55,890 nt of DNA from Clostridiaceae bacterium (GTDB lineage: Bacteria; Bacillota; Clostridia; DSM-8532): NCBI GenBank assembly GCA_012839205.1, contig DUNT01000048.1:1-55890 (forward strand), written 5' to 3'. A program made the position numbers and the translations under genes. The notes under the pieces were generated by a model. It saw only the letters and a program-made list of their open reading frames with translations. It made no database searches and was not told the origin of the DNA. This document shows, piece by piece, positions 1-55,890 of this stretch (its first letter is position 1; every line of letters starts with the position of its first letter).

Positions 1-2
1 CT

Positions 3-1373
3 TCACCAGAAGAATTTGATATGGAAACAATCCCTAAACAAAAGCCTGCTTTTAGGAAACTTATTACCTCGTTAAGACAAAAGGCTGACGGTAAAAATAT
101 AAGCCCTGCATGGAAGGACGTATTAAGATGGTTTAAATCCCATGAGGACTGGAAGGACAGTATTGATACTATAAGAAATGCTTTTACTTATACCAATTTT
201 GCCGAAAGAATCAGCGAGGATAAAATACAGGTTTTATATGGGAATCCTGCCTATTCAAGTGTTTCAAGACTGGAAAAATACACGTCTTGTCCATTTTCAT
301 TTTTTGTTCAGTACGGTTTAAATGCTAAGGAACGGAAAATATATCGACTTAGTCCTCCGGACATAGGAACATTTATGCATGCGGTTATTGAAAAATTCTC
401 CAGGCTGGTGTCTGAAGGAGATATGACCTGGAGGAGCTTTACTGACGATTGGTGCAGAAAAAGAATTTCTGAGATTGTGGATGAGATGCTGGAAAACATG
501 AAAGGCAGAGGAATAGCTGCGTCTAAACGGTATACTGCCCTGACGGTAAGGCTGAAGAGAGTGGTTACCAGGGCAGTATTGCTAATAGCCCAGCATATAC
601 GCAGCAGCAGCTTCAATCCCATTGATTATGAGGTGGGGTTCGGCGAAAAGGAGAAATATCCTCCAATAGTAATCCAGCTGGATTCAGGCCAAGAAATCAA
701 ATTAACCGGAAGGATAGACAGAATAGATGCTTTTGAGTCCCAGGAGGGAAAGTACATTAATATAATCGATTACAAATCCGGAACGAAGGATTTTAAGCTG
801 TCAGATGTTTTCTATGGATTACAGATTCAGCTTATTACATACATGGATGCTATCTGGGAGAGTGAGGAGAAAAAGGGTAACAGTCCGGTTTTCCCTGGGG
901 GTATTCTGTATTTTAAGGTGGATGATCCTATTATCAGGAACAATAAAAACCTTTCCGAAGAAGAAATTGAAAATACCATAATGAGAAAACTGAAAATGAA
1001 GGGTCTGGTTCTGGCCGATGTTAAGTTGATTAAAGAAATGGATAACAACATTGAAGGCTCCTCCATGCTTATACCCGCAACCGTAAATAAGGGGGATGTG
1101 CTGGGAAAAAACACTTCAGGAGCATCGCTGGATCAGTTTAAACTTATACGAAAATACATAAAAGATCTGTTAAAGGATATCGGAACCGAAATCATGAAAG
1201 GAAATGCCGATATCAAGCCCTACAAAAAGAAGGATATTAATGCATGCACCTATTGCAGCTACCTTCCTGTCTGCCAGTTTGACACAACGAGAAAAGAGAA
1301 TTCTTTCAGGCTTTTATATAATAAAGAAAATGATGAGGTTTGGGAAAGTATTAAGGAGAAACAATATGAGTGA
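3..1373 (+). CDS. addB: ATP-dependent nuclease subunit B, C-terminal part (cut by window start)
   Basis: This is the C-terminal 456 or so residues of AddB, the partner of AddA in the helicase-nuclease that processes double-strand breaks for recombination. The reading frame stays open to the first base of the window, so the gene begins upstream; full AddB proteins are about 1,150 residues. Visible landmarks are the first iron-sulfur Cys in KYTSCPFSFF, the RecB-type nuclease stretch with GTFMHAVIE, then GRIDRID and IIDYKSG (catalytic Asp and Lys), and the closing Cys cluster CTYCSYLPVC that completes the 4Fe-4S site. The stop overlaps the addA start by 8 bases, which shows translational coupling. 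Family assignment is firm; only the start is missing. Confidence 0.95.
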   Translation, partial: SPEEFDMETIPKQKPAFRKLITSLRQKADGKNISPAWKDVLRWFKSHEDWKDSIDTIRNAFTYTNFAERISEDKIQVLYGNPAYSSVSRLEKYTSCPFSFFVQYGLNAKERKIYRLSPPDIGTFMHAVIEKFSRLVSEGDMTWRSFTDDWCRKRISEIVDEMLENMKGRGIAASKRYTALTVRLKRVVTRAVLLIAQHIRSSSFNPIDYEVGFGEKEKYPPIVIQLDSGQEIKLTGRIDRIDAFESQEGKYINIIDYKSGTKDFKLSDVFYGLQIQLITYMDAIWESEEKKGNSPVFPGGILYFKVDDPIIRNNKNLSEEEIENTIMRKLKMKGLVLADVKLIKEMDNNIEGSSMLIPATVNKGDVLGKNTSGASLDQFKLIRKYIKDLLKDIGTEIMKGNADIKPYKKKDINACTYCSYLPVCQFDTTRKENSFRLLYNKENDEVWESIKEKQYE

Positions 1374-4300
1374 AACCAGATGGACAAATGAACAATGGGA
1401 TGCCATCACTGCAAGGGATTGCAATCTCCTGGTGGCAGCTGCCGCCGGTGCGGGTAAAACGGCTGTTTTGGTTGAGCGCATTATAAAGAAAATAACCGAT
1501 GAAAAAGATCCTGTTGATATAGATAAACTTTTGGTAGTGACTTTCACCAATGCCGCAGCAGCCGAGATGCGGGAAAGAATTGCCGATGCCATTTCGAAAT
1601 ATTTAGAAAACAACCCCGGATCGGCCAGGATACAAAGACAGATGGCATTACTGGGAAAAGCCAGCATCACTACCATTCATTCTTTTTGTACCGAGGTTAT
1701 CCGAAGTAATTTTCATCATCTCAACATTGATCCGGATTTTAGAATTGCTGATGAGACAGAAAGCCACTTAATGAAACTTGAAGCCCTGAATGATATTTTT
1801 GAAGAACAATATGAAAAACAGGACAATAAGGATTTTTATGAACTATTGGAAAGCTACGGCAGTAACCGGGATGATCAACAACTCATGGACATAGTTCTTA
1901 ATCTGTATACTTTTATACAGAGCAGTCCATGGCCGCAAAAATGGCTGGAGGAAATGACCGAGGCCCTAAAAATCCCCGAAGGCACTGATTTTGCATCTAC
2001 TGTATGGGGCAGAATACTTTTGGATTCGGTAAAAATTGAGCTGGTGGGTATGCGGGACATGCTTATCCGTGCTGTAGAAATTATAAAAACCGGGCTGGGG
2101 ATTGAAAAATATCTGCCGGTTTATCAGGAAGATTTATCAAATATAAATAATCTGATTATGCTCCTTAAAAACAGCAAAAAATCAAATTCTGAAACTATAT
2201 GGGATGATTTGTATTTCGGTATTGATACCTTTACTTTTTCAACTTTGCCGAGAGCCGGTAAGGGAGCAGATAAATCTAAACAGGAAATAGTAAAGGCCAT
2301 ACGGGACGATGTAAAAAAACGGGTAAAAAAACTGAGAGATCAAACAGTAAATGCCAATTCGGCAGAACTCCTGGGCGATATGAACACTCTTTATCCCATA
2401 ATGAAATGTCTGGCCAGTTTAGTATTGGATTTGTCTTTAAAGTATACCGAAAAAAAGAATCGCAAATCTGTATTGGACTTTAACGATTTAGAACACTACT
2501 GCCTAGAAATCCTTTCTAAAAAGGATCAGGACGGAAATCTTAAACCATCCGATACAGCCCTGAAATATAGAGAGCGTTTTGACGAGATAATGGTTGATGA
2601 GTATCAGGACAGCAACATGGTGCAAGAAATCATAATAAACATGATATCTAAGGTTGACAGCCCAAAGCCCAATGTATTTATGGTGGGAGACGTTAAACAA
2701 AGCATTTACAGGTTCCGGCAGGCAAGACCTGAACTGTTTATGCAGAAATATAATACATATTCGACTGAAAAAGACAGTCCATTCAGGAAGATACTTTTGT
2801 ATAAGAATTTCAGGAGCCGTAAAAATATTGTGGATTCTGTTAATTTTATCTTTAGCCAGATTATGTCGGTAAATGTGGGAGAGCTGGATTATACCGAAAG
2901 TGAAGCTCTGAATCCCGGTGCAGAATTTCCCGAAAATAAACAGGAAAGTCTGATTACAGGCGAGAGTACTGAACTTCATATTATTGATACCGGGGATTCA
3001 GATGACGAGTCCGAGAACATTATTGAGGAAGGCAATAGTGAGACAACAGTTCAGCAAGAAGAGGAAATGCTGGATAATATGCAATGTGAAGCCAGAATGG
3101 TGGCAAAAAGAATACAAATGCTCATGGAGCCTGATGAAGAGGGTAATTTCTTTGCTATTTTTGATAAGGGTAAAAAGAAATATAGAAAGCTGGAATACAG
3201 GGACATTGTGATTCTATTAAGAACTACAAAAAATTGGTCGGACGTGTTTGTGGAAGAATTGACTCTGGCTGGTGTACCCGTGTTTGCAGATACAGGGAGC
3301 GGTTTTTTCAAAACCATCGAAGTTCAAGTAGTTCTATCGCTTTTACAGATAATAGACAATCCATACCAGGATATTCCGCTTTTGGCGGTCCTAAGATCAC
3401 CGGTTTTCTCCTTTACCACCAACGACCTAGCAGACATCAGGCTTGCAATGCGCAAAGGTCTGCTGTTTGACGGCTTAATCAAACTCTCTGAAACCGGCAC
3501 CGGAGATGTTTGTGTTAAAGCTAAGAAATTTCTTGTGAGTTTAACAAAATGGAGAGAGGCATCTCTATATTTGCCTACCGACCAGCTGATATGGAGGCTT
3601 TACAGCGATACCGGTTACTATAGCATGGTGGGAGCCATGCCGGGTGGAGAACAAAGACAAGCCAACTTAAGAATTCTCTTTGAAAGAGCAAAACAGTTTG
3701 AAGAGACAAGCTATAAAGGGCTGTTTAACTTTATTAATTTTATTGACAAGTTGAAAAGCAGCAAAGGCGACATGGGCAGTGCAAAAATATTAGGTGAGAA
3801 TGACAATGTGGTCAGGATTATGAGCATACATAAAAGCAAGGGCCTGGAGTTCCCGGTTGTTTTTCTTTCCGGTTGTGGCAAGAAGTTTAATCTGCAGGAT
3901 ATGAACAAAAACATCCTATTACATCAGGATATAGGTTTCGGCCCTGATGTGGTAGATTATAAAAAAAGACTCTCTTGGCCTTCGGCTGCCAAGGAAGCAA
4001 TAAAAGAGAAAATAAAGATTGAGACTCTGTCCGAGGAAATGAGAATTTTATACGTTGCGCTTACCAGAGCACGGGAAAAACTTATTATAACAGGCTCAAC
4101 CAGTAATAGGGATAAGTCTTTAAATAAATGGGTTTCAACAGCAAATACCGAGGAAGAAAAGCTCTCCAACTATGAAATGCTGAATGGGCGGAATTATCTT
4201 GACTGGATAATACCGGCTGTATTACGTCATAGCAGATGTGAGTATTTCCGTAAACAGGCCGCCTCTGATAACGAGTTTAAGGGTTTATTGCTGGAAGATT

Positions 4301-5184
4301 CATCTTTTTGGGATATAAAACTATGGAGTAAAAGCGATATATTAATGAACAGGGATTCTGATGTATTGCAGGATCATAAGGTTAGTGACTGGTTGGAAGA
4401 CATGGTTACAAAACAAGAGGTTGAAGATATAAATGCTGCCGCCAGTAAGAATATAGAAGAAATAGACAGGAGACTCAGCTGGGAATATGAATACATCGAT
4501 GCGGCTTATATCCCTGCCAAGGTTTCTGTTACAGAGCTGAAACGACGATTCAATGCCCAATCATCTGGAGAAAGCACAGCTATGCCTTATTTTACTTCCG
4601 CACTTATTAAAAAACCTATGTTTATGGAAGAAAAGAAAGGTTTAAATGCAGCAGAAAAAGGAACCATAATCCATTTTATTATGCAGCACCTGGACATAGA
4701 TGAAATAAAAATTAATACAGGAGCAGGGTATAATAAAATTATAGAAAATCAGGCTGAACAAATGGTGGCCAAAGACCTCTTGACGGTAAAACAAGTTGAG
4801 AGCGTTGATTTAGGAATGATAGAAAAGTTTTTTGAATCAGAATTGGGCAAGAAAATGTTAAAGGCAAAAAGTATAAGCCGTGAAATACCGTTTAATATTG
4901 CTATTCCTATCCAGGAGCTGTACCAGAAAGAAAACAAGAAATACATGAAGGAAGAAACGGTACTGCTGCAAGGAGTAATAGATTGTTTCATTGAAGAAGA
5001 AGACGGAATTGTACTGATAGACTATAAAACCGATTATGTACCTGAGGGAAAAGAGTATATTTTAGAAGACAGGTATAAATTTCAGCTGGACTATTATGCA
5101 AGAGCATTGGAACAGATTACTGCAAAAAAGGTAAAAGCCAAATACATATATCTTTTTCAATCAGGAAGTTTTATTAAATTATAA
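1366..5184 (+). CDS. addA: ATP-dependent helicase/nuclease subunit A
   Basis: A UvrD/Rep-type (SF1) helicase fused to a RecB-family nuclease, 1,272 residues, the usual AddA length. With AddB it unwinds and resects broken DNA ends and loads recombinase at Chi-like sites. The Walker A motif AAAGAGKT lies at about residues 25-32, motif II VDEYQDSN at about 410, helicase motif VI YVALTRARE near 890, GTIIHFIMQ near 1,100 and the nuclease motif LIDYKTDYV near 1,216. I chose the ATG at 1366 (MSETRWTNEQ), preceded by AAGGAG, over a longer in-frame extension inside addB, because the helicase N-terminus normally starts just before this point. Confidence 0.96.
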   Translation: MSETRWTNEQWDAITARDCNLLVAAAAGAGKTAVLVERIIKKITDEKDPVDIDKLLVVTFTNAAAAEMRERIADAISKYLENNPGSARIQRQMALLGKASITTIHSFCTEVIRSNFHHLNIDPDFRIADETESHLMKLEALNDIFEEQYEKQDNKDFYELLESYGSNRDDQQLMDIVLNLYTFIQSSPWPQKWLEEMTEALKIPEGTDFASTVWGRILLDSVKIELVGMRDMLIRAVEIIKTGLGIEKYLPVYQEDLSNINNLIMLLKNSKKSNSETIWDDLYFGIDTFTFSTLPRAGKGADKSKQEIVKAIRDDVKKRVKKLRDQTVNANSAELLGDMNTLYPIMKCLASLVLDLSLKYTEKKNRKSVLDFNDLEHYCLEILSKKDQDGNLKPSDTALKYRERFDEIMVDEYQDSNMVQEIIINMISKVDSPKPNVFMVGDVKQSIYRFRQARPELFMQKYNTYSTEKDSPFRKILLYKNFRSRKNIVDSVNFIFSQIMSVNVGELDYTESEALNPGAEFPENKQESLITGESTELHIIDTGDSDDESENIIEEGNSETTVQQEEEMLDNMQCEARMVAKRIQMLMEPDEEGNFFAIFDKGKKKYRKLEYRDIVILLRTTKNWSDVFVEELTLAGVPVFADTGSGFFKTIEVQVVLSLLQIIDNPYQDIPLLAVLRSPVFSFTTNDLADIRLAMRKGLLFDGLIKLSETGTGDVCVKAKKFLVSLTKWREASLYLPTDQLIWRLYSDTGYYSMVGAMPGGEQRQANLRILFERAKQFEETSYKGLFNFINFIDKLKSSKGDMGSAKILGENDNVVRIMSIHKSKGLEFPVVFLSGCGKKFNLQDMNKNILLHQDIGFGPDVVDYKKRLSWPSAAKEAIKEKIKIETLSEEMRILYVALTRAREKLIITGSTSNRDKSLNKWVSTANTEEEKLSNYEMLNGRNYLDWIIPAVLRHSRCEYFRKQAASDNEFKGLLLEDSSFWDIKLWSKSDILMNRDSDVLQDHKVSDWLEDMVTKQEVEDINAAASKNIEEIDRRLSWEYEYIDAAYIPAKVSVTELKRRFNAQSSGESTAMPYFTSALIKKPMFMEEKKGLNAAEKGTIIHFIMQHLDIDEIKINTGAGYNKIIENQAEQMVAKDLLTVKQVESVDLGMIEKFFESELGKKMLKAKSISREIPFNIAIPIQELYQKENKKYMKEETVLLQGVIDCFIEEEDGIVLIDYKTDYVPEGKEYILEDRYKFQLDYYARALEQITAKKVKAKYIYLFQSGSFIKL

Positions 5185-5276
5185 ATGCTATTGACAAGAT
5201 TTGTTTTAATGAATATTCTGTAGAAGAATCAGCAGCTCAACAACAGGAACTGATTTACAGAAAAGAAGGGTAATAA

Positions 5277-6644
5277 ATGAAGATTATTATAATCGGCGAT
5301 GGTAAGGTCGGTCACAGCTTGGCAGAGCATTTATCTTTGGAAAATCATGATGTTACCATAATCGATAAGAATCCGGAAGCACTTAGGAAAGCCAGTGAAG
5401 CGCTGGATGTAATGTGCATCAAAGGAAACGGTTTAAGCACAAAAGTCATGCTGGAAGCCGGAATAGAAAACGCTGACCTTCTGATAGCGGCAACTTCCAG
5501 TGACGAGATAAACATGGTTTGTACTCTCACCGGAAGAAAGCTGGGGGCAAGTCATACCATCGCCAGAATCAGGGACCCTGAATATGCAGATGAACTATCA
5601 GTTCTAAAAACAGAATTGGGACTGGATCTTGTAATAAATCCTGAGCAGGCTGCAGCACGTGAAATAGCCCGCCTGCTAAGATTCCCCTCAGCTACAGATA
5701 TTGAACACTTTGCAAAAGGAAGAATTGAGTTTGTGGAAATAACTGCAACTCATGATATGCATTTAATTGGTATATCTCTTAAAAATATACCACGAAAACG
5801 TATTTCGAATATTTTGATAGGCGTTGTCAAAAGAGGTAATGAGGTTATTATACCCAACGGGGATTTTGAAATTGCTGTTGACGACAGATTGAGCATCATA
5901 GGAAGGCCTAATGATGTTTTTACATTTTGCAAACAAGCCGGCAAATATACTCAGAAAATTAAAAATGTTATGGTGGTTGGCGGCGGGATAATAGCTCATT
6001 ATTTAGCTATGAACCTTAAGTTAAATGATATAAAGGTTAAAATAATAGAAATTAACAAAGAGAGATGTTATGAGCTAGCAGAGTTACTTCCGGATACTTT
6101 GGTGATAAACGGTGATGGAACCGATAAAGCTCTTTTAGATTCAGAAAATCTCAGTGAAATGGATGCCTTTATAGCTTTAACAGGAAGGGATGAGGAAAAC
6201 CTTATATCTGCAATGCTGGCAAAGCAAAGCGGGGTAAAGAAGGTTATTGTAAAAACTACAAGAATTGATAATCCGGTATTATTTCATGACCTGGGTGTGG
6301 ATAGTGTTGTCAGCCCGAAACTTATTACAACAAACTATATCTTAAAATATGTCAGAGGCCTGAGCAATGCTGTGGGCAACCCTGCCGAAACCGTGTATAA
6401 GATTGTGGATGGAGAGGCGGAGGTTCTTGAATTTGTAGCAAATAAAACCACAAAGTTTTTGAATATACCCCTTAAGAAGCTCAAACTTATGAAAGGGGTA
6501 ATCATTGGTGCGATAGCGAGGAAGAATGATATTATAATTCCCCACGGAGATGATGTGATAAAGCAGGGAGACAGCGTGATTGTTATTTCAGTCGATAAAC
6601 TTATTTCAGATTTCAATGAAGTTGTTGTTTCAGTTGGAGGATAA
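5277..6644 (+). CDS. trkA: Trk potassium uptake regulatory subunit TrkA
   Basis: A cytoplasmic NAD(H)-binding gating subunit for the TrkH potassium channel. Its 455 residues form two tandem RCK modules: a Rossmann motif IIGDGKVGHSL at the N-terminus with a first TrkA-C domain, and a second one (VVGGGIIAHYL, about residue 232) with its own TrkA-C domain reaching the end. Full length for the family. An AAGAAGGG ribosome site precedes the ATG. Two bases separate its stop from the trkH start, and its last codons carry the trkH ribosome site, so the two are co-translated. Confidence 0.95.
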   Translation: MKIIIIGDGKVGHSLAEHLSLENHDVTIIDKNPEALRKASEALDVMCIKGNGLSTKVMLEAGIENADLLIAATSSDEINMVCTLTGRKLGASHTIARIRDPEYADELSVLKTELGLDLVINPEQAAAREIARLLRFPSATDIEHFAKGRIEFVEITATHDMHLIGISLKNIPRKRISNILIGVVKRGNEVIIPNGDFEIAVDDRLSIIGRPNDVFTFCKQAGKYTQKIKNVMVVGGGIIAHYLAMNLKLNDIKVKIIEINKERCYELAELLPDTLVINGDGTDKALLDSENLSEMDAFIALTGRDEENLISAMLAKQSGVKKVIVKTTRIDNPVLFHDLGVDSVVSPKLITTNYILKYVRGLSNAVGNPAETVYKIVDGEAEVLEFVANKTTKFLNIPLKKLKLMKGVIIGAIARKNDIIIPHGDDVIKQGDSVIVISVDKLISDFNEVVVSVGG

Positions 6645-6646
6645 CA

Positions 6647-8098
6647 ATGAATGTTGCGATGATATCAAAAAACCTGGGGATTCTGCTTTTGGTTGAGGCG
6701 GCCAGTATGCTGCCGTCGTTACTGGTAGCCCTAATATACAATCAAAATGATGTATCGGCCTTTATCATCACAATACTACTCCTGATGTTTACTGGTTTTA
6801 TCATGTATAAAATACCTGCCCGCAATAAGAATTTATACACCAGAGATGGCTTTGCTATTGTATCTTTGGGGTGGATACTTGTTTCTCTTTTTGGGGCTCT
6901 CCCATTTCTTATAAGCGGTGCCATACCATCGTATGTAGATGCTGTATTTGAAACTGTTTCGGGATTCACAACCACCGGCTCCACAATCTTAAGAGAAATT
7001 GAAAGTCTCCCTAGAGGAATTCTGTTTTGGAGAAGTTTTACCAACTGGATAGGCGGTATGGGTGTTCTGGTAATGATGCTGGCTGTTTTGCCAGCCGCAG
7101 GAGCTAACACCTTACAAATCATGAAGGCTGAGAGCCCGGGTCCTGATCCCGGGAAACTGGTTCCCAGAATAGGCCAAAGCGCAAAAATACTATATTTTAT
7201 GTATACTACTCTGACATCTGTACAAATTATATTGCTGCTGGCAGGTGGAATGCCTCTGTATGACAGCCTGATTCATACTTTTTCAACAGCGGGCACCGGT
7301 GGTTTCTCAAATATGAATACCAGCGTAGGTGCATATAACAATGTGTACTATGAAATTATCATAGGCGTATTTATGTTTGTTTTCGGGGTTAATTTCACCC
7401 TGTATTATCAGGCACTTAAAGGTGATGTAAAGAGTATATTTAAAGACGAGGAATTTCGGTTTTACATGTTTACCGCAGCCGGTGCAATACTGTTGATTAC
7501 TTTGGATATTTGGGGACCAAATTTTAATACATTTTGGGAAAGCCTACGGCATGCCTTCTTCCAGGTAAGCACCATTATGACCACTACAGGCTTTTCATCC
7601 ACCAATTTTGACCTGTGGCCGGTTTTCAGCAAGACTATACTGGTAATCCTGATGTTTATCGGTGCCAGTGCAGGCTCTACCGCCGGTGGTATTAAATGCA
7701 TCCGGTTCCTTTTACTGTTTAAGACTGTAAAACGTGAGGTCAGAAGAATTCTGCATCCCAGGTCTGTATATACTGTTAAATACGGGGGTAAAACAGTTAA
7801 TAGTGATGTGCTATCAGGTGTTATGAACTATTTCTTTATAAGCATTATTTTGTTTGCCATATCTCTTCTTCTCGTTTCTCTGGATGGTTTTGATATGGTA
7901 TCAAATTTCACGGCTGTAGCTGCTTCAATCAATAATATTGGTCCCGGTCTGGGAATTGTAGGCCCAATGGGCAATTTCGCAGATTATTCCAGTTTAAGCA
8001 AAATTGTTTTTTCAATTACCATGCTTTTTGGAAGGCTGGAAATATATCCGATGCTGATACTTTTTGCTCCGACATTTTGGAAACGGGTAAATATTTAG
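6647..8098 (+). CDS. trkH: Trk-type potassium channel subunit TrkH
   Basis: A 483-residue integral membrane protein of the SKT (Trk/Ktr/HKT) family that moves potassium into the cell. All four pore-loop repeats can be read: SGFTTTGST, STAGTGGFS, MTTTGFSSTNF and NNIGPGLG, each followed by a hydrophobic helix. The arginine-rich loop KTVKREVRRILHPR, typical between the third and fourth repeats, is also present. It starts 2 bases after trkA with the ribosome site GGAGG inside the trkA end. Length and motif order are normal. Confidence 0.95.
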   Translation: MNVAMISKNLGILLLVEAASMLPSLLVALIYNQNDVSAFIITILLLMFTGFIMYKIPARNKNLYTRDGFAIVSLGWILVSLFGALPFLISGAIPSYVDAVFETVSGFTTTGSTILREIESLPRGILFWRSFTNWIGGMGVLVMMLAVLPAAGANTLQIMKAESPGPDPGKLVPRIGQSAKILYFMYTTLTSVQIILLLAGGMPLYDSLIHTFSTAGTGGFSNMNTSVGAYNNVYYEIIIGVFMFVFGVNFTLYYQALKGDVKSIFKDEEFRFYMFTAAGAILLITLDIWGPNFNTFWESLRHAFFQVSTIMTTTGFSSTNFDLWPVFSKTILVILMFIGASAGSTAGGIKCIRFLLLFKTVKREVRRILHPRSVYTVKYGGKTVNSDVLSGVMNYFFISIILFAISLLLVSLDGFDMVSNFTAVAASINNIGPGLGIVGPMGNFADYSSLSKIVFSITMLFGRLEIYPMLILFAPTFWKRVNI

Positions 8099-8102
8099 CT
8101 AA

Positions 8103-8981
8103 TTAATCTATATCCTCAATGACTTGCTCGGGGGGCTGGTCTAAAACTTCCGGCCTTTTAATAAGATTGCGGTAAAGTTTGAAAGCTGTCGCAAAGTAGT
8201 GGCCGTCAGCAATTCTTTCATCTGATACTATACAAACCCGCACATACTTTTTGGTTTTTATTTCGTTATTTATATCAATAACCTTTTCTTTCATTTTAAT
8301 ACCAAAAGCCACAAATAAACTGGTGGTTCCGAAATTATAGAGGTGATGGTATACAGGCTGAATTCCTATTGAACCTAAATTAGTGATAAAAACACTGGTG
8401 TGAAAAGGGCTCACTCTGTTTATTACTTTTGGCATTAAACCTATGTAATCCAGGCATCTCATAAGCCATACAAAAAATCTTACCAGCTGCCCCGGTATAG
8501 CCATAATCATCTTAGCAACCTTATCAGTATCATTTTTTGTATCTAAATCCATGTTTTCTTCTATTGCAGCGTTTACCTTCCTGACTACATCCATAAAGGT
8601 ATCAGTGGGTTTGAACTTTACCTTCAGAGTTGTTTCAGGGCTTTCTTCAGTAAACTCTTTCTTTATGGCAAAGGATATTAAGATTTCATTACGGGCATAG
8701 ATTTTCTGACCTGCAACAAATCTGTTCATCCCTGGTTTTTGGGAGATGGCTCGGACCATTGCAGCAATAATTACATGAAGAAAGGAAATCTTTTCACCGG
8801 TTTCCTTCCGTTTTTTGATTATAAAAGCCTCAGTGTTACTAATCTCTATTTTTTCCTCAAAAAAATTCTGGGCATCAATGCGGGATCTCATAATATAAGG
8901 GATAATTTTGTAAAACGGATCAAGAGTTCTTAATTTTCTGCCATCATAGCGGTCTCCAAAGCGTCGTTTTCTTTTTGTCAT
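8103..8981 (-). CDS. 2-oxoacid dehydrogenase E2-like / CAT-fold acyltransferase domain protein
   Basis: A 292-residue protein that matches the catalytic domain of dihydrolipoamide acyltransferases (CAT-like fold) but has no lipoyl or E1/E3-binding domain. The region SVFITNLGSIGIQPVYHHLYNFGTTSLFVAFG corresponds to the E2 core strand that precedes the active site, and the terminal DERIADGHYFA corresponds to the family motif DHRxxDG. The catalytic His of that motif is Glu here, although a His follows three residues later. The N-terminus is strongly basic (TKRKRRFGDRYDGRK). No dehydrogenase genes lie nearby, so the substrate is unknown and it may be a non-classical or inactive acyltransferase. 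It is convergent with trkH and lies downstream of the SASP gene. Confidence 0.75.
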   Translation of the reverse strand: MTKRKRRFGDRYDGRKLRTLDPFYKIIPYIMRSRIDAQNFFEEKIEISNTEAFIIKKRKETGEKISFLHVIIAAMVRAISQKPGMNRFVAGQKIYARNEILISFAIKKEFTEESPETTLKVKFKPTDTFMDVVRKVNAAIEENMDLDTKNDTDKVAKMIMAIPGQLVRFFVWLMRCLDYIGLMPKVINRVSPFHTSVFITNLGSIGIQPVYHHLYNFGTTSLFVAFGIKMKEKVIDINNEIKTKKYVRVCIVSDERIADGHYFATAFKLYRNLIKRPEVLDQPPEQVIEDID

Positions 8982-9079
8982 TAATATACCCCCATTGTGT
9001 TAGCTGCATAAAAACAACCGTTGAACTTAAGTATATAGATTTTTTATGCATGTTACAAGTTTTATATTCAGATTCATAA

Positions 9080-9108
9080 TACAAAGCACGCAATTTGCGT
9101 GCTTTGTA
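9080..9108. terminator. Perfect inverted repeat after the SASP transcription unit
   Basis: Arms TACAAAGCACGCAA and TTGCGTGCTTTGTA pair perfectly around 9094. The hairpin lies about 20 bases past the stop of the small Asn-rich ORF (minus strand) and ahead of the E2-like gene. No good T-run follows on either strand, so it may be a weak terminator or an RNA 3'-end stabiliser. Confidence 0.55.
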
Positions 9109-9127
9109 CCCGGTTTCAACTTTATTG

Positions 9128-9247
9128 CTATCTGTTGTTTTCTCTTTCTTCGTTGCAATTGTTCCTGTTTTCTCTGTTGTTATTGTTATTGTTATTATTG
9201 TTTTTGTTTCTGTCTCTGTCTCGTTCTCTCTGTCTGTTGTCGTCCAT
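9128..9247 (-). CDS. Small Asn/Arg-rich polar protein (39 residues)
   Basis: A 39-residue reading frame lying 28 bases downstream of the SASP gene on the same strand. It starts at 9247 with ATG, preceded by GAAAGGAGAAAGAA, a good ribosome site, and ends with TAG at 9128-9130. The product begins MDDNRQRERDRDRN, then has a run of eight Asn at about residues 16-24 with one break, a single Cys at 31 and a tail rich in Glu, Arg and Asn; it has no hydrophobic residue after Met1. Both strands here are low complexity, so chance is possible, but the ribosome site, position and hairpin after the stop support a real gene. A spore role is inferred only from the neighbour. I do not recognise a family. Confidence 0.55.
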   Translation of the reverse strand: MDDNRQRERDRDRNKNNNNNNNNNRENRNNCNEERENNR

Positions 9248-9275
9248 TTCTTTCTCCTTTCAAGATTTCTTATAG

Positions 9276-9503
9276 TTATTTCATACTCATACTCTTTTCA
9301 GCCATCTCAATCATGCGCTTAACCATCTGACCACCTATGGGGCCTCCTTCGCGGCCATTCTGGCTGGAAGGAAGATCGCCTTTATAATGGTCATTGTATT
9401 CTTTGCAGTATTGAAGACGACCGATTTCTTGGGCGCATTCCAGTTTAAATCTTGTTAAAGCTTCGCGGCTCGAAGGGACAATAGGCGTCTTTGGCCTTGA
9501 CAT
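9276..9503 (-). CDS. Alpha/beta-type small acid-soluble spore protein
   Basis: A 75-residue DNA-binding spore protein of the alpha/beta SASP family, which coats forespore DNA and protects it from UV and heat. The family blocks are clear: EALTRFKLECAQEIG (first helix), then GDLPSSQNGREGGPIGG and MVKRMIEMAEKSM (second conserved block, QNGxxGGxMVKRMIExAE). It is a slightly divergent member, with an extra GPIGG segment before MVKRM and an unusual Cys in the first helix. A strong ribosome site, TAAGGAGGTGAG, precedes the start. Expression is expected in the forespore under sigma G, but I could not identify the promoter with confidence. Confidence 0.92.
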   Translation of the reverse strand: MSRPKTPIVPSSREALTRFKLECAQEIGRLQYCKEYNDHYKGDLPSSQNGREGGPIGGQMVKRMIEMAEKSMSMK

Positions 9504-9768
9504 ATTTTCTCACCTCCTTACCGTAAAAACTTAACTCTTTAAAAAAGATGTCCATGAAATAGTGTGAACAAAAAAAGATAAAACTTTCGTGTAAAATTGA
9601 GGGAGAATAGTTTCAAAATTAATTTCTAAATGATGATTTTATGTTAAAATTTGAATTAAGTATTATACTAGTTAATAACAATGACTATGACAATTTTTAT
9701 CATTATATTATTTTCTTACGATTTAACACATTTCTTCAGGCGCAAAAAAAAATAAGAGGAGACAAAAC

Positions 9769-11304
9769 TTGAAAAAAGTATTAAAAGTGTTATTCAGTAG
9801 GCTTATGGTTATGTCTACGCTAATGATATTTCAAATAGCTTTGTTGATAATTCTGACCATTAAGCTTAGCACCTCGTTAGTTTATCTCTATTTTACCTTT
9901 GGTTTATTAAGCTTGATTGTTGTGTTTTTTGTTGCAAGTCAAAGAAGCAATCCGGCGCATAAGCTGGCATGGGTTATTCCTATTCTTATATTCCCTGTTT
10001 TCGGTGGAATTTTATATGTTTTATTAAGGTCCAATGGGAAGAATAAAAAATTTCGTGATAAATTAGATGCTTCTCTTAACAAAGCCTTACCCCTTTTGAA
10101 GCAGCGTACTCATATCATGGATGAGCTTTATGAACAGGATAAAAGTGTTGCAAACCAGTCCGGATATATATTAAAGGCTTCAGGATTTCCGGTATACAAC
10201 AATTCGGAATCTGTATACTTTTCATCCGGTGAAGAGTTCTTTGTAGCATTTGTGGAAGAGTTAAAAAAAGCAGAAAAGTTTATATTTATTGAAACTTTTA
10301 TAATCAGAGAAGGTCTGATGTGGAATACCATTTTGAGTATTCTTGAGGATAAGGCAGCTCAAGGCGTTGATGTCCGAGTTATGTATGATGATGCGGGCTG
10401 TATGACAACACTTCCCTATAAATATTACAATGAACTTCGTGAAAAGGGCATAAAATGTTATGTGTTTAACCCATTTACACCTTTGCTGGAAATCAGGATG
10501 AATAACAGAGATCACAGAAAAATTATTGTTATTGACGGGCATACGGCTTTTACCGGAGGCATTAATCTGGCTGATGAATATATAAATGTTTATGAAAGAT
10601 ATGGGCATTGGAAGGATTCTGCTATTATGATAAGAGGTGAAGCTGCATGGAATATGACGGTAATCTTCCTGCAGCTCTGGTCATTTCTTTCAAATGAACC
10701 GGAAGACTATGATTCACTTAAAGCATGTGTGGTATGCGATGGTTTATATGAATCGGACGGTTATATACAACCCTTTGGAGATAGCCCTCTGGACAATGAA
10801 CCGGTAGGTGAATACACTTATATAAATATGATAAGCAGAGCCAGGGATTATGTTTATATCTTTACCCCATATCTTGTTTTGGATCATGAGTTGATTACCA
10901 CTCTTAAATTAGCTGCTAAAAGTGGTGTTGATGTCAGAATTGTTACTCCGCACATTCCTGATAAATGGTATGTTTTTTTGGTGACCCAATCCTATTATGA
11001 AGTTCTCATCGAAGCGGGAGTAAGAATTTTTGAGTACAGTCCCGGTTTTCTTCACTCAAAAGCATTTGTTTGCGATGATGTTTTAGGAGTTGTCGGCTCA
11101 ATTAATCTCGACTATCGAAGTTTATATTTCCATTTTGAGTGCGGTGTTTGGTTGTATAAAACCAAATCAATAAAGGCTATTAAAAATGATTTTATAGAAA
11201 CCTTTGAAAAATGCAAGGAAATTACCCTTGAAGACTGTCTAAGTATTAAACCGTTAAAGCGTATTGCCAGAGGTTTTTTAAGACTTTTCGCACCACTGAT
11301 GTAA
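9769..11304 (+). CDS. cls: Cardiolipin synthase
   Basis: A membrane phospholipase D-superfamily enzyme that joins phosphatidylglycerol molecules to make cardiolipin. The 511 residues start with two transmembrane helices (about 10-35 and 42-62), then two HKD catalytic motifs: HRKIIVIDG near residue 248 and HSKAFVCDD near 428, each followed by the Gly-x-N element (GGINLAD, GSINLDYRS). The start is TTG at 9769 after an AAGAGGAG ribosome site. Length and topology match bacterial Cls. It is transcribed alone, between the SASP unit and a DUF1294 gene. Confidence 0.95.
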   Translation: MKKVLKVLFSRLMVMSTLMIFQIALLIILTIKLSTSLVYLYFTFGLLSLIVVFFVASQRSNPAHKLAWVIPILIFPVFGGILYVLLRSNGKNKKFRDKLDASLNKALPLLKQRTHIMDELYEQDKSVANQSGYILKASGFPVYNNSESVYFSSGEEFFVAFVEELKKAEKFIFIETFIIREGLMWNTILSILEDKAAQGVDVRVMYDDAGCMTTLPYKYYNELREKGIKCYVFNPFTPLLEIRMNNRDHRKIIVIDGHTAFTGGINLADEYINVYERYGHWKDSAIMIRGEAAWNMTVIFLQLWSFLSNEPEDYDSLKACVVCDGLYESDGYIQPFGDSPLDNEPVGEYTYINMISRARDYVYIFTPYLVLDHELITTLKLAAKSGVDVRIVTPHIPDKWYVFLVTQSYYEVLIEAGVRIFEYSPGFLHSKAFVCDDVLGVVGSINLDYRSLYFHFECGVWLYKTKSIKAIKNDFIETFEKCKEITLEDCLSIKPLKRIARGFLRLFAPLM

Positions 11305-11330
11305 AAGGCAACCCCGGGCGTGCAGACTAT

Positions 11331-11352
11331 CCATGCTCTACTTTAAATCGCT
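11331..11352. repeat. Short fragment of the composite intergenic repeat
   Basis: The bases CCATGCTCTACTTTAAATCG nearly match the interior of the composite repeats at 34450-34747 and 54464-54765 (CATGCTCCGCTTTAAATCGC). Only about 20 bases are shared, so this is either a decayed remnant or chance. Confidence 0.35.
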
Positions 11353-11427
11353 GTGGACTCACCACCGGATTGTGATTTACATATCAAAAGTGTTATTATA
11401 AAGTACGATCAAAAGTTTGGAGATTAT

Positions 11428-11697
11428 ATGAAAACACTGATTATTTATATCATAATTATCAATATATTGTCCTTTTTAGTATCAGGTTTTGACAAAACTG
11501 CGGCTATTTATAACTGGAGAAGAATACCGGAAAAGACTCTGTTCCTTCTTGCAGCAATAGGAGGGTCAGTGGGTATATACGCGTCTATGCTGCTTTTCCG
11601 CCACAAGACCAGGCATGTCTCGTTTATGTTGGGGATTCCGACAATCATTGTAATACAGATGGCTTTGGTCTGGATTTTTTATCTAAGAAACAATTAA
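11428..11697 (+). CDS. DUF1294 membrane protein
   Basis: An 89-residue membrane protein of the DUF1294 family, whose function is unknown. It has an N-terminal hydrophobic helix, the family block GFDKTAAIYNWRRIPEKTL followed by a Gly-rich helix (AAIGGSVGIYASMLLFRHKT), and a C-terminal helix. I chose the ATG at 11428, preceded by TTTGGAGATTAT, over an upstream GTG, because the extra 25 residues would be polar and would overlap repeat-like DNA. It stands alone between cls and the FAD/Rieske gene. Confidence 0.85.
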   Translation: MKTLIIYIIIINILSFLVSGFDKTAAIYNWRRIPEKTLFLLAAIGGSVGIYASMLLFRHKTRHVSFMLGIPTIIVIQMALVWIFYLRNN

Positions 11698-11773
11698 TTA
11701 TTTGGTGTGTTTGCATTATTTTCTTTAATTGTCACACAATAATGTGTGATTAACGCTTAAAGGAGATATATTT

Positions 11774-13282
11774 ATGAATACACCATACTGGCTGTTAAGT
11801 TCTGAGGGAATTAGTTTTGAACCTTTAAAAGAAGATATATCCACCGATCATTTGATAATCGGCGGAGGCTTAGCCGGTGTTACCTGCTTGTACCTGTTGA
11901 CCAGGGCAGGCTTAAATGTCACACTTATTGATGCTAACAGAGTCGGTTATGGTACTTCCGGAAGAAACACGGGAAAGGCTACTGCCCAGCACGGATATAT
12001 ATATTCAAAAATTGAAAAAAACTATGGAATGGAAATAGCGAAGAAATACTATAAGGCAAACGCCGAAGCAATTAATTTCATAGATGACACCTCCCGGCAA
12101 TATAATATAGACTGTCAGTTTAAAAGACTTCCTGCATATCTTTTTACAAATTCGCCTGAATATGAAAGTAAACTGGAGAAAGAGTTTGAGCTGTATCAGG
12201 AAATGGGTCTGGATTGTTCCTTTGAAAAGCAAATCCCTCTTCCTATAAATGTATTATGCGCACTTAAGATGAATAACCAAGCCCAGTTCCATCCGAAACG
12301 TTTTCTGGACGGATTAGTTGAGAGAGCAATAAAACAAGGGGCACGCATATACGAAAATACCCGGGTTATTGATTTTCATCCCGGCAAGGAATGTGTTATT
12401 GAGACTAAGAGCAAGAATAAAATAACAGCTAAGAATGTTATTATTGCATCCCACTACCCCTGTTATGATGGAAGAGGTCTCTATTTTTCCCGTCTTAAAC
12501 CGGAAAGAAGCTATATTATCGGTATTGAAATGGATTCATTCCCGGATGCACATTTTATTAATGCGGAGGATCCTACTATTTCGCTAAGGCATATCCCGGA
12601 AGATAAAACTCTGTTAATATCAGGTGAAAACCATAAGGTAGGACACAAAGATACAAATCACTATCAAAACCTCAAGGATTATGCAAAAGCTACTTTTAAC
12701 ACAGATGCGGTAAAGTACGAGTGGTCGGCCCAGGATTATATACCCCATGATTATATTCCGTATGCGGGATATATAAACTCTGACAATAAGAACATTTTTA
12801 TAGCCACGGGATTCAATAAATGGGGTCTTACCAACAGTATCGCTTCGGCTGTCCTTATAAGGGATCTCATTGTGGAGGGTACGTCACCATACGAAGAGCT
12901 GTTCACTAACATGCGGGTTAAAGACTTTGTCTCATTCAATTTCTTAAAAGAAAATGCCGATATGGTCTTTCAATTGATTTCTGGAAAGCTGACTCTGGGG
13001 GAAACAGAGCTTCCCGATGAAAAAGGTATAGGCGTAATTGTAAATATAGGCGGGAAACGTTGTGGCTTTTATCGTGATGAAGAAGATAATATTTATCTTG
13101 TAGATACCACATGTCCACATATGGGCTGTGAGTTAAAATGGAATTCGCAGGAAAGGTCATGGGACTGCCCATGCCACGGCTCCAGATTTGATTATAAGGG
13201 AAATGTACTGGAAGGCCCGGCAGAGTATAGCCTAAACAGCTATAATGAGCCAAAAAACAGAATAAATCCACAGATAAAATAA
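11774..13282 (+). CDS. FAD-dependent oxidoreductase with C-terminal Rieske [2Fe-2S] domain
   Basis: A 502-residue two-domain redox protein. Residues 1 to about 380 form a DAO/GlpO-type FAD domain with the dinucleotide motif IIGGGLAGVTCLYLL and the conserved stretch GYGTSGRNTGKATAQHG. The last 100 residues are a Rieske domain whose ligands appear as CPHMGC (near 446) and CPCH (near 465), 16 to 18 residues apart. This resembles the YhfW-type proteins of Bacillus; substrate and electron partner are unknown. The ribosome site AAAGGAGATATATTT precedes the ATG. No signal peptide is seen, so it is expected in the cytoplasm. Confidence 0.9.
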   Translation: MNTPYWLLSSEGISFEPLKEDISTDHLIIGGGLAGVTCLYLLTRAGLNVTLIDANRVGYGTSGRNTGKATAQHGYIYSKIEKNYGMEIAKKYYKANAEAINFIDDTSRQYNIDCQFKRLPAYLFTNSPEYESKLEKEFELYQEMGLDCSFEKQIPLPINVLCALKMNNQAQFHPKRFLDGLVERAIKQGARIYENTRVIDFHPGKECVIETKSKNKITAKNVIIASHYPCYDGRGLYFSRLKPERSYIIGIEMDSFPDAHFINAEDPTISLRHIPEDKTLLISGENHKVGHKDTNHYQNLKDYAKATFNTDAVKYEWSAQDYIPHDYIPYAGYINSDNKNIFIATGFNKWGLTNSIASAVLIRDLIVEGTSPYEELFTNMRVKDFVSFNFLKENADMVFQLISGKLTLGETELPDEKGIGVIVNIGGKRCGFYRDEEDNIYLVDTTCPHMGCELKWNSQERSWDCPCHGSRFDYKGNVLEGPAEYSLNSYNEPKNRINPQIK

Positions 13283-13295
13283 ATAACGATACCTT

Positions 13296-13357
13296 CTTTG
13301 CTGCTTGTTTATTTAAGATAAAACTTGTATGATTTATAAGTAAGGTTTGCAGCAAAG
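13296..13357 (+). promoter_or_regulatory. Inverted repeat that could fold over the ribosome site of the EamA gene
   Basis: CTTTGCTGC at 13296-13304 is the exact reverse complement of GCAGCAAAG at 13349-13357. The right arm overlaps the ribosome site AAAGGGG used by the GTG start at 13369. Pairing in RNA would close the ribosome site across a 44-base loop. The sequence pairing is certain; a regulatory role is a guess. Confidence 0.3.
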
Positions 13358-13368
13358 GGGTCTAATTT

Positions 13369-14238
13369 GTGAGTAATAAAAACAAAAAAGTAAATGCCAT
13401 GATTTTTTTGGCGATTACAGCCACTATGTGGAGTCTCGGCGGGATTTTGATAAAATCCATAAATGCACATCCGCTGGCTATATCGGGAACGAGATCAGCT
13501 ATTTCATGTTTGATTATTCTGTTGTATGTAAAAAAGCCAAATTTCAACTGGTCATTTCCCCAAATTATGGCAGGGGTTGCCTATGCCTCAATGGTAATTA
13601 GCTTTGTAGTTGCCAACAAACTTACAACAGCGGCTAATGCAATACTTCTGCAATATACCGCCCCTATTTTTGTAGCTTTGCTTAGTGCCTGGATGCTTAA
13701 AGAAAAGCCGAAGACCATTGACTGGGCTACAATAGTGCTGGTGTTTGGTGGTATGGTGCTGTTTTTCTTGGATAGTATTGACACAAAAGGACTGACAGGG
13801 AATATTTTTGGTTTGTTAAGCGGTATCAGTTATGCCCTTTTTACTATATTCATGAGGATGCAAAAGAATGGATCACCTGTAGAGTCGGTGATTCTGGGGA
13901 ATGCCATCACCGCAGTGGCAGGCCTGCCTTTTCTGTTTACTGCCGTTCCTGATACAAAAGGCTGGTTGTACCTTGTTATATTGGGAGTTATTCAACTTGG
14001 AATACCGTATATTTTGTACAGTAAGGCAATCAAGAGCGCCACAGCTCTTGAAGCCAGTCTGATTACTATGATAGAGCCAATACTGAATCCTATCTGGGTT
14101 ATCTTAATTATTGGTGAAATCCCGGGTATATTCTCAATAATAGGAGGCATTATAGTTATCACTACCGTTGCGGTAAGGAGTGTTATTGTGTCTTCCCCTA
14201 AATACTACAAGAATGAAGGATTTACGAGAGGTGCCTGA
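13369..14238 (+). CDS. EamA/DMT-family transporter
   Basis: A 289-residue membrane protein of the drug/metabolite transporter superfamily, with ten hydrophobic helices arranged as two EamA repeats of five. The first repeat carries WSLGGILIKSI and the second begins near GNIFGLLSGISYALFTIFMR. The conserved Glu-Pro elements at the end of each repeat (WMLKEKPKTIDW and MIEPILNPIWVILIIGEIPG) are present. Substrate cannot be inferred; relatives export amino acids, purines or small metabolites. The start is GTG at 13369 after AAAGGGG. Confidence 0.9.
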   Translation: MSNKNKKVNAMIFLAITATMWSLGGILIKSINAHPLAISGTRSAISCLIILLYVKKPNFNWSFPQIMAGVAYASMVISFVVANKLTTAANAILLQYTAPIFVALLSAWMLKEKPKTIDWATIVLVFGGMVLFFLDSIDTKGLTGNIFGLLSGISYALFTIFMRMQKNGSPVESVILGNAITAVAGLPFLFTAVPDTKGWLYLVILGVIQLGIPYILYSKAIKSATALEASLITMIEPILNPIWVILIIGEIPGIFSIIGGIIVITTVAVRSVIVSSPKYYKNEGFTRGA

Positions 14239-14355
14239 AGAGGGGGGCAAATGCGCCGTTACCCCTTGCGTACCATTCAGAATTCCCCTGCGATACCCGC
14301 ACCACGATAGATCTCACATGGTGCATTCATAGCAATGACACTGGTGCTTGCCTGC

Positions 14356-15381
14356 TCAGGTGAATTTTCTAATAAACAGATTATCTCTTTCCAGTAAATC
14401 TTCGATTCTATGGAAACCAAGCTGCTCCAACAGCTCAATAGCATGAGGATTATCGATGGGTGTTTTATATGTGGCAAGATCTCCATACTCTATTACATCT
14501 TCAGTGCCTTCTTTGTAGGGAATAAGTGCTTTAGGTCCGCCGACACATCCGCCGACGCAGCCCATCCCCTCCATGAAATTAGCTTTTATTTCCTGAAAGG
14601 TAAGGACATAATCAACGGCATCTTTAATGTCGGGTTCTTTTGCCTCAGCCTTTTTTGCAATACAAGGTCCTATGAAAACAGTAACCGCATCTGGATGGAT
14701 TCTTTTAATTGCTCGACCGCAAGCCACCATCGGTGATACAGAGGGGGGCATATGTGGTATTAAATCATGATAAATCTTCTTAATCATTGCTACCCATATC
14801 GGGCAACAGCAACTTGTAAGCATAAAATCCTTGTCTTCTTGTATAGTGCGATCAAATTCCAATGCTTCTTTAAGGGTTAAAATATCTGCAAACAAAGCTA
14901 CTTCAAGCATACCGTAGAATCCAAGGCATTTAAATGCTGTTCTCAGTTTTCCAGCGGTTACATCCAATGTGAATTGGCCGTTAAAGGCAGGAGCAATCAT
15001 TGCATATACAGGAACTGATTTAGAATGCAACAACTCAAGAATCGGGATAAGGTCTTTTCTCTCTACCAGGCCTTTGTTTTCACATACTTCCAGGCAGCGG
15101 CCACAGCCGGTGCAGTCTTTTTGTTCAACAACAACTTTACCTTCCCCGTCTCTTTTTATGGCAGAAAAAAGACAGGCAACTTCACATGCAGGTTTCTCCG
15201 CTGTGCAGCTGTTACAGGCATCTGTTCTGATAACTGATGGATAATTCTCAGGATGAAGAATACAATCCAGATCATCCACGTTAAATTCCTCGGTTTTTTT
15301 TATATTATCAATCTCTTCGTTAAGGCTTTTGTTATAGGAAGCCTTAAGCAACCTGTCATATAGTTCTCTGAAAGTCAGCAC
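14356..15381 (-). CDS. [FeFe]-hydrogenase-like protein with two 4Fe-4S clusters
   Basis: A 341-residue protein with two ferredoxin-type clusters followed by the hydrogenase H-cluster domain. The first cluster reads CNSCTAEKPACEVAC and the second CTGCGRCLEVC. The three H-cluster motifs are present in variant form: L1 TSCCCPIW near residue 190, L2 GPCIAKKAE near 237 and L3 MEGMGCVGGCVGGP near 272, keeping the Cys ligands but differing from the catalytic consensus (TSCCPxW, MPCxxKxxE, ExMxCPGGCxxGGGQP). The short length, with no C-terminal small-subunit domain, points to one of the less-studied groups, sensory or non-canonical, rather than a bulk H2-producing enzyme. The start is GTG after the strong site GGAGGGGG. 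It is divergent from the acyl-CoA ligase. Confidence 0.85.
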   Translation of the reverse strand: MLTFRELYDRLLKASYNKSLNEEIDNIKKTEEFNVDDLDCILHPENYPSVIRTDACNSCTAEKPACEVACLFSAIKRDGEGKVVVEQKDCTGCGRCLEVCENKGLVERKDLIPILELLHSKSVPVYAMIAPAFNGQFTLDVTAGKLRTAFKCLGFYGMLEVALFADILTLKEALEFDRTIQEDKDFMLTSCCCPIWVAMIKKIYHDLIPHMPPSVSPMVACGRAIKRIHPDAVTVFIGPCIAKKAEAKEPDIKDAVDYVLTFQEIKANFMEGMGCVGGCVGGPKALIPYKEGTEDVIEYGDLATYKTPIDNPHAIELLEQLGFHRIEDLLERDNLFIRKFT

Positions 15382-15576
15382 TGTTACCCCCTCCTTTAAT
15401 TATATATTTTTACCCTGTTTATTTGCTTAGTATTCAATGATTCGTTATTATACAAAAATATAATATAAAATATGATAAGAAAGTTTATATTTTAAAATTC
15501 TTACCAGTGATATATAATAATACATAATTATTATCAGCCAAAATCTAATTTGAGTCTTATTTGGAGGTAAAATAGA

Positions 15577-17292
15577 ATGAAAAATTTAGAACTTTATGAA
15601 GTTAGACATATTAAGGATCTTAAGGATATGCTTAATTCCAGTGTTGAACTTTATGGAGAAAAAGCAGCGTTTTTGTCTAAACCTAAGGGACAGGCAGATT
15701 ATACTCCTATATCCTACAAGCAATATAAAACTGACGTTGATGCCTTGGGAACTGCACTGATGAGCTTGGGGTTAAAAGGAGGGAAGATTGCACTGATCGG
15801 TGAAAATCGCTATGAATGGTCAGTATCATATCTTGCCGTTGTTAATGGAACTGGAGTAATAGTACCATTGGATAAAGAATTACCGCCAAATGAAATAGAG
15901 CTTTTGTTAGATCGTTCTAAGGCTGATGCTATTATTTATGCCGGAAGTATAAAAGAAAAAGTTGAAATCTTAACTAAGAAGGACACATCTTTGCGCTATT
16001 TTATTAGTATGGACGCAGAAGAAGACAATGGTAATATATTATCTTTTAAGCTCCTCTTACAAAAGGGGCATGACCTGCTGAAAGAAGGTGACCGAAGGTT
16101 TATTGATGCTGAGATTGATGCTGAAACAATGAATATGCTGCTCTTTACATCCGGAACTACCGATACCTCGAAAGCAGTAATGCTTTCTCATAAGAATATT
16201 TGCGAAAATCTTATGAATATGTGTTCTATGTTATATATAGACGAGAAGGACATATTCTTATCTATACTTCCAATACATCACACCTATGAATGTACCTGCG
16301 GCTTTTTATGTCAGATTTACAGGGGATGTACCATTGCTTATTGTGAAGGATTAAGACATATTGTCAAAAATCTTAAGGAATCTAAAACAACTATGGTGTT
16401 GGGAGTACCTTTGCTTTTCGAATCAATGTACAGGCAAATTATGAACCAGGCCATAAAAACCAACGGTGAGAAAAAAATAAAATTTGCTATTGGTCTAAGC
16501 AATGCATTAAGAAAGATTAATATCGATATACGTCGCAAACTGTTTAAACAGGTTCATGAGGCTTTAGGCGGGCATATCAGAATGTTTATCAGCGGTGCTG
16601 CCGGTATTGATCCTCAGATAGCAAAGGGTTTCAGAGAATTGGGGATTTCTTTGGTTCAGGGTTATGGACTTACCGAATGTGCCCCGATAGTGGCATTAAA
16701 TAGAGATGTTTACTATAAGGACGAAGCGGCTGGACTTCCTTTACCTAATCTTCAGGTGGAAATAGACAGTCCTGATGAAGATGGTATCGGTGAAATAAAA
16801 TGTAAGGGTTCAAGTGTAATGCTGGGATATTATAATGACCCGGAAGCAACGGCGGAAGTAATCAGGGGTGGCTGGTTTTATACAGGAGACAGCGGGTTTA
16901 TTGATAAGGATGGTTTTGTTCACATTACAGGCCGAAAAAAGAATGTTATAGTAACCGGTAATGGGAAAAACGTTTTTCCCGAAGAAATAGAAACCCTTTT
17001 AAACAGAAGCTTATATATAAAGGAATCTCTGGTTTACGGAAAGGGCCAGTCTGACGGTGATACTGTTATTTGCGCCAAAATAGTTCCCGACAGAGAGAAA
17101 ATTGAAGAAGATATTAAAGATGATTCAGCGCCTGGATCAACCGTTGAGGATATCATTGAGAAAGAGGTTAAAAGAATAAACCAAAGCATGGTTATATATA
17201 AGCATGTTAAGGAGTTTTCGCTTCAGGATGAGGAGTTTGTTAAAACCACAACCAAGAAGATTAAGCGACATGAAGAATTAATGAAAGACTAA
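15577..17292 (+). CDS. AMP-binding long-chain acyl-CoA ligase
   Basis: A 571-residue ANL-superfamily enzyme that activates a carboxylic acid, probably a long-chain fatty acid, to acyl-adenylate and then acyl-CoA. The P-loop-like motif LLFTSGTTDTSKAVMLSH lies near residue 190 (the usual second Gly-Lys is DTSK), then GYGLTECAP, GWFYTGDSGFIDKDG and the GRKKNVIVTGNGKNVFPEEIE hinge with the C-terminal domain. The K(T)TTKKIKRHE end carries the expected catalytic-Lys region. Length suits the FadD/FAA-like branch. A strong ribosome site, TGGAGGTAAAATAGA, precedes the ATG. A clear terminator follows. Confidence 0.9.
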   Translation: MKNLELYEVRHIKDLKDMLNSSVELYGEKAAFLSKPKGQADYTPISYKQYKTDVDALGTALMSLGLKGGKIALIGENRYEWSVSYLAVVNGTGVIVPLDKELPPNEIELLLDRSKADAIIYAGSIKEKVEILTKKDTSLRYFISMDAEEDNGNILSFKLLLQKGHDLLKEGDRRFIDAEIDAETMNMLLFTSGTTDTSKAVMLSHKNICENLMNMCSMLYIDEKDIFLSILPIHHTYECTCGFLCQIYRGCTIAYCEGLRHIVKNLKESKTTMVLGVPLLFESMYRQIMNQAIKTNGEKKIKFAIGLSNALRKINIDIRRKLFKQVHEALGGHIRMFISGAAGIDPQIAKGFRELGISLVQGYGLTECAPIVALNRDVYYKDEAAGLPLPNLQVEIDSPDEDGIGEIKCKGSSVMLGYYNDPEATAEVIRGGWFYTGDSGFIDKDGFVHITGRKKNVIVTGNGKNVFPEEIETLLNRSLYIKESLVYGKGQSDGDTVICAKIVPDREKIEEDIKDDSAPGSTVEDIIEKEVKRINQSMVIYKHVKEFSLQDEEFVKTTTKKIKRHEELMKD

Positions 17293-17314
17293 ATATAATT
17301 ATTGCACTTTTGAG

Positions 17315-17343
17315 GAGTCGGTATTTATCGCCGACTCTTTTTT
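17315..17343 (+). terminator. Rho-independent terminator of the acyl-CoA ligase gene
   Basis: GAGTCGG and CCGACTC form a 7-bp stem with a 9-base loop, followed by TCTTTTTTT. It lies 22 bases after the stop codon. Confidence 0.88.
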
Positions 17344-17365
17344 AATGCTGCTGCGCAACTCGCCT

Positions 17366-17477
17366 TTGTCATTATGAACGAAACGCAGCATTCCGCTATC
17401 ATTCTGAATGAAGCGAAGCGGAATGAAGAATCTTTTGTGTCAACTTGAAAGATCCTTCGCTATCGCTTAGGATGACA
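17366..17477. repeat. Palindromic intergenic repeat, copy 1
   Basis: The core at 17397-17477 runs from CATTCTGAATGAAGCGAAG through GAAGAATCTT and GATCCTTCGC to GGATGACA, so its two ends are imperfect inverted repeats. A partial copy of the left end lies just before it (17366-17395). It fills most of the gene-free gap 17293-17696, which otherwise holds the ligase terminator and the promoter of the phosphate transporter gene. Confidence 0.8.
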
Positions 17478-17581
17478 AAAGGGGCCTGGAATGACAAACG
17501 TCAGCTACTACTGAAGCTCGCTGCCATGTAAATTAAGTTAATAAAATATAAGAAATTAATAGATTTTTGTTATTTTATTGC

Positions 17582-17610
17582 TTTCAATGTCCTATTCCCT
17601 TTGATATAAT
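17582..17610 (+). promoter_or_regulatory. Probable sigma-A promoter for the phosphate transporter operon
   Basis: TTTCAA at 17582-17587 and a perfect TATAAT at 17605-17610 are 17 bases apart, about 85 bases upstream of the transporter start. I saw no clear Pho-type operator. Confidence 0.6.
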
Positions 17611-17696
17611 GTTAAAGGTTTCTAAATAGAATACTAATCTATTGCTTAAAATACAAACAATAAAGAGAATTGTTTTCGCTACGAAAGGGGAAGTCT

Positions 17697-18692
17697 ATGC
17701 TTGCTTTAGCCATTGTTTTGCTGTTAGTATGTGCTTCGGTCTTTGTTAACGGATGGACGGATGCCCCAAATGCTATCGCAACTGTTGTTTCGACTCGTGT
17801 ATTAAGCCCTAAAGCGGCTGTAATTCTGGCGGCAATATTTAACCTGGCCGGTGTTTTTCTTACCGGTACGGCAGTTGCCAATACCACCGCAAAGATTATT
17901 GAAATAGGAACCGGACAAGATGCCCTTGTTACATTGGCGGCAGCACAGCTGTCCATTGTGATCTGGGCTGTTTCGGCATGGAGATATGGAATTCCTACCA
18001 GTGAGAGTCACGCCTTGATTGCCGGTCTGATGGGAGCTGGAATTTCTTTTAAAGGCATTGAAGCTTTTAATTGGGATGAATTTAAGAAAGTGCTTATCGG
18101 TCTTGTTGTTGCAACAGTCTTAGGCTTTATTGCCGGATTTTTAGTGACCAAAGGAGTTGCATTTACATTCAGGGGTGTAAACAGACATAAAGCAAATACA
18201 TTCTTTTCATGGGGGCAGATTTTTTCGGCAGCCCTTATGGCTTTTAGCCATGGGGCTCAGGATGGCCAGAAATTCATGGGCGTTTTTGCTCTGGCTTTGG
18301 TAGTGGGAGGTGTTTACCCACCAGGTGATAGCCTTTTTATACCTATTTGGATTATGTTGCTTGTTGCAGTTATTATGAGTGTAGGAACATCTATTGGCGG
18401 GCACAGGATTATTAAAACAATGGGAATGGATATGGTCAGCCTTGAAAAGTATCAGGGCTTTTCAGCAGAGATTGGTGCCTCAGCTTGTATGATTGGTGCA
18501 ACTGTTCTGGGGATACCATTAAGTACCACCAATGCCAAGGGAACCGCCATTATGGGGGCAGGTGCTGCAAGAAGATTATCGAATGTCAACTGGAATGTGG
18601 TCAAGGAAATGTTGATTGCATGGGCATTAACTTTCCCTGCGTGTTTGATATTAGGCTATGTAATGGCCAAATTATTTAATTTTATATTCTGA
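17697..18692 (+). CDS. pit: PiT-family inorganic phosphate transporter
   Basis: A 331-residue membrane protein that imports phosphate driven by a cation gradient. Both signature repeats can be read: GWTDAPNAIATVVSTRVLSP near the N-terminus and the matching block GIPLSTTNAKGTAIMGAGAARR in the C-terminal half, with FSHGAQDGQKFMG before it. About ten hydrophobic segments are present. I chose the ATG at 17697, preceded by GAAAGGGGAAG, instead of the upstream in-frame start. The gene is followed after 14 bases by its usual DUF47 partner, so the two form an operon. Confidence 0.94.
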   Translation: MLALAIVLLLVCASVFVNGWTDAPNAIATVVSTRVLSPKAAVILAAIFNLAGVFLTGTAVANTTAKIIEIGTGQDALVTLAAAQLSIVIWAVSAWRYGIPTSESHALIAGLMGAGISFKGIEAFNWDEFKKVLIGLVVATVLGFIAGFLVTKGVAFTFRGVNRHKANTFFSWGQIFSAALMAFSHGAQDGQKFMGVFALALVVGGVYPPGDSLFIPIWIMLLVAVIMSVGTSIGGHRIIKTMGMDMVSLEKYQGFSAEIGASACMIGATVLGIPLSTTNAKGTAIMGAGAARRLSNVNWNVVKEMLIAWALTFPACLILGYVMAKLFNFIF

Positions 18693-18706
18693 TAGGAGGA
18701 GCAACA

Positions 18707-19333
18707 ATGGGTTTTTTTTCTAACAAAGGTGTTGATTGTTTTGATATGTTTCAAATTTCCATTTCTTTTTCCCGTAAAGCTGCGGTAGCTTTGAGGAAAT
18801 CTTATGATGACGGGATTGTGGATTATAATGAGCTTAAGAATGTAAAAGCCATTGAGCATGAGGCCGATATCCATGTGCACCGTTGCCTGAAGATGGTAGA
18901 CGAGGCCTTTATCACTCCTATAGACCGTTCAGATATTGTTGAGATTATAAAGGAAATTGAAAACATCACTGACAGTATCGATTCAATATCCAACATCACC
19001 CATATGATGTGTGTAAATAATGTTAATGAAGAGGCTCAGACACTGATGGACTATGTTGTTGATGCTTGCATTAAACTTGAAGAATTGATGAAAACTTTAA
19101 AGAATTTTAAGAAGGAAGTTAAAAAAATCAATGACTTGATTATTGAGATTAATAATATTGAAGAAGCTGGAGACAAGGTTTATTTCAAAGCTATGCGAAC
19201 TCTATTTGAATTTGAGTCCGATGCAAAAAAGATAATAGTGTGGCAACGATTATATGATCAGCTGGAATCTGCCCTGGATAAATGTGAGGATGTAGCTGAT
19301 ATAGTACAAAAGATTATAGTATCGAAGACTTAA
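18707..19333 (+). CDS. DUF47 / PhoU-like regulator of the phosphate transporter
   Basis: A 208-residue all-helical cytoplasmic protein of the DUF47 family (PhoU-like fold, also called YkaA or Pit accessory protein). Visible features are the early acidic metal-binding helix element KAIEHEADIHVHRCLKMVDEAF and the repeated element IEINNIEEAGDKVYFKAM, matching the two three-helix halves. Members are nearly always next to pit genes and are thought to modulate transport. The ribosome site AGGAGGAGCAACA precedes the ATG. A terminator follows. Confidence 0.92.
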   Translation: MGFFSNKGVDCFDMFQISISFSRKAAVALRKSYDDGIVDYNELKNVKAIEHEADIHVHRCLKMVDEAFITPIDRSDIVEIIKEIENITDSIDSISNITHMMCVNNVNEEAQTLMDYVVDACIKLEELMKTLKNFKKEVKKINDLIIEINNIEEAGDKVYFKAMRTLFEFESDAKKIIVWQRLYDQLESALDKCEDVADIVQKIIVSKT

Positions 19334-19346
19334 GATTCTGTATACA

Positions 19347-19393
19347 GGGGACTATCTTGCAAAATGTGTTATCGGAAGATGGTTCCCTTTTTT
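19347..19393 (+). terminator. Terminator of the pit-DUF47 operon
   Basis: GGGGACTATCTT at 19347-19358 pairs with AAGATGGTTCCC at 19376-19387 using two G-U pairs, followed by six T. Confidence 0.82.
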
Positions 19394-19417
19394 ATCCCCA
19401 AAATGGTATTTCCATAT

Positions 19418-19816
19418 TTAAGTATTACAAATAAAATATGAAGTAATAATTTCATATGCTTTATGGATACTGTGCATTATTTGTCTGCTCCGAAGAAACC
19501 TCAGCTGAATTTTGACATTGCCTCTTAAGTTGAGAAGTATTTCGGCATCAAGGTCAAGGCCGCCAACCATACCAACTGTATACAATGTAATGCTGCTGTA
19601 GGGAATAGAAATAAACTTTATTTTTTTACCGGAAACTCCTTTTCTGTCGGCAATAAGAAATCTTTTTTCTGTCATTACCATTTCATCACGAATTGATGAA
19701 AAGCATATTAAAGGCTTTTCAGAGTCACAGAGTTTTTCTCTTATAGTATCTGAAGGCTCAGTCTCTTTAAGAAAAAAATATATGGTAGGTTTCAATCTGA
19801 TATATTTTAAAATCAT
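19418..19816 (-). CDS. Small protein with a bacterial PH domain
   Basis: About 132 residues. The middle part, ICFSSIRDEMVMTEKRFLIADRKGVSG followed by KIKFISIPYSSITLYTV, matches the bacterial pleckstrin-homology-like domain (YvbH-type): an alternating strand pattern with TEKRFLI as the typical signature. The C-terminal helix closes the fold. No membrane segment or signal peptide is seen. Function in this family is unknown. I prefer the ATG at 19816, placed after AGGTGA, over the GTG at 19825. It converges with the DUF47 gene and is divergent from the M13 peptidase gene. Confidence 0.75.
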   Translation of the reverse strand: MILKYIRLKPTIYFFLKETEPSDTIREKLCDSEKPLICFSSIRDEMVMTEKRFLIADRKGVSGKKIKFISIPYSSITLYTVGMVGGLDLDAEILLNLRGNVKIQLRFLRSRQIMHSIHKAYEIITSYFICNT

Positions 19817-19979
19817 TAAAATCACCTGAACAGTAATTTATATAAAGCATTTGTAGTATAAGTGGTAAATATACTTGAAACTTTGATAACAAATTTGGAG
19901 CAATAGAATAAAAATTACAGACAAACCCTCAGGTAATATGTAATAATATTAGTAATATTATGAAGGGAAGTAGAAAAAA

Positions 19980-22397
19980 ATGAAAAAATTTAAGGCAAGA
20001 CTATTTGGCATGTTATTATGTCTCGCCATTGCTTTTGGCATGCTGCCTGTTCAGGCTGACACAATAAGTGACAATTTTGTAACAAGAGAGCAAGCGGTGG
20101 TAAGTATACTAAACACCGTAGGATATGGGGCTTTAGACCAGACAGAAAATAATCTGAGTACTTTTGCCGATGCAGCATCTGTTACTGCCCAGTACACAGA
20201 TGAAATTGGAATTGCAGTTACAAATGGCATAATGGCAGGATCCGGCACCACATTAGATCCCCAGAGAAATGTTACCCGCCTTGAATTTGCTATGTTTCTG
20301 AGCCGATCTATAAGGGAGCTTCCCGATCTTACAGAGAGCCAGATTTTTAGTGATGTTCCCGCATCTGCGGCAGGAGATGTCAACAGACTTGTCAGAGCTG
20401 GTCTCTTTTGTGGATACGGAAACGGTCTTTTCGGTTCAAATGATCATCTCACCAAAGATCAGTTAAGTGCTGTTATGGATAGGGTCAGAAACTTAAAGAA
20501 TACTGATTTAAAAGATGATTTCTATTATTCCATTAATTATGAATGGTTGAATAATACCAAACTTCCGGCCGGTTATCCCGGTTTTGGATCATTTGAAGAG
20601 GTAAGTCTCAGTAATGATGCTAAAATAAAAGAAATAGCCAATGAGATTTATAAAAACAAAGATACATATAAAAAAGGAACCATAGAACAGAAGATTGCTG
20701 ATTTCTACAGTACGGTACTGGACATGGAAAACCGCAATAAACAAGGCATAGAACCTATTAAAAAGTATTTGGACAAATTTGATGAAGTAAAGACAGCTCA
20801 GGAACTGCTTAATTATGCAGCCGAGTTTGAAAATATGACGGGCTATAATCCTCTTTTCACCTTTAGCCCTTCCGGTGATTTATTGGACAGCAATAAATAT
20901 ACCTTATATGGCCAGGGTCTTACAACTGGTCTTAATTCAGCATACTTATTAAGTGGTGATCCTCAGGTCAAAACTTTATATGAAGGCTTTATTGCACAGA
21001 TGCTGATGGCTTCCGGAATTGGTCAGGAGGATGCAGTGGCTCAGGCTCAAAATGTCTATGCCTTCGAAACACTCCTGGCAGAAAACACCCTAAGCAATGA
21101 GGACGCAAGCAAAATTGAAAATCTCTATAATCCGGTTACTAAGGATGAGTTAGCAAAATCATTTACAAATGTTGATTTAAGAAAATATATGTCTGATCTT
21201 GGTTATGGGGCTGTTGAGAATTTAATTATAACTGATGTTAAACTAATGGCCAAGACAGGCGAGCTTCTTTGCGATGAGAATATTGATGTTTTAAAAACTT
21301 ATGTACGAACAAAACTTATCACTAATACTGCTTCTCTTCTATCCAAAGAACTTCAGGATGCAATTACAGGGTTTAATGCTGTTTTCCTGGGCTTAAGCAG
21401 TACAATGAGTGATGAGGATATTGCCTTTAATCTTCTGAATTCTGTTATGAGCGGATATCTGGGAAGAGTTTATGTTGAGAAATATTTTTCTCCTGAAGCT
21501 AAAGCCGATGTTGAAAATATGGTAGATGAAATTATAGAAACTTATAAAAAGCGTATTGGGCGGCTTGACTGGATGGGTGATAATACAAAAGCTGCTGCCA
21601 TAAAAAAACTTGATTCTATGACTATTAAAATAGGATACCCGGATAAATGGGAGGATCCATATGAGAATATAGAGATGAAAAGCTATAAGGATGGCGGTTC
21701 TCTGATAGGCAATATATTTGCTATAACATCTGCGCAGGCCCAACACACCAAGACCTTGCTGGATAAACCAGTTGATAAATCGGCATGGCTAATGCCGCCT
21801 CAAATGGTAAATGCATACTATAATGCGCTGAATAATGAAATAGTTTTCCCGGCAGGTATACTCCAGCCTCCTTTCTATGATGAAAAAGCTTCCCGGGAGC
21901 AAAATTTAGGAGGAATCGGTGCAATTATAGCCCACGAGATAACTCACGCTTTTGACCATAACGGGGCCCAATTTGATGGAAAAGGGAATATGAACAATTG
22001 GTGGACCCAGGAGGACTATCAGACCTTCCAGCAAAAGACAAAAAGCGTGGCAGAACTGTATGAGGGACTGGAGATAGCACCTAATGCAATTGTAAATGGT
22101 AATTTAACTCTTTCTGAAAATGTGGCTGATATAGGCGGCGTAGCCTGTGTGCTGGAAATCATGAAAGAAATTCCTAATGCTGATTATAAAGCGTTCTTTG
22201 AAAGCAATGGACGTATATGGCGCTACACTGCAACGCCTAAGATGTACCAGCTTTTGGCACAGCAAGACACTCATGCTCCCTATAAACTAAGATCAAATAT
22301 GGTAATCCGAAATTTCCAGGAGTTTTACGATACATATAATATTCAGCCGGAAGATAAAATGTATCTGCCGCCTGAAAAGAGGGTAAGTGTTTGGTAA
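19980..22397 (+). CDS. Secreted M13 (neprilysin-like) zinc metallopeptidase with N-terminal SLH domains
   Basis: An 805-residue exported protease. Residues 1-26 are a signal peptide (MKKFKARLFG, hydrophobic core, then PVQA-D). Residues 30 to about 150 hold two S-layer homology motifs (VTREQAVVSIL and VTRLEFAMFLSR segments), which normally bind cell-wall polymers. From about 175 the M13 peptidase begins (KDDFYYSINYEWL). The zinc site HEITHAF is near residue 652, preceded by NEIVFPAGILQPPF, and the third ligand lies in ENVADIGG near 713. All catalytic residues are present. The protein is therefore likely an oligopeptidase held at the cell surface. It is transcribed alone and its start has a GAAGGGAAG ribosome site. 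Confidence 0.93.
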   Translation: MKKFKARLFGMLLCLAIAFGMLPVQADTISDNFVTREQAVVSILNTVGYGALDQTENNLSTFADAASVTAQYTDEIGIAVTNGIMAGSGTTLDPQRNVTRLEFAMFLSRSIRELPDLTESQIFSDVPASAAGDVNRLVRAGLFCGYGNGLFGSNDHLTKDQLSAVMDRVRNLKNTDLKDDFYYSINYEWLNNTKLPAGYPGFGSFEEVSLSNDAKIKEIANEIYKNKDTYKKGTIEQKIADFYSTVLDMENRNKQGIEPIKKYLDKFDEVKTAQELLNYAAEFENMTGYNPLFTFSPSGDLLDSNKYTLYGQGLTTGLNSAYLLSGDPQVKTLYEGFIAQMLMASGIGQEDAVAQAQNVYAFETLLAENTLSNEDASKIENLYNPVTKDELAKSFTNVDLRKYMSDLGYGAVENLIITDVKLMAKTGELLCDENIDVLKTYVRTKLITNTASLLSKELQDAITGFNAVFLGLSSTMSDEDIAFNLLNSVMSGYLGRVYVEKYFSPEAKADVENMVDEIIETYKKRIGRLDWMGDNTKAAAIKKLDSMTIKIGYPDKWEDPYENIEMKSYKDGGSLIGNIFAITSAQAQHTKTLLDKPVDKSAWLMPPQMVNAYYNALNNEIVFPAGILQPPFYDEKASREQNLGGIGAIIAHEITHAFDHNGAQFDGKGNMNNWWTQEDYQTFQQKTKSVAELYEGLEIAPNAIVNGNLTLSENVADIGGVACVLEIMKEIPNADYKAFFESNGRIWRYTATPKMYQLLAQQDTHAPYKLRSNMVIRNFQEFYDTYNIQPEDKMYLPPEKRVSVW

Positions 22398-22435
22398 ACC
22401 GGATTGATAAATTGAAACAGAGCTAATTATCAAAG

Positions 22436-22474
22436 GAGCTGTCTCAAAGATTGATTAATTTTTGATGACAGCTC
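22436..22474 (+). terminator. Probable terminator after the M13 peptidase gene
   Basis: GAGCTGTC pairs with GACAGCTC around a 23-base loop, followed by ATTTAATAT. The T-run is poor, so it is a weak candidate. Confidence 0.45.
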
Positions 22475-22534
22475 ATTTAATATATACAACGCAAATGCAT
22501 TTAATATCGGCACCGATTTTATTTTCAAATTCTA

Positions 22535-22574
22535 TTGACAACAATGATTCAATATTATATCCTGTATATACAGG
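22535..22574 (+). promoter_or_regulatory. Promoter and palindromic operator of the transaldolase-like gene
   Basis: TTGACA at 22535-22540 serves as the -35 element, with several overlapping AT-rich -10 candidates between 22553 and 22563. At 22561-22574 lies a perfect 14-bp palindrome, CCTGTATATACAGG. Its central TGTATATACA recurs exactly in the operator at 24268-24283. Such a palindrome over the start of transcription suits repression by a HutC-type GntR protein; one is encoded at 26697-27416. Confidence 0.6.
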
Positions 22575-22631
22575 GTATTACTGCTACTATTTAGTTCAAA
22601 AAAAGATAAAAATATAATGGAGGGACAGAAT

Positions 22632-23987
22632 ATGTCAACAGTGAATTATCTTTCTAAAGGTGAGGGTACACTTGGTGTAAACTATACCTTAAATTCATTG
22701 AATGCACCTGCTGCAAAAGGTGAAGAGTCTTATGTTAATCGCATAAAAAACATGATTATTTCTGCCGATGACTACGCACTACTCAAAGGAGATGTGGAGT
22801 ATGTCGGTGTCAGTGAGAGGTTTAAGGACGTTATAAAGACATTTAACGTACCTGATGATGAAACTCCCGCAGGATTCCGTATAGAGAGCAGTCTTGAAAA
22901 AGATGGTCTATTATGTGTTGACCTGGTTCGAGACATTTCTTATGACAAAAATGGAATGCCACGTCCTACGGGCGTAATTTTTTCTGCCGACTCTGCTAAT
23001 CCTTATGAGGTAGCTCCCATAGCACCGCTATTAGGTAATCTGACATGCAATCCTGGGATAATTTATGATTTGTTCATCAATAATCCCAAGGCAAATGTCG
23101 GGGGTAAGTTTAAGACACGCGAAGAAGTAATGACAGAGCTCGGAAGAATCCTTGGACCGGGATGTGACATAAGCGTAGAGTTGAATAACCCGTTTGAAAA
23201 AGATTTTGATAAAATACTCGAAGAATGTGAACAATTTAAAGAGATTCTTAGTGAATACAGAGTTGTAATTAAGGTTCCTCATACTGGGCCCGTAAACACC
23301 GACAACGTAAATGAATTGCTGGAAAATGACAAGCTGTTTTCATTAAGATATAACCAACCAGCTACAGCGGATGCGCTACATGGGCATAACCTCGCTCTGA
23401 AATTGAGAGAGCACGGCTATCGCATAAACTATACTTTAATGTTTGAACCATATCAAACTGCAATGGCATTGCAAGCTAAGCCTTATTTCATAAACAGCTT
23501 TATACGTCATCGTCTGAAACAGACGGAATATTTCAAGAAAAACTTGGATCTGTATGCAGTAACAGAAGACCGGAAATATCTTGAAGATATCAGAAGTTTC
23601 ATGGTAGCTAATGACTATCTCAACAAGAATGAAACAGGACGTGATTTACTTGATGTATACAAAATGGCAAAAGATATTATCGAGTATAGAAATTATAATA
23701 ATCCGGAGGGATCTGACGGACTTGATGGTGTGAGACATAATTTGAGACTGCTTCGGAATAATAACCTTCGCGATACACGTCTTATCATTTGTTCCATGGA
23801 AGGTGATTATAATTATCCTGATATTGACAGATTGATGGCAGATCCTGAGTTTGACGATGTTATAGATCGTGTTGTTATAACTGCAGAACCAGGTTATCTT
23901 GCACGGTTTACCAGCGCAAACCAGGTGGTTTCATATCAACGCAGGTTTATGAATGCTGTAAATAATGATCAAAAGAAGTCCAGCTAA
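22632..23987 (+). CDS. Long transaldolase-like (class I aldolase fold) protein
   Basis: A 451-residue protein not assignable to a named enzyme, but with transaldolase hallmarks. FSADSANPYEV near residues 118-126 matches the strand with the catalytic Asp (D120); GNLTCNPGIIYDL near 135-147 matches the TTNPSII block; VVIKVPHTGP near 211-220 carries the Schiff-base Lys (K214); and GYRINYTLMFEPYQTAMAL with YFINSFIRHR matches the following strands. Typical transaldolases have 215 to 320 residues; this one has about 110 extra residues at the N-terminus, 25 more between the Lys and the next strand, and a long C-terminus. I chose the ATG at 22632 because GGAGGG lies 7 bases upstream; an earlier ATG at 22617 overlaps that site. 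It sits before an isomerase and transketolase pair, so it probably acts on sugar phosphates. Confidence 0.7.
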   Translation: MSTVNYLSKGEGTLGVNYTLNSLNAPAAKGEESYVNRIKNMIISADDYALLKGDVEYVGVSERFKDVIKTFNVPDDETPAGFRIESSLEKDGLLCVDLVRDISYDKNGMPRPTGVIFSADSANPYEVAPIAPLLGNLTCNPGIIYDLFINNPKANVGGKFKTREEVMTELGRILGPGCDISVELNNPFEKDFDKILEECEQFKEILSEYRVVIKVPHTGPVNTDNVNELLENDKLFSLRYNQPATADALHGHNLALKLREHGYRINYTLMFEPYQTAMALQAKPYFINSFIRHRLKQTEYFKKNLDLYAVTEDRKYLEDIRSFMVANDYLNKNETGRDLLDVYKMAKDIIEYRNYNNPEGSDGLDGVRHNLRLLRNNNLRDTRLIICSMEGDYNYPDIDRLMADPEFDDVIDRVVITAEPGYLARFTSANQVVSYQRRFMNAVNNDQKKSS

Positions 23988-24116
23988 GCGTTGTTGATGG
24001 AAGAAAAATTGAAAGGTGTATTTGCTACTATCAATGCACCGTCTAAAAAAGTCGCTTAGGTGGATTATGAAGATCCGGAAATAATATAAGAATATATACG
24101 GTTTCCAAACCCTTTA

Positions 24117-24152
24117 ATCTCGAGGCGGGGATTTTATTCCCCGCCTCGAGAT
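24117..24152. terminator. Strong GC-rich hairpin after the transaldolase-like gene
   Basis: Two perfect 15-bp arms, ATCTCGAGGCGGGGA and its reverse complement, enclose a 6-base loop. Only ATAATAATCC follows, so the T-run is lacking. It probably ends the first transcript or protects its 3' end. It lies in the 342-base gap 23988-24329, which also holds a short broken reading frame and the next promoter. Confidence 0.6.
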
Positions 24153-24237
24153 AATAATCCTTATTTACCACCTGAGAGATGATCGAATATTTAATCTAGA
24201 TATAACCTGATAACATGTCTCCTTATTACATTTATTA

Positions 24238-24283
24238 TTGACAAAAAGGAAAAAATAGTATACATTCACATGTATATACATGT
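24238..24283 (+). promoter_or_regulatory. Promoter and operator of the isomerase-transketolase operon
   Basis: TTGACA at 24238-24243 is followed after 17 bases by TACATT (24261-24266), with TATACA overlapping it. A perfect 16-bp palindrome, ACATGTATATACATGT, lies at 24268-24283, just after the -10. Its TGTATATACA core is identical to that of the operator at 22561-22574. Confidence 0.65.
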
Positions 24284-24329
24284 AATGTCACTGACTGACA
24301 AATAATATATTATTTATAGGAGGATATTT

Positions 24330-24767
24330 ATGAGAATAGCTATAGGCTGTGATCCAAATGCAACATTGTTCAAAGACGAGTTAATACCATATGTAAAAGA
24401 ATTAGGACATGAGGTAGTTGACTATGGAAGTGATGACCCCATATATGCAAACACAGCTATTAAATTAGCAGAAGACGTTGCTAAAGGGGTATGTGACAGA
24501 GGCATAATAATATGTGGAACCGGGATAGGTGTTTGCATTGCTGCAAATAAAGTACCCGGAGCATATGCGGCTCTTATCAATAATATTTATCAGGCCCAGA
24601 GGGCACAATTGAGTAACAATGCAAACATAATTACAATGGGTGCTCAAGTAACCGGAATTGAGCTTGCAAAATGTTTTGTTAAGGAATATTTAAAAAATCA
24701 ATTTGATCCCAATTCACGTTCTGCACCGAAAGTAGACAGAATTGTCAAATATGAAAAGGGTGAATAA
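24330..24767 (+). CDS. RpiB/LacAB-family sugar-phosphate isomerase, EryI/DerI-like (C4 type)
   Basis: A 145-residue isomerase of the RpiB family. The active-site Cys lies in IICGTGIGVCIAANK (C62). The usual N-terminal SDHAG element is replaced by CDPNA, and where RpiB has RxHND with the ring-opening His, this protein has LSNNANIITMGAQVTG. The end reads FDPNSRSAPKV rather than the GGRHxxRV of pentose-phosphate isomerases. These changes match erythrulose-4-phosphate isomerases (EryI, DerI) as I know them, which act on open-chain C4 substrates. The classic ribose-5-phosphate role is therefore less likely. The ribosome site is AGGAGGATATTT. It is followed after 2 bases by the transketolase N-subunit. 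Confidence 0.8.
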   Translation: MRIAIGCDPNATLFKDELIPYVKELGHEVVDYGSDDPIYANTAIKLAEDVAKGVCDRGIIICGTGIGVCIAANKVPGAYAALINNIYQAQRAQLSNNANIITMGAQVTGIELAKCFVKEYLKNQFDPNSRSAPKVDRIVKYEKGE

Positions 24768-24769
24768 TA

Positions 24770-25612
24770 ATGGAGAGTCAAAAAATAAAAAGTTTAGAAA
24801 AAACTGCGGCAAAATGCCGGCGTAAAGTCGTGCGCATGATAGAGGCAAGTGGAGCTGGACATATGGGAGGAGCTCTTTCTTGCATGGATATCGTGACAGC
24901 ACTTTATTTCCACTTTATGAATATTGATCCCAAAAACCCGAAGATGCCCGAAAGGGATCGATTTATCCTGTCTGCTGGACATAAATGCATGGCTCAATAT
25001 GCAGCGTTGGCAGAGAAAGGATTCTTCCCCGAGGAGATTTTAGATACATATGGTTCTTTGCACTCAAAAATACCTGGTCATCCTGATATGCACAAGCTCC
25101 CTGGAGTAGAGGCAAATACCGGTGCTTTAGGACACGGGCTTTCCATTGCAACTGGTATGGCTTTAGGTCTTAAACAGAACAATATGGGTTCTAAAGTCTA
25201 TGTAGTTATGGGGGACGGGGAACTTCCTGAAGGCTCAAATTGGGAAGCTGCAGCTGCTGCAGCCCATTATGGGTTAGATAATCTAGTAGTTTTTGTTGAT
25301 AATAACGGACTGCAAATTAGTGGTAAAACAGCTGAAGTAATGAATATGGACCCAATTGGGGAAAGGTTCAGGGCATTTGGTTGGGAGACTGCAGCAATTG
25401 ATGGCAACAACATGGAAGAGATTGTTAAAACCATAGAGTATTTAAATACAAAAAAGGGTAGACCAAAGGCAATTATTGCTCATACAATCAAAGGCAAAGG
25501 CATTTCTTTTGCTGAAGATAATTACAAATATCATTACTGGAAACCCAATAAAGATGAATTGGAAAAGGCTATTAATGAGCTTGATGCAGTAATTAAGGAG
25601 GAGACCAAATGA
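24770..25612 (+). CDS. Transketolase, N-terminal subunit
   Basis: A 280-residue half-transketolase containing the thiamine diphosphate pyrophosphate-binding domain. The early His element reads GAGHMGGALS (H31; GHPG in most relatives), followed by FILSAGHKCMAQYA and GALGHGLSIATGMAL. The Mg-TPP motif GDGELPEGSNWEA near residue 148 ends with VDNNGLQ. Split transketolases occur in many Clostridia and archaea. The last 4 bases overlap the start of the C-subunit gene (ATGA), so both subunits are made together. In this operon it probably acts with the RpiB-like isomerase. Confidence 0.93.
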   Translation: MESQKIKSLEKTAAKCRRKVVRMIEASGAGHMGGALSCMDIVTALYFHFMNIDPKNPKMPERDRFILSAGHKCMAQYAALAEKGFFPEEILDTYGSLHSKIPGHPDMHKLPGVEANTGALGHGLSIATGMALGLKQNNMGSKVYVVMGDGELPEGSNWEAAAAAAHYGLDNLVVFVDNNGLQISGKTAEVMNMDPIGERFRAFGWETAAIDGNNMEEIVKTIEYLNTKKGRPKAIIAHTIKGKGISFAEDNYKYHYWKPNKDELEKAINELDAVIKEETK

Positions 25613-26544
25613 GCAAAGAACTAAGAGACCCAAGAAAAACATTTGGCTCTGCGGTATTTGAAGCGGCGAAGACTAACGAGGATATTGTTGTGCTTTCAGC
25701 CGATAGCGGAGGCAGCTCAGGTTTTGGTGAGTTTAAATCCACATACCCGGACAGATATTTTGAGTTTGGGATAATGGAACAAGGTGTTGTGGGAGTAGCA
25801 TCAGGTTTAGCTACGACAGGCAAAATACCTGTATTTTGTGCTATAGCTCCATTTGTTACTTCCCGGCCATATGAAATGTTCCGTAATGATATAGGGTATA
25901 TGAGACAAAATGTGAAGATTGTCGGCCGCAACGGAGGAATCAGCTATTCTGATTTAGGTGCAACACACCATTCCTTGGAAGACTTTGCGATTATTCGAAT
26001 GATTCCTGATGTTGTAATATTATCTCCGCAAGATCCAAGTGAAATAGAGAATGCTGTGAAAGCGATGTTAGACTATAATGGCCCGGTATACATGAGAATA
26101 GGAAATCAAAGTATTCCGGAGTTATTCGAAAGCAAGCCTTTCGAAATAGGCAAAGGAAATCTTATACGAGATGGCCAAGATGTAGCCATTATCTCAACAG
26201 GATCGCTAACCGCTAATGTTCTTGATGCAGCAAAAGTATTGGAAGATAAGGGTTATAATCCAATGGTAATTGGTATGCCTACAATTAATCCTATAGATGA
26301 AGAATTAATAGAATACGCGGCCCGCAAGACAGGGAAAATTGTTACCGTTGAAGAACACTATATTCCGGGAGGATTAGGTTCAATAGTTTCCGAGGTTTGT
26401 AGCAAAACCTTCCCCGTTCATATAAAAATGCTTGGTGTTCCAAAGACCTATGCTACTTCAGGACCCTATAACGAGATACTGGAGTTTTACGGGCTGGATG
26501 CGAAGGGAATTGTAAATTCCGTTGTTGACTTCATCAACAAATAA
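25609..26544 (+). CDS. Transketolase, C-terminal subunit
   Basis: A 311-residue partner subunit that holds the pyrimidine-binding and the C-terminal domains of transketolase. The catalytic Glu that activates thiamine lies in RYFEFGIMEQGVVGVASGLA, and the following GVFC-type strand reads GKIPVFCAIAPFVTSRPYE. The phosphate or aldose loop has GGISYSDLGATHHSLEDFAI. The C-terminal domain starts near ISTGSLTANVLDAAK and ends with VTVEEHYIPGGLGSIVSE. Its ribosome site, AAGGAGGAG, is inside the upstream subunit gene. No key residue seems to be missing. Confidence 0.93.
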   Translation: MSKELRDPRKTFGSAVFEAAKTNEDIVVLSADSGGSSGFGEFKSTYPDRYFEFGIMEQGVVGVASGLATTGKIPVFCAIAPFVTSRPYEMFRNDIGYMRQNVKIVGRNGGISYSDLGATHHSLEDFAIIRMIPDVVILSPQDPSEIENAVKAMLDYNGPVYMRIGNQSIPELFESKPFEIGKGNLIRDGQDVAIISTGSLTANVLDAAKVLEDKGYNPMVIGMPTINPIDEELIEYAARKTGKIVTVEEHYIPGGLGSIVSEVCSKTFPVHIKMLGVPKTYATSGPYNEILEFYGLDAKGIVNSVVDFINK

Positions 26545-26577
26545 CATGAGAACTATTTAAAACCTGGAGAGATATTC

Positions 26578-26613
26578 ATGAAAGGTAAGTTAATAGAGAC
26601 TTGTCTCTGTTAA
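26578..26613 (+). other. 11-codon micro-ORF with a ribosome site before the GntR gene
   Basis: ATG at 26578 follows CTGGAGAGATATTC, and the frame MKGKLIETCLC ends with TAA at 26611. The hairpin AGAGACttGTCTCT overlaps its end. It may be a remnant of a lost gene or a leader peptide; neither can be shown. Confidence 0.25.
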
Positions 26614-26628
26614 CACTTGTAAAAATTT

Positions 26629-26649
26629 TTATAATACGCTGTATTATAA
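26629..26649 (+). promoter_or_regulatory. Inverted repeat upstream of the GntR regulator gene
   Basis: TTATAATAC and GTATTATAA form perfect 9-bp arms around GCT, 47 bases before the regulator start. It could be an autoregulatory operator overlapping a TATAAT element, but it lacks the TGTATATACA core of the other two sites. Confidence 0.4.
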
Positions 26650-26696
26650 TCAATACGAAATATACCAATATTATTTAAGAAACAATAAGGAGTATT

Positions 26697-27416
26697 ATGT
26701 TAGACCATTCAAGCTCGAAGCCGCTTTATGTGCAACTTGAAGAGTTAATTAGAGAAAAACTGGAAAAAGAAATATGGGTATCGGGAGATCTTATACCTTC
26801 GGAGAACGAATTAAGCAAAGAGTGCGGAGTAAGCCGCATGACAGTACGCAATGTTATAACAAAGTTGGTACAAGAAGGTTTGCTGTTTCGTATTCCAGGA
26901 AAAGGTACGTATGTATCTGAACCCAAAATTATTGCTGATACTCTTTCATATGCGGGGATTAGAGAGCAGCTTGAAAAGATGGGATATGAGGTTACTACAA
27001 AATTATTAGAGGCTGCTGCTAAGACTGGTACGAAAGAAATGTGTGATGTTTTTGAAATCGAACCAAATTCGTTGCTTTATACAATAAAACGAATTCGATA
27101 TGTAAGAAACGAGCCATTTAGTCTTCATACTTCATATATCCCGGTTGAACTTGCTCCCGGGCTTGATAAGCTAAATCTCGTCAATGAGCAGCTGTGTACG
27201 ATACTAAGTAACGAATATGGATTGATTCGTGAGCATACACAAGAGACATTGGAATCTGTAGCAGCAACTAAGGAAGAAGCAAAACTCCTGAATATACCGA
27301 TACATCATCCTCTGTTGCTGTTACAAGACACTATTATAGGTAAAAATGGAAAACCATTTGAAATATCCAGTGTTTTATTTCGTGGTGAAAAAATAAAACT
27401 AAGACTTGAATTCTGA
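26697..27416 (+). CDS. GntR-family (HutC subfamily) transcriptional regulator with UTRA domain
   Basis: A 239-residue regulator. The winged helix-turn-helix spans about residues 8-75 with LIPSENELSKECGVSRMTVRN and LVQEGLLFRIPGKGTYV, the GntR signature. From about 90 the UTRA ligand domain follows (KTGTKEMCDVFEIEPNSLLYTIKRIRYVRNEPFSLHTSYIP; the end has PFEISSVLFRGEKIKLRLEF). UTRA domains usually bind sugar phosphates or related small molecules. It lies at the end of the sugar-phosphate locus, so I infer that it controls it. HutC-type regulators commonly recognise GT-TA-AC palindromes, which agrees with the TGTATATACA sites. The ribosome site is AAGGAG. Confidence 0.93.
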   Translation: MLDHSSSKPLYVQLEELIREKLEKEIWVSGDLIPSENELSKECGVSRMTVRNVITKLVQEGLLFRIPGKGTYVSEPKIIADTLSYAGIREQLEKMGYEVTTKLLEAAAKTGTKEMCDVFEIEPNSLLYTIKRIRYVRNEPFSLHTSYIPVELAPGLDKLNLVNEQLCTILSNEYGLIREHTQETLESVAATKEEAKLLNIPIHHPLLLLQDTIIGKNGKPFEISSVLFRGEKIKLRLEF

Positions 27417-27460
27417 TTGTTTTATAAACACATAAGAGAATATGAAACAAAATATTAAGA

Positions 27461-27502
27461 AGTGAGTAAGGGACGAAATAACAGACCGTTATTCACTTTT
27501 TT
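27461..27502 (+). terminator. Terminator of the GntR gene
   Basis: AGTGAGTAAG pairs with GTTATTCACT (one G-U pair, about 9 bp) around a 17-base loop and is followed by TTTTTTA. It lies 45 bases after the stop codon. Confidence 0.7.
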
Positions 27503-27620
27503 ATATTATTGCATAGGGGACAGGTGAGGGTTCACATTTATTGAAATTTTATAATAACAGAGTTACAATATAATTATCCAACTGGATAGAGAATAAGGTT
27601 TGTGGAAGCAGGTTAAGTAT

Positions 27621-27716
27621 ATGAATAACAGAATCAGGCAGATTATTGCGTCAATAATGTCGATTATTATTATTTTGTCTATGGTATTAGGTATTGTTTT
27701 AATGGGTTTACGCTAA
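27621..27716 (+). CDS. 31-residue single-span membrane peptide
   Basis: A short frame beginning MNNRIRQIIASIMS and continuing with a run of Ile, Leu, Met and Val to GLR. It has a basic N-terminus followed by one predicted membrane helix covering nearly all the rest. The ribosome site is weak (GCAGGTTAAGTAT). A good terminator begins 37 bases after the stop, which supports an independent transcript. Short hydrophobic proteins of this plan are common in Clostridia, but I do not recognise a named family and no function can be given. It lies in the gap 27417-27814, which is otherwise free of genes. Confidence 0.5.
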   Translation: MNNRIRQIIASIMSIIIILSMVLGIVLMGLR

Positions 27717-27753
27717 GCTATCTTTTGCAATTTATATATTTAATAAAAGAAGG

Positions 27754-27781
27754 GGGAGGCACCAATATGCTTCCCTTTTTT
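27754..27781 (+). terminator. Terminator after the 31-residue membrane peptide
   Basis: GGGAGGCA and TGCTTCCC form an 8-bp stem with one G-U pair and a 6-base loop, followed by TTTTTT. Confidence 0.82.
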
Positions 27782-27814
27782 GTACGTAACATTTCTGTTC
27801 CTTAACAACTTCAT

Positions 27815-28003
27815 TTACTGTGACCAGGTAGTGTTCTTCTTACCGTCAAAACGGATGGGATTTGCCTTTTCTTTTGAGTGTTTTGCTTTTCCCTGAATTT
27901 CAGGTACAGGATACACCTCATTTTTTTTAAAATGTTGTTTCTTATTACTTTCTGTGCCATGTGGTGCTTCCGGATCCGGTCTTCTCATACCCTTTTTTGC
28001 CAT
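27815..28003 (-). CDS. Small basic conserved-type protein (62 residues)
   Basis: A 62-residue hydrophilic protein beginning MAKKGMRRPDPEAPHGTES and continuing through KKQHFKKNEV, VPEIQGKAKHSKEKANPI. It is rich in Lys, His and Pro, with no membrane segment and no Cys. The wording resembles a small conserved protein that I associate with clostridial spore-formers, but I cannot name a family. The start ATG at 28003 has AAAGGA 10 bases upstream on the minus strand. Its codon use and the ribosome site make it more than a chance frame. It is divergent from the DUF3794 gene, which could suggest shared sporulation-related control. Confidence 0.7.
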   Translation of the reverse strand: MAKKGMRRPDPEAPHGTESNKKQHFKKNEVYPVPEIQGKAKHSKEKANPIRFDGKKNTTWSQ

Positions 28004-28259
28004 ATGTTCGCATTCCTTTCTTTAATTTTTTCAACGATTCAGTATTCTGCATCAATTTTGTATGAATTCGACTGACAGTTATAGTTTTAATCACATGCGT
28101 ACTTTATTATGCAGATTACTGATCGCCTTACATCCTTTTTAAAAGAGGATTAGAAGAAAAATTAGAATTGCGGTGTAGCAACTTTGGACTAGCCTGAATA
28201 ATATGTATTGAGCTTGTTCGACAAGACAAGCATAAAATTTTAAAGAAAGGAGTGAGAGA

Positions 28260-28946
28260 ATGAAAAAGAAAATTCTTCAAGTACCTGTTATAGTCGGTAA
28301 GGGATCTGAACAGTTTTTTGTCGAAAAGGATCTTTGCCTTGCACCGTCCAGCCCTCCGATATATAAAATTGAGAAAATTGATAAAAAAGTTGTTATAACA
28401 GATGCAAGTGTTATTCCGGGTAAAGTAATTTTCAATGCTTATATCTGGAAGAACGTCACTTACAAGACCGTGGAGGATGTTTGTGATGGAGTTGTCTATG
28501 GCGATATTCATCATGCTACCTTCAAAATCCCCTTTGGCGGCTTTGTTGAAATAAAAGCTATAGGGTGCGATAAGATTGATGAATGTGATACTCCTGAGTT
28601 ACTGGAAGCGTTCGTTGAAGGTGAAAAGGACTTCTTACATAACGAGACTAAATGCAAAGGACAAAAAGTATTCTGCAGCCTTTTAGAAAAAGACGTTGTA
28701 AAGATTACCTTCAAAGTTGTCAGAGCAGAACATGTTCCTGTCTGTGTCGATGAAGAAGACAAAAAAGATAAGGAAAAATGTAAATGCGACGACAAAATCG
28801 ATGATAAGAAAGATAATAAGTTTGACAAATTTGACAAGTACGACCATGACAAGTGCGACAATAAGGATGACAAGTGGGAAAAACGTTATGATTGCCGAGG
28901 GGATTACTATGCCAATTGCCGTGGAAACTACTACAAAAGATGGTAA
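28260..28946 (+). CDS. DUF3794/SPOCS-domain protein with a charged Cys-containing tail
   Basis: A 228-residue protein. Residues about 1-165 fit the SPOCS (DUF3794) domain found in SipL and other spore-coat or exosporium-associated proteins: VPVIVGKGSEQFFVEKD at the start, then KIDKKVVITDASVIPGKVIFNAYIWKNV and the late VFCSLLEKDVVKITFKVV. From about 170 the chain is low complexity, made of Asp, Lys and scattered Cys (KCKCDDKIDDKKDNKFDKF), and it ends with Tyr, Arg and Cys repeats (DCRGDYYANCRGNYYKRW). Such tails are typical of crosslinked or metal-binding coat proteins. Exact role unknown. The ribosome site AAAGGAGTGAGAGA is strong; a terminator follows. Confidence 0.85.
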   Translation: MKKKILQVPVIVGKGSEQFFVEKDLCLAPSSPPIYKIEKIDKKVVITDASVIPGKVIFNAYIWKNVTYKTVEDVCDGVVYGDIHHATFKIPFGGFVEIKAIGCDKIDECDTPELLEAFVEGEKDFLHNETKCKGQKVFCSLLEKDVVKITFKVVRAEHVPVCVDEEDKKDKEKCKCDDKIDDKKDNKFDKFDKYDHDKCDNKDDKWEKRYDCRGDYYANCRGNYYKRW

Positions 28947-28970
28947 CCTCCTTCCCAGCATTTAAAAACG

Positions 28971-28992
28971 GGGAGGCTTATAGCCTCCCTTT
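28971..28992 (+). terminator. Terminator of the DUF3794 gene
   Basis: GGGAGGCT and AGCCTCCC form a perfect 8-bp stem with a 3-base loop, followed by TTT. The T-run is short. Confidence 0.75.
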
Positions 28993-29020
28993 AAGACTAA
29001 TCGTCGTCTGCTTTTTTCTC

Positions 29021-30715
29021 TTATGTTCCAGGTGTCTTTTTGCCAAAACCCTGAAAAGGCTTCAGTGGAGTTGTCACAGTTTTCAGTAGACGATATCCGC
29101 CCGAAAGATTATATACATTATCAAATCCATTCCGCATAAGAATTCTTGAAGCAAGATACCCGCGAAGGCCAATTTGACAGAATACATAAACTGGCTTTTT
29201 AGAATCAAGTTCAGATATCCGCTCTCTTAAATTGTCTACAGGAATATTCACGGCTCCTGTAATGCTTCCATTAGAGAACTCTATCCCGGTTCTTACATCC
29301 AGAATGGTTACTTTTTCAGGGTTTAGGTTTTTTACATCATGCCAATGGAAAATCTTCATATCTCCGTTAATTATATTAGACGCAACGTAACCAGCCATGT
29401 TAACAGGGTCTTTAGCAGACCCAAAGGGAGGTGCATAGGACAGTTCAAGATTTGTAAGATCGGATACAGTCATTCCGGCCTTTATAGCTGTCGCAATAAC
29501 ATCTATGCGTTTATCCACACCTTTATATCCTATGATCTGCGCACCGAGTACCTTTCCGCTGTTTTTCCCAAACAGCAGCTTTATTGTCATATAGGTAGCC
29601 CCAGGGTAGTAGCTTGCATGAGAAGCACTGAAGGTAAATGATTTTTCATAGTCAATACCGGCAGCTTTTAAGCCTTTTTCATTGCAGCCAGTGGTTGCCA
29701 CGGTCATATCAAAGGCTTTTAGTATGGCTGTACCCAAAGTACCCCCGTAAGTACTGTTCCTGCCGGCAATATTATCTGCCGCAATGCGCCCCTGACGATT
29801 AGCGGGGGAGGCTAAAGGTACAAAAACCTTATTGCCGGTTATTACATCAACTACCTCTACAGCATCACCGACAGCATAAATAAATGGATCGCTTGTTCTC
29901 ATATGATTGTCGGTAACAATACAATCCCGGACTCCTAATTCCAACCCCGCATCTTTTGCAATCTTGCTTTCAGGTCTTACGCCCACTGCAAGAATTACCA
30001 TATCGGCATAAATACTTTTACCTTCACTTAGCTTAACTTCATAAGTTCCATTATGAGAATTAAGGCCTGTTACCCCACGATTCAAATATAATGCTGCACC
30101 TTTGCTTTGAATATGTTTATGGACCTCAGCGGCCATATCAAAATCCAATGGTTGGATAACATGGTCAGAAAGCTCGACAATTGAGACATCAAGTCCTAAC
30201 AAATGAAGATTTTCCGCCATTTCAATCCCTATATAACCTGCTCCTACAACTACAGCGCTTTTTGGGTTGTTTTGCATAACATAATTTTTTATTCGGTAAG
30301 TATCCGGGATATTTCTTAAAGTAAAGACTGCTTCTGTTTTTGCACCTTCAATAGGGGGTACGAGTGGCTCTGCTCCGGGTGACAAAATGAGATAATCGTA
30401 GCTTTCCTCATACACTTTTCCGTTGGTTTCTTTTACTTCTACGGTTTTTTTACCCCGGTTAATTTTTGTAACTTCACTTCTGATTCTAACATCTACGTTA
30501 AGGCGGCTTTTAAATGATTCAGGGGACTGGAGTGTTAACTTTTCTTTGTCTGTAATAACATCTCCTATGAAATATGGTAGACCACAATTGGCAAAAGAAA
30601 TATAATCCCCTCTTTCAAAAATTATAATTTCCGCATGTTCATCCAGTCTCCTGAGCCTGGCTGCCGCTGTAGCACCACCGGCTACTCCGCCGACAATTAA
30701 AACCTTTTTTTTCAT
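29021..30715 (-). CDS. CoA-disulfide reductase fused to a rhodanese domain
   Basis: A 564-residue flavoenzyme. Residues 1 to about 450 form a pyridine nucleotide-disulfide oxidoreductase with FAD motif IVGGVAGGATAAARLRRL and the single redox Cys in SFANCGLPYFIGD (C44), which marks the CoA-disulfide or persulfide reductase subgroup. An NAD(P)H motif VVGAGYIGIEMAENL lies near residue 160. The last 100 residues are a rhodanese domain with active Cys in VFCQIGLRGY. Fusions of this kind (CoADR-RHD) reduce CoA disulfides, polysulfides or persulfides. I chose the ATG at 30715, placed after AAGGAGTG. It is adjacent to a Crp/Fnr regulator and a thioredoxin on the same strand. Confidence 0.93.
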   Translation of the reverse strand: MKKKVLIVGGVAGGATAAARLRRLDEHAEIIIFERGDYISFANCGLPYFIGDVITDKEKLTLQSPESFKSRLNVDVRIRSEVTKINRGKKTVEVKETNGKVYEESYDYLILSPGAEPLVPPIEGAKTEAVFTLRNIPDTYRIKNYVMQNNPKSAVVVGAGYIGIEMAENLHLLGLDVSIVELSDHVIQPLDFDMAAEVHKHIQSKGAALYLNRGVTGLNSHNGTYEVKLSEGKSIYADMVILAVGVRPESKIAKDAGLELGVRDCIVTDNHMRTSDPFIYAVGDAVEVVDVITGNKVFVPLASPANRQGRIAADNIAGRNSTYGGTLGTAILKAFDMTVATTGCNEKGLKAAGIDYEKSFTFSASHASYYPGATYMTIKLLFGKNSGKVLGAQIIGYKGVDKRIDVIATAIKAGMTVSDLTNLELSYAPPFGSAKDPVNMAGYVASNIINGDMKIFHWHDVKNLNPEKVTILDVRTGIEFSNGSITGAVNIPVDNLRERISELDSKKPVYVFCQIGLRGYLASRILMRNGFDNVYNLSGGYRLLKTVTTPLKPFQGFGKKTPGT

Positions 30716-30825
30716 AGATGCACTCCTTACAAACCTATTCCAAAAACATAGCTGATTATTTTTTCGCGAGAATATCATATGCCAAAGAATAAATTATATC
30801 AGTGACTATGTTACACAGAAATGTA

Positions 30826-31485
30826 TCAGATTCGGCCCTTATGCAGCATTATTTTTCCGCGGTTTAGCGTTAACTGCCCTTTTGATTCCATTTCTTTTAA
30901 AAGGCGGCTTATTACCTCTCTGGCTGTACCTAACTCTGATGCGATTGCTTCATGAGTTGCATACAGAGGATATGTTCCTCCTGCCGTCTTAGTGATCAGA
31001 AAATCCTCAAGACGATCACTTGTCCGTTTAAAGGTAACGTTTTCAAGAAGTCCCAATAAAGAATAAAATTTTGCGGACATGGATGAAAAGAAAAACTTCT
31101 GAATTGAAGGAGTTTCATAAAAGTATTTTTTAAATATTTCAATGGGTATAAATACAACATCGGATACCTGTTCAGCAGCAGCAGATACAGGAAAGGGGAT
31201 ATCTCCTGTACCAAGCATACAGGCAACTGTAAGCACACAGGTTTCACCTCGCCCTATACGGTAGAGAGTGATTTCCTTGCCATCTTCTGACAACTTATAA
31301 ATCCTTATAGTGCCCGAAAGAACAAGAATAACACCTGAACAGCCACGACTTTCGTCCAGAAGAATCATACCCGGCTCTAATTTTTGATGATATAGCCAAT
31401 TAAAAAAGCTGTCCTGCTTATTACCTAATTCATTAATAAAAGGAAAAGCTTTTTTCAGGTTCACTTTTACTTTTTCATCAAGCAT
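30826..31485 (-). CDS. Crp/Fnr-family transcriptional regulator
   Basis: A 219-residue regulator with an N-terminal cyclic-nucleotide-type sensor barrel (LEPGMILLDESRGCSGVILVLSGTIRIYKL, then GKEITLYRIGRGE) and a C-terminal winged helix (YATHEAIASELGTAREVISRLLKEMESKGQL). Fnr-type N-terminal Cys clusters are missing, but there is a pair of Cys in GETCVLTVACMLG within the barrel and one in RGC. In several members of this branch such Cys are thought to sense thiol or sulfur state. Its position directly upstream of the CoADR-rhodanese gene makes that gene the obvious target. An AGGAAG-type ribosome site precedes the ATG. Confidence 0.9.
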   Translation of the reverse strand: MLDEKVKVNLKKAFPFINELGNKQDSFFNWLYHQKLEPGMILLDESRGCSGVILVLSGTIRIYKLSEDGKEITLYRIGRGETCVLTVACMLGTGDIPFPVSAAAEQVSDVVFIPIEIFKKYFYETPSIQKFFFSSMSAKFYSLLGLLENVTFKRTSDRLEDFLITKTAGGTYPLYATHEAIASELGTAREVISRLLKEMESKGQLTLNRGKIMLHKGRI

Positions 31486-31524
31486 AATACTTCCTCCGAT
31501 TATTCATATAATAGCACAGAACAA

Positions 31525-31550
31525 TAAAAAAAGACAGGGTTTACCTGTCT
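31525..31550 (-). terminator. Terminator of the thioredoxin gene
   Basis: Read on the minus strand, AGACAGG and CCTGTCT form a 7-bp stem with a 5-base loop, followed by a run of seven T. It separates the thioredoxin gene from the Crp/Fnr gene, so these are probably separate transcripts. Confidence 0.85.
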
Positions 31551-31582
31551 GTAATCACTGTATCTATTATATTAATAATCCA

Positions 31583-31891
31583 TCAGAGCATATTCTTGAA
31601 ATCTTCTTTGCTTCTGAAACCTACAACTTTATTTGTGGCCTTGCCTTGTTTAAAGGCAATAACAGTAGGTATACTCATTACACCGAATTTACTGGCCAAT
31701 TCAGGCTCTTCATCTACATTTACCTTTAGCACCTTTACTTTACCTTCCATTTCTCCAGCCAATTCATCAAGCACCGGCGACAGCATACGGCAAGGGCCGC
31801 ACCATGGAGCCCAAAAGTCAACTAATACCGGTAAGGTTGAACTTGAAATCTCTCTATCAAAATCATTTTTCGTAACGTGTTTAATACTCAT
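31583..31891 (-). CDS. trxA: Thioredoxin
   Basis: A 102-residue cytoplasmic thioredoxin that donates electrons to reductases and reduces protein disulfides. It has the active-site motif FWAPWCGPCRM near residues 26-36, the conserved Asp in VLVDFWA, the cis-Pro loop MSIPTVIAF near 73-81 and the KVVGF ending typical of the family. Length is normal. Its neighbours on the same strand are a Crp/Fnr regulator and a CoA-disulfide reductase-rhodanese, which suggests a group for thiol and sulfur redox control, although a terminator lies between. A GAAGGGAG ribosome site precedes the start. Confidence 0.95.
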   Translation of the reverse strand: MSIKHVTKNDFDREISSSTLPVLVDFWAPWCGPCRMLSPVLDELAGEMEGKVKVLKVNVDEEPELASKFGVMSIPTVIAFKQGKATNKVVGFRSKEDFKNML

Positions 31892-31982
31892 GGAACCACA
31901 ACTCCCTTCAAAATCCTGTCACAAAATTTCTTTAATAATAATATACCCCGTTTGCAGGGATTATTCTGTGATAAAGTTACAG

Positions 31983-32011
31983 TTTAAAAAAATGAATTCT
32001 TGTGCTATAAT
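31983..32011 (+). promoter_or_regulatory. Promoter of the cyclophilin lipoprotein gene
   Basis: TTTAAA at 31983-31988, 17 bases of spacer, then TATAAT at 32006-32011 with an extended -10 TG (TGCTATAAT). It lies 64 bases ahead of the start codon. Confidence 0.7.
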
Positions 32012-32074
32012 ATTTTAGTTCGTATTATGGGAAGCCCAGAATTTTTATCGGGCACATATATATGGAGGTTTATG

Positions 32075-32788
32075 ATGAAAATAACAAATATATTAAAATC
32101 TGCCGGACTGATTATTCTTTGTGCTACTTTATTTGCCGGCTGCGGAAAATCCAATACTATAACCATAGGCGAGGGAGCCAACAAAATAACACTAACGCCC
32201 GGTTATCAGTTTATGCAGGTTCAGGACGGGGCCACCAAAGCTGTTATTAAAACCAATATGGGTGATATTAAGATAAAATTATTTCCCGAAAAGGCAGAAA
32301 AGGCTGTCAAAAATTTTGTTGAACACGCAAAGAACGGCTATTATGATGACTTAATATTCCATAGAGTAATTGAAGATTTTATGATTCAGGGCGGGGATCC
32401 ACTTGGGGACGGCACCGGAGGAGAAAGCATCTGGGGGGGACCTTTTGAAGATGAGTTTTCCTTTGATCTATTTAATTACCGGGGAGCTCTTTCAATGGCC
32501 AATTCTGGCCCGAACACCAATGGCAGCCAATTTTTTATCGTTCATAAAAAAGATATGTCAGATGATGAAATTGAATACCTTAAAAACTCTGGTTACCCAA
32601 AAGAAATCATAGAGCTTTATAAAGAGCATGGTGGCACACCATGGCTTGATTTCAGGCATACCGTATTTGGCCAGGTTTACGAAGGAATGGATATAGTAGA
32701 TAAAATTGCAGCAGTTAAGACAGATGAAAATGATAAGCCATTGGAGGATGTCGTAATCAAGTCCATTGAAATTACAGAAGGGAAATAA
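32075..32788 (+). CDS. Lipoprotein peptidyl-prolyl cis-trans isomerase (cyclophilin type)
   Basis: A 237-residue exported foldase. A lipoprotein signal, MKITNILKSAGLIILCATLF, is followed by the lipobox FAGC (Cys near 25). From about 60 comes the cyclophilin domain: GDIKIKLFPEKAEKAVKNFVEHA, then GYYDDLIFHRVIEDFMIQGGDP (active-site Arg) and GALSMANSGPNTNGSQFFI. A small insert sits between the last conserved strands, as in other clostridial surface cyclophilins. It should assist folding of exported proteins at the outer membrane face. Two tandem ATGs exist; I chose the second (32075), which is 6 bases from GGAGG. The next gene follows 11 bases downstream. Confidence 0.92.
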   Translation: MKITNILKSAGLIILCATLFAGCGKSNTITIGEGANKITLTPGYQFMQVQDGATKAVIKTNMGDIKIKLFPEKAEKAVKNFVEHAKNGYYDDLIFHRVIEDFMIQGGDPLGDGTGGESIWGGPFEDEFSFDLFNYRGALSMANSGPNTNGSQFFIVHKKDMSDDEIEYLKNSGYPKEIIELYKEHGGTPWLDFRHTVFGQVYEGMDIVDKIAAVKTDENDKPLEDVVIKSIEITEGK

Positions 32789-32799
32789 TAAGAGGTACA

Positions 32800-33588
32800 A
32801 TGAACAGAAAGCAAGGCGGCAGAAGGTTTTTTGCCGCATTTCTTATAGTATCAGGCATACTGCTTTTCAGTAACACAGTATCTGCACATAATTATTCCAA
32901 CGATTGGAATTTTGGAGTTGTAATGCCCTCTGTTATCGGGCTTTGCTGTTTTGCATATTCTGCGGTATTGCTATTCGCCAAAGGCCCCATTATTAAAAAT
33001 AAAGGGTTAAGAATAACGTTTATTGTGGTTTTTATCATTTGCATTTTATTTTTTATCGTGGTGGAAACCTTGATTATTATAGATCCCTACACACACGGAA
33101 AACAGCAGGCCGGAAGAGTGGACACTGTTATTGTTCTCGGCTGCGGTATATGGCCTGACGGAAGGCCTACCTTAGCTTTAAAGATGCGCCTGGATAAGGC
33201 AATTGAATACTATGAAGAAAATCCTCATGTAAATATAGTTGTTACAGGCGGACAGGGGCCTAATGAGCCATACCCTGAGGCATTGGCTATGGAAGAGTAC
33301 CTGATTAGCCGTAATATACCGAAAGATAAGATTATAACAGAAGATAAATCCACCAGCACAAGAGAGAACTTTGAGTTTTCCAGAAGAGTTATGAATCTTC
33401 CGGATGATAAAACTGAAAAGATAGTCTTTGTAACTAATGACTTTCATGTATTACGTGCCCGGATACTTGCCCGTAGATTTGGTTTTGAAGCATATGCAAT
33501 TCCGGCGCCGACGCCGCGGGTAATAATGCTTAACAGCTATCTGCGTGAATTCTTTGCATTTGTTAAATCCATGGCAGTAGATTATTAA
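32800..33588 (+). CDS. YdcF-like DUF218 membrane protein
   Basis: A 262-residue protein with three hydrophobic helices in the first 100 residues followed by a DUF218 domain. The domain starts at TVIVLGCGIWPDGRPTLALKMRLDKA and includes VVTGGQGPNEPYPEALAMEEYL and TEDKSTSTRENFEFSRR, the conserved pattern of YdcF, SanA and ElyC proteins. These are linked to envelope or wall-polymer metabolism, but the reaction is not established. The gene is 11 bases after the cyclophilin gene and likely co-transcribed. Its ribosome site is AAGAGGTACA. Confidence 0.9.
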   Translation: MNRKQGGRRFFAAFLIVSGILLFSNTVSAHNYSNDWNFGVVMPSVIGLCCFAYSAVLLFAKGPIIKNKGLRITFIVVFIICILFFIVVETLIIIDPYTHGKQQAGRVDTVIVLGCGIWPDGRPTLALKMRLDKAIEYYEENPHVNIVVTGGQGPNEPYPEALAMEEYLISRNIPKDKIITEDKSTSTRENFEFSRRVMNLPDDKTEKIVFVTNDFHVLRARILARRFGFEAYAIPAPTPRVIMLNSYLREFFAFVKSMAVDY

Positions 33589-33674
33589 AAGCGTCTTTCA
33601 TGCCCTTAGTACATAAGATAAGAATACGAGCATACATCTCACTTCTCACATCCCATCTCTCACATCACGTTATT

Positions 33675-33753
33675 GTCATCCTGAGCGTCAGCGAAGGATC
33701 TTAAACGTCAACGCTAACGATTCTTCATTACGCTTCGCTCCATTCAGAATGAC
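33675..33753. repeat. Palindromic intergenic repeat, copy 2
   Basis: A 79-bp unit from GTCATCCTGAGCGTCAGCG to CATTCAGAATGAC. It is nearly identical, in reverse orientation, to the copy at 51364-51442. The ends GTCATCCTGA and TCAGAATGAC, and the inner AAGGATCTT and GATTCTTC, make it an imperfect palindrome. Confidence 0.85.
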
Positions 33754-33821
33754 ACGAGGGGGCCCAGAATGACATCTTTGCTCGCATTATTCTTAGTATA
33801 CCCACAGAATTATCAGGGAAG

Positions 33822-34364
33822 TCACTGATTATCTTTATCTTTACCTAAAAGTACCGCAATAACTTCAGGGTAAATTTCCTTTGCATGGGCTTTCCAATTT
33901 CTGCAGATGGAACGTGCATCATCCCTTGAGCCTACAGACAGCCTTATATCAATAAGAGGATTAAAATCCTCCAGAATCTTACATTTTACTTCATATTCAG
34001 TTTCGTTCTCGAGGGTATATTCAGCAACAACCGATGTTTCAAGACGCATTACCGAGCGTATTGCATCTATATTTTTATCAAGCCTGGTTCTAATTCCGAT
34101 AGGTACCAGATTAATAAACATATCCAACATTTTTTGCCCTTCTTCCGAAAGGCTGTAATAATCTAAATCATCCCTGGTTTCAGTTATTATAAGATTATCC
34201 CGCTGCATTTCATGAACACTTTGCTGAAGGAGAAAATAATTCATGTAGCGGTTTTCCAGCATTATTCTTGTCAGTTGCATATTGCTTATTGGTATTCGAA
34301 CCTTATAAAGAAAGTATAACAGCAAAACTTTATTTTCAGCTTTTTCACGATTTTCCAAATCCAT
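33822..34364 (-). CDS. DUF4364 family protein
   Basis: A 180-residue cytoplasmic protein of the DUF4364 family, which is common in Clostridia. The N-terminal half looks like a winged helix: KVLLLYFLYKVRIPISNMQLTRIML, then YFLLQQSVHEMQRDNLIITETRDDLDYYSLSEEGQKML with a clear wing. The C-terminal half has alternating strands (AEYTLENETEYEVKCKILED and LIDIRLSVGSRDDARSICRNWK). A DNA-binding role is plausible from the fold, but no function is established. The ATG at 34364 is preceded by CAGGAG on the minus strand. It stands alone between two repeat-bearing gaps. Confidence 0.88.
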   Translation of the reverse strand: MDLENREKAENKVLLLYFLYKVRIPISNMQLTRIMLENRYMNYFLLQQSVHEMQRDNLIITETRDDLDYYSLSEEGQKMLDMFINLVPIGIRTRLDKNIDAIRSVMRLETSVVAEYTLENETEYEVKCKILEDFNPLIDIRLSVGSRDDARSICRNWKAHAKEIYPEVIAVLLGKDKDNQ

Positions 34365-34449
34365 TCTTTTGTACTCCTGACATTTTTATTATTAAAACAA
34401 TAATCATTATATAATAACAATAATTCACATACTCACATAATAATGAAGT

Positions 34450-34747
34450 TGCCATCCTAAGTGTGACGCAACTCCCCCCCCACTGTCATCCTGAGCGCAG
34501 CGTAGCGGAGTCGAAGGATCTTTTTACGTTAAACAGGGAAGCGGCTGTAGCCTGCTACGATTTACCGCTCCATCTCCAACATCCAGTTTCTAGTCGCGCC
34601 CGCTCCGCAAATCATGCTCCGCTTTAAATCGCAGCAGCTACGCCGTTTAATTGCGTTTATACAAGCTGTCATCCTGAAGGTCGCGTATCGGAGTCGAAGG
34701 ATCTTAAACGTCAACGCATAAGATTCTTCGCTGGCGCTCAGAATGAC
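34450..34747. repeat. Composite palindromic repeat, long copy A
   Basis: About 300 bp. Ends match the short repeat family: TGTCATCCTGAGCGCAGCG and AAGGATCT at the left, CGGAGTCGAAGGATCTTAAA, AGATTCTTCG and GCTCAGAATGACA at the right. Between them lies an interior of about 130 bp (around 34540-34660), itself bounded by inverted elements such as TGCTACGATTTACCGCTCC and CTCCGCTTTAAATCGCAGCAG. The same interior occurs at 54464-54765. No reading frame of note was seen. This is the main content of the 544-base gap 34365-34908, together with the aconitase promoter. Confidence 0.8.
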
Positions 34748-34851
34748 AATTGGGTCCCGAGTCATTGAAACTCGAGGCAGAATATGCCTCTCGTTATAAG
34801 TATAATTAAAGTAGGGATGTCTTACAACTAAAACTTCGGTACTTATGTATA

Positions 34852-34881
34852 TTGCTTATTGTAAGCTAAATAGGGTATAAT
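34852..34881 (+). promoter_or_regulatory. Probable promoter of the aconitase operon
   Basis: TTGCTT at 34852-34857 and TATAAT at 34876-34881, with an 18-base spacer, 28 bases before the start codon. Confidence 0.6.
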
Positions 34882-34908
34882 TTTCAAAAACAAGGTGAGG
34901 GTGAGTTA

Positions 34909-36828
34909 ATGGCAGGAACAATAACAGAAAAAATACTTAGAGAACATATAATTGAAGGAGAAGCAAAAGCTGGTTGTGAGGTTGCTCTTAAAATAGACAA
35001 CACGCTTACTCAGGATGCGACAGGAACCATGGCCTATCTTCAGTTCGAGGCTATTGGAATTGACAGGGTAAAAACCCAGTTCAGTGTTAGCTTCGTTGAC
35101 CATAACACTCTCCAAACTGATTTTAGAAATGCTGATGACCACAAATTTCTGGAATCCATAGCTAAAAGATACGGGCTTTATTTTTCAAAGCCCGGTAACG
35201 GAATATGTCATCAAATCTTTCTGGAGCGATTTGCAGTACCCGGAAATACTCTTATAGGATCTGACAGCCACACTCCCACTGCCGGAGGAATGGGATGCTT
35301 TGCCATGGGAGCAGGCGGTCTTGATGTAGCTTGTGCTATGGCTGGAGCGCCTTTCCGCATTAAGTATCCCAAAATTGTGGGAATACACCTTACCGGCAAG
35401 CTGAAGCCATGGGTTTCAGCAAAGGATGTTATCCTGGAGGTGCTTCGTCTGGTGGATGTAAAAGGAAATGTAGGCAAAGTTTTTGAGTATTTTGGAGAAG
35501 GTGTAAGTACTTTAAGTGTTCCGGACCGAGCCACAATAACAAATATGGGTACCGAAACCGGTTGTACCACTAGTATCTTCCCTAGTGATGAGATTACCTA
35601 TAAATTCTTAAAGGCCCAGGGCCGGGAAAAAGATTTCAGACCTTTAGAACCAGATTATGAAGTGGTTTATGATGAAACAATAGAAATCAATCTATCAGAA
35701 ATAGAACCTATGGTTGCCCTTCCTCATAGTCCCGGCTCAGTTAAAAGAGTAGGAGAGGTGGGGCCTGTTAAGGTGAATCAGGTAGCCATAGGCTCATGCA
35801 CCAATTCCTCACTCAGAGATCTTAAAATTGTTGCTAAAGTACTTGATAATAAAACAATTTCAGATAACCTTCATGTATTTATCAGTCCCGGTTCAAGACA
35901 GGTGGTGGAACATCTGGTTGAGGAAGGCGACTATACCAAACTTGTGAGGTCAGGAGTCAGAATTATGGAAAATGCTTGCGGGGCATGTATCGGTATGGGA
36001 TGTGCTCCTGCATCAGGCAGCGTTTCGGTAAGAACCTTCAATCGCAATTTTGAAGGAAGAAGCGGTACAAAGGATGCAAAGGTTTATCTGGTTAGTCCTG
36101 AAACCGCAGCAGCCACAGCAATTAAGGGTGTTTTAACAGACCCCAGAGAGCTTGGCGATTACCCTGAAGTTTCACTGCCGGATAAATTTATTGTAAATGA
36201 CAATATGATTCTAAAACCCCTTAGCGAAGAAGACGCTAAAAAAGTTGAGGTAGTCAGAGGGCCGAATATTAAGCCGTTACCATCCTTTGATCCTATTTCT
36301 GATACCCTTGAAGGAAACGTACTGATTAAGGTAGGCGACAATATAACAACCGACCATATTATGCCTGCTGGCGCAAAAATTCTGCCTCTGAGAAGCAATA
36401 TTCCCGAAATATCAAAATTTGTATTTGAGGCAGTTGATCCCAAGTTTTATGAAAAAGCCAGAGAAAACAACGGAGGTTTTATTATTGGCGGTGAAAACTA
36501 TGGTCAGGGTTCCAGCCGCGAGCACGCTGCCCTGGCGCCGAAATATCTGGGAGTTAAGGCAGTCATCGTGAAAAGTTTTGCCAGAATACATCTTGCCAAC
36601 CTGATTAATTTCGGTATTGTGCCTTTAACCTTTAAGAATCCTTCTGATTATGATAATCTTAGCGAAGGCGATAAGATAATAGTAGACATTGGAGATTTAA
36701 AAGGAGCTTGTGTTCTTAAGAATCTTACCAAAGGCATTACCATTGAGCTTGAGCATACATTATCAGCATTGGATGCCGAAATACTCAAATCGGGAGGGAA
36801 ACTTCCCTGGATTAAGGAGCAGTTTTGA
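34909..36828 (+). CDS. Aconitate hydratase
   Basis: A 639-residue aconitase that converts citrate to isocitrate through a 4Fe-4S cluster. The cluster ligands are visible in IGSCTNSSLRDL and in ENACGACIGMGCAPASG; other active-site blocks are SHTPTAGGMGCFAMGAGGLD near 120 and the swivel-domain motif GGENYGQGSSREHAALAPKYLG near 525. Its length fits the shorter, mitochondrial-like class found in many Clostridia rather than the 890-residue AcnA. The first-base region has a good ribosome site, AAGGTGAGGGTGAG. It is 28 bases upstream of isocitrate dehydrogenase, so both probably supply 2-oxoglutarate for glutamate. Confidence 0.94.
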   Translation: MAGTITEKILREHIIEGEAKAGCEVALKIDNTLTQDATGTMAYLQFEAIGIDRVKTQFSVSFVDHNTLQTDFRNADDHKFLESIAKRYGLYFSKPGNGICHQIFLERFAVPGNTLIGSDSHTPTAGGMGCFAMGAGGLDVACAMAGAPFRIKYPKIVGIHLTGKLKPWVSAKDVILEVLRLVDVKGNVGKVFEYFGEGVSTLSVPDRATITNMGTETGCTTSIFPSDEITYKFLKAQGREKDFRPLEPDYEVVYDETIEINLSEIEPMVALPHSPGSVKRVGEVGPVKVNQVAIGSCTNSSLRDLKIVAKVLDNKTISDNLHVFISPGSRQVVEHLVEEGDYTKLVRSGVRIMENACGACIGMGCAPASGSVSVRTFNRNFEGRSGTKDAKVYLVSPETAAATAIKGVLTDPRELGDYPEVSLPDKFIVNDNMILKPLSEEDAKKVEVVRGPNIKPLPSFDPISDTLEGNVLIKVGDNITTDHIMPAGAKILPLRSNIPEISKFVFEAVDPKFYEKARENNGGFIIGGENYGQGSSREHAALAPKYLGVKAVIVKSFARIHLANLINFGIVPLTFKNPSDYDNLSEGDKIIVDIGDLKGACVLKNLTKGITIELEHTLSALDAEILKSGGKLPWIKEQF

Positions 36829-36856
36829 TAAGCAAGATAAATTGTAGGAGGAAACA

Positions 36857-38077
36857 ATGGCAAAAATCATTATGAGAACTCCCCTGGTCGAGATGGATGG
36901 GGACGAAATGACCAGAATTGTCTGGAAGTGGATTAAAGATATTCTAATTGAACCTTATGTTGAACTGAAAACCGAGTATTATGATCTGGGATTGGAATCC
37001 AGGGAAAAAACCAAAGACCAGATTACCATTGATTCGGCTGAGGCCACAAAAAAATACGGAGTAGCTGTAAAATGCGCTACCATTACTCCTAATGCAGCTC
37101 GTGTAAAGGAGTATAATTTAACCGAGATGTGGAAGAGCCCTAATGGGACAATTCGTGCAATATTAGACGGTACTGTTTTCAGAGAGCCTATCCTGGTAAA
37201 GGGGATCAGCCCCTTTGTGCGGACATGGAAAAAACCTATTTCCATAGCGAGACATGCCTATGGAGATGTATACAAGAATACTGAGATGAAAATAGAGGGA
37301 CCGGGAAAGGCTGAACTGGTTTTCACCGATGAGAACGGTATTGAAACAAGAAAGACCATTCACGATTTTACAGACCCGGGCATTATTATGGGTATGCATA
37401 ATACAGAGAAATCCATAGAAAGTTTTGCCCGTGCCTGCTTTAATTATGCTCTGGACAAAAAACAGGATCTGTGGTTTGCTACCAAGGATACTATATCAAA
37501 AACCTATGACCACAGCTTTAAGGACATCTTCCAGGATATTTTCGATGCTGAATATAAAGAAAAGTTTGATGAAACCGGTATTGAGTATTTTTATACTCTT
37601 ATAGACGATGCAGTTGCAAGAGTAGTGCGCTCGGAAGGCGGATTTATTTGGGCGTGCAAGAACTATGACGGGGATGTTATGTCCGATATGGTGGCATCAG
37701 CTTTCGGAAGTCTGGCCATGATGACCTCAGTTTTAGTTTCACCTGAGGGATACTATGAATATGAAGCAGCCCATGGCACAGTTCAGCGTCATTATTACCA
37801 GCACCTTGAAGGTAAAGAAACATCCACTAATTCGGTAGCCACTATTTTCGCCTGGACCGGTGCTTTAAGAAAAAGAGGGCAGCTCGATGAAATTCCTGAA
37901 TTGGAACACTTTGCTGACATGCTGGAAAAAGCCTGCCTGAAAACCATTGAAGAGGGCATTATGACAAAGGACCTGGTGGCACTTTCCCAACTGGAAAATA
38001 AAAAAGTTGTCAACGCCAAGGAATTTTTATATGCAATACAAGACAGATTAAACACAATCATGGGACAAAAGGAATAA
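36857..38077 (+). CDS. icd: NADP-dependent isocitrate dehydrogenase
   Basis: A 406-residue homodimeric enzyme of the eukaryote-like (type II) class that makes 2-oxoglutarate from isocitrate. It begins [21 protein letters not shown], has the substrate loop [24 protein letters not shown], the Mg-binding [34 protein letters not shown] block and the NADP segment [35 protein letters not shown]. Length is normal. The ribosome site is AGGAGGAAACA. It lies between aconitase and an HAD phosphatase gene, 8 bases ahead of the latter. Confidence 0.96.
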
Positions 38078-38085
38078 CAGTAAAA

Positions 38086-38889
38086 ATGAAATATGACGGC
38101 ATTGTAATATACAGTGATCTTGACGGGACACTTTTAGATGCAGAAAGAAAATTATCAAAAGAAAATATGGACGCAATTGATTACTTTACCTCACAAGGCG
38201 GCAGATTTGGTGTAGCTACTGGGCGTATGGAACAAACAACCAGAATAAAATTTCCAGATCTTAATTTGAATTTGCCATCAATATTTTTTAATGGCGCAAT
38301 GATTTATGAAACAAATACCGATACAGTCCTATATAAAACTGCAATGTCTGATGACCTTAAGCCAGTGCTCCGGGAGATTATGTCAATATATCCAAAAGTA
38401 TGCTGTGAGATAAGTATTCACGGGAAATCCTATGTATTTAATCCAAATGATACTGCAAGAGAGATGGCAGAAAGAGAGGGCTTTGAATTAGAAGAAGCTC
38501 CATGGGATGATATACCCGGAGAATGGCTAAAAGTATTATTTATAGAGAAACATGAAACTCTTAAGTTTATAAAAGCAGATTTAGAAGGACTTAACAGAAC
38601 TGATTTAAACATAGTTTTTTCTGAACATGAGTTTCTGGATATAATGGACAAGAGCGCCTCCAAGGGTGCCGCCCTTAAAAGGTTAAAATCAATTTATGGC
38701 AATGATTGGCGACTTATTGTGACTGTAGGCGATAATGACAATGATTTGGAATTGATACAAACTGCCGATTTGGGTATTGCTGTAGATAATGCGACACCAG
38801 CTGTAAAAAAAGCTTCTGATTACATAATTATGGACCACAATACCCCATGTATCCCACAAGTACTAGAAGTATTGGAAGGCCATTTGTAA
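38086..38889 (+). CDS. Cof-type HAD-superfamily phosphatase
   Basis: A 267-residue hydrolase of the HAD superfamily, subclass IIB (Cof type). Motif I is YSDLDGTLL with the nucleophilic Asp near residue 9; motif II sits in GVATGRMEQTT; the Lys of motif III in KGAALKRLKSIYG; and motif IV reads VGDNDNDLELIQTADLGIAV near 216. Cof proteins dephosphorylate sugar phosphates, flavin precursors and similar molecules; the substrate cannot be told. It starts 8 bases after icd, with AAGGAATAACA as a weak ribosome site, so it is probably a passenger of the aconitase operon. Confidence 0.92.
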   Translation: MKYDGIVIYSDLDGTLLDAERKLSKENMDAIDYFTSQGGRFGVATGRMEQTTRIKFPDLNLNLPSIFFNGAMIYETNTDTVLYKTAMSDDLKPVLREIMSIYPKVCCEISIHGKSYVFNPNDTAREMAEREGFELEEAPWDDIPGEWLKVLFIEKHETLKFIKADLEGLNRTDLNIVFSEHEFLDIMDKSASKGAALKRLKSIYGNDWRLIVTVGDNDNDLELIQTADLGIAVDNATPAVKKASDYIIMDHNTPCIPQVLEVLEGHL

Positions 38890-38956
38890 CTTATGTTTTA
38901 CTGCTAAAGAATTGTTGGTAAATTATATTCAGTACTTGTTGATTGGGGTGAGCAAT

Positions 38957-39766
38957 ATGAGAAAAATTAAACTTCCGGTGCTGATGGTAGTATTTTTCTT
39001 ATTGTTTTCAGTATACTCGTATGCGGAGGCGGCTCGATACAATAACTTTGATAATTCAAAAACAGAGCTGGGCACTGTTGGTGCAAGGTATATTCCTTCC
39101 TCCCCTAAGAGAATCAAAACAAGAGTCCAGAATAGTGCTGACAAATATGATTATGACCTTTTCGGCCGGGAAAAGTTCGAATACTTTCCCCTGCAGCTTG
39201 GTGAAGGTGAGTATAAGATTTCTATTTTTGAAAATATAACAGGTAATCGCTATCGCCAGGTAAAAGCCCAGAATGTTAAGGCCGAAATAAAAAATTCCCT
39301 GGATGTTTTCAGAGCCTCTGTACAGACTGTAAACTGGAATCCTGAGATGGATATCATTAAAAAGGCAGGAGAGTTAACAAGGAATCTTAAAACTGACAAG
39401 GAAAAGGTTATAGCTATATATAACTTTGTAGTTGATACATTCAGTTATGATTATGACAAGATAAACAATATTAATACAATGTATGTCCCGGACATAGAAA
39501 AAATCTACATAGACAAAAAAGGTATTTGTTATGACTATTCGGCTGTTTTTGCAGCCATGCTCAGAAGCCAGAACATCCCTGCCAAGCTGATAAAGGGATA
39601 TTCAGATTTAGTTAAAGGGTATCATGCCTGGAATGAAGTTTATTTACTTGATGAAAACAGGTGGATTGTTATTGACACAACTTATGACTCTGTTTTAAAG
39701 AAAAATAATATGAAATTTAATATGGAAAAGAGCCAGGAAAAATATAAAGCAGCAAGGGAATACTAG
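38957..39766 (+). CDS. Exported transglutaminase-like protein
   Basis: A 269-residue protein with a signal peptide (MRKIKLPVLMVVFFLLFSVY, cleavage near YAEAA). The second half is a transglutaminase-like cysteine-protease fold: KGICYDYSAVFAAMLRSQNIPAKLIKGY (catalytic Cys), GYHAWNEVYL (His) and RWIVIDTTYD (Asp). The first half is a strand-rich domain without a family I recognise. The likely place of action is the cell surface, with peptide or wall-linked substrates. I chose the ATG at 38957, which follows TGGGGTGAGCAAT, over an upstream start that would add 15 residues before the signal. A strong bidirectional terminator lies about 100 bases after the gene. Confidence 0.88.
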   Translation: MRKIKLPVLMVVFFLLFSVYSYAEAARYNNFDNSKTELGTVGARYIPSSPKRIKTRVQNSADKYDYDLFGREKFEYFPLQLGEGEYKISIFENITGNRYRQVKAQNVKAEIKNSLDVFRASVQTVNWNPEMDIIKKAGELTRNLKTDKEKVIAIYNFVVDTFSYDYDKINNINTMYVPDIEKIYIDKKGICYDYSAVFAAMLRSQNIPAKLIKGYSDLVKGYHAWNEVYLLDENRWIVIDTTYDSVLKKNNMKFNMEKSQEKYKAAREY

Positions 39767-39870
39767 AAATTTAAATTTCGTAATCAGAAATATTTTAACG
39801 TCAGGAATTTCCTGCATATTTTTCTGAGATAGGTTTATACAAAGCCACTGATTCCTTAGTGCTCAAACAA

Positions 39871-39904
39871 AAAAAACTTGCATTAAATTGCAAGTTTTTT
39901 TTGT
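39871..39904. terminator. Bidirectional terminator
   Basis: A perfect 12-bp stem (AAAAAACTTGCA with TGCAAGTTTTTT) and a 6-base loop, with T-runs on either strand. It ends the transglutaminase transcript. Confidence 0.9.
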
Positions 39905-40056
39905 TTAAATGTCATTAAATGCATTATATTAATAATAATATGGTTAAAAACAGATTAAAATGAATTGCACAAATACCTCTATATATCAGTTATTAGTTGA
40001 ATTTTTATGATTTTTTAAAGATGAAGTATTTTGTATAAGGAATTGCAAAATAACTC

Positions 40057-40241
40057 TTGACGGGCACCATAAGATTGTATACAATAGATAAAATCAGGTT
40101 TGCATAAATATACGCAATCTGGTTGATAGAAGAATAATTACGCTAATAATTGTATATAAAAAATACATCTTAAGGTAAGTCGATTTATAAAGCGGATTCA
40201 GCCCAGGATACCATCTAAGAGAAGTAGAGGAGGTTATTTCA
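40057..40241 (+). promoter_or_regulatory. Promoter, palindrome and long leader of citrate synthase
   Basis: TTGACG at 40057-40062 and TACAAT at 40080-40085 are 17 bases apart. ATTGTATACAAT at 40074-40085 is a perfect 12-bp palindrome that covers the -10, as an operator would. About 150 bases of untranslated leader follow, in which I see no known riboswitch. The gap 39767-40241 otherwise holds only the terminator. Confidence 0.65.
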
Positions 40242-41612
40242 TTGTACAAAGTTATGTCACAGGAAGCAATGGATAGCTATTTTGATATAGCAAGTGAGGT
40301 TGTAGAAATTAAAAACAGATTCAGGCCGGGAGTTTACGACAAGTACAATGCTAAACGTGGGTTGAGAAATAAGGATGGCTCAGGTGTACTGGTAGGATTG
40401 ACCGAAATCGGGGATGTTCATGCCTATATTTACGATGAAGGCGAAAAGGTACCGGTGGAAGGCCGTCTTATATACCGCGGTATTGACATTTATGATTTGG
40501 TAAATGGCTTTTTATCAGAGAATCGTTTTGGATTTGAAGAATGCGCATACCTTCTTTTGTTCGGTGATTTACCAAGCAAAAAGGGTTTGGAACAGTTTAA
40601 GCAAGTTCTGGGTTCCAGAAGAAAAATAAATGAAGACTTTGTCAGAGCCAATATTTTAAATGCACCAAGCCAGGATGTGATGAATAAAATAGCCCGCCTG
40701 GTTCTTACAATGTACTCCTTTGATACTAATCCAGATGATACCAGTATAAAGAATCTGCTGAAACAAAGTATGGATTTGATTGCTAAGTTCCCTGTTATGG
40801 CTGCATACGGATATCAGGCCAAAGCACATTATCTGGACGGAAAGAGCCTGTATATTCACAATCCGAATCCTGAGCTGAGTACTGCCGAAAATATTCTTAT
40901 GTTGTTGAGACCTTCAAAAGAATATACCGAGCTAGAGGCAATCGTGCTGGATTTAGCCCTCGTACTGCATGCTGAGCATGGCGGTGGTAACAACTCAACC
41001 TTTGCTACGCATGTAGTGGCTTCCTCCGGGACTGATATTTATTCATCAATTGCTGCAGCGGTTGGCAGCCTTAAAGGACCGAAACATGGTGGTGCCAATA
41101 ATAAGGTTATCAGTATGATGAATGAGTTGAAAAGAGAAGTTAAGGATTGGGGAAGTGATGAACAAATCCGTGAATACCTTACCAAAATTATCAGGAAGGA
41201 AGCCTTTGACCGCACCGGACTTATATATGGAATGGGCCATGCGGTTTATACTCTTTCTGACCCCAGGTGTGTCTTGTTGAAAGAACAAGCAGAAAAACTT
41301 GCTAAACAGGTGGGAAGAAGTGATGAGTTTGAGCTATACTCCAGGATAGAAAAACTTGCACCCCGGGTTTTCAGGGAGATCCGTAATACTGACAGGCCAA
41401 TGTGCGCCAATATTGACTTTTACTCAGGTTTTGTATATGACATGCTGGGCATTCCATTGGAAATGAACACCCCTATTTTTGCCGTCGCAAGAATTGTTGG
41501 ATGGTGTGCTCATATTATTGAGGAACATTTAAACGGTAATAAAATTATCAGGCCGGCATACAAGTGCATCAAGAAACGGACTGAATATGTTAAAATTGAA
41601 GATAGAATATAA
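40242..41612 (+). CDS. gltA: Citrate synthase
   Basis: A 456-residue citrate synthase that condenses oxaloacetate and acetyl-CoA. Conserved blocks are LIYRGIDIYDLV near 83, VLHAEHGGGNNSTFATHVVASSGTDIYSSIAAAVGSLKGPKHGGAN (active-site His residues near 246 and 280), YGMGHAVYTLSDPR near 327 and NIDFYSGFVYDMLGIP near 393 with the catalytic Asp nearby. The N-terminus is longer than in the short Gram-positive enzymes. The start is TTG at 40242, 8 bases after AGAGGAGG; an ATG four codons later is the alternative. With aconitase and icd it completes the route to 2-oxoglutarate. Confidence 0.95.
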   Translation: MYKVMSQEAMDSYFDIASEVVEIKNRFRPGVYDKYNAKRGLRNKDGSGVLVGLTEIGDVHAYIYDEGEKVPVEGRLIYRGIDIYDLVNGFLSENRFGFEECAYLLLFGDLPSKKGLEQFKQVLGSRRKINEDFVRANILNAPSQDVMNKIARLVLTMYSFDTNPDDTSIKNLLKQSMDLIAKFPVMAAYGYQAKAHYLDGKSLYIHNPNPELSTAENILMLLRPSKEYTELEAIVLDLALVLHAEHGGGNNSTFATHVVASSGTDIYSSIAAAVGSLKGPKHGGANNKVISMMNELKREVKDWGSDEQIREYLTKIIRKEAFDRTGLIYGMGHAVYTLSDPRCVLLKEQAEKLAKQVGRSDEFELYSRIEKLAPRVFREIRNTDRPMCANIDFYSGFVYDMLGIPLEMNTPIFAVARIVGWCAHIIEEHLNGNKIIRPAYKCIKKRTEYVKIEDRI

Positions 41613-41617
41613 ATAAA

Positions 41618-41648
41618 ACAATAAAGGAGCGTTTGCTCCTTTTATTGT
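41618..41648 (+). terminator. Terminator of citrate synthase
   Basis: ACAATAAAGGAGC and GCTCCTTTTATTGT pair with one bulged base around a 4-base loop; T-run within the right arm. Confidence 0.85.
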
Positions 41649-41812
41649 AGCAATGCGGCTTATTATCAGCTTGTAGATTTTATACTTAAAACGGTATAAT
41701 GCAGTAGGCCCTTAACGTTGGAAAATTGGTGGATGGTATGTCTTGTTGCGTCTTAGTGTGGTACAATGTGAAATGATGCTTATACTTTAAAAGTGACACG
41801 AGGTGCTTTGGT

Positions 41813-44800
41813 TTGTATTTAAAATCTTTAGAGATACAAGGTTTTAAATCCTTTGCAGATAAAATTGTATTACATTTCAATAAGGGACAAACTTCTGTCG
41901 TAGGTCCCAACGGCAGTGGCAAAAGCAATATTGCAGATGCTGTCAGATGGGTTCTTGGTGAACAGAGTGCCAAGACTTTACGGGGCAGTAAAATGGAAGA
42001 TGTCATTTTTGCCGGTACCCAGTACCGCAAGCCTGTGGGATTTGCTGCAGTAACAATAACCTTGGATAATTCCGACAAAGCGCTTCCTGTCGACTTTACT
42101 GAGGTTACAGTTTCACGTAGAGTGTACCGTTCAGGGGAAAGCGAGTACTACCTTAACAAGACCCAATGCCGTTTAAAGGATATTCAAGAGCTTTTTATGA
42201 ATACCGGTGTAGGCCGTGAAGGTTATTCAATAATAGGCCAGGGGCGTATTGATGAGATTCTGAGCTCCAAATCCGAAGAACGCAGACTGGTCTTTGAAGA
42301 AGCTGCCGGTATAACGAAATACAAGGCCCGCAAAAAAGAATCAGAACGCAAACTTGAAACAACAAGACAAAATCTGGTTCGTATAAATGATATTCTGATA
42401 GAGTTGGAAAGCCAGTTGGAGCCCCTTGCTCAACAGGCAGAGACTGCGCGGCGATACATAGATCTGAGTAACGAACTTAAAGGTATAGAGGTAAGTCTGT
42501 TTTTAGATACCATAGATAAACTGAAGATAAAACTTAATGAAGTGGAAAATCAGACACGGGAAATCAGAGAGCAGGTTGATGAGGAGAACAGAAGAATAGA
42601 GAATATTAAAAACAAAAACAGAAGTAAGAATGAGCGGCTGGAATTATTAAAAACACAGATTGATGAGCTTAGAAACCTACAGCACAGTATTGACAGTGAG
42701 CTTGAAAAGAATGAAGGGCATATCAGAATTTGTGAAGAAAAAATAAACAATCTTACTGCTAACAATGAAAATTTTGGGAATGATATAGATTCTATTAAAG
42801 AGCGAGTGTCCGCTATTGAATCAGAAATCGAAAAGAAAAGGTACCGCTTTCAGCAAATGCTGCGGGATGAAGAACGCTTTTCTGAGCTGTTAGCCGAGGC
42901 AGAAGAGATTATGAGAGGTATCATTGCACGGTTAGATGAGGGCGAAAGGTTGGTTGAAGAGGCCAAACAAGCTATTATGGATAAACAGGATACCTTATCG
43001 GATTCAAAAATACGACTTAATAATCTGAAAAATGATATTGAAAATTTTAAGCAGCTGAAATCCAGGCTTGCGGAGGATATGCGTCAATCCACCCTGGAAA
43101 TCGATCGTGAAAGCATGAAAAAAGAAGATTTGGATACTTCATTGAGGAAAACCAGGGAGGAAATAAACTCATCCAAAAACAGGCTTAATGAACTGGAGCT
43201 AAAAAAAGTCGAAATCCAAAAGGAGCTTAACGAAAAGAAAGCCAAACAGGAAAGCATCGACCGTTCCTATAGTGCTTTGGAATCCCGAAACAGGGTTCTC
43301 ATTGATATGGAAGAGAGTATGGAGGGATACAGCCGCAGTGTCAAGGCAATACAAACAGCTTGCCAGGAGAATAAGGCTTTTGGTCAGGGGATACACGGTC
43401 CTGTGGCCCGTCTTATTACTGTAGAAGAGCGTTATGAGACTGCCATAGAAGTTTCTTTAGGGGCCAGTCTTCAAAATATTGTTACTGATGATGAATTCGC
43501 TGCAAAACGTGCCATAGAGTATTTAAAGAAAAATAACCTGGGCAGGGCTACGTTTTTGCCCAAATCTGCTATTAAACCTCGTACACTGGATGAAAACCTG
43601 CTGGCTAAAATACAAGAAATGCCGGGATTTGAAGGCATTGCTTCCGACAAGGTGAAATGCAGCAAGCAATTCTCAGGAATTATATTAAATCTTCTTGGCA
43701 GAACTGTAATTGTGGATAATATGGATTCGGGGATCCGAATGGCCAGACAATTCGGTTTTATGTTCCGTATAGTTACCCTTGAAGGTGAACTTATAAATGC
43801 CGGAGGCTCTATGACAGGAGGTAGTACCGGCAGCAAAGCATCAAGCATAATTGGCCGTAACCGTGTTATCAGAGAAAATGAGGCTGAGCTGAAAAATATC
43901 AGTGCCAAGTTGAAAAAAATTGATGATGAAATTAAGGTTATAGAAACCGAGCTGAATAATATAAGTATTGCATATGAACAAGAGCAGAAAGTATTATCGG
44001 AACTTGAACTGGTAAGATTAAGAGATGAAAACCATGTAGCTTCTATACTGGATAATGTCAAAAAAATTGCTGCCAGGATGAATCTGTTGAAACAACAGGA
44101 AGAAGAAGTGGAAGAGCAGATAAAAGAGGTTATGACAGAGAGTGATAAGGAATCAGTAAAAGCCAAGGCCATAGAAGATGAGATACAGTTATTGAAAGAT
44201 AAAGTGCAGGCTGGCCAGCTTAAGAACAAGGATGAGCAGCAGAAACGGGATGAGCTTCATACAGATATAAGTGATTACCGCGTATCGGTTAACTCTATCA
44301 GAGAAAGCAAACAAAGCGTTTTAGAACAGATTGAAATGCTTAATCAAGAAAAAAGCAGCAACACTATGAATATTGCAAAACGCGAAGAGGAAAAGAAACG
44401 TAATCTGGAGCGTATTGAAGAGCTGAAAGCTGAAATTCAAGGTGTTTTAAAGAAGAATATAAGCCTTAAAGAGGAAAAGACCGGATGTGAACTAAAACTT
44501 GAGGGGCTTGCCGAAGAAAGAAGAGTATTGGAAGAGGAACTCTCAGGTATGCTGGACAGAGTTACTGAGCACAACAGTACCATTATTACTCTTCAAGAAG
44601 CACAAGGCCGGATTGAAGCGAGAAAGGCAAAAATGGAAAGTGAGCTTGAAATATTCCAGAACAGGCTCTGGGATGAATACGGCCTTACATATGGAGGTGC
44701 TCTTGAGATAAGGCAGGAAATTACTAATGTCAGAGCTACCCAGAGCAGGATAAATGAAATAAAAGCTGAGATAAGAGAGCTGGGACCGGTTAATGTAGCA

Positions 44801-45397
44801 GCAATAGAAGATTACTCAAAAACAAAAGAGCGCTATAGTTTTATGAAGAATCAGCATGATGACTTAATCAAGTCGGAAGAAAAACTGAGACGGGTTATTA
44901 AGGAAATAACTCAGGTAATGAAAAAGCAATTTGTGGAGCAATTTGAGATAATAAACAAGAATTTCAGTACTGTATTCAAAGAGCTTTTTGACGGCGGCTT
45001 TGCAGAAGTCCGGCTTGCCGATGAAGAAAATGTTCTGGAAAGCGGAATTGATATAATAGTACAGCCTCCGGGCAAGAAACTCCAGAACATGATGCTGCTT
45101 TCGGGCGGGGAAAAAGCGTTAGTGGCGATAGCTCTTATATTTGCTATATTAAAAATGAGGCCAGCTCCTTTTTACATACTGGATGAAATCGAATCCTCGC
45201 TGGACGACGCAAATGTTTATAAATTTGCTGAATATCTAAAGCGGTATACCGATGAACTACAGTTTATAGTCATCACTCACAGGAAAGGTACAATGGAAGC
45301 TGCCGATATCCTGTATGGTGTTACAATGGAAGAACACGGAATATCCAAGGTAGTGTCATTACGAATGGATGAAGATATAAAACAATATGCCGGGTAG
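41813..45397 (+). CDS. smc: Chromosome segregation protein SMC
   Basis: A 1,194-residue SMC ATPase of the bacterial condensin, which organises and segregates the chromosome with ScpA and ScpB. The N-terminal Walker A is GPNGSGKSNIADAVRWVLG near residues 32-50. Two coiled coils (about 170-500 and 670-1,020) flank a hinge domain (about 520-650, with GPVARLITVEERYETAIEVSLG and AGGSMTGGS). The C-terminal head has the signature LLSGGEKALVAIALIFAILK and Walker B PFYILDEIESSLDDANV; the usual DEID reads DEIE here. The start is TTG at 41813, after a GAGGTG ribosome site; the sequence MYLKSLEIQGFKSFADK is the standard SMC N-terminus. It lies directly before ftsY. Confidence 0.97.
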   Translation: MYLKSLEIQGFKSFADKIVLHFNKGQTSVVGPNGSGKSNIADAVRWVLGEQSAKTLRGSKMEDVIFAGTQYRKPVGFAAVTITLDNSDKALPVDFTEVTVSRRVYRSGESEYYLNKTQCRLKDIQELFMNTGVGREGYSIIGQGRIDEILSSKSEERRLVFEEAAGITKYKARKKESERKLETTRQNLVRINDILIELESQLEPLAQQAETARRYIDLSNELKGIEVSLFLDTIDKLKIKLNEVENQTREIREQVDEENRRIENIKNKNRSKNERLELLKTQIDELRNLQHSIDSELEKNEGHIRICEEKINNLTANNENFGNDIDSIKERVSAIESEIEKKRYRFQQMLRDEERFSELLAEAEEIMRGIIARLDEGERLVEEAKQAIMDKQDTLSDSKIRLNNLKNDIENFKQLKSRLAEDMRQSTLEIDRESMKKEDLDTSLRKTREEINSSKNRLNELELKKVEIQKELNEKKAKQESIDRSYSALESRNRVLIDMEESMEGYSRSVKAIQTACQENKAFGQGIHGPVARLITVEERYETAIEVSLGASLQNIVTDDEFAAKRAIEYLKKNNLGRATFLPKSAIKPRTLDENLLAKIQEMPGFEGIASDKVKCSKQFSGIILNLLGRTVIVDNMDSGIRMARQFGFMFRIVTLEGELINAGGSMTGGSTGSKASSIIGRNRVIRENEAELKNISAKLKKIDDEIKVIETELNNISIAYEQEQKVLSELELVRLRDENHVASILDNVKKIAARMNLLKQQEEEVEEQIKEVMTESDKESVKAKAIEDEIQLLKDKVQAGQLKNKDEQQKRDELHTDISDYRVSVNSIRESKQSVLEQIEMLNQEKSSNTMNIAKREEEKKRNLERIEELKAEIQGVLKKNISLKEEKTGCELKLEGLAEERRVLEEELSGMLDRVTEHNSTIITLQEAQGRIEARKAKMESELEIFQNRLWDEYGLTYGGALEIRQEITNVRATQSRINEIKAEIRELGPVNVAAIEDYSKTKERYSFMKNQHDDLIKSEEKLRRVIKEITQVMKKQFVEQFEIINKNFSTVFKELFDGGFAEVRLADEENVLESGIDIIVQPPGKKLQNMMLLSGGEKALVAIALIFAILKMRPAPFYILDEIESSLDDANVYKFAEYLKRYTDELQFIVITHRKGTMEAADILYGVTMEEHGISKVVSLRMDEDIKQYAG

Positions 45398-45438
45398 CAG
45401 ATGTAAGTACACATAATCAGGAATGAAAGGAAAATAGT

Positions 45439-46494
45439 ATGGCTAAGGATAGATGGTTTGGTTGGGGAAAAAAGAAGAATCAAGAAAAGCAGGATGATAC
45501 ACTGGTTCAACCCATCGAAGAAAATATAACAGTTGAAGAAGATGCTGACGCAGAGCAGATAACACCGGAAAATACCAAGGTGGGTTTTTTCGGAAGACTT
45601 AAGGATGGGCTAAAAAAAACCAGAGACTCAATAACACATAGAATCGACGAAGTACTTGTATCCTTCGGGAAAATTGATGAGGAACTTTTTGAGGAGTTGG
45701 AAGAGATATTAATAACATCCGATATGGGGATGAACACTTCACTGAAGATAATAGACGAACTCAGAGAAAAGGTTAAAGCTGAGAAAATAACCGATACAAA
45801 AGGTGTTCGTACAGCCATAAAGGAGATAATAGCATCTAAGCTGGCCGATGAGAACACCCAGTTAAAACTTGATACAAAGCCATCGGTTATAGTAGTTATC
45901 GGAGTAAACGGTGTTGGTAAAACAACCTCCATAGGCAAACTGGCGCATCACTTAAAAAACCAGGGTAAAAAAATTACCGTTGCTGCTGCTGATACCTTCA
46001 GAGCAGCAGCCATAGACCAGCTGGAAATTTGGACAAACAAAGCCGGTGTTGACCTGATAAAGCATTCTGAGGGCTCAGATCCTTCAGCTGTAATTTTTGA
46101 TGCCATCCAACACTGCAAATCCAAGAATACCGATGTATTGATATGCGATACAGCAGGAAGACTCCATACCAAAAAAAATCTTATGGACGAATTAAAAAAG
46201 ATTTTCAGGATTATCAGGCGGGAATTGCCCGATTCCGATATTGAGACCCTTCTGGTTTTGGATGCTACAACAGGCCAGAATGCAGTTTCGCAGGCTAAAA
46301 CATTTTCAGAGGTTTCTGAACTTTCAGGACTTATCCTCACCAAGTTGGACGGAACAGCAAAAGGTGGAATTATCGTATCCATAAAGTCCGAATTAAATAT
46401 ACCAGTAAAATTTATTGGTGTCGGCGAGCAAATGAATGATCTTCAACCTTTTAATCCTTCGGAATTTGTTGAGGCTCTTTTTGGCACCCAATAA
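45439..46494 (+). CDS. ftsY: Signal recognition particle receptor FtsY
   Basis: A 351-residue SRP receptor GTPase that docks ribosome-SRP complexes at the membrane. An acidic N-terminal stretch (about 1-50) is followed by the helical N domain and the GTPase domain. Motifs are GVNGVGKTTSIGKLAHHL (G1, near residue 158), DTFRAAAIDQLEIW (insertion box), DTAGRLHTKKNLMDEL (G3), LTKLDGTAKGG (G4) and FIGVGEQMNDLQPF (G5). It starts 41 bases after smc with a GAAAGGAAAATAG ribosome site, the usual smc-ftsY order of Firmicutes. Confidence 0.96.
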   Translation: MAKDRWFGWGKKKNQEKQDDTLVQPIEENITVEEDADAEQITPENTKVGFFGRLKDGLKKTRDSITHRIDEVLVSFGKIDEELFEELEEILITSDMGMNTSLKIIDELREKVKAEKITDTKGVRTAIKEIIASKLADENTQLKLDTKPSVIVVIGVNGVGKTTSIGKLAHHLKNQGKKITVAAADTFRAAAIDQLEIWTNKAGVDLIKHSEGSDPSAVIFDAIQHCKSKNTDVLICDTAGRLHTKKNLMDELKKIFRIIRRELPDSDIETLLVLDATTGQNAVSQAKTFSEVSELSGLILTKLDGTAKGGIIVSIKSELNIPVKFIGVGEQMNDLQPFNPSEFVEALFGTQ

Positions 46495-46600
46495 GCCGTA
46501 TGAAAAATAATATTTGATGTGTTGATTGTGACCTGATTATCAAGAAAACAACGGATGAAAAAATATTGTTAAAAAAATATCAAAATATGCGTTAAATATC

Positions 46601-46629
46601 TTGACTTTTAATATACCGAAGAGTATCAT
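46601..46629 (+). promoter_or_regulatory. Promoter of the serA transcript
   Basis: TTGACT at 46601-46606, a 17-base spacer, then TATCAT at 46624-46629. Transcription would begin just upstream of the first glycine aptamer. Confidence 0.7.
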
Positions 46630-46651
46630 GATTTTATCGGTTTAATATATA

Positions 46652-46815
46652 ACGGATGAAGGCTTAGGGAGAGTGGCTGCTAAAGCACACCGAAGGAGTA
46701 AATCTCTCAGGTAAAAAGACCTAAGTCGGACGGATCTCTGGAGAGACCTTTTTGAAAGGCGCCGAAGGGGCAAATCCAATTTTGGATGACTCTCTCAGGC
46801 AAAAGGACAGAGGGT
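46652..46815 (+). ncRNA. Tandem glycine riboswitch (two aptamers)
   Basis: Two glycine aptamers in a row. The first (about 46652-46735) shows GGGAGAGTGGCTGC, then CACCGAAGGAGTAAATCTC and CAGGTAAAAAGACC. The second (about 46736-46815) shows GGAGAGACC, CGCCGAAGGGGCAAATCC and CTCTCAGGCAAAAGGACAGAG. These are the conserved glycine riboswitch blocks, with the CCGAAGG core and the final CAGGCAAAAGGAC present in each (the first with small changes). A terminator hairpin lies about 130 bases further and serA after that. Glycine riboswitches usually control glycine cleavage genes; here the next gene makes serine, the glycine precursor. Confidence 0.93.
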
Positions 46816-46829
46816 AAAACAAGCATAGC

Positions 46830-46893
46830 GTCATTCTGAATGAGTCGAATGAAGAGTCTTATAGATAGATTCTTAATATTTGATCGGGATGAC
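46830..46893. repeat. Decayed palindromic repeat inside the serA leader, copy 3
   Basis: GTCATTCTGAATGAGTCGAA, then GAAGAGTCTT, AGATTCTTA and GATCGGGATGAC follow the order of the other copies, but the unit is shorter (64 bp) and has several substitutions. It lies between the glycine aptamers and the terminator of the same leader. With the riboswitch and terminator it accounts for the gap 46495-47015. Confidence 0.7.
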
Positions 46894-46943
46894 TAAAGTC
46901 AGCTATTGTTTTTTCTTATCGCAAAAAGGGTGCTTGATCAGAG

Positions 46944-46970
46944 GTCAAACAATTTTAGTTTGGCTTTTTT
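46944..46970 (+). terminator. Leader terminator between the glycine riboswitch and serA
   Basis: GTCAAAC and GTTTGGC form a 7-bp stem (one G-U pair) with a 7-base loop, followed by TTTTTT. It ends 46 bases before the serA start, where an attenuator would be expected. A competing hairpin using TTGA (46934) and TCAA (46945) is possible. Confidence 0.75.
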
Positions 46971-47015
46971 CATTGTAGAAGCTGATCTATAGTTAATATT
47001 TCAGGAGGTAGAACT

Positions 47016-48623
47016 ATGGCAAAAATAATTGTAACAGACAAAATGGCAGCAAATGGAATTGAGTACCTTAAAAGTAAGGGGCATCAAGTAGATACACCAT
47101 TTGGAATCTCACCAGATGAACTTGAGAAAACTATTGACCAATACGATGCAATAATAGTAAGAAGTGCTACAAAGGTAAAAGGCACCATTCTGGATAAAGC
47201 TGTGAATCTTAAGGTTGCCGGCCGTGCAGGTACTGGTGTAGACAATATTGATGTAGAAGAATGTACAAGAAGAGGTATCACAGTAGTTAATACTCCCGAT
47301 GGAAATACTATGGCAGCGGCTGAAATGAGTGTAGCGTTGATTTATGCCTGCTTCAGAAATATACCGCAAGCATATCATGCTGGAAAAAACAAGGATTTTC
47401 GCAGAAACAAATTTGTTGGTGAAGAATTGGATGGCAAGACTGCCGGTATCATAGGCCTTGGCAAAATTGGTTCGGTTGTGGCTAAGAAACTTCTAGGTGC
47501 AGGAATGAATGTTGTCGGATATGACCCTTATATTTCCGATGAACGTGTTGCCAGGCTTGGTATTACTCGTGCAGAAAATCTTGATGACCTTTTAAAGGCT
47601 GCAGATTTAATTACCATACACATACCCAAAACTCCTGAAAGTAAAAATCTCATAGGAGAAAGAGAACTTGCTCTTTGTAAAAAAGGAGTTCGTATTGTCA
47701 ATGTTGCAAGAGGTGGCATGATCGATGAAAAAGCCCTTTACGATGCCATTGTATCCGGCCATGTTGCAGGTGCGGCTCTCGACGTTCTGGAAGCAGAACC
47801 TAATTTCAATAAAGCTCCTGAGGAACAGGATTACTGGAATCCGCTTCTGGACCTGGATCAGGTTATATATACTCCTCATCTTGGGGCATCCACAAAAGAG
47901 GCCAGCCTCAACTGTTCATTAGGGGTAGCTAAAAATGTTGAAGCAGTATTGAACGGGGAATTAGTGGCAGCGGTAAACATGCCTCATATTTCAGGTGATG
48001 TTGAAGAACTTAAGCCTTATATAAGCATAGGAGAAAAGCTGGGGGCAATTTATTATCAGGCCGAGCAGGAAAGAGTTGAGAAAATTGAAATAGTTTATAG
48101 CGGGGATCTGGTTGATAAGCCTACTAAGCCCATTACGCTGGCAATTATTAAAGGCTTTTTATCTGTTGTAAGCGAGTCAGAAGTTAATTATGTCAATGCC
48201 CAGCTTAAACTTAAAGAAATGGGTGTGGAGCTCATTGAAAGTAAATCCAGTAATCTTGAGAAGTATACCAATCTGATTACTGTTAAATTCTACAGGAGAA
48301 GCAATGCAATTTCTGTGGCAGGTACGGTATTTGCCAAGGATTCTATCCGCATAGTTGACTTCTTTGGATATACATTGGACTTTGAGCCTACAAAATATGT
48401 CCTGGCATTGCAAAATACAGACGTTCCAGGCATCATCGGCAAGGTGGGAACCCTTTTAGGCCAGAATAACGTCAATATTGCGGCAATGCAATGGAGCCGC
48501 CGTGACATCAGTTCAAACAAAGCTGTATCCTTTGTAAGCGTTGATGAAGAGGTATCAGATGATATACTTGAAAAGCTGCGCAATACTGATGGGATATTAA
48601 AGGTTTCCAAACTATACTTTTAA
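47016..48623 (+). CDS. serA: D-3-phosphoglycerate dehydrogenase
   Basis: A 535-residue enzyme catalysing the first step of serine synthesis, from 3-phosphoglycerate to 3-phosphohydroxypyruvate. The NAD site is GKTAGIIGLGKIGSVVAKKLLGAGMNVVGYDPY near residue 140, followed by NVARGGMIDEKALYDAI with the catalytic Arg, ALDVLEAEP with the Glu and TPHLGASTKEAS with the His. After about 320 an allosteric substrate-binding (ASB) domain follows and then an ACT domain (YVLALQNTDVPGIIGKVGTLL), which usually gives serine feedback inhibition. Full type-1 length. The ribosome site is AGGAGGTAGAACT. Read through the glycine riboswitch. Confidence 0.96.
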   Translation: MAKIIVTDKMAANGIEYLKSKGHQVDTPFGISPDELEKTIDQYDAIIVRSATKVKGTILDKAVNLKVAGRAGTGVDNIDVEECTRRGITVVNTPDGNTMAAAEMSVALIYACFRNIPQAYHAGKNKDFRRNKFVGEELDGKTAGIIGLGKIGSVVAKKLLGAGMNVVGYDPYISDERVARLGITRAENLDDLLKAADLITIHIPKTPESKNLIGERELALCKKGVRIVNVARGGMIDEKALYDAIVSGHVAGAALDVLEAEPNFNKAPEEQDYWNPLLDLDQVIYTPHLGASTKEASLNCSLGVAKNVEAVLNGELVAAVNMPHISGDVEELKPYISIGEKLGAIYYQAEQERVEKIEIVYSGDLVDKPTKPITLAIIKGFLSVVSESEVNYVNAQLKLKEMGVELIESKSSNLEKYTNLITVKFYRRSNAISVAGTVFAKDSIRIVDFFGYTLDFEPTKYVLALQNTDVPGIIGKVGTLLGQNNVNIAAMQWSRRDISSNKAVSFVSVDEEVSDDILEKLRNTDGILKVSKLYF

Positions 48624-48658
48624 GACTTTGCAGTACAATAATGATTGGGGTGAATGCC

Positions 48659-49300
48659 GTGGATAATAATCTAAAATCTGTTATAAACAAACAAGTTGAA
48701 AGGACCATGAATAACCTTGTAAAAAATAATATGATGGCTATTTATGTGGAGAATAGGGATCAGGTTGTTGACAAGGTTGCTGAACTAATCAAAGAAGGCG
48801 AGCTGGTTGCAGCCGGCGGATCAATGACTTTGGCTGAAACCGGGGTACTGGAACATTTAAAAGCAGGACACTATAACTTTTTAGACAGACATGCCAAAGG
48901 GTTGACAAGAGAACAGATAGAAGAGATATACAGAAAATCTTTTTTTGCCGATACTTATTTGACGAGTACCAATGCCATCACCGAGGATGGAGAGCTCTAT
49001 AATGTGGATGGTAACGGAAATCGGGTAGCTGCAATGATATATGGGCCTAAAAGTGTTATTGTGGTAGCTGGGATAAACAAGATTGTCAGGAATGAAGATG
49101 AAGCCGTTGAAAGAGTCAGGCGGATTGCAGCTCCGGCCAATGCTGTCAGACTTAATAAAGACACACCTTGTACAAAAACAGGATATTGTGTGGACTGCAG
49201 GGTGGATGACCGTATCTGTTCTTCATATACAGTCTTCAGACAACAGAAGTATAAGGATCGTATTAAGGTTATTTTGGTGGGGGAAAGCCTTGGGTATTGA
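48659..49300 (+). CDS. LUD-domain (DUF162/LutC-like) protein
   Basis: A 213-residue protein of the LUD superfamily, which includes LutB and LutC of lactate utilisation. The N-terminal helix has NNLVKNNMMAIYVENRDQVVDKV; the sugar- or nucleotide-like loop GGSMTLAETGVLEHL and ADTYLTSTNAITEDGELYNVDGNGNRVAAMIYGP are the family hallmarks. Four Cys at the C-terminus (CTKTGYCVDCRVDDRIC) could bind iron-sulfur or zinc. Clostridial members stand alone without LutA or LutB, and their role is unknown. I prefer the GTG start at 48659, six bases after GGGGTG, over ATG at 48641. It lies 35 bases after serA and ends with the terminator at 49331, so it is likely in the glycine-controlled transcript. Confidence 0.88.
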   Translation: MDNNLKSVINKQVERTMNNLVKNNMMAIYVENRDQVVDKVAELIKEGELVAAGGSMTLAETGVLEHLKAGHYNFLDRHAKGLTREQIEEIYRKSFFADTYLTSTNAITEDGELYNVDGNGNRVAAMIYGPKSVIVVAGINKIVRNEDEAVERVRRIAAPANAVRLNKDTPCTKTGYCVDCRVDDRICSSYTVFRQQKYKDRIKVILVGESLGY

Positions 49301-49330
49301 TTAAGAAATTAAAATGATATATTAATAAGA

Positions 49331-49356
49331 GCGGGGATAGAATTCCCCGCTTTTTT
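49331..49356 (+). terminator. Terminator of the serA-LUD transcript
   Basis: GCGGGGA and TCCCCGC form a 7-bp stem with a 6-base loop, followed by TTTTTT. Confidence 0.9.
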
Positions 49357-49418
49357 GTAATGATTTGTTGTGTTATATTATTCATAAATCAGTCAGACCC
49401 AAAAGGAGGGGCAAATTT

Positions 49419-50762
49419 TTGAAAAAAAAGGTAGGACTTGTATCCCTAGGCTGCCCAAAAAATCTTGTGGACAGTGAAATTATGCTGGGAACCTTAAAGG
49501 ATGCAGGCTATGAGCTTACACCAAAGCACGAATCTGCAGATGTAATTATCATTAACACTTGTGCTTTTATTGGAGATGCCAAGGAAGAAGCAATAATTAG
49601 TATTCTGGAAGCTGCCCGGTACAAAATTGAAGGGAATCTGAAACTTTTAGTGGTAACAGGCTGCCTGGCAGAACGATATAAAACCGATATATATAAAGAA
49701 ATACCAGAGGTTGATGTGGTTGTTGGAACCGGTAGTATAGACGAAATACCGGAAATTATCGGGAAACGGCTGGCCGAAGAATCAGAAGAAAAAAAAGTAT
49801 ACGCAAATCCTCCGGATACTGTTGATTATTTGGAACTTACCCGGCTTGTGACCGATGAAAAACCTTATGGTTATCTGAAAATTGCCGAGGGCTGCTCCAA
49901 TAGGTGTACTTACTGTATAATCCCCAGTCTGAGGGGAGATTTCAGGAGCCGGACAATAGAGAATATTCTTAAAGAAGCAAAGCTCTTAGCCCTAAAAGGT
50001 AAAAAGGAGATTATTCTGATAGCCCAGGATGTTACACGCTATGGGACAGATATTTATAAAGAAAAGAAACTAACAGAACTGGTACGAAGGATTAGCGAGA
50101 TCAAAGAGGTTGCGCGTATAAGGCTGTTGTACTGTTATCCGGAGTTAATAGATGATGACCTGATAACTGAAATGAAGAATAATCCGAAACTATGCAAATA
50201 TCTGGACATTCCAATTCAGCATATTTCAGATAATATGCTTAAAGCTATGGGAAGGCGGGGGAGTAAATCAGATATTTACAACCTGCTGGAAAAGATAAAA
50301 ACCGAGATTCCCGATGTTGTATTAAGAACATCTCTTATAACCGGATTCCCAGGTGAGACAAAGCGGGATTTTGCTGAACTGTATGAGTTTGTAGAAGTTG
50401 GTTATTTCCAGCATCTTGGTGTGTTTGCATACTCAAAGGAGGAAGGAACACCTGCTTATAAAATGAAAGGACATTTGCCGGAAAAACTAAAAATTCAACG
50501 GCGGGACATGCTCATGGCACTTCAGATGGAAAACGTTGAAAAATATAATGGTTCACGATTGGGACAAACATATGATACAATGGTCGATGGGGTGGCTGAG
50601 GATGGTATTTTTTATATGGGACGTACCTATGCCGAAGCTCCCGACATAGATTCGGTCATTTATTTTACCTCTGGGGAGCCATTGGAAAATGGAACGATAG
50701 TGCCTGTAAAAATTCTTTGCATGGACGGCTATGACTTGGTTGGTGAAGCACAGTTATTGTAG
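49419..50762 (+). CDS. rimO: Ribosomal protein S12 methylthiotransferase RimO
   Basis: A 447-residue radical SAM enzyme that adds a methylthio group to an Asp of ribosomal protein S12. The N-terminal UPF0004 domain carries SLGCPKNLVDSEIMLG and the cluster Cys residues (C in NTCAFIGDAKEEA and TGCLAERY). The radical SAM motif is AEGCSNRCTYCIIPSLRGDFRSR near residue 150. A C-terminal TRAM domain follows from about 375. The TTG start at 49419 lies 9 bases after AAAAGGAGGGG; longer in-frame starts overlap the terminator region. It is followed after 15 bases by pgsA. Confidence 0.95.
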   Translation: MKKKVGLVSLGCPKNLVDSEIMLGTLKDAGYELTPKHESADVIIINTCAFIGDAKEEAIISILEAARYKIEGNLKLLVVTGCLAERYKTDIYKEIPEVDVVVGTGSIDEIPEIIGKRLAEESEEKKVYANPPDTVDYLELTRLVTDEKPYGYLKIAEGCSNRCTYCIIPSLRGDFRSRTIENILKEAKLLALKGKKEIILIAQDVTRYGTDIYKEKKLTELVRRISEIKEVARIRLLYCYPELIDDDLITEMKNNPKLCKYLDIPIQHISDNMLKAMGRRGSKSDIYNLLEKIKTEIPDVVLRTSLITGFPGETKRDFAELYEFVEVGYFQHLGVFAYSKEEGTPAYKMKGHLPEKLKIQRRDMLMALQMENVEKYNGSRLGQTYDTMVDGVAEDGIFYMGRTYAEAPDIDSVIYFTSGEPLENGTIVPVKILCMDGYDLVGEAQLL

Positions 50763-50777
50763 GAATGGTGAATAAAG

Positions 50778-51344
50778 ATGAACCTTGCGAATAAAATTAC
50801 AATTTCAAGAATTCTGGCAACTCCTTTTTTCTTATTCTTTTTAGTACCGGGATGGTTCGGGCAGTTTTTATGGCTTAACCAATGGGGAAGATACGCAGCA
50901 GCTGTTATATTTATACTTGCGTCTGTTACAGATATGGTTGATGGAAATATTGCAAGGAAGCAGAATATGGTAACAGAACTGGGAAAGTTTCTGGATCCGG
51001 TTGCCGATAAATTGCTGGTAACATCAGCTCTGATAGCATTTATAAAGACAGATAACCTGTCTGTTTGGGCAGTTTTCATAATTATAGCCAGAGAATTTAT
51101 TGTAACAGGCTTTCGAATAATTGCGGCTGGCCGCGGTGTTATCATAGCTGCTGATAAATGGGGAAAAACTAAGACTGTCGTTCAGATTATCGCGATTGTG
51201 GCTATTCTGGTCAGAGATTTTCCAATATCACTTATTACAGATTTCCCTGTGGGAATGACATTAATGTACATTGCTGTTATCTTAACCATAATTTCAGGAG
51301 TAAACTATATAGCAAAAAACGTTAAAGTACTTAGCGATAAATAA
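50778..51344 (+). CDS. pgsA: CDP-diacylglycerol-glycerol-3-phosphate 3-phosphatidyltransferase
   Basis: A 188-residue membrane enzyme that makes phosphatidylglycerol phosphate, the precursor of phosphatidylglycerol and, through cardiolipin synthase (encoded at 9769-11304), of cardiolipin. The CDP-alcohol phosphotransferase motif is complete: DMVDGNIARKQNMVTELGKFLDPVADKLL, with its four Asp residues. About four to five membrane helices are present. It begins with LANKITISRILATPFFLFF. The start lies 15 bases after rimO with an AGGAATGGTGAATAAAG site, a weak ribosome site; the order rimO-pgsA is common in Firmicutes. Confidence 0.95.
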   Translation: MNLANKITISRILATPFFLFFLVPGWFGQFLWLNQWGRYAAAVIFILASVTDMVDGNIARKQNMVTELGKFLDPVADKLLVTSALIAFIKTDNLSVWAVFIIIAREFIVTGFRIIAAGRGVIIAADKWGKTKTVVQIIAIVAILVRDFPISLITDFPVGMTLMYIAVILTIISGVNYIAKNVKVLSDK

Positions 51345-51363
51345 AATTATGCGTAACAAAGAT

Positions 51364-51442
51364 GTCATTCTGAATGGAGCGAAGCGTAATGAAGAATCTT
51401 ATGCGTTGACGTTTAAGATCCTTCGCTTACGCTCAGGATGAC
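51364..51442. repeat. Palindromic intergenic repeat, copy 4
   Basis: A 79-bp unit from GTCATTCTGAATGGAGCG to GCTCAGGATGAC. It is the reverse complement of copy 2 (33675-33753) with few differences. It lies in the gap 51345-51646 before the promoter of rpsO. Confidence 0.85.
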
Positions 51443-51529
51443 AGTTAGGGTAATGTGCGACCTTCAAAATGACATTGTAGTTCACATAATTCTATATATG
51501 AGCCTGAGAAGTTAAAAAACCGAATTTCC

Positions 51530-51646
51530 TTTACAACCCGTGGATTCTATGCTAAAATATCTAAGTCTATCGAACCGAATGCGCGGTTAATGGAACTCCG
51601 ACCATTTACTGGGCATACGGCAATTTTTAAGAGAGGAGAATTTTTT
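51530..51646 (+). promoter_or_regulatory. rpsO promoter and leader
   Basis: TTTACA at 51530-51535, a 17-base spacer and TAAAAT at 51553-51558, with an extended -10 TG (TGCTAAAAT). The leader of about 80 bases contains GAACCG with CGGTT and CCG with CGG pairings, as would fit S15 autoregulation; this last point is inferred. Confidence 0.65.
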
Positions 51647-51910
51647 ATGACAAGAATGACTAAACAAGAAATTATAGCTAAATATGCGCTGCATGAGGGT
51701 GATACAGGATCTCCCGAAGTACAGATTGCGCTTTTGACAGACAGAATCAATCATTTAACCGAGCATTTAAAGATCCACAAAAAGGATCACCATTCCCGTC
51801 GTGGACTTTTAAAAATGGTTGGTGCAAGAAGAGGTCTGTTGAACTATCTTATTAAAAAGGATATAAACAGATACCGTGAAATTATTGCAAAGCTGGAAAT
51901 CAGAAAATAA
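51647..51910 (+). CDS. rpsO: 30S ribosomal protein S15
   Basis: An 87-residue primary 16S rRNA-binding protein of the small subunit. It has the standard S15 pattern: [63 protein letters not shown], followed by [13 protein letters not shown]; the rRNA-contacting [15 protein letters not shown] is fully conserved. I chose the ATG at 51647, seven bases after GAGAGGAG. A longer in-frame start includes leader sequence and is unlikely. It is followed by its own terminator and then by pnp, the usual order. Confidence 0.97.
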
Positions 51911-51944
51911 TTATCTGGTATACCCGGCAAAACAAAATAAATGT

Positions 51945-51968
51945 AGGGCGGGTTTCCGCCCTTTTTTA
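51945..51968 (+). terminator. Terminator of rpsO
   Basis: AGGGCGG and CCGCCCT form a 7-bp stem with a 4-base loop, followed by TTTTT. Confidence 0.9.
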
Positions 51969-52094
51969 TCAATAATATGCCTTTCTAAAAATTTCCTGTA
52001 AATATAAGGATGAGTAAGGTAGTTTAATTAATATTAAAACCAACTATTTTTGAGGGAATAACCTCAGAATATAGTGGAAATATAATAATTGAAT

Positions 52095-52245
52095 AACGAT
52101 TCCGATAGCCAAGGGCAACAGAAGTTCAGAGAAGAGGTTACAAGGTTCTTGGAGCCTGTTCCCTGACCTTTTGTCCCTGACTATAGTCCTTTTCGGTTGT
52201 TAAGACCGAAAAAGGTGCATGGAATCGGAGAAAAGGAGAAGATTT
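52095..52245 (+). promoter_or_regulatory. Structured leader of pnp
   Basis: Two hairpins can be drawn: GGTTC-TTG-GAGCC at about 52144-52156, inside a weaker outer AGGT/ACCT pairing, and CCTTTTCGGT with ACCGAAAAAGG at 52188-52215. The second is 30 bases before the start and has one bulge. PNPase genes are often autoregulated by hairpins in the leader, so a similar role is inferred. The gap 51911-52245 otherwise holds the rpsO terminator. Confidence 0.5.
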
Positions 52246-54351
52246 ATGAGAAAAGTCTTTAATTTTGAAGTGGCTGGCCGGCCACTGTCTGTGGAAGTAG
52301 GCCAATTAGCACAGCTTGCCAATGGTTCGGCTTTGGTTCGTTATGGTGATACAGTTGTTTTATCTACTGCAACTGCTTCAAAAGAACCAAGAGAAGGGAT
52401 TGATTTTTTTCCGTTAAGTGTTGATTATGAGGAAAAACTTTATTCTGTAGGGAAAATACCTGGTGGATTTATCAAACGTGAAGGTAAACCCACAGAAAAA
52501 GCTGTTTTGGTTTCGCGAGTCATTGACAGGCAAATGCGTCCCAGATTTCCAAAGGATCTAAGAAATGATGTAGTAATAGTAAATACGGTAATGTCAGTAG
52601 AGCAGGATAATTCTCCGGAATTTGCATCGATAATTGGTACAGTTATTGCTTTATGTACTTCAGACATTCCTTTTAACGGCCCAATCGCAGGTGTAATACT
52701 GGGTCTGGTTGATGGTAAGATTGTTATAAATCCGACGGCAGAGCAAAGAGCAATAAGTGATATGTATGTTACTCTTTCTGCTGACAAGGAAAAAATCGTA
52801 ATGATTGAAGCGGGAGCTAACCAGGTACCTGATGAGGTAATGCTGGAAGCCATCAAGACAGGACATGAAGAAATAAAACGCATTATTGGTTTTATTGAAA
52901 CAATTGTAGAAGAAATCGGAGTTCCTAAGTTTGAATACGAACCTGCTGTAGTTCCCGAAGAAATCTGGACAGCGGTATACAATATGGCTAAGGATGATAT
53001 GAAAGTTGCTATCCAGAACGCAGACAAAGCAACCAGAGATAATCAGGTAGATGCTGTATGTAAGGATGTTAAGGAAAAATTAGCCGAGACTTTCCCGGAA
53101 CAGTCCGGATTAATTGGTGAGGCTCTTTACAAACTTCAGAAAAAAATTGTAAGAGAAATGATTTTAGAGGAAAATAAACGTATTGACGGTCGTTCCCTTA
53201 TGGATATTCGTCAACTTTCAGCAGAAGTATCTTTACTTCCCAGAACTCACGGCTCAGCACTGTTCCAGCGTGGTCAGACACAGGTTCTTACCAATGTTAC
53301 TCTTGGCCCGCTTGGTGAAGGACAGAAGCTGGATGGCGTGGATATGGAAGAAGAAAAACGCTATATGCATCATTATAACTTCCCATCCTATTCGGTAGGC
53401 GAAGCGAGACCTTCAAGAGGTCCCGGCCGGCGCGAAATTGGTCACGGTGCACTTGCAGAGAGAGCACTGGAGCCTGTAATACCCAACGAGATAGAATTCC
53501 CATATGCTATTCGTCTTGTTTCTGAGGTATTGATGTCAAACGGTTCGACATCGCAAGGAAGCGTTTGCGCCAGTACCTTGGCTCTGATGGACGCAGGTGT
53601 GCCCATTAAGGCTCCTGTGGCAGGTATTTCAGCTGGACTGGTAGTGGATGAGGAAAATCCCGACAGGTTTGTAACTTTCATGGATATACAGGGCATTGAG
53701 GACTTCTTTGGAGATATGGACTTTAAGGTTGCCGGTACTAAGAATGGTATAACTGCAATCCAGGTGGATATAAAGGTGGAAGGCCTTACCTATGAGATTA
53801 TACATCAAGCCTTTGAAATAACTAAAAAAGGCCGTTTCCAGATACTTGATGAATGTATGCTGCCTGTAATACCTGAACCCAGACCGTCACTGTCACCATA
53901 TGCCCCGAAGATTTATCAGACAAAGATTGACGTTGATAAAATTCGTGAGGTTATTGGGCCTGGCGGTAAAGTAATTAACAAAATAATTGCTGAGACTGGT
54001 GTCAAAATCGATATTCAGGATGACGGTTCAGTTTATGTGGCTACTTCTGACGAAACAGCAGGCCACAAAGCCATTAAGATAATAGAAGGTATCGCAGGGG
54101 AAGTTGAAATTGGTGCGATATTTACCGGCAGGGTTACCCGTATTATGAACTTTGGAGCATTTGTTGAATTCCTTCCCGGAAAAGAAGGTTTGGTACACAT
54201 TTCTAAACTTGACAACAAGCGCGTCAACAAAGTTGAGGACGTAGTTAATGTCGGTGATGAAATCTTAGTTATGGTAATGGAAGTGGATAAACAGGGCAGA
54301 ATTAACCTCTCAAGAAAAGATGCACTGGGTGAAGCCAATAAATCTAAGTAA
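52246..54351 (+). CDS. pnp: Polyribonucleotide nucleotidyltransferase (PNPase)
   Basis: A 701-residue 3'-to-5' phosphorolytic exoribonuclease involved in mRNA decay. Two RNase PH domains are present: the first begins [33 protein letters not shown] and contains [11 protein letters not shown]; the second has [56 protein letters not shown] and the catalytic region [21 protein letters not shown] with [21 protein letters not shown] domain ([20 protein letters not shown] near 570) and an S1 domain ([20 protein letters not shown] near 625) end the protein. I chose the ATG at 52246, after AAAAGGAGAAGATTT. Confidence 0.97.
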
Positions 54352-54385
54352 TAATAAATATTTAAACCTGATATGAAATAATTAC

Positions 54386-54419
54386 ACTGACCGGAGTCTC
54401 ATGATTCCGGTCAGTTTTT
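54386..54419 (+). terminator. Terminator of pnp
   Basis: ACTGACCGGA and TCCGGTCAGT form a perfect 10-bp stem with a 10-base loop, followed by TTTT. Confidence 0.9.
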
Positions 54420-54463
54420 AATTTCTACTGGTGCCGCTCTAAACTAAGTACAGCGTCCCCTCC

Positions 54464-54765
54464 GTCATCCTAAGCTAACGCAGTCCCCCCCCACTGTTAT
54501 CCTGAGCGGAGCGTATACAAGTTTAGCGGCTGTAGACTGCTGCGATTTAGCGCTCCATTTCCAACATCCTGTTTCTAGTCGCGCCCGCTACGCAATCCAT
54601 GCTCCGCTTTAAATCGCAGCAGCCACGCCGCTTAATTATGTTTATAAAAGCTGGCATCCTGAGCGAACGCAGTCCCCCCCACTGTTATCCTGAGCGGAGC
54701 GCAGCGGAGTCGAAGGATCTTTTTATGTAAACTTGGTAAGATTCTTCGTTAGCGCTAAGAATGAC
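54464..54765. repeat. Composite palindromic repeat, long copy B
   Basis: About 300 bp with the same architecture as 34450-34747: the blocks TTATCCTGAGCGGAGCG, TAGCGGCTGTAGACTGCTGCG, the interior TTTCTAGTCGCGCCCGCT and GCTCCGCTTTAAATCGCAGC, then GAGCGGAGCGCAGCGGAGTCG, AAGGATCT, AGATTCTTCG and AGAATGACA. Both long copies also contain C-tracts of seven to nine bases. This occupies most of the gap 54352-54842; no gene was seen there. Confidence 0.8.
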
Positions 54766-54842
54766 AGCAGAAAGATTCTTCGCTGCGAATAATGTTTATT
54801 TATTGCGATATAATGGTAAAATCTTAAGGTATGAGGTGAATT

Positions 54843-55890
54843 ATGAATAATAAGCTTAAGGTTTTATATGTAGCAGCAGAATGCGCACCTTTCATTAAAG
54901 TCGGCGGCCTTGGTGACGTAGCCGGAGAACTCCCTCTGAAACTGAAAGAACTGGGAGCAGATGTTCGGGTTGTAATTCCCGGCAATAAAGATATTCATTC
55001 TCCTGCCCGGTACAAGGGTGATTTTCCGGTCAGCTTTGGATGGCGCAAAGAAACCTGTATCGTCAGAGAAATTGTAAATGCACCTGTAACAACTTTTATT
55101 ATTGATAATTACCATTATTTTGACAGACTAGGCGTTTACGGACATAAAGACGATGGTGAGCGATTTGCCTTTTTTTGTGCTGCTGTTTATGAAATGATTC
55201 TAAGGTTTGATTTTGTGCCGGATATTGTACACCTGAACGACTGGCATACAGCACCAATTGCCATGATGCTCCGGGAAAACGAAAGGGAGCACAATGAATT
55301 GTCTGAAATATCTATTGTCTATACCATTCATAACCTTGAGTACCAGGGAGTAAGTGACCGCAGCATATTTAATCTTTTTGGGGTTAAAGATGTGGTGTTT
55401 ATGGTTGACAGGGTAGAATACTATGGCTGCTTTAACCCTATGAAAGCGGGAATTAATTACGCTGACATTATTAATGCCGTGAGCAAAACATCGGCAAAGG
55501 AGATGCTTACTCCTAAATATGGGTTTGGGCTGGAGGGTGTGCTTAAGAATCGGAAGACTGCAATCAGAGGTGTGTTGAACGGAATTAATCAAGACAACTG
55601 GAATCCCCAAACTGACAAAAGTATATACTTCAATTATAATAAAGATGATATTGACGGTAAAAGGAAGAACAAGCAAGAGCTTCAGGTAGAGCTGGGCCTC
55701 AAGAATAGCGATGCTCCTTTATTTTCTGTTATCAGCAGATTGGTGTCCAATAAAGGGCTTGAATTGATGGAACCGGCATTTGAGTATATCTTGAAAAATA
55801 ATAATCAACTGGTTATTTTGGGAAGAGGGGAAAAATATTACGAAAAGATCTTTGCTGAATTAACCGAAAAATATCCCGGATTGGTTTCTC
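54843..55890 (+). CDS. glgA: Glycogen (starch) synthase, N-terminal part (cut by window end)
   Basis: The first 349 residues of a GT5 ADP-glucose glycogen synthase, whose full length is about 480. The N-terminal nucleotide-sugar motif is KVGGLGDVAGELP near residues 19-31 after KVLYVAAECAPF; further blocks are DIVHLNDWHTAPI near 129, YTIHNLEYQG near 161, INYADIINAVSKTSAKEM near 204, GVLNGINQDNWNP near 241 and SRLVSNKGLELM near 299. The ATG at 54843 has GAGGTGAATT upstream, and a TATAAT lies at 54809-54814. The frame is open to the last base, so the end of the gene lies outside the window. It indicates storage-glycogen synthesis. Confidence 0.94.
   Translation, partial: MNNKLKVLYVAAECAPFIKVGGLGDVAGELPLKLKELGADVRVVIPGNKDIHSPARYKGDFPVSFGWRKETCIVREIVNAPVTTFIIDNYHYFDRLGVYGHKDDGERFAFFCAAVYEMILRFDFVPDIVHLNDWHTAPIAMMLRENEREHNELSEISIVYTIHNLEYQGVSDRSIFNLFGVKDVVFMVDRVEYYGCFNPMKAGINYADIINAVSKTSAKEMLTPKYGFGLEGVLKNRKTAIRGVLNGINQDNWNPQTDKSIYFNYNKDDIDGKRKNKQELQVELGLKNSDAPLFSVISRLVSNKGLELMEPAFEYILKNNNQLVILGRGEKYYEKIFAELTEKYPGLVS

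Follow-up and report, generated by a model that had tools for sequence, protein, structure and literature searches.

The locus at positions 22535-27416 of a 55,890-nucleotide stretch of contig DUNT01000048.1 from a Clostridiaceae bacterium (GCA_012839205.1; the whole stretch is called the window) is best read as an accessory, repressor-controlled carbon-splitting module. It probably acts on an unusual sugar or sugar acid outside ordinary central metabolism, because the isomerase and both transketolase (TK) subunits no longer carry the residues that normally grip phosphate.

Gene set and predicted operator sites

In the window, the genes of the locus were assigned by Pfam to TAL_FSA, LacAB_rpiB, Transketolase_N, Transket_pyr with Transketolase_C, and GntR with UTRA. 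All of them sit where a first-pass annotation had placed them, and its claim of a functional set, as opposed to plain RpiB, TK and TAL, was supported. Its start at 22632 for the long transaldolase-fold protein (long TAL) was preferred over the ORF start at 22617, because GGAGG at 22619-22623 lies at a suitable distance from an ATG at 22632. The features are as follows.

22535-22563, + strand: promoter of long TAL, read from sequence (TTGACA 22535-22540, 17-bp spacer, TATCCT 22558-22563)
22561-22574, no strand: predicted operator palindrome CCTGTATATACAGG, overlapping the -10 box of the long TAL promoter
22632-23987, + strand: long transaldolase-fold protein, 451 aa from ATG 22632 (Pfam TAL_FSA, fold match, conserved residues)
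23997-24089, + strand: decayed start of a DHDPS-family aldolase (MEEKLKGVFATINAP...*VDYE), directly behind the long TAL gene
24117-24152, + strand: strong terminator-like hairpin following the TAL unit and lacking a T-run (24090-24200 folds with a z-score of -5.9)
24238-24266, + strand: promoter of the isomerase-transketolase operon, from sequence (TTGACA 24238-24243, 17-bp spacer, TACATT 24261-24266)
24268-24283, no strand: predicted operator palindrome ACATGTATATACATGT at the isomerase-transketolase promoter
24330-24767, + strand: RpiB/LacAB-family isomerase, 145 aa (Pfam and profile scores, residue alignment, tree)
24770-25612, + strand: transketolase N-terminal (ThDP-binding) subunit (Pfam Transketolase_N, 190.7 bits)
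25609-26544, + strand: transketolase C-terminal subunit (Transket_pyr and Transketolase_C), with Asn108 for the phosphate-binding His
26697-27416, + strand: GntR/UTRA regulator of the HutC subfamily (Pfam GntR and UTRA), presumed to bind TGTATATACA

Exact TGTATATACA is present in two copies in the window, one at each of the two promoters. The whole genome holds 11, the rest lying mostly within coding frames, and the only other clearly promoter-like copy found lies upstream of a DHDPS-family aldolase gene on a second contig (C33). The layout of promoter and operator is alike at the long TAL, isomerase and C33 DHDPS promoters. Judged from these sites, the long TAL, isomerase and split TK genes are co-regulated. 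The hairpin at 24117-24152 is probably a terminator-like element of the TAL unit.

The regulator combines GntR and UTRA domains with a predicted operator of the GTnTAnAC type, as in the HutC subfamily. The earlier label "HutC" holds for that subfamily but not for the histidine repressor (117 bits against the TIGR02018 cut-off of 220). Homologues of the regulator, 45-59% identical, occur in many related loci. Operator palindromes precede TAL/RpiB/TK operons in relatives; 22 sites were counted before module genes in 17 of 59 related loci, against none for eight control palindromes.

Transaldolase-fold protein, isomerase and split transketolase

Long TAL scored 35.6 bits against TAL_FSA (PF00923; cut-off 27). 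Its AF2 model (pLDDT 91.9) gave transaldolases and SF-transaldolase as best PDB matches in a fold search (Z about 22, residues 120-454), and a single-sequence search of the PDB gave no match at E<=1. Catalytic residues were aligned to B. subtilis TAL and BmSF-TAL; the Schiff-base Lys219 (counted from the 22617 start) and Asp125, Asn145, Glu188, Asn271, Thr273 and Phe295 are invariant in 46 long TAL homologues. The family score, the barrel and the Schiff-base Lys with its Asp, Glu, Asn and Thr place the protein in the class I transaldolase/FSA fold, and on the model it is a true transaldolase barrel. The barrel and the catalytic Asp, Glu, Lys, Asn and Thr are common to TalC/FSA-type small transaldolases and BmSF-TAL (8BC2), whereas identity to these is about 20%, and long TAL alone has an N-terminal part of ~120 aa and a long helical insertion (~297-385). 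R299, R373, H222 and E395 are candidate residues of its tail pocket. The Glu/Phe pair would favour transfer over release of dihydroxyacetone (DHA). When the WAR sulfonate motif of SqvA/SftT was compared, the Trp position aligned into an R-H-R stretch, the alignment being weak elsewhere. No relative of the long TAL gene was found in the viral contigs searched, and a literature search for a long transaldolase together with TK gave nothing relevant.

The isomerase exceeds the cut-offs of LacAB_rpiB (PF02502; 148.8 bits against 24.7) and PRK05571 (154.5 against 135) and carries the CGTG active-site motif, which places it in the RpiB/LacAB family. It falls below the cut-offs of the DerI model NF051858 (144.9 bits against 240) and of rpiB TIGR01120 (103 against 138.65), the latter giving 183 bits for the genome's own canonical RpiB on contig C100. 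Pro9 stands at RpiB His10 (D-P for D-H) and Ser95 at RpiB His99 (LSNN for H). DerI/EryI (5IFZ; NF051858), the nearest solved relative by profile, likewise has Ser at His99 and lacks His10, and differs in its neighbour genes and in an equivalog cut-off that the isomerase does not reach. In a small tree with a long DerI branch, the isomerase groups with DerI (5IFZ; support 85/86), which weakly suggests a kinship with erythrulose-4-phosphate isomerase. The description "C4-type isomerase" was borne out only in part: tree support for the DerI side is moderate, and the protein passes neither the DerI nor the rpiB equivalog model.

The two-subunit layout of the TK is common to the canonical split TK of Carboxydothermus hydrogenoformans (6YAJ/6YAK; 250 bits over 297 residues), from which it differs by Asn for the phosphate-site His and by its separate clade. 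A head-group rule, derived from structure models of other TKs, distinguishes canonical RSFHR from sulfo-type RAFDR motifs (PMC11659671). With Ser36 and Asn108 in its C-terminal subunit, the window TK has neither the phosphate-site His of canonical RSFHR enzymes nor the Ala36 and Asp108 (RAFDR) of SqwGH subunit H. In the tree, its own clade is supported at 100/99, and the non-His clade is split from canonical and sulfo-type TKs (100/99); the window TK does not group with the sulfo-type TKs, which were chosen by motif and SsuA/TauE context. Loss of the phosphate His is clade-wide, each clade having its own replacement (N, C, G, S). Losing this one His does not prove that phosphate substrates are lost, and a phosphate probably still serves as acceptor. 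The clade-specific head-group residues (N, C, G, S, D) make the substrate range directly testable. Another split transketolase acting outside the pentose phosphate pathway (PPP) is the D-apulose-4-phosphate transketolase AptAB of the apiose pathway; a literature search on apulose TK gave nothing relevant.

Occurrence in other bacteria and on a second contig

Long TAL represents a so far uncharacterised transaldolase-fold family of 450 aa, whose partner set and operator are conserved. The family is present in 59 named loci from at least eight phyla and is carried by gut, termite, digester and soil bacteria; culturable carriers include Anaerobium acetethylicum GluBS11, Eubacterium callanderi and Flavonifractor. 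Its co-occurrence with the isomerase and TK, which the first-pass annotation had proposed to check across genomes, was conserved in many. TK lies near long TAL in 29 of the 59 loci and a TGTATATACA-type operator in 17. The GntR/UTRA gene and TGTATATACA operator travel across phyla with long TAL, the variant split TK and the variant isomerase, and two genomes have the isomerase and TK without long TAL (G054, which is incomplete, and G251).

Upstream genes vary greatly by lineage (FGGY with DeoC and FBA; DhaKL; ABC with TauE; AcnX), so a single substrate shared by all of them should not be assumed. A sugar-acid context is seen in relatives, with KDG-kinase-like PfkB, DHDPS, an enolase-superfamily gene, RraA-like, TRAP and SusCD/BASS genes (SusCD by eye). 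DhaL-DhaK lies beside TAL in L011, L025, L030 and L073 and within the isomerase-TK operon of G113, and L032, L049 and L052 have a glycerol dehydrogenase upstream; such DhaKL and GldA neighbours suggest free DHA instead of transfer to glyceraldehyde-3-phosphate. Blautia and other Lachnospiraceae carry long TAL with TKs of the sulfo type (Asp108, and Ala36 in 3 of 4), an SsuA-like ABC transporter and TauE; the TGTATATACA operator and a related GntR are absent from these loci.

C33 carries a sugar-type catabolic cluster with an ABC transporter, dehydrogenases, DHDPS, 2-hydroxyacid dehydrogenase and a KDG-kinase-like gene. Three of its products are close to those of TAL-operon genes in other bacteria (DHDPS 74%, PfkB 71%, 2-hydroxyacid dehydrogenase 53% identical). 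The Gfo/Idh gene has one weaker match beside TAL (L064), and the transporter, DUF4432 and cyclase-family genes do not recur there in related loci. In the window, the DHDPS remnant shares 56% identity across 25 residues with the DHDPS located behind TAL in L035 (alignment score 64, shuffled maximum 47, n=2000), and relatives carry an intact DHDPS at this place. Because TGTATATACA precedes the C33 DHDPS and the remnant lies behind long TAL, the transporter, kinase and dehydrogenases missing locally are likely to lie in another part of this regulon. The statement that all three are lacking is correct for the locus itself, although the regulon extends to a second contig on which they are present. 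The operator, this part of the regulon and the DHDPS remnant were not visible to the first-pass annotation.

For C33, a Thermotoga-like inositol route (Gfo/Idh, IolM-like Zn-ADH and cyclase-family hydrolase) was rejected, its genes scoring under all existing equivalog cut-offs; a literature search for it found no paper. A GH188 SQase was unsupported for the Gfo/Idh gene, whose PDB hits include no GH188 entry.

Proposed route and rival explanations

We tentatively propose, with somewhat less than even confidence, that the variant module cuts C2 and C3 units off a ketose or keto-acid with a non-phosphate tail. The substrate would be a ketose or keto-sugar acid; TK would pass on C2 and TAL C3 (dihydroxyacetone), in each case to glyceraldehyde-3-phosphate or a comparable acceptor, so that xylulose-5-P and fructose-6-P would form. 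The isomerase would convert the remaining C4 aldose to a ketose, enabling a second TK cut, and the leftover small acid or aldehyde would be taken by 2-hydroxyacid dehydrogenase and DHDPS aldolase. The partner genes agree best with a tail that is a carboxylate (keto-hexonate or uronate). A specific form of this, which we hold to be rather unlikely, is a carboxylate counterpart of sulfoglycolysis in which a keto-hexonate or ketouronate (or cyclitol-derived compound) would be cut directly by the dedicated TK and long TAL, the C4 uronate being isomerised and recut to glyoxylate and the C3 cut giving tartronate semialdehyde. If true, this would be a new sugar-acid route that has travelled as one package, regulator and operator included, through at least eight phyla, mostly in anaerobes; with a carboxylate tail, anaerobes would hold a sugar-acid route absent from present maps.

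The enzyme classes are exactly those of the non-oxidative PPP, and the locus might be an inducible set of ordinary enzymes raising flux on some sugar, with the residue changes due to drift; FGGY kinases, FBA, a PHP-domain protein and HAD phosphatases beside it in relatives would complete a sedoheptulose-bisphosphate variant. This is improbable: His loss is clade-wide with a separate replacement in each clade, and a typical TAL does not belong to a 450-aa family with a ~120-aa N-terminal extension. The variant-PPP idea of the first-pass annotation was graded down for a simple supplement, because elsewhere the genome already encodes a split TK of the canonical kind, with His, as well as a canonical RpiB and a further TAL. 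The DhaL-DhaK and glycerol dehydrogenase neighbours described above speak for a DHA-releasing system, with long TAL as an FSA-like aldolase, DHA phosphorylated by DhaKL or reduced by GldA, and TK supplying or removing C2. That is decidedly doubtful, given the transaldolase pair Glu/Phe in place of the Gln/Tyr of FSA and no DhaKL linked to the window; a literature search on DHA-kinase/TAL systems gave nothing relevant. Formaldehyde assimilation via DHA synthase (TK, DhaKL, FBA and TAL) was set aside, no methanol or formaldehyde gene being recognised nearby.

An erythritol-like tetrose route, with a D-erythrulose-4-phosphate isomerase and consumption of erythrose-4-phosphate by TK and TAL, would agree with the isomerase's grouping with DerI and with its score, which is higher for the DerI model than for rpiB. 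It is nevertheless very unlikely: the isomerase stays under the DerI cut-off, the TK no longer has its phosphate His, and neither an EryH-like TIM nor a polyol kinase is linked to the locus; a cluster on contig C80 with TIM-like and another RpiB-like gene (annotated by eye) would suit this role better. Sulfoquinovose-type catabolism, the SqwGH/SqwI reading suggested earlier, is scarcely credible here, despite alike enzyme classes and the Lachnospiraceae loci that place long TAL beside Asp108 TKs, an SsuA-like transporter and TauE. Those loci lack the operator and related GntR; the window TK carries Ser36/Asn108 where the sulfo type has Ala/Asp, and it falls outside the clade of sulfo and canonical TKs; neither a sulfonate transporter nor TauE is linked to the locus; no SQ isomerase was recognised; and the C33 Gfo/Idh gene is nearest levoglucosan and scyllo-inositol dehydrogenases by PDB search. 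The sulfo reading was rejected for the window locus on TK residues, tree and context.

In its working, the proposed non-phosphate-tail module would still resemble sulfoquinovose TK/TAL catabolism, with a different tail. A split TK, an RpiB-family C4 isomerase and a transaldolase-fold enzyme are also encoded together in the sulfo-TK pathway (SqwGH and SqwI, Clostridium sp. MSTE9) and the bifurcated sulfo-TK/TAL pathway (Faecalicatena; PMC11659671), where the enzymes are induced together and the TK tail-binding residues are changed, as they are in the window TK. The head-group is Ser/Asn in the window TK and Ala/Asp in sulfo-TK, which belongs to a different clade, and the window TAL is of the 450-aa family as opposed to SftT/SqvA of ~220 aa. 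Unlike the sulfo pathways, the window module has a GntR operator regulon with DHDPS, PfkB and 2-hydroxyacid dehydrogenase.

Gene content and predicted enzymes

The gene set that the first-pass annotation had read as one for carbon-chain rearrangement was recovered in full in the window, all on the + strand:

22632-23987, +, long transaldolase-like gene (SD GGAGG at 22619)
24330-24767, +, RpiB/LacAB-family isomerase
24770-25612 and 25609-26544, +, split transketolase, two subunits
26697-27416, +, GntR/UTRA regulator

By ORF reading, the flanking genes are unrelated to the module and encode a Pit-type phosphate transporter, an M13-type peptidase with SLH-like repeats and a CsxC-like spore-coat protein (SPOCS/CsxC-like, 28260-28946, with a highly charged, Lys/Asp/Cys-rich C-terminal tail).

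The predicted model of the long transaldolase-fold protein (TAL; pLDDT 91.9) matched small transaldolases, SF-TAL and FSA with Z of 20-22 over residues 120-454, and differed from them by an extra N-terminal part of ~120 residues and a helical insertion. Asp125, Asn145, Glu188, Lys219, Asn271, Thr273 and Phe295 were invariant in 46 sequences, so the Schiff-base chemistry, judged from sequence, is intact; the Glu/Phe pair is of the transaldolase type. The transketolase (TK) has Asn108 at the position of the phosphate-binding His, whereas sulfo-TK has Asp there, plus Ala36 (PMC11659671). In a tree of 37 TK C-subunits, calculated without AptAB and characterised SqwGH, the window TK fell in a clade of six (100/99) nested in a larger non-His clade, itself split from canonical and sulfo-type TKs at 100/99. 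The isomerase carries Pro and Ser at the RpiB His10 and His99 positions; by profile its nearest solved relative is 5IFZ, which passes the D-erythrulose-4-phosphate isomerase (DerI) model, and in a small tree it grouped with DerI with moderate support (85/86).

Operator and probable regulon

HutC-subfamily regulators have operators of the type GTnTAnAC. The palindrome TGTATATACA, presumably bound by the GntR/UTRA regulator, had exact matches in the whole 55.9 kb window at 22563 and 24271 only, each lying on a TTGACA-17-TATxxT-like promoter or immediately after it. Genome-wide, the operator had 11 sites and its reversed control 3. Outside the window, the clearly promoter-like one was on contig C33, overlapping a TTGACA-17-TATCAT promoter ~140 bp upstream of a DHDPS-family aldolase (DHDPS) gene; most of the remainder lay within coding frames, and L088, one short contig, was doubtful. 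Among 59 related loci, 17 carried the operator (22 sites) before TAL, RpiB, TK, FBA or DeoC genes, including loci of Spirochaetes, Chloroflexi, Planctomycetes and Propionibacteriaceae, and eight control palindromes gave no such sites in the same loci.

Two Flavonifractor loci (L035 and L072, 1-5.6 kb) also had the operator before a gene for a Dpp-type ABC transporter and one for an AcnX protein (cis-3-hydroxyproline dehydratase-like), beside a RidA-family gene, a hint that the upstream substrate may be an acid or contain N.

On C33 the operator-preceded DHDPS is followed by these genes, the two-component pair and ABC parts being assigned partly by eye:

two-component pair
DUF4432
Zn-alcohol dehydrogenase
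cyclase-family hydrolase
ABC permease
second DHDPS
PGDH-like 2-hydroxyacid dehydrogenase (2HADH)
KDG-kinase-like PfkB
Gfo/Idh dehydrogenase (nearest characterised: levoglucosan and scyllo-inositol dehydrogenases)
ureidoglycolate-lyase-like protein
ribose-type ABC transporter genes with two solute-binding proteins

The second DHDPS, PfkB and 2HADH were 74, 71 and 53% identical to genes directly 3' of long TAL in Bacteroidales and Peptococcaceae, and the order TAL-DHDPS-PfkB occurs in Flavonifractor and Oscillospiraceae. Directly 3' of the window TAL, where relatives have an intact DHDPS, the beginning of such a gene persists as a 31-codon remnant (score 64 vs 47 for the best of 2000 shuffles). 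Because of the C33 operator, the likeness of C33 genes to TAL operons and this remnant, the transporter, kinase and dehydrogenases found lacking in the first-pass annotation probably belong to this regulon; their reported absence holds at the locus itself and probably not for the regulon, with all three on C33. Linkage of the entire C33 cluster is drawn from one operator and the synteny of three C33 genes in other genomes.

Putative role and substrate

Since canonical enzymes are encoded elsewhere in the same genome, a specialised function in catabolism is favoured over general pentose phosphate pathway duty. In the simplest account, TK, TAL and isomerase would take apart a ketose or keto-acid that carries a non-phosphate tail, transferring its C2 and C3 pieces to an acceptor from glycolysis in the manner of sulfo-TK/TAL catabolism; DhaKL neighbours in other lineages would also fit a DHA-releasing reaction in place of C3 transfer. 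The recurring partners suggest that the substrate may be a carboxylate: KDG-kinase-like PfkB, DHDPS (closest to 4-hydroxy-2-oxoglutarate aldolase), glyoxylate/hydroxypyruvate-reductase-like 2HADH, RraA-like protein, TRAP and BASS transporters and, in L027, an enolase-superfamily gene. Many neighbour genes come from metagenome-assembled contigs, and several names denote Pfam or cluster membership, not equivalog models.

In one relative (L119:3971-11735; G113, contig C93), window-type isomerase-TK genes share an operon with DhaL, DhaK, a GH2 glycosidase and a gene for a ThuA protein, a hint of some connection to a keto-sugar or to DHA; a ThuA gene also lies 3' of TK in L098.

Distribution and other settings

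Long TAL turned up at 59 loci (44-87% identical) when 84,980 species genomes were scanned once; these loci belong to Bacillota, Spirochaetota, Bacteroidota, Chloroflexota, Actinomycetota, Planctomycetota, Verrucomicrobiota and Pseudomonadota. The co-occurrence that the first-pass annotation had proposed to look for was borne out, with a TK N-subunit gene in the fetched stretch at 29 and an RpiB-family gene at 19 of the 59 (gene-map counts, many contigs being truncated); the TK pair shares an operon with TAL at ~20 loci. The TAL gene was found in none of 13 same-genus genomes and in 10 of 294 relatives (window's genome counted); its distribution is therefore patchy, and by this pattern it was probably transferred. 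Among these 294, a close isomerase (72-76%) and TK (65-74%) occurred together in G054, G113, G119 and G251 besides the window's genome, with TAL too in G113 and G119; G284 had TK and TAL without the close isomerase.

Five loci (L062, L067, L068, L070 and L075; Blautia sp. An249 and other Clostridia, ~1-15 kb of each) place long TAL in probable sulfosugar loci with an SsuA-like ABC transporter, TauE exporter, divergent RpiB, TIM paralogue and LarA-type racemase, and in L075 a PFK. Their TKs mostly have Asp108 with Ala36 or Pro36, no SQ isomerase was recognised in the five, and they may represent an undescribed sulfonate route. In L050, L056, L065, L118, L064 and L077 the operon of long TAL also includes genes for an acetoin- or pyruvate-dehydrogenase-like E1/E2(/E3) complex. 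Four tandem DeoC-like genes (L040:11773-14773, Eubacterium callanderi; L060:11801-14786, Acetobacterium bakii) adjoin TAL, FBA, a HAD phosphatase and an FGGY kinase, and a class II FBA-like aldolase fused to a PHP domain (L117:8250-10037; G119, probably Acetobacterium) lies directly 3' of a window-type isomerase-TK set. In the window's own genome, L095:4165-9931 (contig C80) encodes a RuBisCO-like protein, a Tm-1-like (UPF0261) protein, a class II aldolase, sugar ABC genes and TIM-like and DerI/RpiB-like isomerases, and by eye resembles apionate/tetrose-phosphate catabolism.
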